DNA of 64,000 bases from Zopfochytrium polystomum (Eukaryota > Chytridiomycota > Chytridiomycetes > Chytridiales > Chytridiaceae): contig JAIVFJ010000028.1 of the NCBI GenBank assembly GCA_025765615.1, positions 310,001 to 374,000 on the forward strand, read 5' to 3'. Positions 1 through 64,000 of this stretch are shown here, in pieces. Made by a program: the position numbers and the translations under genes. The notes beneath the pieces are model-generated. The model had not been told where the DNA came from and did not search any database. It saw only the letters and a program-made list of their open reading frames with translations. The number at the start of each line of letters is the position of its first letter. Within the stretch, counting starts at the first letter, position 1.

Positions 1-276
1 TTCGTTGCAAATCGGCTTATATTTATCAACTTGAGACCAGAAATCCCATTACCGCCCCTCTTCCACTTCGCCCGCCTTCTGTCCAATCTCTTCTGCTTAT
101 CCACCATCCGCGCGATTGACGGAGATTGTCTGACAAAAGCAAATAGGTAAGCAGTCAAACCCTATTTTTTTTTCCTTTTTTTCTTTTTTTTGTCGTCTGG
201 TCGCACACTCTGACGAACTATGCAGATGCACACACACTAATCCATCTCGTTCCAGTAAACTCCTTATCCCTTACTT
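1..276 (+). promoter_or_regulatory. 5' flank and probable leader of the PUF gene
   Basis: No reading frame of note. A T-rich stretch lies at about 164-190, followed by the first ATG of the PUF model at 277. A promoter and leader role is inferred from position only. Confidence 0.35.
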
Positions 277-3200
277 ATGATCGCCAACGAGCAAACCTTT
301 TCCGAAGGGGATGACGACAGCCGTCAGCTCCTCACCATTTACGGATTGTCTCCACCGGCTCCATCGGCAAGTTCAGGGGGGCTCGTTGGCGCTGGAGCAG
401 GCGATGCACGAGAGTCAGTGTACGACTCCGTCACCGAAAGTCTGGAAAGCCTTATGGCGTCCATGCTGGTGTCGGATCGCGGCGATCGAGCGGACGATGT
501 AAGGCCCGTTGATATTATGATGCATCATTCGATGGCTTCGCTGGGTCGTCTCTAACGTTAGGACTTTGATCAGATTGCCTCGGGTGCCGCAGGCACACGC
601 CACAACAGCGCCGGCCAAGCCCAAGGCCCACCCACCTCCGACGCGTTGCCCTTGTCACTCCAGAATACTCCACGCCGGTCTTCCAGCCTGGCAGGACAAA
701 GCGAGGCAAGGGCAAGCCAGTCAAAGCATCAGGCCTTTTCTAACCGATGCACCGCAGGTTGCCTCTTGCGCCGAGACCTCGTATGAATGCGAAGGCAATG
801 TGCCAGGACTTGCGCCTCCTCAGACTAAGATGCAGGACATGCAAGACGAGCTTGCAGTCTTGCGTTCCGACAAGCACATTAAAGACCAGCAAATCGACGA
901 GCTTCAACGCGAGCTGAACGACCTCAAGTCTCTCTTGCAGAAAACCATCGTTACGTCGCTTCAATCCCGCTCCAGTTCGGCCCCCGTTGTTTGCTCCTTG
1001 TACCCTCCAACCGCAGCTCAAGCGCCCGCAGGACCTGCTGCGAAATCTGCCGCGTCTGCCGCTGCTGAATCTTGGGCAAAGAGCTTTGCCGCCGCCGCCG
1101 CCTCGTCGCCGGCCTTCCTGTCGGACGACCGCAGCGCGAGCAGCGCCTTGTTCGACGCGTCGTTCGGGTCATCCCCCATCAGCGATACCGCCGCGACTCT
1201 CGTCGCCCCCGCCGCCCTCCCGCACTCCAGAGCCCTGCGTTCCGGCGCCGTCCTCGCCCGTCTGTCCTCCCAAGCCGCCACCGCTGCCGCAGCCGCCGAA
1301 GGCTCCCTCCGCTCCGCGGAGCCGCCCTTCTCCGCCGCCTCCACCGCCTCCTCCCTGGCCTCCACGTCGTCGTCCGTCTTTGATTTCCCGGACACCCTCT
1401 TCCTCCCGTCCTCCTCGTCGTCACTGTCGTCGTCTTCGTCAGCCGCCGCCGCTTCCTCAGACCCCACGCCGGCCCATCCCTCCTTCCGCCCGTACTCCGC
1501 CGGCCCCGCGGCCGCACTCGACGCGGACTTTCTCCGCCGCTCGTCCTCCGCTGCTTCGGCGCCCGGCGGCTCGGTCGCGCCAAGCGTCGCGTCCGGCGCT
1601 TCTGCGGCGACTGCTGCCACCGCCGCTAGTGCCGTAGGTGGACTTGGAACCGGTGGGGTGCCTCCGTCGATTGTAACGGGGAAATCGATCTGGAGCATCG
1701 ACGATGCCCCCGCTCTGAGTCCCTTCTCGGGCTTGCTGGGGCTGGATTCAGCGGTGTGTTGAATTCAAGCACTTTTTTTGACGACTCAATTCACCCCTTT
1801 AACGCGGAAAAATTACCCGATTTCAGAGCCCAACCGACGCAAACCTATGCGACAGGCCATCGAACGCTTCTCCGCCAATCGATCCCGCGTACTCCCACTT
1901 GCGGAGCATGTGGGGATACGAAGAGACTTCTCAAGACTACGGCTACGAGGTATTTAATTTTCCGACTTCAATTTCTTTGTGCTTTTGTGTTGGCTAACCG
2001 TCCTCGCAACCCAGGGGGAAATGTAATTTTTTTCCCGTCCCTTCTCGTCTTCTAAGAACTTGACTAACGCTCGTTGCTTTGTTATTGCCTCATCACGTTG
2101 CTTGGTCCAGGTTCAACCAGACATATACCATGAACACGATGGAACCCATTGCGTACACCGGGTATCAGGTTTGTCCTTAATCGTACTTGACCTCAAATAA
2201 TGCTAAAAGTGTTACCACCCACCTTTCCTTTTCTCAGTATCTCGTCGAAAAAATTGTGCTCGCCAACGACCAGCAGGCCTCGTTGAACCTTCAAGACGTG
2301 TTGAAAACCGGCCCCTTGGACGCAAAGACGGCAGTGATCGAAGCCACCTACCCGCACGCCCTCTCGCTGATCCGAAACCGCTTTGGCAACTTTCTGATGC
2401 AAAAATGCCTAGAATTTGGCACCAAGGAGCAAGTCCGAAACCTGGCAAACATTATGATCGGGCACATTTACGGCTTGAGCTGTGACCGATTCGGATGTCA
2501 TGTTGTTCAGAAGGTTAGTTTTGTAAGAGACGACGGGCTACTGTGCCTGCTCGTTCATTGCGTTTTCTGCCTTTGAGTCACGCAACTCTTCACGCTAAAA
2601 CTTATAAATTTTGCTTTCACCCCCAAAAAACTTTCCTGCCCAGGCTCTCGACGTCTGCGACGACGACGTCAAAGTCGAAATCATCAACGAGCTCTTCCGC
2701 GCCATCCCCGAAACCATCACCCACCGCTTCGCCTGCCACGTCTGGCAGCGCGTCTTTGAGACGAAATGGTCCCACCAGTCCGGCGCCGCCAACAACCGCC
2801 CACGCATCGCGCAGCGCGTCGAAGCGGCCCTCCGCTCGCAGTGGCACCTCGTTGCTAACGACGAAAACGGCAGCCTGGTCGTCCAGTGCATATTTGAGAA
2901 CTGCGCGGAGAGCGAAAAGGCGCCCATCGTCCACGAGGTGCTCGCTCACACCGTCGATATTGCAAAAGGTGGGGTTTTTCTTGTGTGCCGCGTGCTTTGC
3001 TGGTTCCCTTCTTGAGATTGGGAGAGTTGGTGTAATTCGCTTCGTTTCTCCTGCTTGGCTGAGAGGGAATTTTGAGCCTTGATCCTGCACTCACTTTTAT
3101 GTTTTCTTTCCTCCCTCACTTTCAGGGCAGTGGGGCAATTGGGTGATTCAGCATTTGCTGGAACATGGATCCTCAGCGGACAAGGGCCACATTCTGAAAA

Positions 3201-4989
3201 CCGTCGCGCGCCACGTCCACGCTATGAGCATTGACCAGTTTGCGTCCAAAGTCGTCGAGAAGGGTCTCAAGACGTGTCCCAAGAGGGATCTTTACGAGAT
3301 TGTCGACATGGTCATATCACCGTCACGAGACCATGGGTAGGTGGAGGAAGAGAAGCGTGGAGCAGCTCTTTCTATTTGTTTTACTTAGTTTCTTTTTCCT
3401 GCGTTAATTCCGCTGCACAACTAATCCTAACTGGCCTTCTTGAAAACAAAAAAAAAATAAAATAAAATAAAATAAAATCTCCACTCCGCGCGAACAGTCG
3501 CCCCAGCATACTGGACATGATGAACAACCAATACGCAAACTACGTCGTCCAGCACATTCTAACCCTGTCGGACCCGCACCAGCGCGACGCCTGCGCCCGC
3601 CTGATCGCGCCCCACCTCCCGATACTCCGCGGGTCAAAGTACGGTCAACGCGTGGCCGCCATCGTCGAAAAGCACATTCGCACCTCGCAACAGCGCTTCG
3701 GAACCATCCTCGGCCCCTCCCCGCCGCCGCAGACGCAGGGCAGCGCCACCAGTAGCGCCGCCATGGCGGCCGCGTTTTCCGCCGCCGCCGCGGCGAGCAA
3801 CGGAGGTGGAGGCGGCGGCGGCGGCACACATCAGCCGCCACCCTCGGCCGCGCACGCGTCCCTGCTCGCAGCGTCCGGCGCGGGTTTGCCGTTCGCGGTC
3901 CATGCCGCCGGGGGCGCCAGTGGCGGTGGCGGCGGCGGCTCCGGCTCGGGAGGAGGCGGGCCTGGTGCTGCAGGCGTTGCCGGAGCGTACCTCCCCGTGT
4001 CGGTGGCGCCGGGCTCCCTCGTGTCGCCGCAGCCGCCGTCGACGAGCGGAATGTCGCTCGCCGGCGGCAACGGCAGCAACGGCGGCGCGGTGCCGCACGC
4101 CGGGGGGCCGCCGCAGATTGCAAAGCCGCCGACCCCACCTGCCACGCTTGGGTCGTCGTCGTCGTCGTCATCGCACTTTGCGTCGGCAGCGCAGCTCCAG
4201 CATCATCACCAGCAGCAGCAACAGCAGCAACTGATGCACGGCCAAGGAGCCGCTCACGGCAGCCACGGCTCGCTCCAGTTCCAGCACGCGGCGGTCGTGC
4301 ATCCGCAGCTCCAACAGCAACAGCAGCAGCAACTCCCTGGCCACAGTAATCACCATCACCACCTCCCGTTTGGACACTTGCACCACCATCTTGCCATGCA
4401 GCTCGGCGGCGGTGCGCTTTCGCACTCGCACCAGCACCCACACCCACACCAGCAACAGCAAAGCAAGCAGCAGCAACAGCCGCAAGGCGGCGGGGGTAGC
4501 GGCAGCGGCAGCCGGGTCGGGCGGGCCAGTGGGCTGGCCTGCGTTTGGAAGCGTATCCGGCTTCTGACCGAAAAGCGCCCGCGCGCTTGGGCAAGTGTGT
4601 ATTATTTCTTATTGGCGTTTTTTTTTTTTTTTGCTTTTATATTTTTACTCATTTTTTGGATTTTCCTTGCGTTGGGAACAACGGAACGGAGCGAGGGAGA
4701 GGGGTGTGGGCTGCGGAGCAAGCGCTGGAGTCAAATGCTGCAGCCAGGAGCGGTGGACGGGAGGGGCGTTGTCTGTGCGATGAAGTGGGCTGGTCCGGGT
4801 CGAGTTGGTGCTCTCCCTACTCGTTCTGCGTATTTCGTTGTGTTCCATCCAAATCATCCTCTACTGCTTGTCCGTCGTATTCGAAGGAGTGGCTTGCCCT
4901 CTCCTGCCTTCTCCTGCACTGTACACTACTTCCCCCCGTACTACACTTGTTCTGCGTGGCCACTGCTCTCTCTCTCATTCTTCTTCTAA
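277..4989 (+). CDS. Pumilio/PUF-family RNA-binding protein
   Basis: Nine-exon model: 277-498, 562-705, 758-1753, 1827-1949, 2121-2168, 2238-2513, 2644-2968, 3126-3336, 3498-4989 (1,278 aa). All junctions keep phase; the 706-757 intron uses a GC donor. Residues about 1-500 are Ser/Ala-rich low complexity with a coiled coil near 147-187. PUF repeats span about 512-845. Helix-2 motifs read in order NRFGNFLMQ, DRFGCHVVQ, HRFACHVWQ, NENGSLVVQ, GQWGNWVIQ, DQFASKVVE, NQYANYVVQ. The last three carry N..Q, S..E, N..Q, the family code for U-G-U. PUF proteins bind 3' UTRs in the cytoplasm and repress or localise mRNA. The tail is Gly, His and Gln rich. The stop is uncertain: translation after about 4590 is T-rich nonsense, and removing one base near 4492-4496 gives a cleaner stop at 4567 (1,137 aa). 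No RRM is seen, unlike yeast Jsn1. Confidence 0.85.
706..757 (+). other. 52-nt GC-AG intron in the PUF gene
   Basis: The donor reads AG|GCAAGG, and the 3' side has a CTAAC-like branch site and GCAG acceptor. No GT donor in this exon lies in the phase needed to join the Ser/Gln-rich exon 2 frame to the coiled-coil frame of exon 3; this GC donor does. A second GCAAG at 712 would also keep phase. Confidence 0.55.
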
Positions 4990-6403
4990 ATGTCTTTCGC
5001 TCTTTCCTAAACTGCTGGTTCGCTTGTTGGCTCGTCTACTAAATAAATATTCTGTTTGGAGAATCCTTTTCGCGGGGGGGTGGGACTACAAGCATGGTCC
5101 CTTGCTTCTCTTAGCTGGGCAATCCCTTCCTGAAAAATAATACCAGGTCTACCCACTACGCCTTTGTGTGTCGCCGTGTTACCCTTTAAACCCCAACGTC
5201 CTTGTTGGTGAACTTCTGTGCGCTCCCAAAATAATATTGCATTTTACCCAATGCCTGGATTATTTATGAAAAGTCTGAGAGGATATCCCAAAGAGCTATC
5301 TCAGCTTGTTATCCCAAGGTTTTGGCCAGTCATTGATGATGGGCTGGAATATTTCTACCAAAAAACCTTTATGCAGGTGTGCTGGAATAACTCTTCATTC
5401 TCAGACAGCTTTTCTGAGCACATCATATGAAATTCAGCATCAACATATTTGCGCACTCTTCCTCTTTCAGGCGGTATGCCCCATGTGGTGATTGGTTATC
5501 ATTTGCACTGATAGTGACGTATGAAAGGGGGATTGCAAAAACCACCATTCAGGTTCTTGTCTCTGGGGTTTCAAGGGAAAACGTGGTTCATTAACCTTTC
5601 GCTGGCGGCGGAGTCCTTTTTCAACGTCCTAAGCGGGCTTTAAACGGTAACTGGGCGCCCCGACTTCGTACCCTTTCTGACTCCGTCCGATGAACAGAGT
5701 CCCTCACTTAACTTTCACGAACCAATCGTTCAAGGAAAGATGGCCAGGCAAGTTCAATCGAAATATTCAGGACTGGCCGAAGCACACAGTGTATTCGAGA
5801 TGCGGCACCTCCCTCCCACAAAGGAAGTAGCAAAATCAATGAAAAAGAAATTTCCCCACACGACATTACACAACGGCGTGATGGTTTCGGCACGGCGTCC
5901 TACAATTCAAACCGCGCATGGGAGATGCTCTTCCAACCGTTTCCCGCTGCAAAACTACGTGTTTCGAGTTGACCAGCATTAAGTGTTGGGGGGGGGGGGG
6001 GGGGGACTACAGCCAGCCCGCAAACGCGCCGAGAGGCTGGAGGGTCTTTTGAAAGGGAAGAGAGGAGGGTGTGGTTCTTGAAGGACCGACTACCAGACTA
6101 CCACCAGCGAGGCGCGCCGCCCGCTTCGGAGGGGGCGCTGCGAGGCTAAGACGATGATGATCGATCGCTCCAGCTGCGCGGCTCGCATGGTGGTGGGTGG
6201 CTCTGGGAAGAAAAGGAAGAGGATGCCAGTGACAAGTGAGAGAGAGCGAAAGGCGTAGCCCCCCGTATTTATATGGGGTATGTCAATTAATTGTATATAG
6301 ATTTTCTTATCTTTTTTTTTTTTTTTTGTTTTCTTCTTTTTCTCTTTCTGTTTCAGAGTCTTTCTTGTCCAAACCGGAAAGTCGCCGACCGAAAAAATCG
6401 GAC
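4990..6403. other. Intergenic, PUF to Cdc50
   Basis: Contains the PUF 3' flank, a 17-base G run at 5989-6005, and a T-rich stretch at 6308-6327 just upstream of the Cdc50 start. Short open frames here show no codon bias or recognisable motif. No gene is called. Confidence 0.5.
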
Positions 6404-8302
6404 ATGTCAAGCTCGTCGGCGGCAGCGCCCAAGAAGAACCGCCCTGCCAGTTGAGTGAAGCGGGCGTGATTGCGGCTGTGGAGGGGAGACGGACAGTCAG
6501 GCAGGCAAGCGGGGAGGCAGAGAGACAGACAGAGACAGTCCGCGGCAGCAGAGGCAGAGGCAGCGACAGAGGCAGAGTAGCGAAGAGAGGGGGGGCGTGG
6601 GGCGTCGCTGGAGCCCGGTTGCGGCCCGTTCACAACGCTGCAACCCCCCCATCGATGGCGAGATGAGCAAGCGACGTACTGGGGTGCGATATCTGCCATT
6701 CACACCACCCTCTAATGCACTCCCCCCCCCACCCCCCTGACTCACCTCCTTTGCCGAGTTTGTGCTGTTCACCACTCTTCCTCTTCTTCCCACGACCTCG
6801 GACGATGTGTTCAACTTCAAAACCCACACCTCCGTCGGATCTGCGGCACCCACCACCCCTCCCTTCGGCTGAAAACTAATTACACAACCCCCGGATTCGC
6901 GATTTGATTCTCGATCAGACACCGCATTCAAGCAGCAGCGCTTGAAGGCATGGCAACCGATCCTCACTCCAAAAGTAGTGCTCCCCGCCTTCTTTGCCGT
7001 CGGTTGCATATTCATCCCGCTGGGCGTTGGTCTGTACCTCGCCTCTGAAAAGGTGAGATTCGACTTGAATGCAAAGAGTGACTGTGCGATCATACTTTCT
7101 CATCCACCGTTCGAGCAGGTGTCAGAGATCATATTCGACTACACTACCTGTGCCACAGGAGGAACGTTTGACTATCCGGTTACGGCCTGGACGTATGACA
7201 AGACGAGTCTGAACTGCACCATCACTTTCAATATCGACTCGGATATGTCTGGGCCGGTGTATCTGTACTACCGCCTCACGAATTTCTACCAAAACCACCG
7301 GCGATACGTCAAATCCTTTGATGCGAAGCAGCTCGTGAATCAGCTCGGCCTCTCCACCCCGAACGCGAATTGCGATCCTCTGTCGACTCCGTTCCAAGTA
7401 GATCTAGCGGCCACCTACCCTTTCCTGGGGTCAAACCAGCCCGCCAGCAACGCGCAGATATACCCGTGTGGCTTGATCGCAAATTCTTACTTCACAGGTG
7501 TGTTCCTTGATTTGAGTGTTCAGTAGCAGTCTGACCCTTTTTCATTCCGTGGCTTCTGGAAGACGCCATCTCGGACCTGACGCTAATGAATGGAAACTCC
7601 AAAACCTCTACGGTCGTGAAGTTTGCGAGCACGAACATTGCATGGCCGGGCGACTCCTCCAAATTCATCAAGTCCACATTGCCAACAGACGTTAGCGGAA
7701 ACCTTACACAAACGATTTTCCCACCTCCCAAGTGGGTGAAAGCCTTCCCTGGGGCGGACTTTTCGAAAGGGTATACCAAGGACAACTTCCCAGACATCAA
7801 CAAAATGGAGAGGCTCCAAGTGTGGATGCGCCCAGCGGGTCTTCCCAACTTTAAGAAGCCTTGGGGCTACCTCGCTGACAGCATCAAAAGCGGAACTTAC
7901 CAAATGACGATTACAAACAGTCAGTGGATTTCTGTGTTTATCATCATCATCTCCTAATCCACGTTCTCCATGTAGACTTTGAAGTTGCCTCCTTTGGCGG
8001 AACAAAATCGATTGTCATTTCGACAGTCTCGATTCTTGGCGGGAAGAACCCATTCCTCGGAGTCGCCTATATGACCGTCGGCATCTTGTGCTGGGTGCTC
8101 GGAATTCTGTTCCTTCTTCGGCAAATGTTCCGGCCAAGGTTGGGGGGCGAAAGGCGTTTCTTTTGTTGTTGCTTCCGTTCCCACAAAAACCTGACTACTT
8201 TTGTTTAATCTTCTTAGGAAACTGGGAGACTACACGTACCTCTCGTGGAACCAGCCACAGAGGGGCGGAGCGCCAGTTCCCGATACGCCTGCCACTCGCT
8301 AA
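6404..8302 (+). CDS. Cdc50/Lem3 family P4-ATPase flippase subunit
   Basis: Six exons, all phase-consistent: 6404-6449, 6919-7052, 7119-7497, 7563-7919, 7976-8138, 8218-8302, giving 387 aa, normal for the family. Cdc50 proteins are obligate partners of P4-ATPases; they carry them out of the ER and support phospholipid flipping in Golgi, endosome and plasma membranes. Family hallmarks: FKQQRLKAWQPILTP before TM1 (about 35-58), a Cys-containing lumenal domain with the IFDYTTC segment and an N-C-T sequon, CGLIANS, then FGGTKSIVIS and GGKNPFLGVAY leading into TM2 (about 330-355). The tail ends with KLGDYTYLSWNQP, also typical. Exon 1 codes only 15 residues and is separated by a 469-nt intron holding (CAGA)-like repeats; its start gives the usual short basic cytosolic tail. 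No defect seen. Confidence 0.95.
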
Positions 8303-8641
8303 ACCATTAGGTGCTCGCAGTCTTGGTTTGCCGGAGGGAGGTTGATTCAGAGCAAGGCAACGCCAGGGAGGCCTTGCCCCCATTAACTCTCCCTTCTTTT
8401 CCGTGATCTCTTTGCGTATTCCGCCGTTATGGGATTGTTTTATTGCGTTGTTTGTTTGGTTGTTCTCCTATTTGACCCTTCCTTTTTTTCCCCCTCCCTC
8501 TTTTGTTGTTATTGTGGTTGCCAGTCTTACCCTCCCTGGAGCAGCCGAATAAATGGCGAAAAGAGAAGAAAAGAAAACGAAATTCGAGCACCTCCTCGAA
8601 TCTAGATGGAAAGGGAAGGATAGAGCTCATTCATTCAACTG

Positions 8642-8776
8642 CTAACCTTTAACGCTCTGGAACATGACTGCAATATTGGTCTGAGCAACCAAATCCGCGA
8701 CACTTAGGTCACAAGGCACGAATTTCTGGCAAATTGGCTTGAGATCTGCGCCAACATGATAGTGACGAATCGGCGC
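8642..8776 (-). other. Possible orphan 3' exon
   Basis: On the minus strand an acceptor ending ATTTAG is followed by 44 in-frame codons and a TAG. The reading includes HVGADLKPICQKF and SVADLVAQTNIAVMF, whose composition looks protein-like. Upstream, at about 8830-8851, a 22-nt stretch is framed by CTGCAG and GTGAGT, but no 5' exons could be found. It may be a gene remnant or chance; the alternative frame gives only 31 codons. Confidence 0.2.
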
Positions 8777-9878
8777 CTAAATCGACGTCACAACAGTGCT
8801 GTAACAACTGCTGAAGAACGGGCAAGCGACTCACCGAACTCCATCGATGGCTGCACCTGCAGGAAGACACATACAGTATTTGTTCATGAATGTTGATTTT
8901 GGGGTCCAGACTCTTGTGTGTTCAAAGGGTGAGGCTCTGGGATGTAACAGAATTATTCCATCCACAAGGGTAAGCATTGACGCAAAGAGTCAGGAAAAAT
9001 TCAATCAAAGAAATATGTGCCTTTAACGTCATCATCACCATGCACCACCCTAACCAGATAATCATGTGAGGAGGTCCCATCACCAGAGCACCGAAGTTTT
9101 TTACTCATATTTCTTAGTTTTAAATCCTACCTGCAGTTGCACTTCATGTCTGAGAGTAACATTTGAAAGTTTCAAGAGCTTCAATGCAAGACGGATATAC
9201 CCCAATAAATTTTCCAGTTTGGACCAGAAACTAATCATGTTTGGATATTAGGCAAAAAAAAAAAAAAAAAAAAAAAATTACAAGGTGCAGCAGTGCAGAC
9301 TTAGCTGAGTAGCCAGCGTCATCCAGCATGATACAAAAGCCAACGGAGTTTCGTTACAAAATGTTTTGAATTGGCGGAGTTTGTCAAAGTGACCCTGGGA
9401 CCCAATTTGATAATTTTAACCTCTGGGACCTAACTCGATAATTTTAGCGGATGCCCAGAAAGGTTTGTCCCCTCTGCACAGTGCATCTAAATGTACAGTG
9501 TGTGACGAACGTTTTCTGCTTTCTTTGCTCGTGCAATTCAACTATGAAACATTGACAGTGAAACTTGGTACACTGGACGACCAATGACGGTGCACAGTGT
9601 AACCGCAATTTTCAAGATCCTGCTGCTTCTGATTTGCTCAAAATTGGTAATTACCAAGAAACTGAGTGATCGATAACTGCGCTGTGTTTCGACTAGCTTG
9701 CAGCGCTTCCTGCCGTAGCCAAGGCGCTTAGATCAGTGGATAAATGATGCATAAATATACATATAATGCTACCTGCGACGATGGTGGGCTGCACTCGTTG
9801 AATCAGACTCAGAAGTGAGGGCAACAAAAAGTGTAATTCCAGTCGCCAAACATCCAAGTCACAAAGGAATGAATAATC

Positions 9879-10069
9879 TAATCTCAAACACAACAAAAGC
9901 GGTATAGTAGCGACTGGAAGGACAGAATACGATGTAAGAGATGACATACTCACCTGGGTACGTACCACCCCACATTCCAAGCACCAGATGGGTTTGAAGG
10001 GAGTGAGTGTTGGTGTCAATGGACAAGAGTCGGGTTGAAGAAAAAAGGAAAAGGAATTTGGTCCAAAAC

Positions 10070-10110
<41 letters not shown>

Positions 10111-10310
10111 AGAGGAAATTGACAAATCAACCCCCCCTGCAGCATACACCACAAATTGCTCCAAGTTTCCCAACCCCTATGCACGTATGTGCAAGTGCCG
10201 TATATCAATAGTAAATTTGGAACAAATACACTTTGATATCACTACAAAAACTAAAGAACTGGGAACATACACTTGCACATAAATTCCCTAGACTTTATCA
10301 CTGGGAAAAA
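9879..10310 (+). repeat. Degraded, internally deleted relative of the 48.7-50.2 kb LTR-like element
   Basis: The start (CTAATCTCAAACACAAC..AGCGG..TAGCGAC) matches 49067-49100. The segment around 10000-10200, with ATGGACA..GATTGAAGAAAAAAGG, GA repeat, AAATTGACAA..TCAACCCCCC and CACCACAAAT, matches 49670-49860. The end (ACACTTTGATA..AACTAAAGAACTGGGA..CCTAGACTTTATCACTG) matches 50030-50152. Roughly 500 bp of the longer copy is missing in the middle, and neither terminal 10-mer is retained. Confidence 0.7.
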
Positions 10311-10509
10311 TTGAACCATCACTGGAGAATCATCAAAATATTTGTGGTATGTGCTCTTACTATGTCCCATCTGTGCACAAAATTTTAGTTAAAATCGCCA
10401 CTGGCGTGATCCCAAAAGTTGGCGCATTTAATTGGCAGATGGTCTTATTACTGCTATGAATACTAGGAGTTGAGGAGAACGTTTTGGGCTTGGACTTCAG
10501 CAATGGAGA

Positions 10510-10543
<34 letters not shown>

Positions 10544-10673
10544 ATTCACAAAGGAGAACATGGATTGAAATTGAATAATTTTGGTGACCCGCACCGTACT
10601 TCAACACCTCCCCATCAAAAAGCAGATCTGGAGACCAGTATCCCCATCAGAGTGAACGGAGATAGAAAACCCC

Positions 10674-10704
<31 letters not shown>

Positions 10705-10806
10705 GCCAAAAAATATGGGGCTGAGCTTTGAAAGTTGAACGTGCCGAGGGGTGGAAGAACGAGGCTCGAGGAATACTCACTCTTTTCCCTGACCAGTGCG
10801 CGCGCG

Positions 10807-11065
10807 ATGAATCTACCACTTGCACCGCCGGTTGCTCCAATCCTGCCAGGTGCGACCAAACCGTATCTGTGGCCAATAGCATTTGTTACTCTCGCCATTT
10901 CATCCCTCGATCCCCCAATTGTCCAAAAGTAAGCAATCATTTATTTGTCAATCGTTTTTTTTTTATTTTTTATTATTTTTTTTTCTCGTTCTGATTTTGC
11001 GTTGCTCGCGGCTCTTGACGCTCATAATGGCAAGCGTTGAAGGACCATGGAGAAGAAAAAAATAG
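10807..11065 (+). CDS. Possible 50-residue single-pass membrane protein
   Basis: Two-exon model 10807-10928 and 11035-11065, joined by a GTAAGC...CAAG intron with a strong T tract; phases fit and the stop is TAG. The protein begins MNLPLAPPVAPILPG, has one hydrophobic segment (YLWPIAFVTLAISSL) and ends in a basic tail (EGPWRRKK). Size and layout resemble small inner-membrane subunits of mitochondrial complexes, but I do not recognise the family. It is convergent with the next gene. A spurious small ORF remains possible. Confidence 0.4.
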
Positions 11066-11305
11066 ATATTCATGTGAGGGCTTTGGCGGCGCAGTGAGAA
11101 ATGACAAGAAAGAAGAAAGGCGTAGCATAAAAAATAAAAATAAAAAGGGTGGATAAGGGGGAGGGTCGGAACGAACTGGGAAAAGGAAACGAAGACGTCG
11201 AGAGAGCTGGGCAACTTTGAGTTTTGTTTCGGTTGTACTTTTCTTTTTCTTTTGTTTTCTTTCTTCGATTTCTTCTCCCGCCCCGGCATAGCGGGAGGGA
11301 AAAGC

Positions 11306-11308
<3 letters not shown>

Positions 11309-11366
<58 letters not shown>
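11309..11366. repeat. (AG)29 microsatellite
   Basis: Uninterrupted AG dinucleotides, followed by an imperfect GA-rich tract to about 11422. It lies just beyond the 3' end of the minus-strand RRM gene. Confidence 0.95.
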
Positions 11367-11369
<3 letters not shown>

Positions 11370-11441
11370 CAGGAGAGAGAGAGTGAGAGAGGGTGAGAGG
11401 GAAAGAGGTGAGAGAGAGAGAGATCCGTTTCGTCTTTGCTT

Positions 11442-14400
11442 TCAAAACGTCCATTGAGGAGGTTGGCCAATGCTGGCGGCAGTTGAGGTTGGAGTTGGGG
11501 GCCAGAACGACGTGCTGGATGCTGATGAAGAGGTTGCTCCAGTTTGCTCATGTCCGACCCAAATGGACGGGCTTATCGAGAGGCTTTGCTGCTGACCTGG
11601 AAACAGGTGCGGTTGCAACTGGTGAGGTTGCTGCAGTTGCTGAGAGGCCTGAGGAGCGCCTTGAGCCATTCCGAGATCGAAGCTAGTGACGTCGAAACGT
11701 TGGGCTCGGGACATTCCCTGGTCCCCATTGGCCTTGTGCATCGAGGTTTGAGTCGACGGTGTTCCGACGCGTTGAGGAAAGACGGATTCCAAGCCAGGTC
11801 GAGCTGAAGAGCCGCTTCGAAGACCGTAAAACTCTGGCATTCCGGCCAATTGGCCCGCATAGGAAGTTCGCAACAGTCCACCGGTGACAGTGGCACGCTT
11901 AGGTTGGGCAGCAGCAGACGCGTCGTGCCAGTCCTGCTGCGGCATATTGTCTTGCATTTTGAGATTTGGAAGGCTTCCCTTGCGGCGAACTTCCTCTTCA
12001 TAATGCTTGAGCGACGGATTGTGGTGTGAGAGCTGCTTGTCCATGAGAAGTTCGCTGGTCTGCTGCAGCGCAGATTGGCTCCGCGCAAGCATTGTGGAAG
12101 TGCCTGCGGCTCCCCATATTGCGCCGTCTGACCAAAGCGAGCTCGGCTGTTTGATTTTAGCTCCAAAGTCAACCGAGCGTCTGGCAGACGGGGCTGCTAT
12201 GGGTTGATACAGTTGAGTCGGGTTTTGACCGAAGAGAGACGGCATCGATCCAATTGACGAGCCCAGTGATGAAGCCAGTGACGAACCCGCTGTCCCGCTG
12301 CTTTCCGAGTTCCACATGAGGTCAGGTGACGCTTCAAGCCGGGACGGGTCTTGCAAAGGATACTGGCCATCTGCATTCATCCAGTGGGCTTGCTGCTGTG
12401 CGGCCAACAGAGGTGGGGGAATCCATTCCGCCGCCGGCGCAATCGTGTTTCCACTGAGTTTCATATTCACTGTCGCTTCAGCAAGAGCCCATTTTTGAGA
12501 ATCGGGCTCCATCTTGGTGCTCGGCTTAGCCTGCGGCATTTCCCACGGGCGTGAGGACGTCGCCTGGGAGGGAGCGTCCGGCTTGTCCCAGTGGGCACCG
12601 GTCGAAAATGTTGTCGGCTTGCGAGGAGGCGAGTCCCATGTTGGGGTACACCCTGGACGAGTCCATCCAGCCGGAACGACTTTGCTGAGGCTTCCATTGG
12701 TTTCTCCCTGGAAGGTAACATCACTTAGCGGCCGGGGTGGGCAGGCGAGGATGGCTCGCACACTTACACTATTGGACGAAGAAGACGTTCCAGCAGAAGG
12801 AGCCTGAGTGGTCGCTTGCGATTCCAAAGGTGGAACGCGTAGATCCGTCGGCGTGTGACTGCCAGACGAATCACCCGGAGACGCTGTCGCGCCCACTTGG
12901 TTGTTGATGCCCTTCTTTGAGCCATTTCGGGTCTCTTCTCCCAGTTGCACTTCGCTGAAAGTCCTCGGGTCGTTGAAGCTGTTACATTGCCAAATGAGGA
13001 GAGTTTAATTCGAGAATCGAAGAGGCGTTCAGCAGGAAAAAGCGAACCAAGTTTCGATGTCTTCTTTGGGGTCCGCCTTCGTCCGCCGAAGTTTGTTCAG
13101 GCGATCTGAGGACACGTTAGTGGTGTCGACGAACTACTGAGCGATACTTACTCGGGTCATATTCAATTTTCAATCGCACACCATGAAGGCGCTGAATAAA
13201 AGGTGTGAAAATATGCGACGAAACTTATTCACATACTTCGCCACTAAGTCGAAGGGCCCGCTCCATGTCTTCCTCCAAAATATCTACATAGGCACATGGT
13301 CGTTTGTCTGGAGAATTCTTCGAGAGGCGTATTCGGACAAACTATTACCAAAAGTGAGTTTTTTCTTCTCTCAAACCGTCGATGTCACTTACAGAAATTG
13401 AGCGGAAGAACCCTTTCAAGTCTTCTAGAGTAGTTTCGTCCTTGAAGTTCCCCACCCAAAGGGTTGAGACACCAGCCTTCATGATCTTAGCTCTTAGCTT
13501 CAACACATCAGTCTTTATAAGGAGAATACCTCTGGTGCAAAGGAGTCCGCATCGCTGCTCCAGTTGGAGCCGCTCTCCCAATTCGAGCGGTCGCCCTTCG
13601 TGGTTGTGGGCCACTGGGTCTGAGCTTGTCCGGAAAGGGCGGGCGGCGGCACTTTGCCCTCAGATCCCGCAGGTGAATCTCGTCCGTCAGTAAGACCGGC
13701 CATCTGCGTGGAAGCGTCCGATGCTGAACGCAAAGGCAGAGTCGGTGCTGGTACAGCAACTTGGTCGTTGCCGGACCGTTGTTCACCTTTTATCTTTATC
13801 GGCTCCATGCGCTGAGGCGACGTCGTCGCTCGAACACTCAGATGGGAAGCTGAAGAGTCTTCTCCATTAGGAAAGTTATACACAGCTCCACTGCTCAGTT
13901 CTTCAAATGCTCGTCTACGAAGTTTCGTTGTAACATCTAGCAAATAGGTTAGGGCTCGAGTTGGCAAACAGGAAAAGCTCACATGACGCAAAACGGAAAC
14001 TCAGGCTGTTCTCATAAGCTTCGACCAAAACGTGTCCCTCGTTCAACCCAGGCAGGTCTGCAAATGCGGGCCTGAATTCTTTGTCATTGTAGACATTAAA
14101 TCTTGCAATCTTCTGCAGAAACTCAATCAAGAGAAACTCGCGACGGCTGCAACGAAAGTCAGATTTGAAAGATATGACGGAGACACCTTGCCTTCGGACA
14201 GCGTCCGGCTCCTGCTGAAGCGCCTTGAGTTTCGCCTCAAATCCAGTCAGAAATTCTTGCGAGTATCTTTGCGTCGCAGCTTTTGCATTAAAGTTCTCCC
14301 TCGTAATAAGAGACGGCGAACCAGATGGTGAAGACTTGAGAACCAAGTCGGCCTTAATAAAGGAGGCGATCAATATCTACGAGTAAGGCAAGCTCTCGTC

Positions 14401-15287
14401 GTCTCACATCGATAACACCAGCAAGCTGATCGACGAGAGGGTGTGAGGGTAAAGAAGTTGCAAAGATTCTGAGCTCAGCAGGGCTGGCTTGAGGAAGTGA
14501 TCCCATGATGAACTCTGCAATATCAAGCATAGACGTCGCGCCATATGCAGTAGAGGAGGGCAAAATCTCGTCGGGAATGCCACCGCCGAGGCAAAACACA
14601 CGAACACTTGAGCGGCCATCAGCTGCCGCGAGAGAGAGAAGCTTCCTTTGGAAATAACGTGCAGATTCGGAATAACACGCGTCCTTTGAACAAAGCTATC
14701 GACAATCCTCCGCTGTAGTTTTGTAAGAAAATGCGGCTATTGTGTAAGAAATCGCAGCTAACTTCGCTTTGGGGTACATACATCTTCATAGCGACTCGCA
14801 ATGACGTATAGAGGAATCTTGAGGCTCTTCTTCAAAGCGGCGTAGTCGCTCACCTCCGACAAAGATATCGACATTGAGAGGAGAATATCGATTATTTGTT
14901 CTCTTTCCTTAGACATTATAATTTCAACTTGATCTTTCGACAAAATAGGACAGTTTGACAATAGTGCGCGAAGTCGACTGGCAAGTGTTTCAGCAACTAA
15001 AAAAAGCCAATATTCAGGGCACATACGCTTCAGGAAGAGTAAGGATACTTTGGTCATCTAAATAAAATATTGGGTGAATTTGATGATTGTCGTTTGAGAA
15101 TCTTCTTACCAACGAATCCAAATTCCCCGACATGAATCACGGCAGCCGCGCCTGCCAATTCAGCTTTCTCCGAAAGAGCGGAGATTTGGCCTTTGGACGG
15201 TGTGGATTAGATCTCATGGTTAATAATCTTCAAACGAAGGAGCCCACCTCGACAATTGGAGACGCACAAGATCGCTTTGGACGTCAT
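11442..15287 (-). CDS. DUF2433/metallophosphoesterase-like protein with C-terminal RRM
   Basis: Exons (minus strand): 15287-15248, 15190-15110, 14996-14782, 14712-14408, 14376-13983, 13936-13530, 13497-13393, 13341-13237, 13191-13152, 13105-13048, 12978-12768, 12707-11442, about 1,074 aa. The N-terminus (ILCVSNCRGQISAL, AVIHVGEFGF) resembles the first metal-site motifs of calcineurin-like phosphoesterases as found in fungal DUF2433 proteins. The usual D-x-[HR]-G and GD positions read N-x-R-G and GE, so catalysis is doubtful. Later segments (IPNLHVISKG, VRVFCLGGG, FIKADLVL) also fit that family from memory. The RRM follows, with RNP2-like LWVGNF and RNP1-like CAYVDI split over exons. The tail (about 420 codons) is Ser, Gln and Pro rich. 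Exon 4 is open only if 2 bp are removed from the GA tract at 14630-14639. The 60-nt intron 12767-12708 is in frame and could be retained. Confidence 0.7.
14377..14407 (-). other. 31-nt intron
   Basis: Borders read GAT|GTGAGA and CTCGTAG|ATA with a CTTAC branch-like site. Removing the 31 nt joins GVID to ILIASFIKADLVL in phase; retaining it leads to a stop within 20 codons. This is short for a spliceosomal intron. Confidence 0.55.
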
Positions 15288-16083
15288 TTGACTCTGGGGG
15301 GGTTCCAATGCAAGCTGCTGAGGAAGGCTGTGCCGTATTCGCCAGGGAACAAAAGTAGGTCGATTGGTAATGCCAACCGTTTAAAGGCCGGAGCCCTTTA
15401 GTTTAATCAGTGAGGATCCGAAAGAGCACCGGATGCGAGCCGGCTGAGGTCGCGTCGAATCCAGCCGATTAAGCGGTTTGTTACGATAGTCTACTTTTAG
15501 GGGCAATAAGAGGATGGAGAGATTGTGGATACAAGAAAGAGTGCGAGGGACAGGAATGGTGGAAGATCGTGAGAAAGCAATGTCGCGACGCGATGAAGCT
15601 GCATGGTGGCATTGGCGTGTCGCAAAATGCGCTCGCAACAACTGATGGGAAAGGGATCCATGCAGTGATTCAGTTGGTCCCTACAGTCTTCTGGCTGCTG
15701 GAGGATGACTGCAGTGGCCAAGGGCTGCCGAGATGGAGAATGCAACTCCGCCTCAATCGCAGTTCGTGCGGTTCCAGAAATCGAGGATGGCACAGGCAAA
15801 CGGAATGGAGAATGAGGATCGCTCCGGTCGGCAAGCAGCAGAAGCGAGATGTGTATGGCGACAGGGCGTGCTGGCGGTCTCTGGCCTGCGATGATGGCGG
15901 GGTGGGGGGGAAGGCGCTCACCTCACTCGTGCCGTTCTCTCCCTTTTTTTTTCCTTTCGTCCCTCAGCTGTGCGCGGCGCGCTTATCCAAGTTTAAATTT
16001 TTCAATCTCCGACACACCGCAAGCTTCCTCGGCCCTCTTCGGACGCTGCGACGATGCTTTGCCCTTTGCAAGAACGATTAGAC
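15288..16083. other. Intergenic between two minus-strand genes
   Basis: Contains the 5' flank of the DUF2433-RRM gene and the 3' flank of Sen15. Open frames here are short and overlap on both strands without motifs. No gene is called. Confidence 0.5.
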
Positions 16084-17002
16084 TCAAAACGTCTTCTTTT
16101 CATTCGCCGCCGCTGCGTACGGCAGTGGCGCCTTTGCCCCAACAGAATAATAGACAATCTCCTGGTTGTCCTCCTTGGCCCCAACCAGCGCCAGGATCAC
16201 CCTGGGAAAAACAAAGGGAAAAAAGCAAAGGAACAGACAAGCAGGCGCGTTTTGCCAACGATGAAAAATGGTTAGCGCTCATCTGGAGGGGAAGAATTCT
16301 CTCTCTCTTTCCCGCCCGTACCCTTGGTCTTTGTCTCCTCCGCTTGGTGCGTTCTTCGCCAGAAACTGTCGATCCTTCGCCAGGCTTATTTGAGGTGGGG
16401 ACGAGGGGCGGTGTGGGGCGTGGTGAGGTCAGAATTAAGGGTCTTGTTCCAACGACGATCTAGTTCCCTGCGGTTTCACACCGCCGCCAGGGACGCTTGC
16501 ACCAACCTTGTGAATGTCCACATCTCCGTGGTGAGCATTGGCCGGAGCAAAAATGTCTCCCCCTGCTCTTACTTAGCATCAGCCTCACACTCAACAAAGG
16601 ATATTTGAACGAGGAAAAGAAAAACCGCTCATTTCCTCCCCTCTCTGCACGAGCGAATAATCTGAAAAAGACCCTACCACATCAGCAGATTTAGCAGCCT
16701 TCAGCGCGACAACATTAACCTCGGGAACGTAGTACGCCTCTGCGGAAATCCACTTCTTCTCTGAAGCCAGGCGCGGAGAAAAAACACTTTCATGAGCGCT
16801 TCCCATTTCGGCCAGCGACGCACGTCCGTTTGGCCTCACCCACGATCAAATCCAGAAACACCCGCATCGCCAGCTTCCTTGAAGCTGCTGCGCGGGCTGG
16901 AAGGTTGACGCACGATCGAAAGGCCTCTGAACAGCGCTGCGCAATGGACTCGGGAGTCTCCGTTGGCGGCGCTGGACCTTGCACAGGCGGATTGTCGCCC
17001 AT
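16084..17002 (-). CDS. SEN15: tRNA-splicing endonuclease subunit Sen15-like
   Basis: Four exons (17002-16840, 16760-16678, 16562-16507, 16201-16084) give 139 aa, matching the small size of Sen15/TSEN15, with all phases consistent. Sen15 is a non-catalytic subunit of the heterotetrameric tRNA intron endonuclease. Family-like features: AMRVFLDLIVEKKW followed by YYVPEVNVVAL, corresponding to the conserved YLDL..KKW and PEL.LVAI segments, then MWTFTRVILALVGAKEDN and EIVYYSV, corresponding to the C-terminal ITLAIV..IVYY strands. The identification rests on remembered family patterns and would need a profile search. The gene is divergent from the XRCC4-like gene, 138 bp apart. Confidence 0.7.
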
Positions 17003-17140
17003 GATTTTTTACGGAACGGTTACACGGGTGTAGTGCCGGAACGGAAAGTGGGTAGAGAGAGGGTGTTTGCGGATCGGACTGAAGGGGAGGCGGGCGGGTA
17101 GAGCGAGAGTTCTGTGACAAGGACCAACCGTCTTCGAAAA
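17003..17140. promoter_or_regulatory. Shared divergent promoter, SEN15 / XRCC4-like
   Basis: Only 138 bp separate the two start codons on opposite strands, so the genes must share upstream DNA. No clear TATA box is seen. Confidence 0.6.
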
Positions 17141-19280
17141 ATGGAGTTCGCGGTCGTCTCGGACCCAGCGGAAGGACGCAACGTCGTCCAATCCTCTTGG
17201 TTCGACGTAGTCCCAGCCGCTGCCTCGAGGGAACGCTCTTCAGCAACCGTAGGCTCCAGCGCCGGCAGTAGCAGAGCGGGGGCTTCTGCTCTGCGGGACT
17301 CCACTCGCATCAAAGTCGTTGTCGTGCGCCTCCCCGTTTCCGAAGTTTGGCAGTGCAATGGTACGGTAGGGCCGTGCCACAGGCTTTCTCGTCGGGACCT
17401 GCCGCCACCAACCCCCCCAACCCCAAAACCCCGCAAAGCTTCACCCGCATCTTTCAAACAGATGAATTCTCAGCAATTGATTGTTTAACTCCTCGTAGTG
17501 TCTGTCGCCCACCTCCGCTCAGAGGCAGAGCACCAAAACGAGAGCATCGATGAGTTCGAGGATTCTGTTCGAGCGGCACTAGAAGCTCGCATGGACAAAC
17601 GAGGCAGGCGTGCAGGGTGCTCCATAAGAGCAGATCCTAGCGACGCGTCAGAGGTATTGTTGTTACGTTGCACGCCTTGACAGCGCTCCTGATCGTGCCT
17701 TCAGCGTCTGTCCCTCTTCGTGTTTCCTGACTTGGATGGCGACATTGAGGTTCGGACTTTGTCCGCTTGTTTGAATATCCACGACCTCACCCGCGCGCAA
17801 CCTCAGTTTGAAATAATGTCCTTACCACTCACTCATGTGGCTCGACCTTCACAGAGAGAGGTTGTTTGGTCTGACTTCATTGACATTCTCGTTCGAGACC
17901 GTGGAGAACAGCAGGTATGTCGACTTATAGAGCATTTTTCAAAGCTCACGGCAAGCAGAAAAGAATAGCCGAGCTTGAAAAGATGCAAGCAATACTCGTT
18001 CGAGACCTTTCAGATACCCAATTTGCTTTTGACCAGTGGTGTAGAGAAAAGGAATCGGTGGAGTTAGAAAATATGAAGAAGGTTAGTCTCTGGGATATCT
18101 CGACGAGGCTCACTCAGTTTCGATGCAAGTTTCGAGATGTTCTCAACCAAAAGAAACGCAAAATACGGGAGCTCATGGCTGCGGGGAAAGAATCTGGTAA
18201 GCAGCCCAGGAATCGCATCTTGTATTCTGACGTTTCTCACAGACGAAAAGATTCAAAACCTGCAGGAGGCACTGAACGCAGCTCGTAAGACATCTGCATG
18301 GCCCCAAAAATCCCACTAAACCCTTTCTAGAAGCAGGAACGGGTGTCAAACCCGAGTTTGACGCGTTCGATGGAAAGTTTTGGCTTGCTAGCAGGGTGCC
18401 TGTTGCACTGTTTTAACGCACGATCGGCCACTCACTTCCCCATCACAGAAAGCGTCACTCCCGTCGACTCGTCCATCCCCACTACCCCTTCCCTCGCGAC
18501 TCAAACGCACGGCCCCACAACCCCGCGACCGTCCACCGCCCGTCGCGACCGGCAGCAGCGCCCGGCCGTCGCCTCGTCCTCGACCTTCAACCCCCCCTCC
18601 ACGCCGACGCCCGTCCGAACCCGCTCAAGCATCCCCCTCGACCGGACGGCCCTCGTCCCGTCCTCGTCGCCGCCGGCGCCGTCTCCTCAGCGCACCCCCA
18701 AGGGCTCGGACGGTGCCGGCGCGGTCGCTGGGGACGACGGGAGCAAGACGCCGACGAGGATGGGGAAGCGAAGCCGCCTCGCCGCGATGGACTTGGACTT
18801 GGACGACGACGACAACGACGACGACGGGCCGCCGAAGATGCTGTTTGCGTCGAAGGGGCTGCGCAGCGCGAGCATGTTGAGCGTCGGACCTGCGGGCGGG
18901 AGGTTTGTGTCGCGGCTTTGTTTTTTTTTCTTTCTTTTGATTTCAGGGCAGACCGGGAGGGAGTTGGTTGCCCTAGGGGATTAGTGCCAGCGGCGGACAT
19001 CTAATGCTGTCTCGCTCTCTCTCTCTCTCCACCGCTTTTTTTTTAATTGTTTTTATTTCTTTTTGGCACTGGTTATTTGTCACACTTGCGATCTAGACGA
19101 GCCGCGGTCGCTCCAAAGCTCAAGCAGGAGCAAGGCGACCTGGTCGCCGACTCTGCGCACTCACCACCCCGAACCGGGCCGTCGGCGCGTTCCGCTTCGA
19201 CGCCAGCGTCGCGCCAGCCGTCGCAGCTTCCGCGGTCGGATTCGGCGGCCGCCGAGTCGCTGTTTAGAAAGCTGCAGTGA
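17141..19280 (+). CDS. XRCC4-type non-homologous end-joining protein
   Basis: Exons: 17141-17360, 17499-17653, 17705-17914, 17959-18081, 18118-18196, 18243-18284, about 18331-18376, about 18453-18902, 19097-19280, roughly 500 aa. XRCC4 (yeast Lif1) dimerises through a long helix and holds DNA ligase IV. The head region (about 1-190) has the short-strand pattern expected (FAVVSDP, FDGDSV-type helix, LFVFPDL). The stalk is the best evidence: IAELEKMQAILVRDL, then KFRDVLNQKKRKIREL, closely matching RFILVLNEKKTKIRSL of animal XRCC4 in position and spacing. The C-tail is Ser/Thr/Pro rich with an Asp run (DLDLDDDDNDDD) and ends ESLFRKLQ. The junction near 18376-18453 is uncertain. Introns of 36 and 44 nt are proposed; the 36-nt one is in frame and may be exonic. 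Confidence 0.75.
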
Positions 19281-19448
19281 CTGTTCTAAGGGGGGGGGGG
19301 GGGGAAACCGTTGAAGTGTTTTTATGAGAGTATTTATTCCTTGCTCTTCGTTCTTTCTTTTTTTTTTTGTTTTGTTTTGTAACCTTCTCGCTTACGTTTG
19401 CACGCGTCGAATCCTTATTGTGTGTTGCAGTACTGTTATCTCTCTCCC

Positions 19449-19484
<36 letters not shown>

Positions 19485-20613
19485 CATTGTTCCAGCCCTT
19501 AAGGGGCCGGCGGGAAGAGAAAGAGCCATTTCTTTCTTGTCACTGCCGGAGCATGCTTGTACCCTTGCGTTTCCTTGCAGTCTCAGAAGTGCTCCTGCCG
19601 CAACTTGCACAACCCAATCGCTACCCCCCGCGACTTTGACTTGCGCAATCGGGGGCAGGGGTTTCGGAGGGGCGTAATGAAAGCCAAAGTATCGATACAG
19701 GAAACTGTATCCTTCGAGTCGGACTTTTTCGTACCTACCCCCCCCCCCCCCCACACACACACACACATACAGCGATGAGATAAAAGGGCGACCTCACATT
19801 TTTTTGTTTTCTCCGTCAGCGCTCATGAGGGACATAATTGTTTTATAGATCCAAGCCAAAAAAAAAAAAAAAAAAAAAAGCAGGAACAGGAACTTGAAGG
19901 TTGCGGAGGGCGGGCCGGACAGGGACACACGAAAAAAAAAAAGGATAAAAAGAAAAAAAACAAGAAACAATCAACGAAGAAGAAGACTCGATGAAGTGCC
20001 AAAGGGGGGTGAAAGAGTGGGCATGGATTTTCGACTGCGACTGGAGAGAGAGGGAGGAGCGACGGCGTACGGCAATTACACAGAGAGGCCAAAAAGGAAG
20101 GAAAATTCAAGAAATGGGAGAGAAAAAGAAATGAAAAAAAAAGAGAAGAGGGGATTGATAGACAAGACCGGAAGGAGGAACATGGGGGGAAACAGGAAAG
20201 GCAAACATAGCGGACTAGGCGCGGTGTTTCTTATCCGACGGTGCGCATGCCGCCTGGGCTTTGGTTGGGGGAAATGGGTCGGCAATGTGTTGGGTAGCGG
20301 TCTATCGGGATTTGTCGTGGCGATTAAAGCGGTGGTGGGTGGGGTGGTTGGGGGTGGAGGAAAGAGAGAAGGGGAAGTAAATCGAAATAGCAAGCGGCTG
20401 ATTACCGTTTGAGGTAGGTAGCGTCGGGGGACGCGGGGGGCCGCGATTGGAGCAGGCCAAAGTTGATGGTGTGGGGCGGAGATTATTAGAGGTTTTTTTG
20501 GAATGAGAACGAGGGGACACCGGGCCGAGGAAGAACGTGGTGGGGAGATAATTTGCGGGGAGGGTGTTTCTGCTATTCGTCGTCTTCTCTCTCACGGAAC
20601 AGGAAAATAGAAA
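19281..20613. repeat. Convergent intergenic region with long homopolymers
   Basis: Includes a G run at 19290-19303, a 32-base T run (19453-19484), a C13 plus (CA)n tract at 19739-19769, and A runs near 19858-19879. It separates the convergent XRCC4-like and Bem3-like genes. A 172-codon Lys/Arg/Gly frame at 19894-20412 is low-complexity and not called as a gene. Confidence 0.6.
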
Positions 20614-23600
20614 TTACAACCCAGCCGGTCCCTCCCCTGAACCAGCCGCACCGCCACCCGTATAGGGCAGCGCAAAGACCGCGTCGAACTCTGCCAGCAT
20701 CAAGCCAAAGAGGCCGACGGGGATTCCCAGCGTCGGCGAAAAGACGATGCCAACGTTCCGCACGGTCATCTTGTTCACGTCGGAGCGCTGCACGACTTCG
20801 ACCAGGTGCGAGCAGAGGATCCGGAGGAGCGTGTAGTTTGCGGAGGGAAGCATCGACAAGAGGGTGGCGAGCTCGGAGATGCGGTCGTTGCGGTCTTCAA
20901 GCTCGAGGATCATTGTGAAATCGCGTTGCAGGTGTTGCGTCAGGATCGGCATCGGCAGCTCGCGCAGAAACAGCTTGAGGACTCCCGCCACGGCGTGGAC
21001 GTCGTAAGGCTCGCCGGCGACCAGGTCGACGTCGCCCTCGGTGTTGAATTTCTCTTTCAGAAGCTGGACGGTCGTGGACGATCCAGACAGCCGGTAGATC
21101 CCTTCTTCGTCCAGGGCTTTCATGACGAGGAGGTAGTCGATGCAGCGGTACACGATGGCGGGCAGCTCCAACGTGTCGCTGATGCGGGTGAGCGCGACGG
21201 CTTGCTCGAGTGGGAGCCCAAACACGGCGCGCGAGGGCAGGCCAGCCATGTGGCGGGCGGTGTCGGGCCCGCCGCGCTTGCGGCCCCAGTTCAGCGCGCT
21301 GCTCACCATTTTGTTGACGCCGGCCTGAGCGCCACGCAGCCCGCCCACGGACAGATTCCGCGGCGACATGTTCGGGGCCGCCATTGGCGATCCGTCGTCG
21401 CCCACCGCCGCGCCGCCGAACGGCATCATCCCCGAGGACCCCGGCGACACGGCCAAGCCGCCCGCCCCCGAGCCGGGGGTGGCGCCGCCGCTGCTTCCGC
21501 CGACGCCGCCGCTGCTCATCATTTGCTGCGCAAGCATCGCGGCCTGCTGCGCGGTCTGCATTTGCACCCACGAGACGTCGACGAGGGGCAGAGGCACGGG
21601 GTGCTGCTGCATCGCGCGCTGGTGGTCGTCGGCGTTGTTCCGGGAAGGCGGTTTCGAGCCCGAGGAGGCCGCAGCGGCGACCAGCGCCGCGAGTGGGTCG
21701 CCGCCGCCGCCAACGACGGGAGGCGGGGCTACGCCCGGGAGTCCTGGGAATGCGCCCCCGGGGAAGCCGCCGCTGGCCATCTGCGGGGATCCTGTCATGT
21801 AGCTGTTGCCGTACGGAGAGCCGGCAGCGCTAGGATTCGAGTAGCCACTGGGGGACGAGCTCAGCGTAGAGTTCCAGGACGGTGTGTTGAACGACTGCCG
21901 GGATTGGAGGGAGCTAGGGCGCGGGTACTGTGTAGATTCTAGCGGGGGCTGGCTGAGAGGGCTGGAGCCGTCGCTTGTCAGGCTGAGACTTCTTGGGGCC
22001 TGGACACTGGAAGCGATGCTATTGGTCGCTTGCGGAGGGCGGGCTTCGAGGATCAGCTGGGAGAGAATTCGGAACCATTCTTCTCGGTCGCCCTCGTTCG
22101 CTGCAGCCAAAATGTGACGGGCAAATACTTTCGACTCAGGTGGGACAGAATCGCTGTCGTTGAAACTTCCGGATTTGTACTCGACGAGCGCGAATGCGAA
22201 CGGGAAGTTTGAGTCACCACCCAGTGGAATGCGGGTTTAAAAGACAGTGACGAAGCTTGATGGATGCCACGACGTCTTTCGACATTGGCTGCGGCAAGAA
22301 AATACTCAGTGAAACGAATCAAAGAAAAAGCTCATCTTTAGTTTGCCAACTTACATCATCATAGCACTCCAAAATGGCGGCCTTGCATCTGTAATATCGC
22401 GCTTTCCAGGTTGCTAGCCCCTTGTTCTTTTTGTGCAGGAAACCTTCCTTAATAATCAAGGAATCTGAAGAGTTATGCCCACTGCGTCTCTGCGGTTGAT
22501 TCAGGTTTATTCCGAGGAACTCGGAAATCTCCCGCGAGTCCTTCTCGTATTCGATCAAGCGCCTCAAGTACTGCTCAATATAGCCTTTGCGCTGGTCAAA
22601 CTTCAAGGGAGTGTACGTAGTAAATACTGATTTTTCCAAGGCTGGAAGTGCCTTTGTGAGAGGGGTTCGAGGATTTGATCGAACCTAGAGTATCAAAATT
22701 CGGCCACTGTCGGTCAGGATGAATCGCGGGTCAGAAGGGCTTGCATCACCTTTGCGTCCAGAGCCGAAAAGTCTGCGGCGGTCCGATCAACGGACCACGA
22801 ATCTGTGCTCTGAACGTAAATGGTAAAACTCATTGTGCGATCGCTTAGAGGTCGTGAAGATACAACTGTAAACGAACAGCCTGTCAAGGAGGATTCTCGC
22901 GCAGGAAGCGGTGGCGGCGGCAGTCCAGACTGCATTCTTAAAGGCGGTACCCCTCCTGGATAGTTGCCAGAAGCCCCGTTGGCGGTGTTTATGACAAGTG
23001 ACGGCTCTGAGGTGGAACGGGAGCTGAGTGTGCTCGGCGGAGTTGGGAGAGGGTGGCTCCCAGGGAAATGTCGCGGGGCGCCGCTGCTGTCGTACTCAAC
23101 CCCTCGTGACGACTGGGATGGCTGAGGATAGTTCAAGCTGACAGACGAAAGACGCAGATCTGTTGGTCGAGATGCTTGAAAGCTTTCAGGCGAGTAAGTT
23201 TCAGAGGAGGAGCGCGCCATAAGGCGCTGAGGTGGCATTTGGACGTTATGGACGGACCGAGGGGAGGCATCTGCGGGTGACGAGGAGCCAGGAATAGGTG
23301 GCAGTGGCATTCTCTCGGGCATTTGGAGAGGAGGAAGAGGTTTGAGAGTGTCTTGCGCCTCCGCCTCTAGATCCTCCGAATCGCCAGCTTCGTCATCATT
23401 ATCATCTTCACTATCGTTGGGTTCTGAGTTTTCGGCTCCTTCCCCGCCGACTGTCTCCACCAGGGTCTTCGACTCGTCACCCTTCTCGCCGATATCGTGA
23501 ACATCGGCAATCGAAACTGAATCATCGAACACAGTCTGCTTTGAGGGAGGTGGCGTGAACAGAGAAGAAGCTAGATCCAACGCTGAAGAGTCAGAGTCAA

Positions 23601-24474
23601 GGATGGCGCTGAAATACATGTTGTAAAGCTTTGCATCGTCCTCCGAGATTCGCATCGACAGACGAGTCTTTGACAAACGATTCACGTTGACTTTCTTCGA
23701 AGATGTTGAGTCTGGTTCTTCAACGGAATTGTGCGGGTCCGCAGTATTTTTCGTCCCTTTGTCGTCGACTTTGAGCGTTTCTAGTCCGTGCAATGCTGTC
23801 GTTGACCCCACAGCCGTTCCTGGCTTTAATGGTTGACCCTTTTGGCCGGGTGAGGCGGGCACTGCTTCACCAAACAATTGGAACGAGACTCCTTGCTTCT
23901 TCGAGTCATGGTAGGTCGTCGGGTCGGCACCAGTGCTGGCTGTGTCACCTTGCCTCGCCCCTGACGTGGTGGAGGTGGTGGAGGTGGTGGAAGCGGTGGC
24001 AGTGGTGGCAGTGGTGGCGGCGATAACGTCGTCGGTGGCGGCAACCGCAGTAGCGGAAAGCAGGTCCCTGAGCCTGGCGATCTCCTCTCTGTCCTTGGTC
24101 CGCTCGTCGGTCATTTGCTGTATGATCGTGCGCTGCTTTTCGATGATCTTCCACATCTGCTCATTCTGGGTGCGAAGGGAGTTGCGCTCGGTAACCGCAG
24201 CGGCAACTACCGCCTCGATCGAGTCGCCCGAGTCAAGGTGCGCTGCAATGCCCGCTTCAACGTCGCCGTAGTCGAGAGGATCGTCCTCGAGCTGCGTTAT
24301 TTCGTAGTTGCTGGCGGTGGTTGTGGTGGTGGTGTTGGTGCTGGCGGTGTTGGTGTTGGCGACGAAGCCGCCGCCGCCGCCGTCGTGGTAGTCGTCGAGG
24401 TCAGATGGCAGCTGCTGCATTCGGAGGCGGTGAGGAAACGGAGGGGGTCGTCTGGGATCAAGAGAGGACGCCAT
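20614..24474 (-). CDS. Bem3-like Rho GTPase-activating protein (PX-PH-RhoGAP)
   Basis: Three exons: 24474-22750, 22684-22355, 22288-20614, about 1,242 aa after removing one base in 22213-22242. Bem3 proteins stimulate GTP hydrolysis by Cdc42 at sites of polarised growth. Order of parts: low-complexity N-terminus with a short coiled coil (EQMWKIIEKQRTIIQQM), acidic linker, PX domain (about 525-625: SFTIYVQSTD..., FTTYTPLKFDQRKGYIEQYL), PH domain (about 640-770: KEGFLHKKNKGLATWKARYY, FPFAFALVEYKSG, REEWFRIL), Ser/Gly-rich linker, RhoGAP (about 1040-1230). The GAP arginine finger lies in GIYRLSG; KLFLRELP and NVGIVFSPTL are also present. Exon 3 is out of frame inside the PH domain unless one base is removed; the total then divides exactly by three. 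The gene starts divergently from the 25.8 kb gene. Confidence 0.92.
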
Positions 24475-24600
24475 TGCCACCGCCGACGCTGCCGCCCCGG
24501 GGTCGAGAGAAGCCGTCGGGGTTGTGAGTGTGTGTGTGTGTGTGAGTGTGACGGTTTGAAACGGTTTTGGTGAGATAGAGTATGGAGCGAGCAACAGAGC

Positions 24601-24673
<73 letters not shown>

Positions 24674-25780
24674 GGAGAGAGAGAGAAAGAGACAGCCAAC
24701 TGTGGCGCTCTCCAAGCGGAAAGATCTTGAAGAAGACACAGCGGTCGTCAGCTGCGAGGGCCCAGCAGAGGCATGACCAACCGGATTCGCCGATTGCATG
24801 AATGAAATCAGCTAATCGCAAACATCACTTTCAGCCTCACGAGAAGCAATTCAATCTCCCTCCTCTCTTCTTCCTCTTCATCACCCACCTCCCTACTCAC
24901 TCTCCTCCCTTCTCCCTCATATTCCGTCGTCCGTCGCATTCATCTCTGCCTGTCATCATTATCATTTATGCCCATTTACGCCGCAGCGAGAACTCCATAA
25001 GTAGGGTTGGCACCACCCAGCGGAAAACGTATCATCGCCACACCACGCCCGTCCGCACGAGCGTCAGCAAGAACAGCGGGGTTGGCAACGGCGTTGTCGC
25101 CCCCCTTTAGGTGTTGCGTTCATCCAAGCGTGCGTTAGGGAGGACGCACCCTCGCTGGCCACTTGCCTGTCCCCCACGTGGGACAGATAGAATACAAATG
25201 CACATTATTTGTCTTCCTGTCTGTCTCTCTGTCTCTCGCTCCAAGGAAGTGCCGTTTGTCGCCAAGCGTCACCTGCGCACACGCTGAAAGAGAGCCAGTT
25301 GGAACGAAAGACGCCGCGACGTCGTTTGGGTACGGCAACCGAGTGGGCGTTCTTTCTTACTTTCACGACCGCTTCCCTCCCGACACATCACCAGGCGCCT
25401 TCATGTGCCAACTATAGCAGCTCGAGTATATATTTGGACCATTGGTTGTCGCAGCTGGAGAATTTTGCTCGCACCTACCCATCTGAGCGGGTGCCCAAAG
25501 GGGGGACGCGAGCCCCATCGACGACGCGGAAATTGAAACATGGATGAAGGCGGGGCGGCCGACGACGAGAGGGCTGGGGCGGCACGCGCGCTGTGGGCGA
25601 TCGCTGTAGAAATGAAATGATGGGGAGGTGAGGGAGTGCAGCGAGCAACAACGACAAGCAACAAGAAAGAAAAGAAAGCAAGAAAGAAAGGAAAACAGAC
25701 AAGCACGTGTGATAGCAAAAAAGGATAGAAAAAAGAGAAAAAAAAGAAAAAAAAAGAAAAAAAAAAGAAGGAAACAACAA
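24475..25780. promoter_or_regulatory. Divergent intergenic region with GA/CT repeats
   Basis: An interrupted (GA)n tract at about 24600-24690 sits just upstream of the Bem3-like start, so the sense strand of that gene is CT-rich there. An A/AAG-rich stretch at 25660-25775 precedes the ATG of the plus-strand gene. No other gene seen. Confidence 0.5.
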
Positions 25781-28504
25781 ATGTGGAAGGGGCTTGTGTC
25801 GTGGCTGCAGCAGCTGCAACAGGACGACGCTGCGCCGGCCGCCGCCCCCCCCTCGTCCTCCTCCTCCTCCTCCTCAGCTTTACTTTCATCACCCTCAGCA
25901 CTGCCGCCGCCACCCTCCTCCTCGTCTTCAAGGGTAATACTAAACACCACCACCACCACCACCACCACCAGCAGCAGCAGCAGCAGCAGAAGCCCCAGCG
26001 GCTCAAAGAGCAGCAGCCGAAGAAACTCACGCCACTCGTCACCTCAGCGTCCCCCCTCCGCCGCCTCCTCCGCACCCTCCCGCAATCCCGCCGCAGCCGC
26101 TGCCGCAGTCACCACTGACCTTGTGCCGCATCATCGCTTTGTTTCAAGCGGGTCGGGGATCCTTCAAAGTCACGCAGAGTCAGGAGCGGTGCAGGCATCC
26201 GCCGCCACCACATCGTCCTTTCAGTCTTTGTCATCCTCATCAGCGCTGGAGCCTACTGCGGATCCAACTGGCTCGACGAGCTTTGCCGGCCGACCTGACA
26301 CATTGGGCAGTGTTCACCCCGTGTCTCCTTCTCTCCCGCAACCTATTGCATCTTCCACCTCGGGCACAACAACTACTATTACAACGATCACTGTCGCTTC
26401 TCCAAATTCGAAACGTCGGAGCGTCATTGTTGGTTCGCCAGTGTCTGAGTCCATTAATAATCAGCACATCCAGACGGCGACTTCGCCTCACCGAGCGTCT
26501 CCACTCCAGTCCGCACACCATCCCTCCCTCCTTCAAACCGCTCTATTGCGCGCCCAGCAATCCAACGCCGCGTCTGTATCGCTGTCTACCCTTCTTCTAG
26601 ACGATCCCCCCGACGATGAGTTTGTCGAAGCAACCGCCTCACCTGCGGCGGCCTCTCCGATATTCCAGCAATTAAACCCTCTTGACTCTCGATTTCTTTC
26701 GACAGAGTCCATGATATCTCAGGTGTCACAGGACGACAATCATTCCAAGTTTGTGTTGGCCGCGGAAAGCCTCGAGCCGCTCCACTTTCACCATAGTGGC
26801 TCCACTGGACCTCAGAAGAGCCCAGACGTGGAGGTCAAGCATGCTCTTCCAACAGCAAATGTTGTGTCAGCAGCGCCTGCTGAGCCGCATTCTGCTGTGC
26901 CGCCCGAGCTCCCACTCGACCAGAAGCAGCCTGTTACCGCCCATTTGGCTGAACCCTGGGCAGCTGCCGACATTTGGGGTGCAAAGGCCTCGGAGGCCAA
27001 GTCAGATTATCCTTCTCCCTTCATGGCGCCATTTCCTTCTCCGATTATTCCACTGCCCTCGGAGCCGCCAGCGCTTGGGAATTCGCACACCGGGGACCCG
27101 TCGGTCTACGTCAGCCCACCGTCACCCCGAAAGTCGAAACCTGCGCCATTATCAATTCCGGCCCCGACTAGCAAAGACCAGAAGACCCCTGTTCTTTCTG
27201 ACACCCCGTCAAAGTCGATCGGAAAGGCGTCCGGCGCGAAATTGGCCCTGACCTCCTCTCGTTCGTCTTCATCTGTCTCCCCGGTCCGAAGGCCTTCTCC
27301 GACTCGATCCACCCGGACTTCATCCCCCCCGCGTTCTGCGCTCGCGGGTCTCCCGGAAGTCCCTCCCGATGTAAACCCGTATGAACAAGTCATCGACGCA
27401 ATGACAAAGCTTCGAACGCGTCGGTACGATCATTTAAATCTTCAGTCGGCAAATCGGGGGTTTTACCATGTGGACGACCGTGACGACTCGATGCTCTCGG
27501 ACTGGTCCGACCGGATAACAAAGATTAAGGAATCGGGCCGCGGTCCGTCGATTCAAACATTGTATGCTTTGAGTCACATGCGCTTCAGAGATCCAGTGCT
27601 ATCACGAGAACTGCGGGTTATTTCAGACGCCCTCTTTCGGATGGGTTGGTCCGATGCGGAGTACTACAATCGGGAGGCGTTGTTGGAGGTGTTGGATCAG
27701 GTTTGTTCCTTTAGCCGTGTGGCTCTGACCAGCGAATATCCTCACTGAGCGATTTCTGCTGTAGACTGTAAACTACCTTGAATATCAACAAGCCCAGCGG
27801 GAAACGCTGCTTCAATTGCAGTCTCAACCCGGTCTGTCGTCTCCTTCCTCAGAAGACGACGGTGATGACGGTGTCCCGTTTGACAGCGAACGTGTGTTTC
27901 GCACTCTCAACAGGGTCAGAGAGTCTGTACGCGAAGAGTCAACTGTGGAACTGGATACACTTTTGGTGATCGAGATGATGGCGGAGATTGCCGAGATCCG
28001 AAGAAACCTGTGGGGCATAGATCAGATAATCGAAAGCGTCGAGATTGCGTTAAAAGGGATTTTCGAAAGATATTTGATGTTTGTGACGAACCGGTGAGCA
28101 GCTACAGTCCCCATTTCTTAAAAATTGCTTCTAACCCTTTTATTCAACCTTGCGCCTCCAAACCCAGCGTTTCCCGCGTGTACGATGACGTCCCTTCTCG
28201 AACTCGCGAATCCTACGCCAGTTCGTCCTCGCAGTACTTGCCTCGACCGCCATCGTCCCTCTCCGTTTCTCGCGCTTCCTTATCTTTCAGTAGCCAATCC
28301 GTTCTGGAATCCCCCGTGGACGGATACGCCTCATTTTTCCCCTCCTCTGCTGGACCGCCCAGCGCCTCTGGGTCGAGCTTGTATGGCGACAATGGTAGCA
28401 TCAGGGGCCGAAAGGGGTTTTCGATCGGCAGATCAGCCAGGTCGTGGAGCGCCGGTGTAAGAAGCTGGTTTGGAAGTCGAGGATCGACGCCGGACTCTGG
28501 TTAA
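25781..28504 (+). CDS. Unrecognised Ser/Thr/Pro-rich protein with conserved-looking C-terminal helical block
   Basis: Exons 25781-27700, 27765-28093, 28168-28504 keep phase and give about 861 aa. I do not recognise the family. Residues 1-520 are low complexity with Ser, Thr and Pro runs. From about 527 the composition changes to an ordered block: NPYEQVIDAMTKLRTRRYDHLN, SDWSDRITKIKESG, TLYALSHMRFRDPVLSRELRVI and YYNREALLEVLDQ, continuing across the first intron as TVNYLEYQQAQRETLLQ. A helical stretch follows (VELDTLLVIEMMAEIAEIRRNLWGIDQII). The tail is Ser-rich with GRSARSWSAGVRSWFG near the end. The ATG at 25781 is chosen because upstream codons translate an A-rich tract. Confidence 0.75.
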
Positions 28505-29032
28505 GCGGCTCAAGGCTCGTGGTTTCCGGCAGCTGTTTTTGGGCATGCGCGTACGATCTTGTGAAATTGTTTTCTTTATTTTTGTGGAAGCGTATCTCTT
28601 GAAACTGGCGACATATTGCAATTTGGACGATGTAATGGCCCGCAAAAAGACGTGTCGTTTCCTTTCCACATTTTTTTTTAACCGTGTTTACTTTCCTTTC
28701 TCTATTGTCTGCCGTTTTGCTTGTTGTTTATGTTGGCAAATTGTTATCTTGGATCCCTTTTTTTTTCTGCTTCACACCCCCCCGCTCACACTTTTTGTCA
28801 TTTACACACGTCACATTCCAACTTTCATTCATGGCTATTCGCAACCGATTATTTTCCCCTCGGTCCTTTCTTTTGCTAATTTTTATGCATGAAGCGCGTA
28901 AGCCACGCTACTGTATTCTTCTCTATTTTTTTTTTCTCCCCTCTTTTTTCCGTTCCACCGGCCATTCGCTGCCCTCCATCATCATTGGCTCTTGATGCCT
29001 CTTTCATTCATGTTTCCTTTTTATTTTTTTTT

Positions 29033-29072
<40 letters not shown>

Positions 29073-29159
29073 CTGTACGCTGTGTGGTTACGTAGTCTGG
29101 CTCATGCACTTTGGTTGGGTAGGGAGGGAGGGAGGGAAAGGCGCACGGAATGTACTAGG

Positions 29160-29191
<32 letters not shown>

Positions 29192-30112
29192 GCACAACAA
29201 CAGGGGACGATGCGATGTGGATGGCTGGCGGACATCGAGTGGGGGGGTGGGTATTGCTTGGCACAACTTTTGGCTGTCTGAAAAAATGGACCCTCCTTCC
29301 CCTATCGCAAAATCGGCGATCGCTCGCTGTCAATGGGACAACCATTAAGAGCGGCATAGCGAGCCATAAAAAGCCAACCAATCAGCGAATTTCTCCATGA
29401 AGAGCCATTAAGAGCCAGCCAACCACCTTTCAAAGGCCTTAGGTTCACCGCTGCCTCCGCCGCAGAATCAACCTCGTCCCCGCCGCTCCAACCCCTCCCT
29501 CCGTCGCGAACCCCCCATGCGCTGACAAATGCTGGCTCATGTGGTGCGAGGTGGAAACGCGAGAGCCGCCGTGCGTGCAATGGGTTTCCTGCGGCGCAAC
29601 TGTGCTGCGTGCCGCGAGGTCTAAACGCACAACAGTCACGCCCTCCCCCCCTCCTTCGTCACCACCGAGGTGGCGGCGGTGAGTGGTGCATACCGCCAAT
29701 CGCTGTGCTGGTGGCTGCCACCGCCGCACCGCCGCACCGGGGAGCGCTTCGACGCGGGGCGAGCACGGGCGGGCGGGGCGGCGGCGGCGGCGGCGGCGGC
29801 CGGCGTAGTGTCCGTGCGATGTGCAAGGGAGGGCGACGTCTGCTGCTGCGCTGCGCCGGCGCCACCGCCGAGGAGGGTTTGGTTGCGTCGGGCTGGGCCG
29901 GGCTTGCGCGGAAGCGGCCGCGGCGATTTCATCATCTCTTGGCCACGCTTGCGCAGCGGAGCCAAGCGCCGCAGCTGTTGTTGTTTGCCGGCACCGTAAG
30001 CTCAAGCTTATCCCCTGCTCTTCGAAAACTTTGAACTTTTTTTGGAAAAGCCATTAAGACGACTTTGGTGTGTGGTGTGCTTTCTTCCATAAACGCGAGG
30101 AGAACAGTTTTG

Positions 30113-30193
<81 letters not shown>

Positions 30194-31218
30194 TCTGTCT
30201 CCTCTGTCTCTCTTTTTCGTCCGCGACGCTTTTCGTGTAAGAAAGGAGGAGGGTTCTCTTCACACACACACACACATACTCTCTCTCTTTTTTTGGAGCT
30301 TCAACAACCAACACACGGCCCCAATAACAAATCAAACAACCTTTTTGAAAAGCATCCTCAATCGGGGAACAAAACAACAACGCCGCCTTTGAACGTCGGC
30401 GAAGGCGGGCGAGAAGCGCTTTACTTCTGGCCGTGACGGCGGCGGAGGCTGCTGCCGCGTCCTCCACGGTTAAGTAATGTACAATTCTCACCGCTCAGAA
30501 AACGCACAACCCCCCTCATACAAAAAAAAAAACCAAAAAAAAAAAAAAAAAACTCTTCTTTTATCCAAGCCGGACCTTTGGTCTCGTCGACCTTACCGCG
30601 GCCAGCGCCGCACGGCACTTTTCGGCGGCGTCCGCTTTGAGCGGGTGGGGGGGTTTTAATTTGGCGGTGAACCAACCCCTTTTTTTTTTGTGGATCATAT
30701 ATCTGACACTAAGGGAGAGGGGTGAAGGGATTTATAGAGACCCAGAATTCCTGTCTCTTTGGGGGTGGTTTGGGACGACGGAGTTGGACGTAAAACTGGA
30801 GAGGAACATCGGAAGCGTGGCAAGTGGAAAGATATTGGCGCAAGGATCGGAGAAAAAGAGAGAGAAAGGCAGATGTTGGGCGGAGCCAACTCAAAGACCC
30901 ACAACGCAACGTTGAACGAAACCGCAAGAAATTTAGGAGGACACACACACTCCATGAACAAAAAAAGAAAGAGGCATTTTGGGGAAACGGACAACGCAAC
31001 GGGAGGGACGGCGGACCGTCCAGAGATGAAGCGAAGTGGGGTGAGTAAAAGAACGACACAATAACGAAAGCAAAAAAAAGTAGAGCCAATTGACCTGGAA
31101 AAGCCAACAACGGGAGAACCAACGAACAGAGGATGGGAGGGGAAAAAAAATTAAAAAAGGAAAGAAAACAGAGAAACGAAATAACATCGGGAGAGGGTTG
31201 CTTCTCAGCACGCTCGCC
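28505..31218. repeat. Intergenic, simple-repeat rich
   Basis: Contains a 33-base T run (29035-29067), (CA)n at 29160-29186, a GC-rich island at about 29440-30000, a 73-bp (CT)n tract at 30118-30190, (CA)n near 30262-30275 and an A-rich stretch near 30520-30551. Frames in the GC island are open on both strands and strongly Arg/Ala/Gly biased, as expected from composition alone. No gene is called. Confidence 0.55.
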
Positions 31219-32973
31219 TCAGCAGAGCAGGCTGCTGATGCTCATGCACGACGGCGGCGGCGGCGCTTGCGGCGTGGTGGTGGTCGGGGTCGGGGCAGCA
31301 TGCCCCCGCGCCATCGACAGCAGCACGAGTCCGTCCAGCGCAACCGCCGTCGCCGAGGCAGCGACCGCGTCTTCGACGCGCACCCGCTTGCGTTCGTGGC
31401 GGTGGCGGCCGCCGCCGTCGCCGTCGTCGACATCGTCCTCGTCCTCGTCCTCGTCGTCGTCGTCGTCCTCGCTGGCGCCTTCCTCGTCCTCGTCGACGCC
31501 GCCGCCACGGCCGACGACAACTCCGCCCGCCAGGCGCGGGGCCGCACCAGAGGCGGATGCGGCGGCCGCCGCCTCGGCCGCCGCCGCCAGCGCCGCGCGC
31601 AGCTCGTGAATGTAGTCGATCGTGTGCTCCAGCACCGTCAGCTTGTGCATCTGCTGCTGCGGCGGGGGCGCGCCTCCCCCTCCTCCCCCTCCTCCTGCCG
31701 TCGCCGCCGCCGCGTGACCGTCCGCGTCGTCCGGGCTCGCCCGGTCCGCGCCGCCCTCAGCGGTGGAGGAGGAAGCAGCGGCGGCGGCGGCCTCGGCGAC
31801 GCAGGCGGGCACGATGGCGCGCAGCTGGGCGATGCGGTCGTTGATGCGCTCGCGCCGGCGCCGCTCGATTGCAGAGTGCGACTGCTTGCGCGCGCGCTCG
31901 CGCTCCTCCTTGGTGCGGCGCGGGCGCTTGTTGGGCTTGCCGCTGCCGCCGCCGCCGGCGCGCGTCGTCGTTGTCTTCGGCTTCGTTATTGCTGCTTGCG
32001 TAGACGCTGTTGTTGTTGCCGTTGTCGTCGCCGACGGCGGCGGCGGGCTGTGCGGGATGTAGAGGGCGCCGCCGGACGAAGACGACGACGACGACGACGA
32101 CGACGACTGTAACGGCGGCGGGAGGTGGAAGGCGACTTTGGCGGGCGACGGCGGCGACGGGATGCCGGCGGGCTCGCGCTTCACCACCACCGCGACGGCG
32201 GCGGGGATGGATGCTGCCTGCTGGTGGGGTCGCTGCGCGCGGCGGGTCGCGAGCACGGTGGGCGGCGGCGGAGGGGGCGTGGCCGAGAGCGACGGCGGTG
32301 GGGTCGGGGTCGCTGGTGGCGGCGTGCCGGCCAACGACGACGACGACGACGACGACGCACCGGCTGTTGCCGGGTGCGACTTGGACCCTAGGCCCTTTCG
32401 AGTGGCGGGGGCGGCGGCGGCGGCGGCGTGCCGCGGGTGGTGAGTGGTGCGGCCGGGGTGGTGGTGGTGGGTGGGATTCGCCGACGACACGGGGCGGAAC
32501 GTCGTGAGGAAGCGGAAACCGGCGGGCAGCGGCGGCGGGACTCGGAGCGCTGACGTGGTCTCTGAACCTTCGGCGGTGGAAGGATGAAGAATGTTGTGGT
32601 GGTGGTGGTGGCGGCGGTGGTGGTGAGACATACTGCCGCCGCCGTCGCTGCCTCTGCTGCTGCTGCTAGTGGTGGTACCGCTAATGCTTGTAGTGTGGTA
32701 GGGAAGGTTCTGATGGACGACTACGTGAAGGGGCACGCGGTGGTGGTGGTGGTGGTTGTGGTCAACGACCAAGGAGTGGTCCAGCCGCTGGGACTGTCCC
32801 TGCTGCTGCTGCTGATGGTGGTGGTGGTGGTGGTGAGCCAGCATAACCTTTATAGGTATACTTCTTGCCTTGACCGTCTCACGGGTTGTCTGAAGGACGG
32901 AGGGGAGGGCGGCGTGAGGGCAGCGAGCGAGGATGGCGATGAGCAGCAGCGTCGCTCTGCGGGAACGTACCAC
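31219..32973 (-). CDS. bHLH transcription factor with long loop insertion
   Basis: Single open frame, 584 aa from the first ATG. The first 43 residues look like chance sequence, and the ATG at 32844 (followed by a His run) is an equally good start. The basic region and helix 1 read ARKQSHSAIERRRRERIN then DRIAQLRAIVP. His, Glu and Arg occupy the base-contacting positions of class B bHLH proteins that bind CANNTG boxes. Helix 2 reads MHKLTVLEHTIDYIHELRAAL. Between the helices lie about 50 residues rich in Ala, Gly and Asp instead of the usual 5-20. N-terminal half: His, Ser, Pro and Thr runs. C-terminal part: long Asp/Glu tract, then a basic RHRHERKRVRVE. Nuclear location and DNA binding are inferred from the family. 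No intron is needed. Confidence 0.85.
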   Translation of the reverse strand: MVRSRRATLLLIAILARCPHAALPSVLQTTRETVKARSIPIKVMLAHHHHHHHQQQQQGQSQRLDHSLVVDHNHHHHHRVPLHVVVHQNLPYHTTSISGTTTSSSSRGSDGGGSMSHHHRRHHHHHNILHPSTAEGSETTSALRVPPPLPAGFRFLTTFRPVSSANPTHHHHPGRTTHHPRHAAAAAAPATRKGLGSKSHPATAGASSSSSSSLAGTPPPATPTPPPSLSATPPPPPPTVLATRRAQRPHQQAASIPAAVAVVVKREPAGIPSPPSPAKVAFHLPPPLQSSSSSSSSSSSGGALYIPHSPPPPSATTTATTTASTQAAITKPKTTTTRAGGGGSGKPNKRPRRTKEERERARKQSHSAIERRRRERINDRIAQLRAIVPACVAEAAAAAASSSTAEGGADRASPDDADGHAAAATAGGGGGGGGAPPPQQQMHKLTVLEHTIDYIHELRAALAAAAEAAAAASASGAAPRLAGGVVVGRGGGVDEDEEGASEDDDDDEDEDEDDVDDGDGGGRHRHERKRVRVEDAVAASATAVALDGLVLLSMARGHAAPTPTTTTPQAPPPPSCMSISSLLC

Positions 32974-33360
32974 TAGTAGCGTGTCAGCGGGCTGCTGCAG
33001 GCTGCTTGCTTGCTTGGAGTGAGTGAGTGAAGGAATCTGTCACTATCACTCTCTTTGCCTCTTTCCTTCTCATTCACTCTCTCTCACTCTCTCTCTCTCT
33101 CTCTCCCGCTCTGTCTGTCTGTCTCTCCCCTTCTCTCCCTGTCTGTCTGCTCCACCCCGTCGTTCGTCGTCGTCATCATCATCATCTTGTCGCTTCGATC
33201 TCTTTCCCAATCAAAGCTTTCCGAACCCGCCCGCACCTATCGCCGCCTCGCACGCCCAGGTGAAGCCCGCGTGCACCCCGAAGCACGCGAAAACTCTCTC
33301 TGTCTCTCTGTCTCTCTGTCTCTCTGTCTCTCTGTCTCTCTGTCTCTCTGTCTCTCTCTC

Positions 33361-33391
<31 letters not shown>

Positions 33392-33640
33392 GTCACTTTC
33401 CGAACTGTATCGGTGGGCCATCTTTCTGTCGCACCTTTCGCTCTCTCACTCTCGCTCTCTGTCTTTTCGGCATGGCACGATAAGCCGCTTTTTTCGCCAT
33501 CGATAGCAAACTGCAACAATTTTTCACGTTTCCTTTTTGTTTCATTCGGTTTATTTTTTTCCCAGACTGAAAGACAGACAGACAGACAGACAAACAGCCA
33601 CCCCGAATTGAAAACAAACCGTTACATGTACATATATATA
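32974..33640. repeat. CT-rich upstream region with TCTCTCTG minisatellite
   Basis: Plus strand is CT-rich from 33050; 33297-33395 is a regular array of TCTCTCTG-type octamers merging into (CT)n. (ACAG)n follows at 33574-33596. It lies upstream of the minus-strand bHLH gene, which would be transcribed from the GA-rich side. No coding signal. Confidence 0.75.
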
Positions 33641-34433
33641 TGTAGTATGGAAAGGAGAACCCTCAACTCAAGCACGTGTAAAGGGGTGGCGCAATACTGC
33701 TCGCATGCTGGCCCTGCAGTGCAACAATGACTCCTGATTGCTTAATCAGGCCGCCGCCGCCTTCAGAATACATTCTTACCAATAGTTGTACTTGCCATAG
33801 CCGCTGGGAAAACACAGCCGCAGCGTTGCTGAGATTAGTTAGTAGTCTCACACCACCATGCACTAATACCAATACACTTATTGTCTTGCTGGCACTTTTT
33901 TCGGCTTAAACTGCTCATGCGTAGTACATTTATGTTGATGATTGCACCTGGTGTGTTAAAAGAGCACCAACAGACTTGAGTTGGCATGGATCGAGAAAGC
34001 TTGTTTGGAGTGTGAGCCCTTTTCAAAGTGCCCTTTGTTGCCAAAGTAGATGGAGAGTTGTTGCTCTCAGACAGATTGGTCTTGTTTAGAGTGCAGGAAC
34101 AAGGTATTGACCCAAGGTAGAGCTTGAAGAGCTTCACAGGTCAAGGTAGAGGGAATGGTGACTCAGATTACAGTGAAGGTTTTTGTTTGTTGTACTCAAG
34201 GGTAGAGAGAGAGAGCAGGCAGACGTGATCAGGATCTGGGATGATGCTTCTCTAGAGCTACTAGGAATGAGACTTTTTTTGATGGCCTTTTAGCTCTGAG
34301 AGATAGAGTTTAGATTTTGAGGAGTCAGGAGGCATGACAGCATTGTTGCATCATGCTGATTTGGCAAGAACTTCCATGGAGTTATGTGTGCAAGGAAGTG
34401 AGTCAGGCTCCCTCTCAAACTCCTGTAATCATT
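33641..34433. other. Left flank of repeat island, no gene
   Basis: Lower GC than the genic parts, no long open frame and no match to other repeats in the window that I could see by eye. A short (GA)n lies at 34205-34216. Confidence 0.4.
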
Positions 34434-35438
34434 CCTGTGAGGATGACAGGCTGTTGAGCCTGCAACCTCAAATAAAAAGAGTATTCCCTGCTTTTTTGAC
34501 TGATAACTTGTGAGGATTATCAATTTGACTCGACCAAACAACGTTGCACAAAAGTGACATAACGACCCCCGTTTCTTATTATTTTCATGGGTTATTATTG
34601 TCCCTGCAAGCCAAACCACTGAGATTTGGACTGTCTCTTGGCCGCGGCCATGTATGTTATTCATGTTATTATTACGCACTAAGTCACAGGCCAAATGGCT
34701 CAGGCTGCTCCGCACTACTGGCAAGAGGCCCTCTAGCTCAGTGGTGTGGAGTGCTCCCTTTGATGGGAGATGTGCAAAGTTTGAGATATGCTGGCAGTCA
34801 CTGAGTGAATGATGCAGAAATGCTAAATTCTGCACAATGACTAAGCCTTGCCCTCCTCACTTTTGGAAATGATTAGGATGATCTGCTACAGTGGGTAGAA
34901 GTACAGAGCCCAGGTGTACACAGAGCTAACACAGAGCTGCTGCATAAGCTACCATAATGAAAGGCCTCGTGAAAGGCTATGAGATCATAGGGTTTTTTCT
35001 CCTTTCTTCATTAATGATTTTTACTTATTTTTTCAATTAGTAGTTTATCCTGTTTTTCCTGTTCTTACTGTTTGATCTTTTATTTATTTGTTTGTTTGCT
35101 GCCTCTGTGTGCCTCTCTTTCTTTTGTGGCTGTGAGTGACTGTCTTCCTCTTTGCACCAATCAGCTCTCCCCAGCTCCTCCACCCTTCTTGGCAGCTGAA
35201 TACCAAGAAATGCCCCATGATTTTCTGAGCTGTCTTCCTTGTTTGATGGCTCAGCCCCATTGTTTGGCGACTCACTCCTCCTCTCTCTTCTTTGTTGTTT
35301 TATTTATTGTTTTGTACTTTTGTATGTGTTTTCCCTTCTTTTTCCCTCCTTCTTCCTTCACCCTGCTGATTCCAACCCTTTCCTATTTAAGCAGCCCACC
35401 CCCATTCTTGTTGCCTCTTAGAACCTGTACCTGAAGTC
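34434..35438 (+). repeat. ~1 kb dispersed repeat with tRNA-like boxes, copy A
   Basis: Begins CCTGTGAGGATGACAGG and ends GAACCTGTACCTGAAGT. It matches 47712-48717 along its whole length, and the reverse complement of about 37600-38420 over its first half. A tRNA-like A box (TAGCTCAGTGGTGTGG) starts at 34734 and a weak B box (GTTTGAGAT) lies at 34779. This points to a tRNA-derived SINE or a composite element; the boxes sit about 300 bp inside the left end, unusual for a SINE. Confidence 0.75.
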
Positions 35439-36769
35439 TTCTTGCCTGCCCTTTTCTTTCTCTGACTGCGTGTATGAGCTGGGGGTGGCAGTCCCTTGGT
35501 GTGTGACAGGAGAATTGGTTCTCCTGGCCATTTATGGCAGTGTGCTGGGTTCAAGTCCCAGTGCTCTGCATGCTGTTTAGGCTGGTCTGGGTTAGGAGCT
35601 ACTTGATGATGGAAGGTGGGAGGGTAAAACTGTGGTAGTGCCTTGCCAGTTTCTGTCAATACATCGCTGCAAATCCAGGTCTCTCAAGGTGATATGAATG
35701 AGTTGGCTGGTCAGGAATTATGTGGTGTTATGGTCTCTCTGGTATTCCTCCCTGTCCCTGGTGATATGGTTCCTTTGGCCTTTGGTGGGCCTGGTTTGCT
35801 GGGTTCAGACCCTCTTCCTTTCATGCGGTTGTCTTTGGTGTCTTCCTTGTGTGTGGGAGTGGGTATGACCTTCCTTGCTTCTAAGACAGGTTATTCCCTC
35901 TGGCCTGGTGAGGCAGAGGTATGTCTCCTGGTAGGATGGAGCAAGAAGAGTCCCACTGTCTCCCATCCTGGTTGCGCCCTCTTCCTTGGATTGAGTTGGA
36001 ACACTCTCCTTGGAGTGAGACAAGTTGTGTCTGGTTCTGTTAAGTGGAAAACAGTTCTGATTTGGTTCAACAGGCACCTCTGCACACTAACTGTTCCTTG
36101 CGTCTGCCCTTTGTCTCTCCAACCCCCTCCAACTCAAGGTTTGACTTGCTGTTTATTCCTTTTGTTGTTTCTTTTGATGGGTTGTAGTGGCTGTTAGGCG
36201 GAACTGACTGGTTAGCAGCAAGAGGCACAAGACAGGTCAACCCAGACTGGGGATCGAAACTACCTCTAAGCACTCATGCAAAGCACCTGTACTGTGTCAA
36301 AGAGTGGGGGAAGTGTAGAGAACACTGGCACCAGCCCAAATGCCACCTTAACTCATCCTTTACTCTTAAGACAGGTCAGAGGATCTTAAAAGGTGTGGGT
36401 AATGTGTGCAAACTCCAGCAATTTACAATGTCTGCTGTGTGCCTATCGTGAGTCTCACAAGAAATTTGACAAAAACGTTGAAGAATATTCCTCCTCCCTC
36501 AAGAAATTGGACAGAACGTCAAAAAATAATCCCACACAAAACCAGCACGAGGCCAAATCACCAGTCTGTCTACATGAAAAATTGGTCTATCTACTGCAAA
36601 TGCTGTTTCGAAAGCTGCTTTTCTTTTTATGAAGGAGATGGTGGTTGACTTGATAAGTGGGCTCCAAACTTTTACATCCACATGGACGAAGTCACATGGA
36701 AAAGCTTTGTCAATTTTTATCTCAGCCTTATGAAAGCTTTATGCAATGTACAGTAAATGAACAGCGTAG
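35439..36769. other. Unassigned DNA between repeats
   Basis: Composition like the flanking repeats. One B-box-like string (GGGTTCAAGTCCC) occurs near 35549 but no tRNA fold was found around it. Open frames are short and lack known motifs. Probably old transposon debris. Confidence 0.35.
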
Positions 36770-36798
36770 TGTTATGAATCACCCTCTGGAAACCTCTG

Positions 36799-36896
36799 GA
36801 ACCTTCTAGAACATTCCTTCATGGAACCTTCTGGAACCTTCTGGAACCTTCTAGAACATTCCTTCATGGAACCTTGTGGAACCTTCTGGAACCTTC
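36799..36896 (+). promoter_or_regulatory. Heat-shock element arrays in LTR
   Basis: Three blocks of alternating GAA and TTC at exact 5-nt spacing. 36799-36816 reads GAAccTTCtaGAAcaTTC (four units). 36824-36861 has eight units without mismatch. 36869-36896 has six units, one altered (TTG). Heat-shock factor binds three or more alternating nGAAn units; these arrays exceed that. The minus-strand copy at 37059-37411 carries the same arrays. Confidence 0.8.
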
Positions 36897-37006
36897 TTTG
36901 CTTTCCTGACTTGTCTTGTTGTCATTGGTATCATTGGTATCATTGTATTACTAATTGCTCTTTCTGGAACTTTCTTGGAGTCTTGACAAGGAACACTCTC
37001 AAAAGG

Positions 37007-37013
37007 TATAAAA
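37007..37013 (+). promoter_or_regulatory. LTR TATA box
   Basis: TATAAAA in the context AAAGGTATAAAAGGGGG, 111 bp downstream of the last heat-shock unit and upstream of the presumed LTR transcript start. The motif is conserved in the two other LTR copies (minus strand). Confidence 0.7.
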
Positions 37014-37058
37014 GGGGGATGGGGGACCTGTCCCATCCCTCAAGTGAATTATTGTTTC

Positions 37059-37411
37059 TGTCAGGAACAGGGCAGGACAGGACAAGGCAGACAAGGAACT
37101 GAGAGGAGTGATGATTGTATTGGAAACAATAATTCACTTGAGGGATGGGACAGGTCCCCCATCCCCCTTTTATACTTTTTGAGAGTGTTCCTTGTCAAGA
37201 CCCCAAGAAAGTTCCAGAAAGAGCAATTAGTAATACAATGATACCAATGATACCAATGACAACAAGACAAGTCAGGAAAGCAAAGAAGGTTCCAGAAGGT
37301 TCCACAAGGTTCCATGAAGGAATGTTCTAGAAGGTTCCAGAAGGTTCCAGAAGGTTCCATGAAGGAATGTTCTAGAAGGTTCCAGAGGTTTCCAGAGGGT
37401 GATTCATAACA
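37059..37411 (-). mobile_element. Solo LTR inserted into the same LTR family, opposite orientation
   Basis: 353 bp, TG...CA ends read on the minus strand, apparently identical to the host LTR over the regions compared. It is flanked by the 5-bp duplication GTTTC (37054-37058 and 37412-37416). The host sequence resumes exactly after the duplication. Confidence 0.88.
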
Positions 37412-37599
37412 GTTTCCAATACAATCATCACTCCTCTCAGTTCCTTGTCTGCCTTGCCCTGTCCTGCCATGTTCCTGACAGATGACTTGTTCTTTCCATA
37501 TATCCACTTGACTATGGGAGGGGCCTTCATAGATGTACAGGATCTCATAAAGTGCTGCTTTTGGCTCTTTTAGTTTCGATTAGAGGTCTTTGTCGCCCT

Positions 37600-38420
37600 G
37601 GCCCCCCTGAGCATGTGTCCAGTTCGGACTCTGTACTTCTACGTACTGAAGCACATCATCCTAATCCATTTCCAAAATGGAGGAGGGCAAGGCTCAGTCG
37701 TTCTGCAGAATTTAGCATATCTGCTTCATTCACTCAGTGAATGCCAGCATGTCTTGAACTTAGCCCCTCTCCCATACGCCACCGAGCTAGGGGGCCTCTT
37801 GCCAGTAGTGCGAAGCAGCCTGACCCCTTTGGCCTGCAACTTAGTGCATAATAATAACATGAATAATATACATGGCGGCAGCTAAGAAACAGTCCAAATC
37901 TCAGTGGTTTGGCTTGCAGGGACAATAATAACCCATGAAAATAATAAGAAGTGGGTCCAGCTGTGTTACGTCACTTTTGTGAAGCGTTGTTTGGTTAAGT
38001 CAAATTGATAATCCTCGCTGTCAGGAACAGAGCAGGACAGGACAAGGCAGACAAGGAACTGAGAGGAGCGATGATTGTATTGGAAACAATAATTCACTTG
38101 AGGGATGGGAGAGGTCCCCCATCCCCTTTTATACCTTTTGAGAGTCTTCCTTGTCAAGACTCAAAGAAAGTTCCAGAAAGAGCAATTAGTAATACAATGA
38201 TACCAATGATACCAATGACAACAAGACAAGTCAGGAAAGCAAAGAAGGTTCCAGAAGGTTCCACAAGGTTCCATGAAGGAATGTTCTAGAAGGTCCCAGA
38301 GGTTTCCAGAGGGTGATTCATAACACTCGCAAGTTATAAGTTAAAAAAAGCGGGGTATAATCTTTTATTTGAGGTTGCAGGCTCAACAGCCTTTTGTTCT
38401 TACAAATAATCTTGTACAAA
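37600..38420 (-). repeat. ~1 kb dispersed repeat, copy B (interrupted)
   Basis: Reverse-strand match to the first half of copy A, including the tRNA-like segment (rc near 37700-37800) and the AACCTCAAATAAAA string (rc near 38360-38375). It is interrupted by the solo LTR at 38019-38325. The far end near 37482-37600 is diverged and its boundary is approximate. Confidence 0.7.
38019..38325 (-). mobile_element. Solo LTR (307 bp) inside repeat copy B
   Basis: Same family as the 353-bp LTRs but 46 bp shorter, lacking the eight-unit heat-shock block and with one GAA changed to GGA in the first block. It is flanked by the 5-bp duplication CTCGC (38014-38018 and 38326-38330). The uninterrupted site in copies A and C holds the matching pentamer once, confirming insertion. 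Confidence 0.9.
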
Positions 38421-39176
38421 CGCTCCTTTATATCTTATCTGTTCTGAATCTTTTTATTTTCACTCTTCCTACCTTTCATCTTACTATAAAGGGGTTCTTC
38501 CCTTTCTTCGTTCATTAATTTTTTTTCCTCCTGATGCTGCTCTCTGTATAATTAGCGGCGCGCCACTCAGTGGCCTTAGGCCTCATTGATCCCACCTAAT
38601 TTGAGCAAATGTAACCTCCAAAATAGATACCAAGCTAGTATGAGATCTTTGGTTGAAATCTAGCTGAAGTGTCAAGCAGCGGGGGAACAAAAACAGCGTA
38701 GCTCGCCTTAGCTTCCTAACTGTAACAGCACAGTTGCACAAATGTTCTAGTTTGTGATTGGACTCCTCCCGCAAGGCGCCAGCTGGGTCCAACAACAAGC
38801 TCCACTTTGGTCGTCCAGCGTTCTATCTTTCTCCATCGTCCAACAACATTGTACTGAATTGGTCCAACAACAGAGTCAACTATGTGTACGCCGACAGTGA
38901 TCTCAAAGCAGATGATGTAGGAGAGATTTTTACCCTGTACTGGTCACGCTCACCTAGCGGCGAGGGGCTTCGTTACTGAAACCTAGCCAACTGCTTGTTA
39001 AGAAGGCGTTTAAAGCCGAGATTGTGCGCGCGCTTTCTGTTTCGCTTTTTTTTTTTTTTTTTTTTTTCCTCGTCCTTGTATTTTCTTCGTGCGTTAGCGT
39101 CCTTCTGGTGACGCCACCAATGCATGGGTTACCTTGTCTACCTGTCTGTCTCCATTTCTGTCTGTCTTCTCTCTCG

Positions 39177-39214
<38 letters not shown>

Positions 39215-39408
39215 CCCACCAAAACCTCCTTTCGGTTCGTGTCGCGAGGGCAAGCCCACCAACTGCCACCAAACCAAAAAAATTGAAGAAAGAAAAGGTT
39301 CCAAAAAGGAAAATAATGAAATTTTTGTAAGTTTTTCCTGTTTTGCCACCAAAAAAAAAAAAAAAAAAATCTCTTTCCACTTCATTATTAAGTCTTGTTC
39401 GGTTTGAC
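38421..39408. other. Right flank of repeat island and arrestin-gene upstream region
   Basis: Contains a 20-base T run (about 39048-39067), (CT)n at about 39177-39210 and an A run at 39351-39369 just upstream of the arrestin ATG at 39409. A 73-codon frame at 38758 has no recognisable features. No gene called. Confidence 0.45.
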
Positions 39409-40161
39409 ATGGCTGCAGCTGCTCCGCTGGCGGCGGCTGCGGCGGCGGCGTCGGCAGCGCACCTCCTCCACCATCATCACCCTTCTGCGGCGGCATCGCC
39501 GGCGGCGGCGGCGTCTTCGCTCATCAACTCCCGGCCGAACCCATCGCCGCCCTCGCCAGAAGCGCCGCAAGCAGCACGGCTCCCTGGCCCCCACCCGCTC
39601 CAGCTCAACCAGCAACAGCGGGAACAGCAGCAGCAGCAGCAGCAGCAGCACCAGCAGCATCGGCCCCTTGGACCGTGGCCACCACCGGAGGAGGCCAACG
39701 TCAGAGGGTCGCCCCCACCCTCTCCGCGGGCCGCTAGTGCTTTTGCTGTCACCGTCGCCGGAGATGCCCCTCTGTCGCTTTTCCAAAAACCCGGCAGTGG
39801 AAGCACGAGCGACGGCATCGGCGCGTCGTCCGGCGACGACGGCGTCCCGACCAATGTGTCAGAGGTTTTGGGCTCCCCTTCTCTCGCCTCTCCCACCGCC
39901 GCCGCAGCCGCCAACGGTCCCAACCGCTACCCTTCCGATCCCCCCTTCTCGCTGTCATTGGCCTCGTTCCCAACCTTTTCGAAAACGGAGCCGCATCAGC
40001 GGCAGGGGCTGCGTTTGAACCCCCCGTCGCCCGCCTCTCCTTCCCCCCCGCCCTCCGTAACACGAGAACCCACACCATCCTTGCACTCTCGCACCCAGCA
40101 ACATCTCAACCCGAGTCGCGAATACTTCGACCTTCAGCAGCATCACCATCTCCACCAAGCC

Positions 40162-40192
<31 letters not shown>

Positions 40193-43100
40193 CTCCCACA
40201 ACCGCTGCGCTTGCCCTCGCCGCCATGAACGGCGATGCCACCTTTGCCGCACCAGCGCGCAGCGGATTCCGTCGCGGCAGCGCCAGCGCGGGCGGGAGTG
40301 ACTACGGAGCGCGTCCCTCCAGCGGCAGGCGGCCCTCGACGCCAACCTCCGCCGTTTCCCTTCCCCGACCGGAGATCACCCCGAGAAGACCAAGCCGTGA
40401 AACTGCGCCGGGCACCCCATCCCCTCCATCCTCTTCTGTTTCTCCCCCTCGCAGCTCCGCCGGCGCCTTTGCATCCTCCGCCTCATCCCCTTCGCGCACA
40501 GCAGTGATTCAGGGTGGCGACAACGCTGTGAGGATTGCAGTGATGGATGGTCCGTCCACGCCGGTGGTGGCTGCGGCTGCCCCCGCGTTTGTGCTTGTCC
40601 CAGCAGCACCCCCGCGCCGCGCCTCCGCGTCCCAGCCGTCGCCGTCAACATCCACCGGCACCGATGCTCGTGCACCGGTGGGCTCTTCCACGAACAACCC
40701 CTTTGTCCTGCCCCCCATTGACGTGTCGACACATCATCACCGCGGGGCGGCGACTCATTCCTCCCCGACCACCGGACGCGGCTCGTCGGATATTCCAACA
40801 GCAGAAGACGATGCCGACGATGGAATCAGCGAGCCGCGTGGCTCATTTTCCTCCGTGTTTGCTCCTCTGCGCGAGCATCGGTTGGAAGATTCCACAGAGC
40901 CTGGCCCGTCGACGCTTGGCTTTCGACGGGCGAGTCCTAGTGGGGCTGGCTCTCACCCTCCCGACGATGACTCGAGCAGTGCGGTCGAAGGGCTTGCCGC
41001 GACGTTAGCCAACACATCCCAACCATTATTTCAGCCTGCACATATTTCATCATTGCCAACTGCTAGACCGCCCCAACAAGGCCCCTCACACTCAACATTT
41101 GAACATTTGCCAGAACAGCCTCTTTTTTCAATCAATAATTCTACTTCAGCAACACCACACAGCCCATCGTTACCGCAGAGATCACCGCGCCAACACCGGT
41201 ATCGCCAGCAGCAGCAACAGCAGCGCGGATCTTCCCCACCGCTGCCAGATCCAACTGCCACTGGGTCAGAGCAACACGCGACTCCGTTTCAACAACAACA
41301 ACCGGCGACTCAGCGGCGCAAATTTGGCTTTGGCAGCGCGGCCGCGTCGTCGGCTGGAAAGCGCAGCAAAACCAAGGTGCCCTCGGTCGTGGCGTTCGAA
41401 GTCGAGCTCGACGACGAGGACTCGACAATGTTTTTTGAGCCCAGCCAGGGCATCCAGGGCCGTTCGGTGCTTGAACTATCGCGCCCAACCGTCATTGCAG
41501 CCGTTCGAGTTCAGGTGCAGGGCATTGTCGCCGCTGGCCTGGGTTACAGTCTCATGAGCGCTTCGAGGTAATACTGTTCTCACAATCCCTCTTTTTTTTT
41601 TACGTTAAGATTTGCCACCACACATTCGATAACGTCATGCTGTGCTGTTTCATTCCCTTTTTTTTGCAATGCATTTGGAAAACTCCACTCACCCTGCAAA
41701 CAGCGCGGCCAAACTGACGCAACCGGCACCGTTCGCGACCTCTCAGCACCTCTTCTTAGATTCCATCACCCTCTTTCCGCCGGAAGACTCGCAGCTTGCA
41801 TCTCTCCGCCTCCCTGCCGGCAAGCACGTGTGGCCCTTCTCCTTCCGCGTCCCTCCCGTGTCCGCCCTGCCGCCGACCTACCGTGGCAAAGTCGGAACCG
41901 TCAAATACGAGGCCGTTTCGACGCTCGAGCGCCCGACAGGCCTCTCGGCCGCCGCGGACCTGCCCAATGTGATTGCCGCCGCACCAATCAAGCGCAAGGT
42001 CGCCCGCCGCGAGATCCCCGTGCGCGCAATAGAAACCAGGGAGATGCGCCAGGCCTTTGAGAATCCGTTAGCCATGTCCATCGAGGCCGGGGCCGGGAGC
42101 TTGTGGTGGAGGGCTGGCAAAGTTGTGGTCACGGCCAGAATGCCTCGATCGGGGTTTTCTTTTGGTAAGCGACTTCCCTTTTTCCTAAAAACCCCTTTTT
42201 CTTCCCATGCACGTTATTTATTTCTTTGAACTCTTGTGACCATCGCGATTGCACTTCACAGATGAGCAGATTCCCGTGACGTTTGAGATAACAAACCATT
42301 CTGCAAACGGAGTTCACCTGTCGGACGTGGCAATTGAGGAGCGGACACTATGCTCCTTTCCGGATGGAAGCTACTGGGGTCCCAACGTAGCGAACCGTGT
42401 GCCATTCTCCTTTGCCGAAACGTTTCCGCCCTCCGTCCGCACCGCTTCCCGATCTTTCCGAATTACACTGCCTCATTTGGAACCCCGCACTCCTCATCCT
42501 ATTGTGGACAGGCCTCAAAGACCGTCCAACACTCTGGTCGGGAGGCTCCGCCGTGGCAACGCCACACACCCACCGGCGAACGGTCCAACTTCTTCCGCCG
42601 CTGCACCGGCGGCCGAAGCTCCTGGCTCGGAACCGGCAGTCGCAGAGGCTGCAGAGACGGATGATTCAACTCATGCTCGAGACCCTGGTTCTGTTCTTGC
42701 CAACGGCGCAGCCAGCTCTGCCACCGAGGTGCGGATCGAACTGACGGAGCCGCTCTCTGAAAGCGGTGCTGTAGGATCTGCGGAGGCCGACGTTGCAGTC
42801 GCTGCAACCTCTACTGCTGCGCCAACACCCTCGTCATCGTCGTCGTCGTCACCTCCAACGGCCCGGCCGAGCCCAAGCCCAGAAGCTGACCCGGCGCTCC
42901 TCCCACAAGGGCTAAATGCGTCGTTCACGTCCAGCCTCATATCTGTATCTCACTTTCTGGTGGCGTCCATAAAGTCCACGCGCCGTGGCTCACCCTCTGT
43001 AGTTCTCGAAATACCCATTGTGCTCGTGGCAATCCGACGCGATCGCTCTCTTCTTCGCCGGGCGGCAGAGCTGAACGCAGTAGTCGACGATGCTGAAAAC

Positions 43101-46100
43101 GAGGCGATGCGCCGCCCCAGCTTGGACACGCTACCCCTGTACGAGCCGCCAGTGGACAACGGAGCGACGCCGATGGCCAGTCCCGATGCGGACGAGGCCG
43201 CCGAGGAAGACGAGGAAGACGACGACGATGAAGATGACGAGGCGACTGGCGACGTCGCGCGGCAAATGGACAGCGCGGCGAGCCGCGTGTTCCTGACCGT
43301 TCGGTCGTCCAGCCTCGCAGAAAACGCCAGAGCAGGCGCCTCGCAATTGGTTGGTCCATCTACGGGGTCCGTCCCTGCAAATTCGGCCCCAGCGAATCGG
43401 ACCCAAACGGCTGCCGCTCGGCTGTCGTCAAGCGACGGCCTTGCCGCCTTCAGCGTGGGCCAGATGCAATCCACCGCCCTTGCGGAACCCGCGAGGGGCC
43501 GCATGAACCGGCTCTCTGGCTTGTCCTCGTCCGCCACCGTGGGAGTCCAAACCAACGGATCGCAGCGGAGCGTCTCGCTGAACCGAAGCGTGCGGCGGCG
43601 GCCGCTGTCGCAACCGCCGGCGCGCGGATCAAGTCGCGGCCGAGTGCGCTTTCCTTCGTCCAACCACAACGGACCCAGCAACGACGCGCAATCGCCATCG
43701 TCGCTGGCGCAGTTTGTCGCGCAGTCTCGAGCGACCGTCGTGGTACCCCCCCGGCAGCGCGATGGAAGCCAGAGCGGGCATCCGCCGCTACTCGTGGATC
43801 GGCCCCACCGCGCTCCCATCGCCGCAGCAGTTTTCGCACGACGGCGCCGACGGGTTGGGCGGGAGCGGCGGAAGCGCGGGTGCGGGCGCGGGCGCTGATG
43901 CTGCGGCCGACGTCGTCCCGATCATTTCGCTCGTCCCGAACATGCCGTCCATGGCGCGATCGGCCACCATGCCGGTTCACTTGGAACGACGGGGAACCGC
44001 TTCCCTCTGGGAAGACATTGAGCAGGGAGAAGACGCGATCGCCGAGACGGTCGAGGAAGAGGCGGGATGCGCGCCAGTGTCCGTGGTGGTGGATGTTGCT
44101 GCAACGGACGTCGATGAGGCGGAAGAGGACGATGTGACTGGGCACGAGCGGGGACGTGGAACTGCTGCGGCCGCTGCTGCTGCTGTTGCCGCTGTTGCCG
44201 AAGTCGAAGACGAGGCGGCGGAATCGGCTGGCGCCGCTCAGGTGGACCGACCGGGCGAAGAGGTAGTGAGCCAGACAGGCACCGAAGTCGCGAGCGACGT
44301 CGTTGCCGTTGCCGGGGACACAGGAAACAGGTGTCTTGGCGAGCCATCGGTGGCGGCGTCGACGGCCGCTGCGGCAACGCCCACTGCGCAGCCCCAAGCT
44401 TCGCATGAGTTCGAGACGTTGCCGCCAGCGTACGAACCGCCTCCCCCCGGCACAGCAGCAGCAGCGGGCGCAGGCGGCGGCGGAATCCCCCTAAACCCGC
44501 GGACCCCCGCTCGGTCGGTTCGATCCCACACTGCCACCGAAGCCGGGGATCGCCAGAACGACGTCGACGCAGCGCCAGCAGGGAGCAGTCCCGGCAGCGG
44601 CTCGGGCGGCAGCGATCGCAGCAGCCTGGACAACGTCAGCACGCGGACAGCTTCCGCCGCAACTGGGGATTCCGTGGCTCTGCCGACGCAGTCCCCGCCA
44701 GAGTACCTTCCTCCGGGAGACGTCGTCGTGTTGAGCCCGTACTCGGCGCCCACTGGTCAGTCCTCGCGCCGTCGCGGCAGCGTATCAACACGCGGCGGCG
44801 GTGGCGGTGCCGGAGGAGGAGGAGACAACTCGGACGGCGCGTCGATCGCGTCGGTGTCGTCGTCAGTCTCGTCCATGCTGTTCCGCTTCCGTGGCCTGCA
44901 TCGCCAGAACTCGGCCCCCGTGCTGTCGTCGCCGCTGGCGCACTCGTCTGCGGCCAGTAACGACTTCGACGATGATGATCGGTCGTCTCCCGCAGGGGGC
45001 GACGGCGGAGGCGGCGGCGGCCGTCGCGGGCCCTTTCGGTTTGGCGCGGGCTGGCTCCGTGGTTCCGGCGGAGGGGGAGGTGGCGGGAGCGGCGACGCAG
45101 CCGGCAGCAGCGGCAACGGCGACGGTGCCGGTCGGCGACCGTCGCTTTTCCGCATGCTGGGACGGTCGGGAACCCCTAGTCCGTCGGAGACGGACGGCGA
45201 CGGCGGCGGCGGCGACAACGTACTGTCTAATGCCGGCGGCGGCGGCGGCGGCAGCAGCCCGACGCGGACGATCGATGCGTCGACAGCGGGTGCCGGCGAG
45301 GAGGACGGCGAGGCGTCGGGCGGCGCGGACAGCCGGAGCAAAGCGCCGCGGGCGCGTCTGCTGCAGCGCCCGTTTTCGCTGCAAAACTTGCGGTGGCGCG
45401 GCGGCTCTTCCGGCCAGCCGTCTTCGGCCCAGCAGACGCCGCCGCCGCACCCGCGCCGGGCAGACTCGCCCATGGACGTGATCCCCATCCCGCGGCGCAT
45501 TCCGCTGGGCTTACCACCACTTCCCCCGGGGTCTTCGTCGTCGTCGACGGGCTACCTACCCCCGCTTCCTCCTATGGGGGGCCCGCTGACTCACCAGTAT
45601 AACCACCACCAGGCGCAGCAGCCTCCGGCGCGGCCGTCGTCGCCGCTGGCGGCCGCGGCACAGACGGCGACGGCGGCGGCGTCGTTCTCGCTGTCGGCGG
45701 CGGCGGCGGCGGCAGCGGTGGCGGCCGAGCGTCGGGTATCGATGGTGGGCGGTAGCAGTAGCAGCGGTGGCGGTGGCGGCGGCGGCGGTGGAAATGGCGG
45801 CGGCGGCGGCGGGGCGGCGGCGTTCATGGCTCTACCGTTCATGCTGGGCGGCGGCGGGCGGAAGCGTGCAGGCGGTGGCGGCGGCAGCGGTGCTCGCGGC
45901 CGCGCGGTCAGCCCGCTGTGGGGCGGCGGCGGCAGCAGCAGCAGCGGCGGCGGGGCCGGTGGAGGGGACGAGGGCGTTGATGTTGACGTTGACGGCGACG
46001 GCGGCGGCGAGGAGGACCGCGTCGACAACGTCACCAGCGACAGGAACGGCGACGGCTGCCTCGCGGCGGCGGCGGCAGCTGCGGCGGATCGAGACGACGT

Positions 46101-46260
46101 GATTGAAGCAGCGGCTGCGGCCGTGCCGCCGCCGGCAGCGGTTCCGCCGGGAGGAGTAGGGGCAGGTCAGCAGCAAAAGGACGCGGTCGCAGGTAGCCGC
46201 GGGTGGCTGCGGCTGTCGTCGCGGTTCAAGGGCGGCACGACCACCGAGCTGGGCAAGTGA
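39409..46260 (+). CDS. Giant alpha-arrestin with PPxY motifs
   Basis: Exons 39409-41567, 41704-42164, 42262-46260; 2,205 aa once one C is removed from the C7 tract 43746-43752, which makes the total divide by three. Alpha-arrestins recruit Nedd4/Rsp5 ubiquitin ligases to membrane proteins for endocytosis. Residues 1-660 are low complexity with Gln, His and Ala runs. The arrestin N-domain starts near 665 (VVAFEVELDD, SRPTVIAAVRVQVQG) and continues in exon 2 (LPAGKHVWPFSFRVP, TYRGKVGTVKYEAV). The C-domain follows in exon 3 (DEQIPVTFEITNHSA, RSFRITLP, VVLEIPIVLVAI). PPAY near 1595 and PPEY near 1685 are Rsp5-type docking motifs; PLYEPP near 1165 is a variant. The tail of about 1,000 residues is Ser/Gly/Ala rich. 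Known fungal family members are usually much shorter. Confidence 0.85.
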
Positions 46261-47184
46261 GAGTGTGTGTGAGGCAGGCAGAGGCAGGCACGGTGGCCCT
46301 GGAGGGCAGAGACAGCATATCATTGATCTTTCTTTTTTTCCCTTTCCAGTGTTTGTTTGTTTGTTTGTTTGTTCGTTTCTTTGCTGTTTGCCTTCGTGCG
46401 CCATGTTTGCTTTTTGCGGTTAGAAAGGTTTGAGGAAAGCATGGAGGGTGCTGTGCGTGTGTGTGTTTCGCAAAGCGCCCGATTGGAGGGGGATTTGGCG
46501 AAGAACGAGGGGATAGGAAGAGAAGGAGGAGGAGCAGGGCCGGGGTGGTCGTTTGGTGTTTTTGAGCGAAAGGAAGAGGGGGTTGGAGCGTTGCTCTCGC
46601 TGCTCTTCTCTCTCTTCCATCAAAGGACTCTTTTTTTTTTTTTTTTTTTTTTTTTCCCTCTATTTTTTGTTTCTTCTTGCTTTGATATGTATAACTGTTT
46701 GTTTGGCATCCACTACCACAACTGCTACGATTTTTGCTTTCTGCTGGAGAACAAACAAACAAACACAAACAACACGAAAAGGAGGGGGAAAAAGAAAAAG
46801 AAAAACACAAAAACCGTCCAAAATGCAAATGTCGGTTGCCTGCCGCTCAGGTGCAGTTACAGTACCAGGCATTCTTGCTTACACTCCATTGTCGTGGAAG
46901 CAAAATACAAGGGGAATGCGAGGAAAAAGACCTCACTTGACTGATGCAGTATCTGCAAGGGAACGGATAAGTTCACCTTGCATGGAAAGAAACTTTCCAA
47001 GAATCTTTTCACTTGCCTCATTGACAGAGATTGGCCAGATACACTGTACCCTACAGGGCACAGTTTTGTACGGAGCAGTTGGCAACTGACGCACTCCTCC
47101 CAACAAAAACAGCTCATCTCACTTCTTCACGAGAACAAACTTCTTTCCAAAAACTCTGAGTGCATTGGACAGATCATTTCAAGT
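46261..47184. other. Arrestin 3' flank
   Basis: Contains a (TTTG)n stretch near 46352-46371 and a 26-base T run at about 46630-46655. No gene-like frame or recognisable repeat seen. Confidence 0.45.
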
Positions 47185-47690
47185 CACTTGCTGAATGGCC
47201 ATTTTTGGCCCCGCCAAGTGCAGTGGTGTCCGACTTTCTTTTCCTCCTCAAAATTCACACTGACACCATTTTCAAAAAAGGCACTTCACCCCTTTCAAAA
47301 ATGGCCATTTATTTTTGGAAGCATTGTTGCGATTGAGTGGTGTCCTTTCTTTTTTTTTTTTTTTTCTTTTTCTTTTTTTTTTCTTTGTCCTCAGTATTCA
47401 CACTGGCACCAATGCTGCACCCATTCTCGTAACCACTTGACCTACTTTAAAGGGACCAATCTGGGTTGCAACTTGCAAGGTGGAGTGGCTTGTTTAACAC
47501 ACTCAGCATCCACACTGGCATCCTCACTTGAGGACTTCTAAATGGCGATTTTGGGATCCAATATTTGATGGAGTTTGCTTCTTCAGTGTTCTCAACTTTC
47601 GCGCTGGCAACCTCCTCCTACAACCCCACTTGACCACTTTCAAATGGCCAATCAGAGGATGCAATATGGAGTCCTGCCATTCCAGAAAGG
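47185..47690 (+). repeat. Divergent ~97-bp tandem array, five units
   Basis: Units start with CACTTG(A/C) at 47185, 47282, 47434, 47525 and 47627. Each continues with a TTTCAAATGGCCA-like string, a GGAGTGG-like string and a TTCACACTGGCACC-like string. Spacings are 97, 152, 91 and 102 bp; the long one contains a T-rich expansion (47351-47390). Units differ at many positions, so the array is old. Confidence 0.6.
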
Positions 47691-47711
47691 TCAACTGCAT
47701 TTATTGTCTTA

Positions 47712-48717
47712 CCTGTGAGGACGACAGGCTGTCGAGCCTGTGACCTCAAATAAATTAAGTGTATACCCACTTTTTAACTGGTAATTGTGAGGATTACCAC
47801 CCCATCTTGACCCGCGTTTTGCTGGCACAACGTGACAAGGCTTGGATTCCTACTCTCTTATTATTTATTGGGTTTCCATACAGCCTCTGACTGGCTCCGT
47901 ATGTCTGCCTCTGAGCTCTACTATTATTATTTATTATTGACGATGTTGCAGACAGAAAGACTCAGTCTTGATTCTAATTGCTGATACAAGGTTCCCTTGC
48001 TCAGTGGTTAGAGCGCTCCCTTCAATTGGGAAGGTGCCAAGTTCGAGACATGCTAATTGACAGACTGGGCAGAAATGCAAAGTCCTACTATGCCTGGCCA
48101 ATGGTCCCCCACTTTTGGAAATGACTTAGTACTGAAACACTTCTGTGGGAGAAGTGCTTAGCCCAGATGGACAGAGTTAACAAGATGATGGCAGAGCTAA
48201 CAAGCCCTACCACCTGCTACCATGATGTAATACCTCATAAAAGGGTATGAGATCACAGGGTTTTTCTTTAATCTTTTCATTGGTGATTTTTACTTATTTT
48301 TCCAATTAGTAATTTATCCTGTTTTTCCTGTTTTTCCTGTTTTCTCTTTTATTTATTCCTTGTTGTCTCTGTATGTGTCTTTTCTTTCTTGTGTGGCTGA
48401 GAGTGACTGTCTTCCTCTTTGCACCAACCAGCTTTGCACCAACCAGCTCTCTCCATCTCCTCCATCTTTCTTGGCAGCTGATGCCAAGAAATGCTCCATG
48501 ATTTTCTGAGCTGTCTTCCTTGTTTGATGGCTCAGCCCCATTGTTTGGTGACTCACTCCTCCTTTCTCTTCTTTGCTGTTTTATTTATTGTTTTGTTCTT
48601 TTGTATATGTTTTCCCCTCTTTTCCCTTCCTTCTTCCCTCACCCTGCTGATTCCAACCCTTTCCTATTTAAGCAGCTGCCCCCTATCTTGTTGACTGTGA
48701 GAACCTGTGCCTGAAGT
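47712..48717 (+). repeat. ~1 kb dispersed repeat, copy C
   Basis: 1,006 bp, co-linear with copy A (1,005 bp). The tRNA-like part is best preserved here: A box TTGCTCAGTGGTTAGAGCG from 47997, a D-arm GCTC/GAGC pairing, an anticodon-like stem-loop CTCCCTTCAATTGGGA, and B box GTTCGAGAC at 48041-48049. It ends CCTGAAGT, exactly where the next element begins. Confidence 0.8.
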
Positions 48718-50172
48718 TGTGAGACTATACTCACTCCTTTGACCCTGGGATCTGGGCCCTAGAGTGAGGGAAAGCAAATAATAGGCTAAAACTAACTTTA
48801 TTGGGCTGTTGTCTAGGGGGTGTTTCAACCCTACTACTTGCCTAGTCCACAAAGTATCCCTACTGATCTGTCTAACAGGGGTCTCAAACACAAAGAATGA
48901 ACATTCAGAGGGACAATCCTCTGAAGGATCGGTGCTGGAGCACCGATTACTCGCGTGGCCGCGGGCCGATGCGAGGGGAAACGGAAGGGCACTCCCGAGG
49001 GCGCAACACAACCGCAGAATAAAGAGAGAGAAGAGGGAAACGGGGGTTTTTATCTCAGGAACCTAATCTCAAATACAACAGGAGCGGTTAATAGCGACGG
49101 GACGGACAGGGCGCGACCTAGCGCCCCTCATCGCAGACAGTGCTGCAGGAGCCCTCGTCGTCGCCAGCGACGGGGGGGGGAGAGAGAGAAGGAAGTCGAC
49201 TATGTAGGGGTTGGAAGGTCGCCAGCAGGGAACTCGCACGCGGAAACACCTGCGATCGTACACGCACCCCACTGGGCTGCGTCGGCACAATCACTCGACC
49301 AACAGGCTTTATCGCATCGCACTCGTACTCACACATCTCACCCTCACAGCAATAGGACCGAGGCAGGCGCTTGTAGATCAAACTCTCAGGTGTCGGGGGC
49401 TGCACTGGGCGCAGCCACCAACACCCTCGCAGGGACGGGAAGGTTGGGGACGACGACGCCGTCGTCGCCACCACCACCACCACCGCCGTCGCAGCGGGCA
49501 AGCGCCAGGGATCCTCACTCCAACACAGAGCCGTCAATGTCACACAGTCGATGGTGGGGCCAGCTGCATTCCCCACCCACGGCCCCTTAAGAGGAGCCCC
49601 ACGAAGGGACCATGTACACACCCGGGTGTGTACCATCTCTCACTACCCTCACCTTGCGAGCCAGATGGATTTGAAGGGACTCTGTATTGGTGCCAATGGA
49701 CAGAAATCAGATTGAAGAAAAAAGGAAAAAGAGAAATGGCCCAAAAACAGAGAGAGAGAAAATTGACAAGTCAACCCCCCTGACTTGGAGCATCCACCAC
49801 AAATGCTCTAAGTCCCCCCCAACCCTATGCATGTATGTACAAGTGCCAAAAATAAATAATAAATTAGGCGGGCTTGGGGTACGGCCTGTCAGGCACCCCA
49901 TCCCTAGGCAGTCGGGCAGTCTCCGTTAGTCACCGAAAAAGAAAGTATGTTGAGAAAACCCTGGTGCAACAGAAACTGTTAAGACGAAAGTAGTAAAAGC
50001 AGACCCAATAATAAAGACGGGTTAGCCGCAAATACACTTTGATAACACCTTGGAAACTAAAGAACTGGGAGCAATAATAGGGGTCCCGATCCTTGCGGTT
50101 TTATGACAGGTACGCTTGTTTTTGCGAATAAAATCCTAGACTTTATCACTGAGACCTCAGTGTAGTCTCACA
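48718..50172 (+). mobile_element. LTR-like element, 1,455 bp, perfect 10-bp inverted ends
   Basis: Starts TGTGAGACTA and ends TAGTCTCACA, a perfect inverted decamer with TG...CA ends as in LTRs. An AATAAA lies near the right end (about 50129). No open frame with transposase or polymerase motifs is visible, and no target duplication is seen (GAAGT left, GCCAG right). A shorter degraded relative lies at 9879-10310. A non-autonomous DNA transposon is the alternative. Confidence 0.6.
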
Positions 50173-51506
50173 GCCAGCCTCCCAGGTGCCATCAGTGGTT
50201 TCTCTTTCCGTTCTCTGTTTTGATTTCTGTCATCGCAGCTTCAACCTCTTGTTGGAGTACACGCACATTGGTAGTACTTTATTGAGGATCCTCTGAACTG
50301 TTGGTACCCCTCTGCAGGTGTTTGAGCTCTGTTCTAGTGCTTGGTAACGTTCCTGAGTTTTTGACCCACCGGCCAGACATCGCATCATTGTGCTTTACGC
50401 TGGCAATTTGATAAAACTTAATCTGGAGCCATGATCACTTCTTTGCTCACATACTCCATGGAGTTTGGCCACAGCAGTGTGATGCAACAGTCATCTCCCA
50501 TCTCCGAGGCTGGGCCACCTGAACATCTCCCAGCTCTTTGCCTCCCAGGCAGAGATGCCCTCCAGGCTATGCCACTCCTCCCAACTTGTGCCTCCGGCAC
50601 CCTGCTATAAAAAGGGGACAGCTGGGCAACCCCCCGCAGAGCAGCAACACCTGAACACGCAGCACCCCATATACTATAAACCTTCATTGCGTCACACACA
50701 TCTCGAACCTACAACAAATCAGTGATCAATCCGCAACATCGGCAACACATCAGCCACACACTTGCGACACTCCAGCCACCACTTCAACACATCACTCACG
50801 CAGTTCTCGTCGCTGACTGGTGACCACAACATTTGAGTCATTCACCCTCGGTGGCTTGATACATTTACCTACGCCCAGGAGCGAACTCCAACACCTCTAC
50901 TGTCCTCGCTCAAAGCTTTGCAAGCGATTGCCAATCCTTCCGGTAGCAAAGTAAGTATCTCACGCAAGGTGCCGGCCATAGTTTAGGTTATCAACTGTTA
51001 TGAGCTCTTACTTTCTTATGTGACATATAGCACATTATCTATTTTAGATATGACACATGACCCTACCTGAGTGAGGGATCAATTCCAGTTGTTCAGATAA
51101 TTGTACTAAATTTTCTACAATGTAGAATAGCTCTTCAGAATTAACCATGAAGTTTCCCGCTATCAAAGGGAGCTCTTCTCACTATCAAAGATTGTGAGGG
51201 GTTTGGAGGGGTTGTTGATTGGTTGGTGAGGGGAAGGGGGAATGAGGCTCATACGATGGCAATTTGAAAGCGCCCTCCCACACTACCTCTCCTCGACAAA
51301 TCGACAGTTTATAGTTGTACATTTGTGTTTCCTCTTTCAATTACTGAATTTCTTGTTCTTTTCTCGCCATCCTCGGCTTAGTTAGTAAGTTTTCTCGCCT
51401 CTTTGTTCTCGGCTTTTTTTGTTCGCCCCCAGGAGTTAATACACTCCCCGCCCCTGGCCAAACTGTGCACTGCAATGTAACAGGCGAGTGGGGGGCGGCG
51501 GGTCAA
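50173..51506. other. LTR-like debris and EF-hand gene upstream region
   Basis: At about 50477-50834 a segment with TGTGATGCAAC...GACCACAACA ends and a strong TATA box (TATAAAAA, 50606-50613) resembles an LTR, without duplicated flanks. The rest up to 51506 is the 5' flank of the EF-hand gene; no frame is called. Confidence 0.35.
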
Positions 51507-52569
51507 ATGGCGCAGCTACAACAGCAACTGTACCAACAACAACCTCAGCCGCCGCTAGCCGCAGGCGCCATCGATGATGACGATATGGGGGATGACAGCG
51601 ATCGGCGGCCGCCGCTGCCTCCGGGGTCGTCGTCGTCGGCTTCGGTGGGCGGCGGGGGAAAGCACCCGCCAGGCGTAAGCCGAGAGGAGATTGAGAGCTA
51701 TCGGGTGCGTCCGGTTTTGTGTGGTGTGTGCCGATGGGGAAGGGAGGGGAAGGAGTGGGGCCATGCTGTTGAATGTGTGAGGGGTAGAGGTGATGGGTGG
51801 AATGTCAGACTTTTTGCCAGGGGAACGACGCTAAGACAATACTAAACACAACCCTCACCCCTAACCACTGCCCCGTCCCCCGCCCCGGCCGCCGCTCCTT
51901 AGGAAGCCTTCTTTCTATTCGACAAGGACAACAATGGGTTCATTGACGTCGAGGAGCTGGGCGAGGTGATGCGGTCTGTCGGCATGGACCCGACGCACGA
52001 GGACGTGCGGCTGATGATTGGCAAGGTCGACGCCGACAACACGGGCACCATCGACTATGAGGAGTTTATCGCGTGCGTACGGGCGTGCGAGTGTGTGTTT
52101 GTGGGGAAGGGTTTTCTAAGCAATTTGCCCAACGCCCCTTCCCAACTCCACCCACTTTCCCTTTCACCCCCTTCCCCTTCTCCTCCTTCCAACCCCAATC
52201 CACAATACGCAACCCAGAATGATGGCCGACATGTCTCGGACAACGCGGATCCACTCTGCAGAGGAGGCCTTTGCGGCGATGGACCACGACCGCAACGGAT
52301 TCATCACAGCGGCGGACGTGCTTGCAGTCGCGCGCGGGCTGGGCGAAGAGCTGTCGGGCGAGGAAGTGCTCGAGATGATCAAGGACGCGGATCAGGACGG
52401 CGACGGGCAGGTCGGCATTGCAGATTTTGCGAACGTGCGTATGCGTGTGTGTAGGGTTATCTTTATTTTTGGGTTGGGGGGCTGACAGTGTGGGGAGTAG
52501 AATATGTATGCTCAAGTCCTCATCGATATCCTCCTCACTTCCAAAAAGCTCATCAAGCTGTGGGTGTAG
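51507..52569 (+). CDS. Four-EF-hand calmodulin/centrin-like protein
   Basis: Exons 51507-51704, 51903-52072, 52218-52434, 52501-52569 give 217 aa with consistent phases. Calmodulin-like and centrin-like proteins are calcium sensors; the partner is unknown. A Gln-rich then Asp- and Ser-rich leader of about 60 residues precedes the hands. Loop 1 DKDNNGFIDVEE and loop 2 DADNTGTIDYEE are canonical with Glu at position 12. Loop 3 DHDRNGFITAAD and loop 4 DQDGDGQVGIAD have Asp at position 12, which usually lowers calcium affinity or favours magnesium. The two pairs are joined by MMADMSRTTRIHSAEEAF. The C-terminus is LLTSKKLIKLWV. The start is the ATG giving MAQLQQQLYQQQ. It is longer than calmodulin (about 149 aa) because of the leader. 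Confidence 0.88.
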
Positions 52570-53022
52570 GGAGAATGGTGTTTTTTGCTGGGTTTCTGCG
52601 TAACAACAGAGTGCATTGAAAAGAGGATTGTAACAAGTAGTGTTGAAAAGGATTATGGAAAAGGAGGGCAAAGGTGGTGATTAAGAGAGGTTACTGGGAT
52701 CGGGATCGAAAAGAAGAAAAACAACAATGATTCCCGCATAATGTTAATCTGCTTGGTGGCTTGAGGCTAAAAATATACACACCACCATAAGGCAACATAC
52801 AGCAGGCAAAAAAGCACTCGCGACGCGAAAGGAGAGAATAATTTCATCGTCGTGTTCTGTTCTTCTTCTTCCTTCTTGTTCTTCCACTCCCTCCTTCACA
52901 GCCAATAATACAGTACTTCGCTCGTTTTGCGATTCCTTCTTCCTCTTCGTCTTCTTCCTCTACTCCTATTGTTTGCAAATTGTACGCATTACGTAACTTT
53001 GGTGGGTCGATTGTGCATATCG

Positions 53023-53062
<40 letters not shown>

Positions 53063-53101
53063 ACAAAAGAAGAATCCGCGCTTATCATAGCGTTTCACGT
53101 G
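52570..53101. other. Intergenic with (CA)n
   Basis: A (CA)n microsatellite at about 53025-53057 lies just upstream of the ERICH3-like start. No other feature seen. Confidence 0.55.
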
Positions 53102-54738
53102 ATGCCCAAGCCGGCGGGGCCGCCGCCGCCGCCGACAGTGCCGCCCCCAACTCGGGCGATGCGGCCGCCACCACCGCACCCCCTGCCAACGACTACAACC
53201 ACGACACGAAACGCGCCGCCCATGCCGCCGCCGCCGCCACCGCCATCATCACTACCACCGCCCACCAGCACCACCACCACCGCGTTCAGCGATGTGTTTG
53301 CGGGCCCCCGCTCGGCTGGCTCGCGCCGTCGCCGTCGCCGCTCAAAGTCGCCTTTCTGGCGGGCGGACCCGCCGCCTGGCCGGAGCGCGTCGGCGGGCTC
53401 ACACGCGTCCGAGCCGCGTGCCCGCGCCAACGACGGCAGCGACGTGGACTCTGCGTGAGTTGCCCTCACCCCAGCTCACCCCTCCGCGCTGACCTCTCCT
53501 AAACTGCAACCCACGCGCGTTCCTCACGCATGATTCCCGTGAAAAAAACGCCGCCAGCCTATCTAATAGGCGCGCCGTTTCCTTCTCCCTATCATAAGAG
53601 TCCCAATCTTCTTTACCTCCGCGTCCCAACCCTCTCCCCCTCTATCCACCCCTCGCCTTCAGCCCACATTCTCCACATCACGCCGGCCTCGTCATTTGAA
53701 ACAAAAAATAAATATTTACCGACCACACCGTCCCCAACCGTCAACTCTCTCCCTTCCTCCAATTGTGAATGTACCGGTTACCTTCGCCCCCCTCCCCATT
53801 TACCTCCCTCTTCGCCTCCTTTTATTACCAACGCCACCAGGACTCCGCCAAAAAAGAAATCACAGCGGGCTCGCGAGCGCGAACACGACATCAATCTGGT
53901 TGCCACCGACATGCCGTAAGATACCGCCGACCCCCCCATCCCCCAACCCCGCCGAGATATAGACAGCACGCCTTTTTTTGCTCCCTCGTTCGGAATGTGC
54001 TGGTGTGGTGCGCGCGGTGGGTTGAGGAGGTGGTTTCTATCTTACTCAGACGCGCTTCCTTGTTTCTCGCACAAATTCCCGATCTGGAAGGCCATACGAG
54101 CCACTGCTGGACCCGTACTTGACCGACTACTTTAGCTGCGAGCGCGTTCGAAACCATCTTGTTCACCTTGGCCTCGTAAGTTTTGACTGCTGGGGCGAGT
54201 TTAGTTACCCCCCACCTCCGGCGGAAAGCAAGATTTTCACTTGGTCATAGCTTGACGCCTTGCTGCAGGTGGAAGTGGACGGCCGCCTCGTCAGCCCACA
54301 TGAGTTCAAGTACAACCAGATTCGGCTCGACCGCGAGCAGTACGAGAAAAGAATCTTGAAGTCGCAGGAGGAGCGCGATCTCGGGAGAGATATTGAGGTA
54401 AAGGATGTGAGAGGTCGGAGGGAAAGAATGAAGGAGCGGTACCTTGCGTGGTGGGGGGGCGTGGGGGGTAACGAAAGCGATGTCAAACACATCGCCACGG
54501 TCTTAATTGTTTGTTCCTTCAAGGTCGCCATACGGAGGCAGATGCAAGAAGACTCGACGCCAGCAGCAATGAAGCTTCGGAGACTCAAGAAGGTTAGTCG
54601 CAACCTCCGTCACCATTTTTCCTGCCCCTTCCTACCTTCAAATATCCGATCCCACACTCTTCCCGCCTGCTGGATTCCACTCCACATTCAGCAGGCTGCC
54701 CCCACCTCGCGTCCCTTTCTCGCAGAGGACGTTTTTTT

Positions 54739-54770
<32 letters not shown>

Positions 54771-57700
54771 CCAAGGAACCTCTTCCCTTTTCCCTCCCAC
54801 TTTTCACCTTTGTACAGCCGACCGCCGCCGCGCCGCCCGAGTACCCCGACTTTTTATCGACGTACCCGACGACCATGTGGCAGACAGCGCTTCTCTACGC
54901 AAAAAAGCCCGCGTGCATGGCCAGCGCGGAGCGCAAGCTGTTCGAACAAATGAAGCGACGAGCAGCCTCCGCCGCGCAACGGCCGCCGCCGCCGCCCGCC
55001 TCCACGCCGGCACCCCCGCGGCCAAAAACCGCCCGCCCGGCCACCGCGGCGAGCCGCACGCCGACCGCCGTCGCCGCCGCCACCGCCTTGGCAGAGGGAC
55101 GGCGCCCGTCGAGCTCGGCAGCGGCGGTGCCGACTGCGTCGGGCGAAGACGCAGCCGTAGGAGCCGGTGCGATCGTGGCTGCAGTCCTGGATGATGCGTC
55201 CTCCGCGCTGCACGCTGCCGCAGGGCCGCCGCTGCCGTTTGCCGGGAGCAGCGGCAGCCGCCGAGCGTCGCGTACGGCGGTGCGCCAGGCGTCCACGGTG
55301 GCGGCGTCAGTCGGCAGTCTGTTTGATGCGGCTCGGGCAGCGTGCGAGCGCGGCGACGCGGGGACGGCGGAGGCGTGCATGACGCAGATGATCAAGGAGA
55401 CGCAGACTGATGCGGAAGCGGCTGCTTCCGGCGACGTGCTGGATGACGTTGACGCGCAGGAAGTCGCGGAGCGCGTCGGGTACAAGCTGCGCCGGAATGA
55501 AGTGCTGCTCCTGGCTTATGTTGGGAGGCTGGGAGGAAACGTCCAAAAGGTGTGTTGGCTTGGTGTTGGGATCGTGGGGTGGGGGGAGACGAACGCGAAC
55601 TGGGCCATGCTTTCTTTCATGAGACTAAGATTCTATCGCCATTGTGAACACCACCTTCCTTCGCACTATTCTTCCCCACCTCCATTCTGTCCTCCCAGAT
55701 TGTGGAGCAGCTATCCCTCTCCCGAAGCGCAGAGTCATCCGTCGTGCGGTTGTCGCAACCGACGCCCTCGGGTATGTCGACTCGATCGTCGCATCCAAGC
55801 CTCACGTCAAAGGTCGCGAACATCCTCGACCCCCCGGACCAACTCGACCCGGTTGAAGACGTGTTGCCCACGGGAAGTGCACACGGTAGCGCGCCGCTTG
55901 CTGGATTCGACTGGGACGAGGAGTTCGCACGCGGAGCGCACTACGACAACGGCGACGCTGCAACGGAGGGTGCCGCGTACGTCGAGGACTTTTCAATGTT
56001 TGACGAGCCGCTACCACAACAGCAGCCCGACAGCGACTACGGGAGCGGTGCCCTCGCGGATGTGTTTGACGATGGCGCGATCCGTACGGACTACGACGGC
56101 GGCGGCGGCGGCGGCACGGACCCGTTCCAGCCCCCCGCGGCCGGCGCCTCGGAGGCCACGCTCAACTGGGAGCGGGCAGGGAGCAGCCGCCGCTCCAGCG
56201 CGCGGCACAGCGGCAGGGGGGGCTGCCGCTTCGGGCGGAAGCGGGTCGGTTGCGTCCACCAGCCGTGCTGTGTCGGTCGCGACGGCCGCTACGGGCAGCC
56301 GCGCGGGCGGGGCGCACGAGTCTTTGGCGTCGCCGTCGTCCCCGTCGATGCGCGAGTCAGAAGCCGCTAGCCGGTCGTCAGGGATGAGAAGCGCGTCCGT
56401 AGCGTCCTCGTCGTCATCGAGGAGCCTTGAGCGAGCCCCTTCGTCGGTAGCCGGCGATGGTGACGGCGGGGTGAGCTCTGGCGACGAGAGAACGCCGTCG
56501 AGCCGGCGGTCGAGTGAGTCGTCGCGGCAAAGCCGAGGGAAGGCGTCGGAGGTTTCGACGAGCTCGGGACGGAGCAGCCGCTCCGCACGAAAAAGCGTGC
56601 TTTCGGCCGACGGCGGATCTGGGTTGCGAATATCGGAGGGCGGGAGCCAGAGACAGTCGATTCGCTCGGCCGCCTCTTTGCGCGGTCCAGAACGATCGCG
56701 CGACTCTTTGCAGCGAGGGTCGAGGAGCGTTGGCGAGGCGCAGCCGACAGAGATTTCTCGTTCGACTTCACGGTCCGCTAGCCATTCGCTTTCGGCTGTC
56801 ACACCCCAGAACGATTTCCAGGCGCAAGAAGGGCGGCGATTCTCCAGAGAGGAGGGGCGAAAGGCAAGCCCCCGGCACGGCTCACAGTTCGAACCTGCAC
56901 CTGCTGGGTAAGATAGCTCCGACGGGTCTCGTCTTTCTTTCACTGCGGCTCTTCTATTAGTACTAATCTGGTCTCTATGAGCAGTGGCGACCCATCCCCA
57001 GCTTTGCGTCTTCGATCCAGGGACTCGGTCGCAGCCCCAGACGACTTTTTCGACTCAGCAATTGTACACAGCTCGCGACAGCGCTCGCTTGTCACCGGTG
57101 ACGACGAAGGTGCCTCTCAGTTTGTCGGTGAGCTCGGCGTAACAGAGGAACAGCGGAGGGAAGCGGCCACCACGTTGCCAGCTCAGTCGGGGCCGGCACG
57201 GGCAACGTCGAAAGAAGTTTTGTCTCGAAACGCCAGCGCAACGGCCTCCAGCCATGAAATTTCTAACACTCAAGCAGGTTCGAGTCGTCAAAGCTCAGCA
57301 CGAAGTAGGAGCGATCGACCTTCTCAACGAAATACTGGGCCATCGGCGTCCCTTGAAAGAACGAGTGTCGACAACTCACTTCCAATTGCAGGTCAGTACA
57401 CAGTACATCCAGACGCAAACGAACAAGCCGAGCAACTACAAAGAGAGTCTTCATCCTCGCCGGCTGTTGGCTCGCCTGGAAGCTCGACCGAACGACCCAC
57501 GGTCCTCCAACAGCCGCAGCCGCAATCGCCCACCGACCCTCGTCATGACTTTCCCCAACCCCTGGCACAGGATCCCCTCAACTACTCCCAGAACGATTTC
57601 TTGCAAGCCGAGGAAATCGCGGCACAGCAACTCTCTTCAAGCTTTGGTGAGCTGTATTCCCAAACATTCAAACTGAGTTCTGTTGGCGGGAACAGCGCGC

Positions 57701-60700
57701 AACGTTCTGTGCAAGCGTCGATCCGCGGATCCGCCGCCAGCAAAAGCCAGCTGTCTTCAAGGCGGAGTTTGCGAGTGTCGGCCTCACACGACACTCAAAC
57801 TAAAGGCGCTCCCCAGGAGGCCTCTGACGCTCAGGAGACTGGCCCAACGAATCCCGCTGCCGCTGGACAGTCCACCGCTTCGCGGGAACACAGTGTTGGC
57901 GGCCAGGCTCCTCCGTCAGACATTCAGCTTTCCCGACCAGGTTCGGGCAGTGGATCCTCTACGAACAGGAGCGGGAGCCAGACCATCTCCAACCAGAGTT
58001 TGCGATCCAAATCGGAAACACTCTCCCTTACACCTGCGCTGGACCACACCACAGCGGAGGGCTTTGGTCATGATGTCGCAGAAAAATTCTCGCGTCAGAG
58101 CTCATCGCGACACTTCACTCCAAACTTATCGGCCGCACTTCTGCCAAACGGAGTCGATGGCCAATGCGGTCCGGCACCAGACGAGAAACCTCCGCGAGAG
58201 ACATCTGCCAGTGCATCCCCTTCGCACACTTCCAGGCAGGCCTCACGAGCAGCGGCAGCGGCCCACGAGATACCCCTGCCGCAAAGCCGGAGTGGGAGCT
58301 CAGCGACAGTGCTGGTTGCACAAACGGGAGACTCACCTCGGCTTTCCACTCCCAACGTGTCCAAGGGGTTCAGTACGTCCAGTTTGCCTGCAGAGCGCAA
58401 AGTGGAAAGCCAGTCCCAGAGCGAAGAGTCTGGTCCAATTATCTCACACGATAAGGCGAGCTCCTTGCACCTCGGTTCTGCTTCTGTTGCAGCAGATCAG
58501 CTGTCCAGACAGGACCAAGTTGGCGAGAACGCTGTCTCTTCAGTCCAATCAGATCCTACCGCTGAGACCTCGGCCATCGACACTTTATCGCTCAGCTCTC
58601 GCACAGCATTGACAGGCAATGAGCGGCGGGGCTCAAAGCCTGTAGGTTCGACTTCACAGCTCGGCTCTCGTGCAAGCTTATCGCAGTCTGTCCAGAGCAG
58701 CAGCAAAGAGAAAGGCGATGAGTCTTCTTTCAAATCACTTGGTGGCAGTAACAGCAAGATTGCACCCTCTGGGGAGAATATTGCATCGAAGCGGCCTGAT
58801 GCGTCTACTGGCCATGACTTGGGTTCAGCGGACGATGTGAAAAGCATAAAGACCAGGATGGAAGCGAATACGTCCACAGATGCTTCCTTCGATGACCATG
58901 AGCGAACCAGCACGAAGGTTGGCACACGAACTCAATCAGCAGCCAATATCTCTTCATCTCCTCTCGAAATCGTCGACAGGCGAAATGAGGGAAGCAAAGC
59001 TGGATCAGGAAGATCACCATCGCGAGAGGAAACGGTACAAGCTGAGAATAGTGCCGTGGCTAGTGCCTCTCGCGCTCCGTCCGAAGCTTTTGCAAGCCAA
59101 ATACACTCAAAGCAAAGCTCGCTGGCTGGATTTGCGCAACGTGATGGCAGCGTGCGCAATAGTTCTCTCTCTGGCACGGGAATTAACCCAGTCAAAACAG
59201 TTGAAGGGACGGCGCTTGATCAACCACGTTCACCTGTACATAGGAGCACTAACATGATCACTGATGGTAATTCTCACCGCGATCAAAAAGGAGCTTCGCG
59301 CCAATCATCAGCAGGATCCGTCGAGCATCTTGAATCTGCGGTGCCAACTGAAGATAGTCGTTCGAAAGTTGCATCTCTGCCACTGTCGGTCAAGAATTCA
59401 GCGGAGATAATTTCGCGTAGGTCCAATGAGGAAGTAGAGCGAGGGCATGATAACTCCGTTCAGGAAACTTTGTCAAGCAATCTGGGAAAAGCAGATAGCA
59501 ACGCTGGGCTCAAATCACCATTGGGAGCACAGCTACGAGACCAAGGAGGCGATGCTGGCGGTGCTGACCATGACCATACGTCCCCTTCCCAGTCGAGCCA
59601 TTGGCGCGGCGCTGGGGAAGAGCCGACTGGCCGTCCCTCCACTCGAAACTCGACCTCGATGATTGCTGGAGCTGATCCAAAAATTGCAGAGGAATCCGAT
59701 GAGGCTGAAAGGCAGTATTCCGCCGTCGTTCCACCAACACGACCAGGCTCTATGATCGACGGCCACCACGTGGATCGCGATACCCAGCACATGGATCTTG
59801 CCTCGCACCTTCGCGATTCTTCCTTTGCGATGCATACACTTCTTTCAGCGGCTCCTTCGCTACCAGGAGATTTGCCTGGTGAAACAGGTTTGGCTGAGGA
59901 CTTGGGCTCGGAAACTCCTTCGCAGCAGACTTCACATCACTCCAAAGCCGCGTCCCAGCACATACTCTCGTCTCAAAGCCGCCTCACTTTCGACCAAGGC
60001 CTGTCCAGTGATGCTCGTCCTCCGACGCAACCATCCTCCCGCCGCTCAAGCGTGAGGACAACATCTTCCCGGAATGATTCGGCTTTCACACACAGCCGCG
60101 GTTTGGACGAAATGCAGCGGGGTATTCCATCGAGGCTATCAGTAAAAGAGCCGCCGCCAGAGCTAAATAAGGAGCGGCGAATATCTTTCGATGAAACCGC
60201 TCCAGCACAAAGTGCAGAGCGCCTTGCAGGTACCACCGACGGACTCGCTGCAGATGTGGTGACCACTGCAGACAACTCGGGGACCCCGATTGAACACCCG
60301 ACAGTTGAATCCACCCGCAGCTTGAAAGAGTCGCAGGCATTACTCGCAAAGCGAACTGAGTCGATTCCACTTCAGCTCGATCGCGAAGAGCTTCAACCGA
60401 CGGGAAGGTCTGCCACCGAGCTCAAAAGTAAAGGTTCCGCCAGCCAGCCTGATCTGGGGTCGTCTCGATCTCGTGCGACCCAATCTCATTCTGGGACACC
60501 CAAGCCCGGCCCTTCGTCGGTGACGGTTCGGTCGTCGGCGTCACTGTTAGTGCGCAGTGCAACTGCGAGCACCCGACAGCTGGATTCCGGTGGCAAGGAG
60601 CGCGGCTCGGAATCAAAAGATGGCGAGCTGTCGACTGGCACAAAGCAGGCCTCGCGAAGGTCCTCCGGCGCCGTGCCGAGCGAATCCTTTGGGTCTCCAA

Positions 60701-63700
60701 CTCAATTGGAGCAGGATGGCGCACCTGGTTTCGCCGCATCGAGTTCCACCCTTTCGGCTCAAGGAGTTCGAGACGCCCATAATAGCCCAGCGACCGCAGA
60801 CCAGCAACCTGAGAAGTCGTCCACCGTCGACCTTGTCGGTGGGAACGGTGAGGCAGCTGGTGAGATGAATTCCACGTCGAGAGAGTCGGTCAACGAACCG
60901 AATACGAATACTTCCGGAAGGGTGCTGGGCATCGAGACCCAGGCGACGCGGAAGAGCGAAAGCTGGCAGATGCGCTCCGCGTCGATTCGGCAAGAGTCGA
61001 TGAGAGGCGACAGTGAGGTTGCAGCGAAGGTGGCAGCGGGGTCGGACTCTTCGCTGCCCAACGACACCGTTGTTGCACGAGCGGAACCGACCGCTCGACG
61101 GATGTCTCAGCCGGAGCAATCGCGAGAGGTGCCCGAGCAGCTGACCTCCGCTTTTGCCAGAAGCGCCGGCTCGTTGCGACCAGATTCCGCAGTGATCTCC
61201 GGCCCACCGGGGCCAGAGGACACTTACACTGATGCGACCACGGCTCCTTCCCAAGGCCTGTCGCCGGCACCATCGAACAAAGCGATTCCACAATCGAAGG
61301 ACGAATCGCAGGCCGGGGTCGAGCCGTCGAGTGACATCAACTACGCAAACGAGTCCGATCCTATTTTCGCTGAAGTGACAAACCCGGCTGACAATAATGC
61401 GAAAGCTCCGTCCACGCGCGGCTCCGTTGCATTGGTGCGTGGTGCGACGCAGTCAATCTCGGAGGGGCTCCCCACCGACTTCGAGGACGGCGTTAGCTCA
61501 TCCGCTTTGAGGATGGCCGAAGCTCCCACAAGCCTTCAAGATTCACTGCTGCCGGAAGAGGAGACGACCATGGTCCGCAACGTATCTGCAGTGGGAGATA
61601 TGGCTGGTAGCACCCCGCATGTCTGGCTTCCGATGCTGCCTTCCAGCAACGTGGACGTCTGGCCGAGGGTGGACAGCTCGGAAGGAGAGAAGGGCTCGAC
61701 CGCTGAGATGACGGTCGTGACTGTGGTGGCGACCAGCACGGCAAGGACGGACTCGGTGAAGGTCGACGAGATGGGGGCGGAAGTGGTGGAAGAGTCGAAG
61801 GTGCCATCTCGTGGTACATCCGTGACGGCAACTGCAGCACAGCCACCAATAACTGAGACCATAGGGAGCGGTGAAGAAAATGCAACTGCACACACTGTTG
61901 TAAGCCCTGACACCGCTGGCGCCTATTTGGTCTCTTCGCGTGGTGAAGCTGCAGGAGCAAACTCTGACGACGCCCAGCAAGTGGATGCAGACCCCAAATC
62001 CTCCCATGTTTCTACGTCCGAAACTGAGAATGAAGGAAAGATTTCACGCGAGGGCGAATCTCTGGATGAAGGAAAGATTCCTCCCGAGGAAGTGACTGCA
62101 GTGTCCGTTAAGGGAAGACTTCAATCGCTTACAGCAATCGCACTTGCGAAGGCTCTACCCGCGTCGACACCAGAAATTGTGACCTCCAAAGCCGATATTT
62201 TTGCTGCCACTGCAGGGCTAGCGTTCGGGGATGATGATTTAGTTGGGAGACAACAATCGGCGGCGACAACTGAACCGAAGCAAGACAACGGGCAACCTTC
62301 GACCCACACATCACAGACCCTGATGGACTCAAGCGGTTATCGACGGACATCAGAGTCGTCCGGCGCACAGACTTTACAAACTTCGCAGACGATTGCCGCG
62401 GCTGGGGCTCGAGCGGCAGTGCCAGCGTCGGAGTCGGTGAAGAGATCCGGCACTCCCAGCATCAGCGGACGGTCCCTCCGTGCTTCGGCAAGCCGCATTC
62501 ACTCGACCGCTGCCTCTGTCCAGAGCGCCGCATCCAAGGCAGCGACGCCACGCGCACAGTCGACAGCAGACGCAGTGCCGGCCGCTGACGGTTCCAGCCG
62601 CAACGGTTCTGCCAGCGACGGCACCGGAGTGGCGCCAAGTGCATTTAACGGTCGTGTGGCATCGGTGAAAGACTCGCGTGACACGACGATCGTCTCCGCC
62701 GACGACGGAGCGAAGACAATCGCTCAGCGATCGCAGTCGCTGGCGGCTGATGGCGGCTTTCCCATGCTCGCGTCCGACGAGACTGCAGCGGCAGAGAGTC
62801 TCTCGTCGCTGCGAGGAGTGTCGCACGCGGGCGGAGAGGCAGCGGGGTCGCCGGTGGCGGGAGAGTCAAAGAGAAAGTTGGCTGCCGGGACGCCGATAAT
62901 GGCCAAGTCGACATCAGCAACGCCCAGGGCGGCAGTGTCGGCGGCGGCTAGCAGGTCGGGATCGGTGCGCGGCGGCAGCGGCGGTGGTGGTACACCCGTC
63001 AGACCGCGCTCCCGAGCAACGTCGATACGGGCCTCGCGTACTATCGCTGAGCCTGTGGCAACGAGTGCGTCGCAGTTCTTACTGGCAACTCCGCCTTCGG
63101 CAGAACTGGACGGTGCGGGGGCCAGTCCAGCGGTAAAGGCAGTGTTGAGTGGGACGGAAGACGGGGGTGTGGCAATCACCAACACGGCAACAAAGAGGGT
63201 GGGTTCTGGGTCAGCGACGCCGCGCCGAAGCGCGACGGTGGGGGAAAAGTTTGCGATCGAGCAGAGTATTGGTGGTGGGCGACACCGCACGTCCATGCCG
63301 GTGCTTTCGTCCCAAGGGCGTCCTGGAGCAGTTGTGGAGCAGACTATGATGGTGGATGCACCCAGGCTGCGGTCACGCCAGGGGTCTCATGGCTCGGGTG
63401 GTCGGGCGTCGAGACCTGCGACGCCGGACGCTCGAAAGTCGAGCAGAACTAGCAGTCTAAGCCGGGACGACGCGGGACCCGTTGGCAGTGGAGGGAGCGG
63501 CGTCGTGGGGAGCTGGAAAAACTCGAAAAGGGGTTCGGTAAACGGTGTCGGCCAAGACGGCGGTGGTGAAAGGATGCGGTCGCGTGCACCGTCAGCGACA
63601 TCGACATCAAGCAATGGTAAGTTGCCCCAACCGCCAGGGAGAAGACGAAGGGCCGATTCTAACTGTTCTCTTCACCGTCGCGGTTTCACCAGCATTGCCG

Positions 63701-63982
63701 CAAAGCGCCTCGACCGCATCGCTTTCGCGCAAACCTACAGCTCCGCATGACGACCGAGCCGCTTCACCAAAGCAGCTCCCTGGCTCGATGGGGGCGAAAG
63801 GTGCAGAACCGGAGCTTCCCCCAAAGATTTCCCGCACAGCGTCGCGGGCATCGTCGTCCTTTTCGCCACTCCCGTCTCCCCTTATTATTGGAGCTAGGTC
63901 AGCGCTGGCTGGCTCATTGGCATCTACTCTCGCCGGAGGAGAGAAGAGCGGCAACGCTGTCGCCGACAGTGACTGGCAGTAG
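53102..63982 (+). CDS. Giant protein with ERICH3-like N-terminal block
   Basis: Nine exons: 53102-53454, 53841-53915, 54091-54175, 54269-54397, 54524-54592, 54818-55549, 55699-56907, 56985-63616, 63693-63982. After removing one G from the G7 tract 56216-56222 all phases close, giving about 3,190 aa. Residues 1-140 are Pro/Thr-rich then basic (PPKKKSQRAREREHD). Residues about 143-237 form the ordered core: YEPLLDPYLTDYFSCERVRN, HLVHLGLVEVDGRLVSPHEF, then a charged helix (DREQYEKRILKSQEER). From memory this follows the start of vertebrate ERICH3 (YN.L.D..L..YF...R+R.HL...GLI...GR++S..E+K.N). ERICH3 is a cilium-associated protein. PEYPDFLSTYPTTMWQTALL opens exon 6. The remaining ~2,700 residues are Ser, Thr, Ala and Gln rich with many RxxS and SR pairs and no recognisable fold; in-frame introns could hide in the 6.6-kb exon. 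Function is unknown. Confidence 0.75.
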
Positions 63983-64000
63983 GGCCGTGTTGTACTTTTT

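Follow-up and report, generated by a model that had tools for sequence, protein, structure and literature searches.

The activation of an LTR retrotransposon by heat through the heat-shock factor (HSF) of its host has been worked out in plants for ONSEN of Arabidopsis, whose LTR promoter carries an HSF-type site (nTTCnnGAAn) and uses the heat response of the host (PMC3907296). The reference genome contains eight copies of this element; its induction by heat and its binding by HSFA2 were both measured, and mutants of HSF were tested (PMC3907296). Among fungi, two Cryptococcus elements carry putative heat-shock elements (HSEs) in their LTRs (two in TCN3 and one in TCN12) and mobilisation at 37 C was measured (PMC12810828); the same source calls fungal activation via the host heat-shock machinery undescribed. 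The LTR retrotransposon MAGGY of Magnaporthe was reported to be activated by heat shock, among other stresses (PMC3978060, citing Ikeda et al. 2001). Many HSEs have also been spread by the Helitrons of Caenorhabditis, with 953 HSE-containing copies and more than 10,000 HSEs, partly overlapping, in C. elegans, and HSF-1 binding and effects on genes were reported (PMC6927752). Finally, the chromoviruses of the Tf1/sushi group possess an integrase with a chromodomain, and the 5' end of their mRNA self-primes on a site located after the 5' LTR (PMC10085805).

We analyzed a stretch of 64,000 nucleotides (hereafter, the window) from the chytrid Zopfochytrium polystomum (Chytridiomycota), which contains three LTRs belonging to a Ty3/gypsy chromovirus that is present in many copies in this species and was recently mobile. 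The family shares with ONSEN the presence of HSF-type sites in the LTR promoter, but it has 2,223 LTR starts (a count that may be inflated, see below) and longer arrays, and it is known from sequence alone. The comparison with ONSEN that had been drawn in a previous sequence-only reading of the locus is fair in functional terms only, the two elements belonging to different classes and ONSEN being of the Copia type. TCN3 and TCN12 are likewise fungal LTR retrotransposons with putative HSEs, but their description in PMC12810828, as far as it covers these LTRs, presents no long arrays. For MAGGY, the main text of PMC3978060 names no HSE (the string "hse" has 0 occurrences). The Helitrons resemble the chytrid family in spreading many HSEs but are DNA transposons rather than LTR elements. 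We found no description of this family in the titles and abstract starts of the open-licence literature on HSEs and LTR retrotransposons (chytrids, fungi) or on Zopfochytrium.

The segment 36770–37480 of the window had been read as one LTR promoter. It does include an HSE-bearing LTR of 353 bp, but it is composed of two nested LTRs rather than a single one. The plus-strand copy is split into a first part (36770–37058; LTR bases 1–289; 99.3% identity to the 353-bp LTR over 289 bases) and a second part (37412–37480; LTR bases 285–353, with GTTTC repeated; 97.1% identity over 69 bases) by a complete 353-bp LTR on the minus strand (37059–37411), which ends TGTT...GACA. The nested LTR is flanked by a 5-bp target duplication (GTTTC, at 37054–37058 and 37412–37416). 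On the outer sides of the plus-strand LTR, the sequences (CGTAG and GATGA) do not match each other as a duplication would. The third LTR (38019–38325; minus strand) is 307 bp long, has the duplication CTCGC on both sides and is followed, about 1 kb beyond its end, by an open frame of 746 codons that it precedes.

Perfect runs of alternating GAA and TTC units begin at bases 30 (four units), 55 (eight), 110 (four) and 193 (three) of the 353-bp LTR, and all of them lie upstream of a TATAAAA located at LTR base 238. HSEs in this position are expected of heat-activated LTR retrotransposons. On the plus-strand LTR, these runs occupy positions 36799–36816, 36824–36861, 36879–36896 and 36962–36974, and TATAAAA is found at 37007–37013. 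On the nested minus-strand LTR, TATAAAA is located at 37168–37174, the TATA-proximal three-unit run at 37207–37219, and the runs of four, eight and four units at 37285–37302, 37320–37357 and 37365–37382, respectively. The third LTR has minus-strand runs of three (38166–38178), four (38244–38261) and three units (38279–38291), and it indeed lacks the eight-unit block, as the sequence-only reading had stated. This reading had also counted blocks of four, eight and six units in the 353-bp LTR: the first two are borne out, but the third consists of four perfect units and reaches six only if one TTG is counted. The TATA-proximal run TTCTGGAACTTTC, which begins 45 bp upstream of TATAAAA, was missing from its list.

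A test of the arrays against shuffled LTR sequence had been proposed. When the LTR was shuffled 20,000 times by dinucleotides, 19,760 of the resulting sequences contained no run of three or more units, 233 reached three and seven reached four. The arrays thus far exceed chance (longest run of eight units against a shuffle maximum of four), but they consist of a short unit repeated in tandem, so that the exact spacing from one unit to the next does not represent independent evidence. When the LTR part downstream of the array was shuffled, three units were reached in 53 of 20,000 cases; the proximal HSE found there corresponds to an array unit with one base changed and may therefore be a displaced copy. 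The rest of the window, beyond these three LTRs, contains a single three-unit run (at 20101). In a sample of 40 LTR pieces, all presented a run of at least three units (the runs of one of them, L064, come from a second, nested copy) and the proximal site was intact in 34.

We searched the assembly (80,164,350 bases in 761 contigs) for LTR starts with at most one mismatch. This yielded 2,223 matches (1,101 and 1,122 by strand), a number that may be inflated since near-identical gene neighbourhoods on different contigs (e.g., 99.3% and 99.9% over about 1 kb) indicate that both haplotypes may be present in parts of the assembly; the reversed control yielded 0. The search for the 353-bp LTR and for full-length elements, which had been suggested from the sequence, confirmed that these LTRs belong to a genuine retrotransposon family that includes full-length elements. 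One of these (L008) is 5,305 bp long and has a 5-bp duplication; its two LTRs, each of 353 bp, are identical, and its open frames comprise 321 and 1,255 codons. Pfam profile matches on pieces of this element follow the order Retrotrans_gag, aspartyl protease, RVT_1, RT_RNaseH, and Integrase_H2C2 with rve; a Tf2-1-type SH3 domain is present as well, and the C-terminus of the integrase carries a chromodomain (PF00385; E 8.9e-17). The element is a Ty3-type chromovirus. In Copia elements the integrase is encoded before the reverse transcriptase in pol; this order is not found in L008, where the reverse transcriptase precedes the integrase.

A long open pol frame was present in one of the three element copies measured (L008, but not L007 or L019). 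The LTRs have TG...CA ends, and all five paired-LTR copies examined present a 5-bp target duplication; the two LTRs are identical in four of these copies and differ by a single mismatch in the other. Scanning viral contigs with the reverse transcriptase piece revealed no relatives with DNA context outside this genome, and the relatives of gag comprise 23 proteins (best match of 67% identity over 79%). Shorter elements with LTRs of the family were also observed (L011, L021 and L026; contigs C311, C11 and C27, respectively), in which the part encoding reverse transcriptase is missing and the end with the chromodomain is retained. The 321-codon gag frame is kept in L011 and L021 and is shortened in the second element of L026, and one deletion junction is common to the translated frames of all three, as if these non-autonomous forms descended from each other. 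Elsewhere, five LTR starts occur at intervals of 3,171 bp (C6:359820-372504) and three at intervals of 3,602 bp (C18:60775-67979), which suggests head-to-tail elements sharing LTRs.

The 5' LTR of L008 is followed by two nucleotides and then by ATAATTCACTT, which is complementary to AAGTGAATTAT at LTR bases 273–283 (37042–37052 on the plus strand of the window). Ordinary tRNA priming was considered and rejected: because of the terminal CCA of tRNAs, a tRNA primer site begins with TGG, which is not the case for the 40 bases that follow the 5' LTR; the 11-nt self-match was found instead. The match begins 35 bp downstream of the TATA start, and matches of at least 11 nt were obtained in 5 of 10,000 shuffled LTRs. 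The predicted folds of the 5' RNA pair the 11-nt match at the three lengths analyzed (z = −2.05, −1.63 and −2.03), and an equally good fold was obtained for 8, 16 and 9 of 200 shuffles, respectively. From these features we infer a transcription start about 35 bp downstream of TATA and a self-priming mechanism, with AAGTGAATTAT as the predicted 5' end of the transcript and as self-primer; a start at this position would place all the HSE runs in U3. The self-priming match of Tf1 is also 11 nt long. The chytrid element resembles Tf1 in its chromodomain and in this Tf1-like match, and has an SH3 domain of the Tf2-1 type. We know of no HSE arrays in Tf1.

We then analyzed the variation of the arrays among copies. 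The LTR sizes of 263, 308, 353 and 398 bp correspond to whole steps of a 45-bp unit: the array is a 10/45-bp tandem repeat, each 45-bp block contains eight HSE units and one non-unit, and LTRs carry 0, 1, 2 or 3 blocks. The variation in unit number between copies that the sequence-only reading had noticed is therefore real and occurs in 45-bp steps. The distance from the LTR start to a landmark located after the array was determined for 40 copies sampled at approximately regular intervals among the first 100 LTR places (contigs C1–C6; hereafter, the even-step sample). It was 172 bp in two copies, 127 bp in nine, 81–83 bp in 25, 37 bp in two and 72 bp in one, the latter fitting no class, and the nested copy L064 gave no length. 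Genome-wide, 845 one-unit and 764 two-unit copies were found within three mismatches. Among the matches listed, we identified by eye at least 14 same-strand pairs of two-unit places exactly 4,952 bp apart, which is the spacing of L008, and at least seven same-strand pairs of one-unit places 4,907 or 4,908 bp apart. These spacings suggest that both classes have members of full-length size, as judged for the one-unit class by spacing.

The possibility that the two-unit (353-bp) class is younger than the 308-bp class was rejected. Our first comparison gave a median divergence of 0 for the 353-bp class and 1.3% for the 308-bp class, but many of its loci had been picked by their similarity to the LTRs of the window, and the apparent youth of the two-unit class results from this ascertainment. 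In the even-step sample, both medians were 1.3% (105 and 16 pairs). The divergence comparison comprised 72 copies in which the start, the end and a landmark could all be located, a requirement that 34 of the 40 even-step loci passed and six did not. With divergence equal in this sample, and 845 against 764 copies, the earlier proposal that promoter strength evolves by gain and loss of repeats finds no support in the form of array size tracking activity.

Perfect HSEs of six units were found at 2,188 positions of the assembly, overlapping ones being counted separately, and at 0 positions in the reversed control. Fifty distinct positions were examined: 49 were matched by eye to the listed LTRs and the 50th falls in L105, an old copy of the same LTR (87% identity) that keeps runs of six and four units. 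A broader interpretation is that this family carries nearly all the long perfect HSEs of the genome, tunes its promoter through the gain and loss of 45-bp blocks, each with eight HSF-binding units, takes advantage of the heat response and, with about two thousand dispersed arrays, draws off or redistributes the HSF of the host. Taken as a whole, we regard this interpretation as doubtful.

The heat-shock genes of the host provide a yardstick for these sites. HSF-domain matches in the host comprise 14 rows, four of which span nearly the whole domain. The product of L029 matches 18 sequences of solved domains, whose names include heat shock factor protein 1, 2 and 4, and the HSF frame of L027 (contig C19) matches the Z. 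polystomum protein DFJ73DRAFT_616553 at 168 of 169 residues. We extracted 26 upstream pieces, from 13 HSP70 places (58 rows), 12 HSP20 places (33 rows) and one of the two HSP90 genes, although owing to introns these pieces may not all reach the promoter. None of the 26 pieces contained a perfect run of three or more units, and no LTR sequence was detected in them at E 1e-3. Four-unit HSEs with at most one mismatch, a criterion that was set after the perfect-run test had failed on HSP70, were present in 10 of the 12 HSP20, 3 of the 13 HSP70 and 0 of the 1 HSP90 pieces; since the HSP20 pieces are paralogues, the first figure amounts to fewer than ten independent cases. The same site was found in 0 of 60 background pieces of the window and in 0 of 139 masked pieces, window included (sizes of 1,001 bp for the masked pieces, 1,101 bp for HSP20 and 1,201 bp for HSP90). 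A three-unit site with one mismatch was uninformative, because 12 of the 60 background pieces pass.

In the ten positive HSP20 pieces, the sites start 49–93 bp upstream of TATA, as compared with 45 bp for the proximal site of the LTR. The layout of U3 therefore appears to resemble that of the small-heat-shock promoters of the host, with a TATA and an HSE about 45 bp upstream, to which a distal perfect array of variable length is added. The 33 HSP20 rows, which include 12 nearly full domains, represent a large small-heat-shock set. Several of the HSP20 upstream pieces (L092–L103 and L087/L088) form pairs that are 97–99.9% identical on different contigs; these could be recent paralogues or unmerged haplotypes.

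Considering the DNA features together, the best reading is an HSF-driven, heat-responsive LTR, to which we assign a probability of roughly 0.62; our confidence was lowered because perfect runs are absent from the host pieces and because the four-unit criterion was chosen after the fact. Under this reading, HSF trimers of the host would bind U3, cooperatively on the longer arrays, and bound HSF would raise transcription of the LTR when the cell experiences heat or proteotoxic stress. Transcription would begin about 35 bp downstream of TATA, and the resulting RNA would self-prime its reverse transcription through the 11-nt match next to the 5' LTR. The anatomy of this promoter is real and striking, and its activation by heat is likely.

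Alternatively, the array could be a neutral tandem repeat of U3, in which a 10-bp unit was multiplied by slippage and matches GAA/TTC by chance, without any role in the heat response. Such an origin is consistent with a 10/45-bp repeat that changes mostly in whole 45-bp steps and with the lack of perfect three-unit runs in the 26 host pieces. It is also consistent with the substitution pattern, as we observed no clear extra conservation of the HSE cores relative to the rest of the LTR in these small and related samples. Indeed, differences affected 1 of 495 core cells against 33 of 4,125 other cells in 15 one-unit copies of equal length, and 2 of 342 against 11 of 1,776 in six two-unit copies of equal length. 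With L060 as the reference and gaps included, five older copies gave 2 of 165 against 53 of 1,375; four of 39 further places were compared with L105. However, a neutral repeat would not be expected to come with a separate three-unit site at a distance from TATA like that of the HSP20 sites, nor with the excess of four-unit sites in HSP20 pieces (10 of 12, against 0 of 139 in the background). Runs of three or more units in 40 of 40 sampled pieces, and of six and four units in a copy as diverged as L105, also argue against it, and we consider a neutral repeat unlikely.

It is also conceivable that HSF binds these LTRs but yields a constitutive or developmental output instead of a response to heat, with the arrays giving a high basal expression. 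No site in the 26 host pieces is as long or as perfect as the LTR arrays, which could hold HSF without stress, and several HSF-domain genes of the host have no assigned role; the likeness to HSP20 promoters nevertheless favours a stress response, and we regard a constitutive or developmental output as unlikely. Finally, the arrays might act mainly as a genome-wide sink for HSF or as scattered enhancers of neighbouring genes, a role that is compatible with a heat-responsive LTR. This role would fit the abundance of LTR starts (2,223) and of six-unit positions (2,188) across 80 Mb, as well as the location of the third LTR of the window about 1 kb from the 746-codon frame. Yet chromatin may silence most copies, and the identical LTRs in four of the five paired copies show recent transcription and copying of the element itself; as the main role of the arrays, we find this quite improbable.

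If the HSF-driven, heat-responsive reading is true, heat stress may drive the spread of a chytrid retrotransposon. A single genome here offers a natural series of LTRs with zero to three eight-site blocks, and in four of the five paired copies measured the two LTRs are identical. This series makes it testable whether the number of HSEs sets the output of a retrotransposon, and how a genome copes with many strong HSF sites.

Other features were observed in the window. A 180-bp inverted repeat (34568–34747 and 37776–37955; 91% complementary) flanks the nested LTR pair and is perhaps another mobile element. A second repeat (34990–35405 and 48259–48686), with stretches that are 85% and 93% alike, has its copies about 13.3 kb apart. 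The segment 56917–63750 contains an open frame of 2,277 codons without a Pfam match, and the best named matches of a RhoGAP frame in the window are from chytrids.
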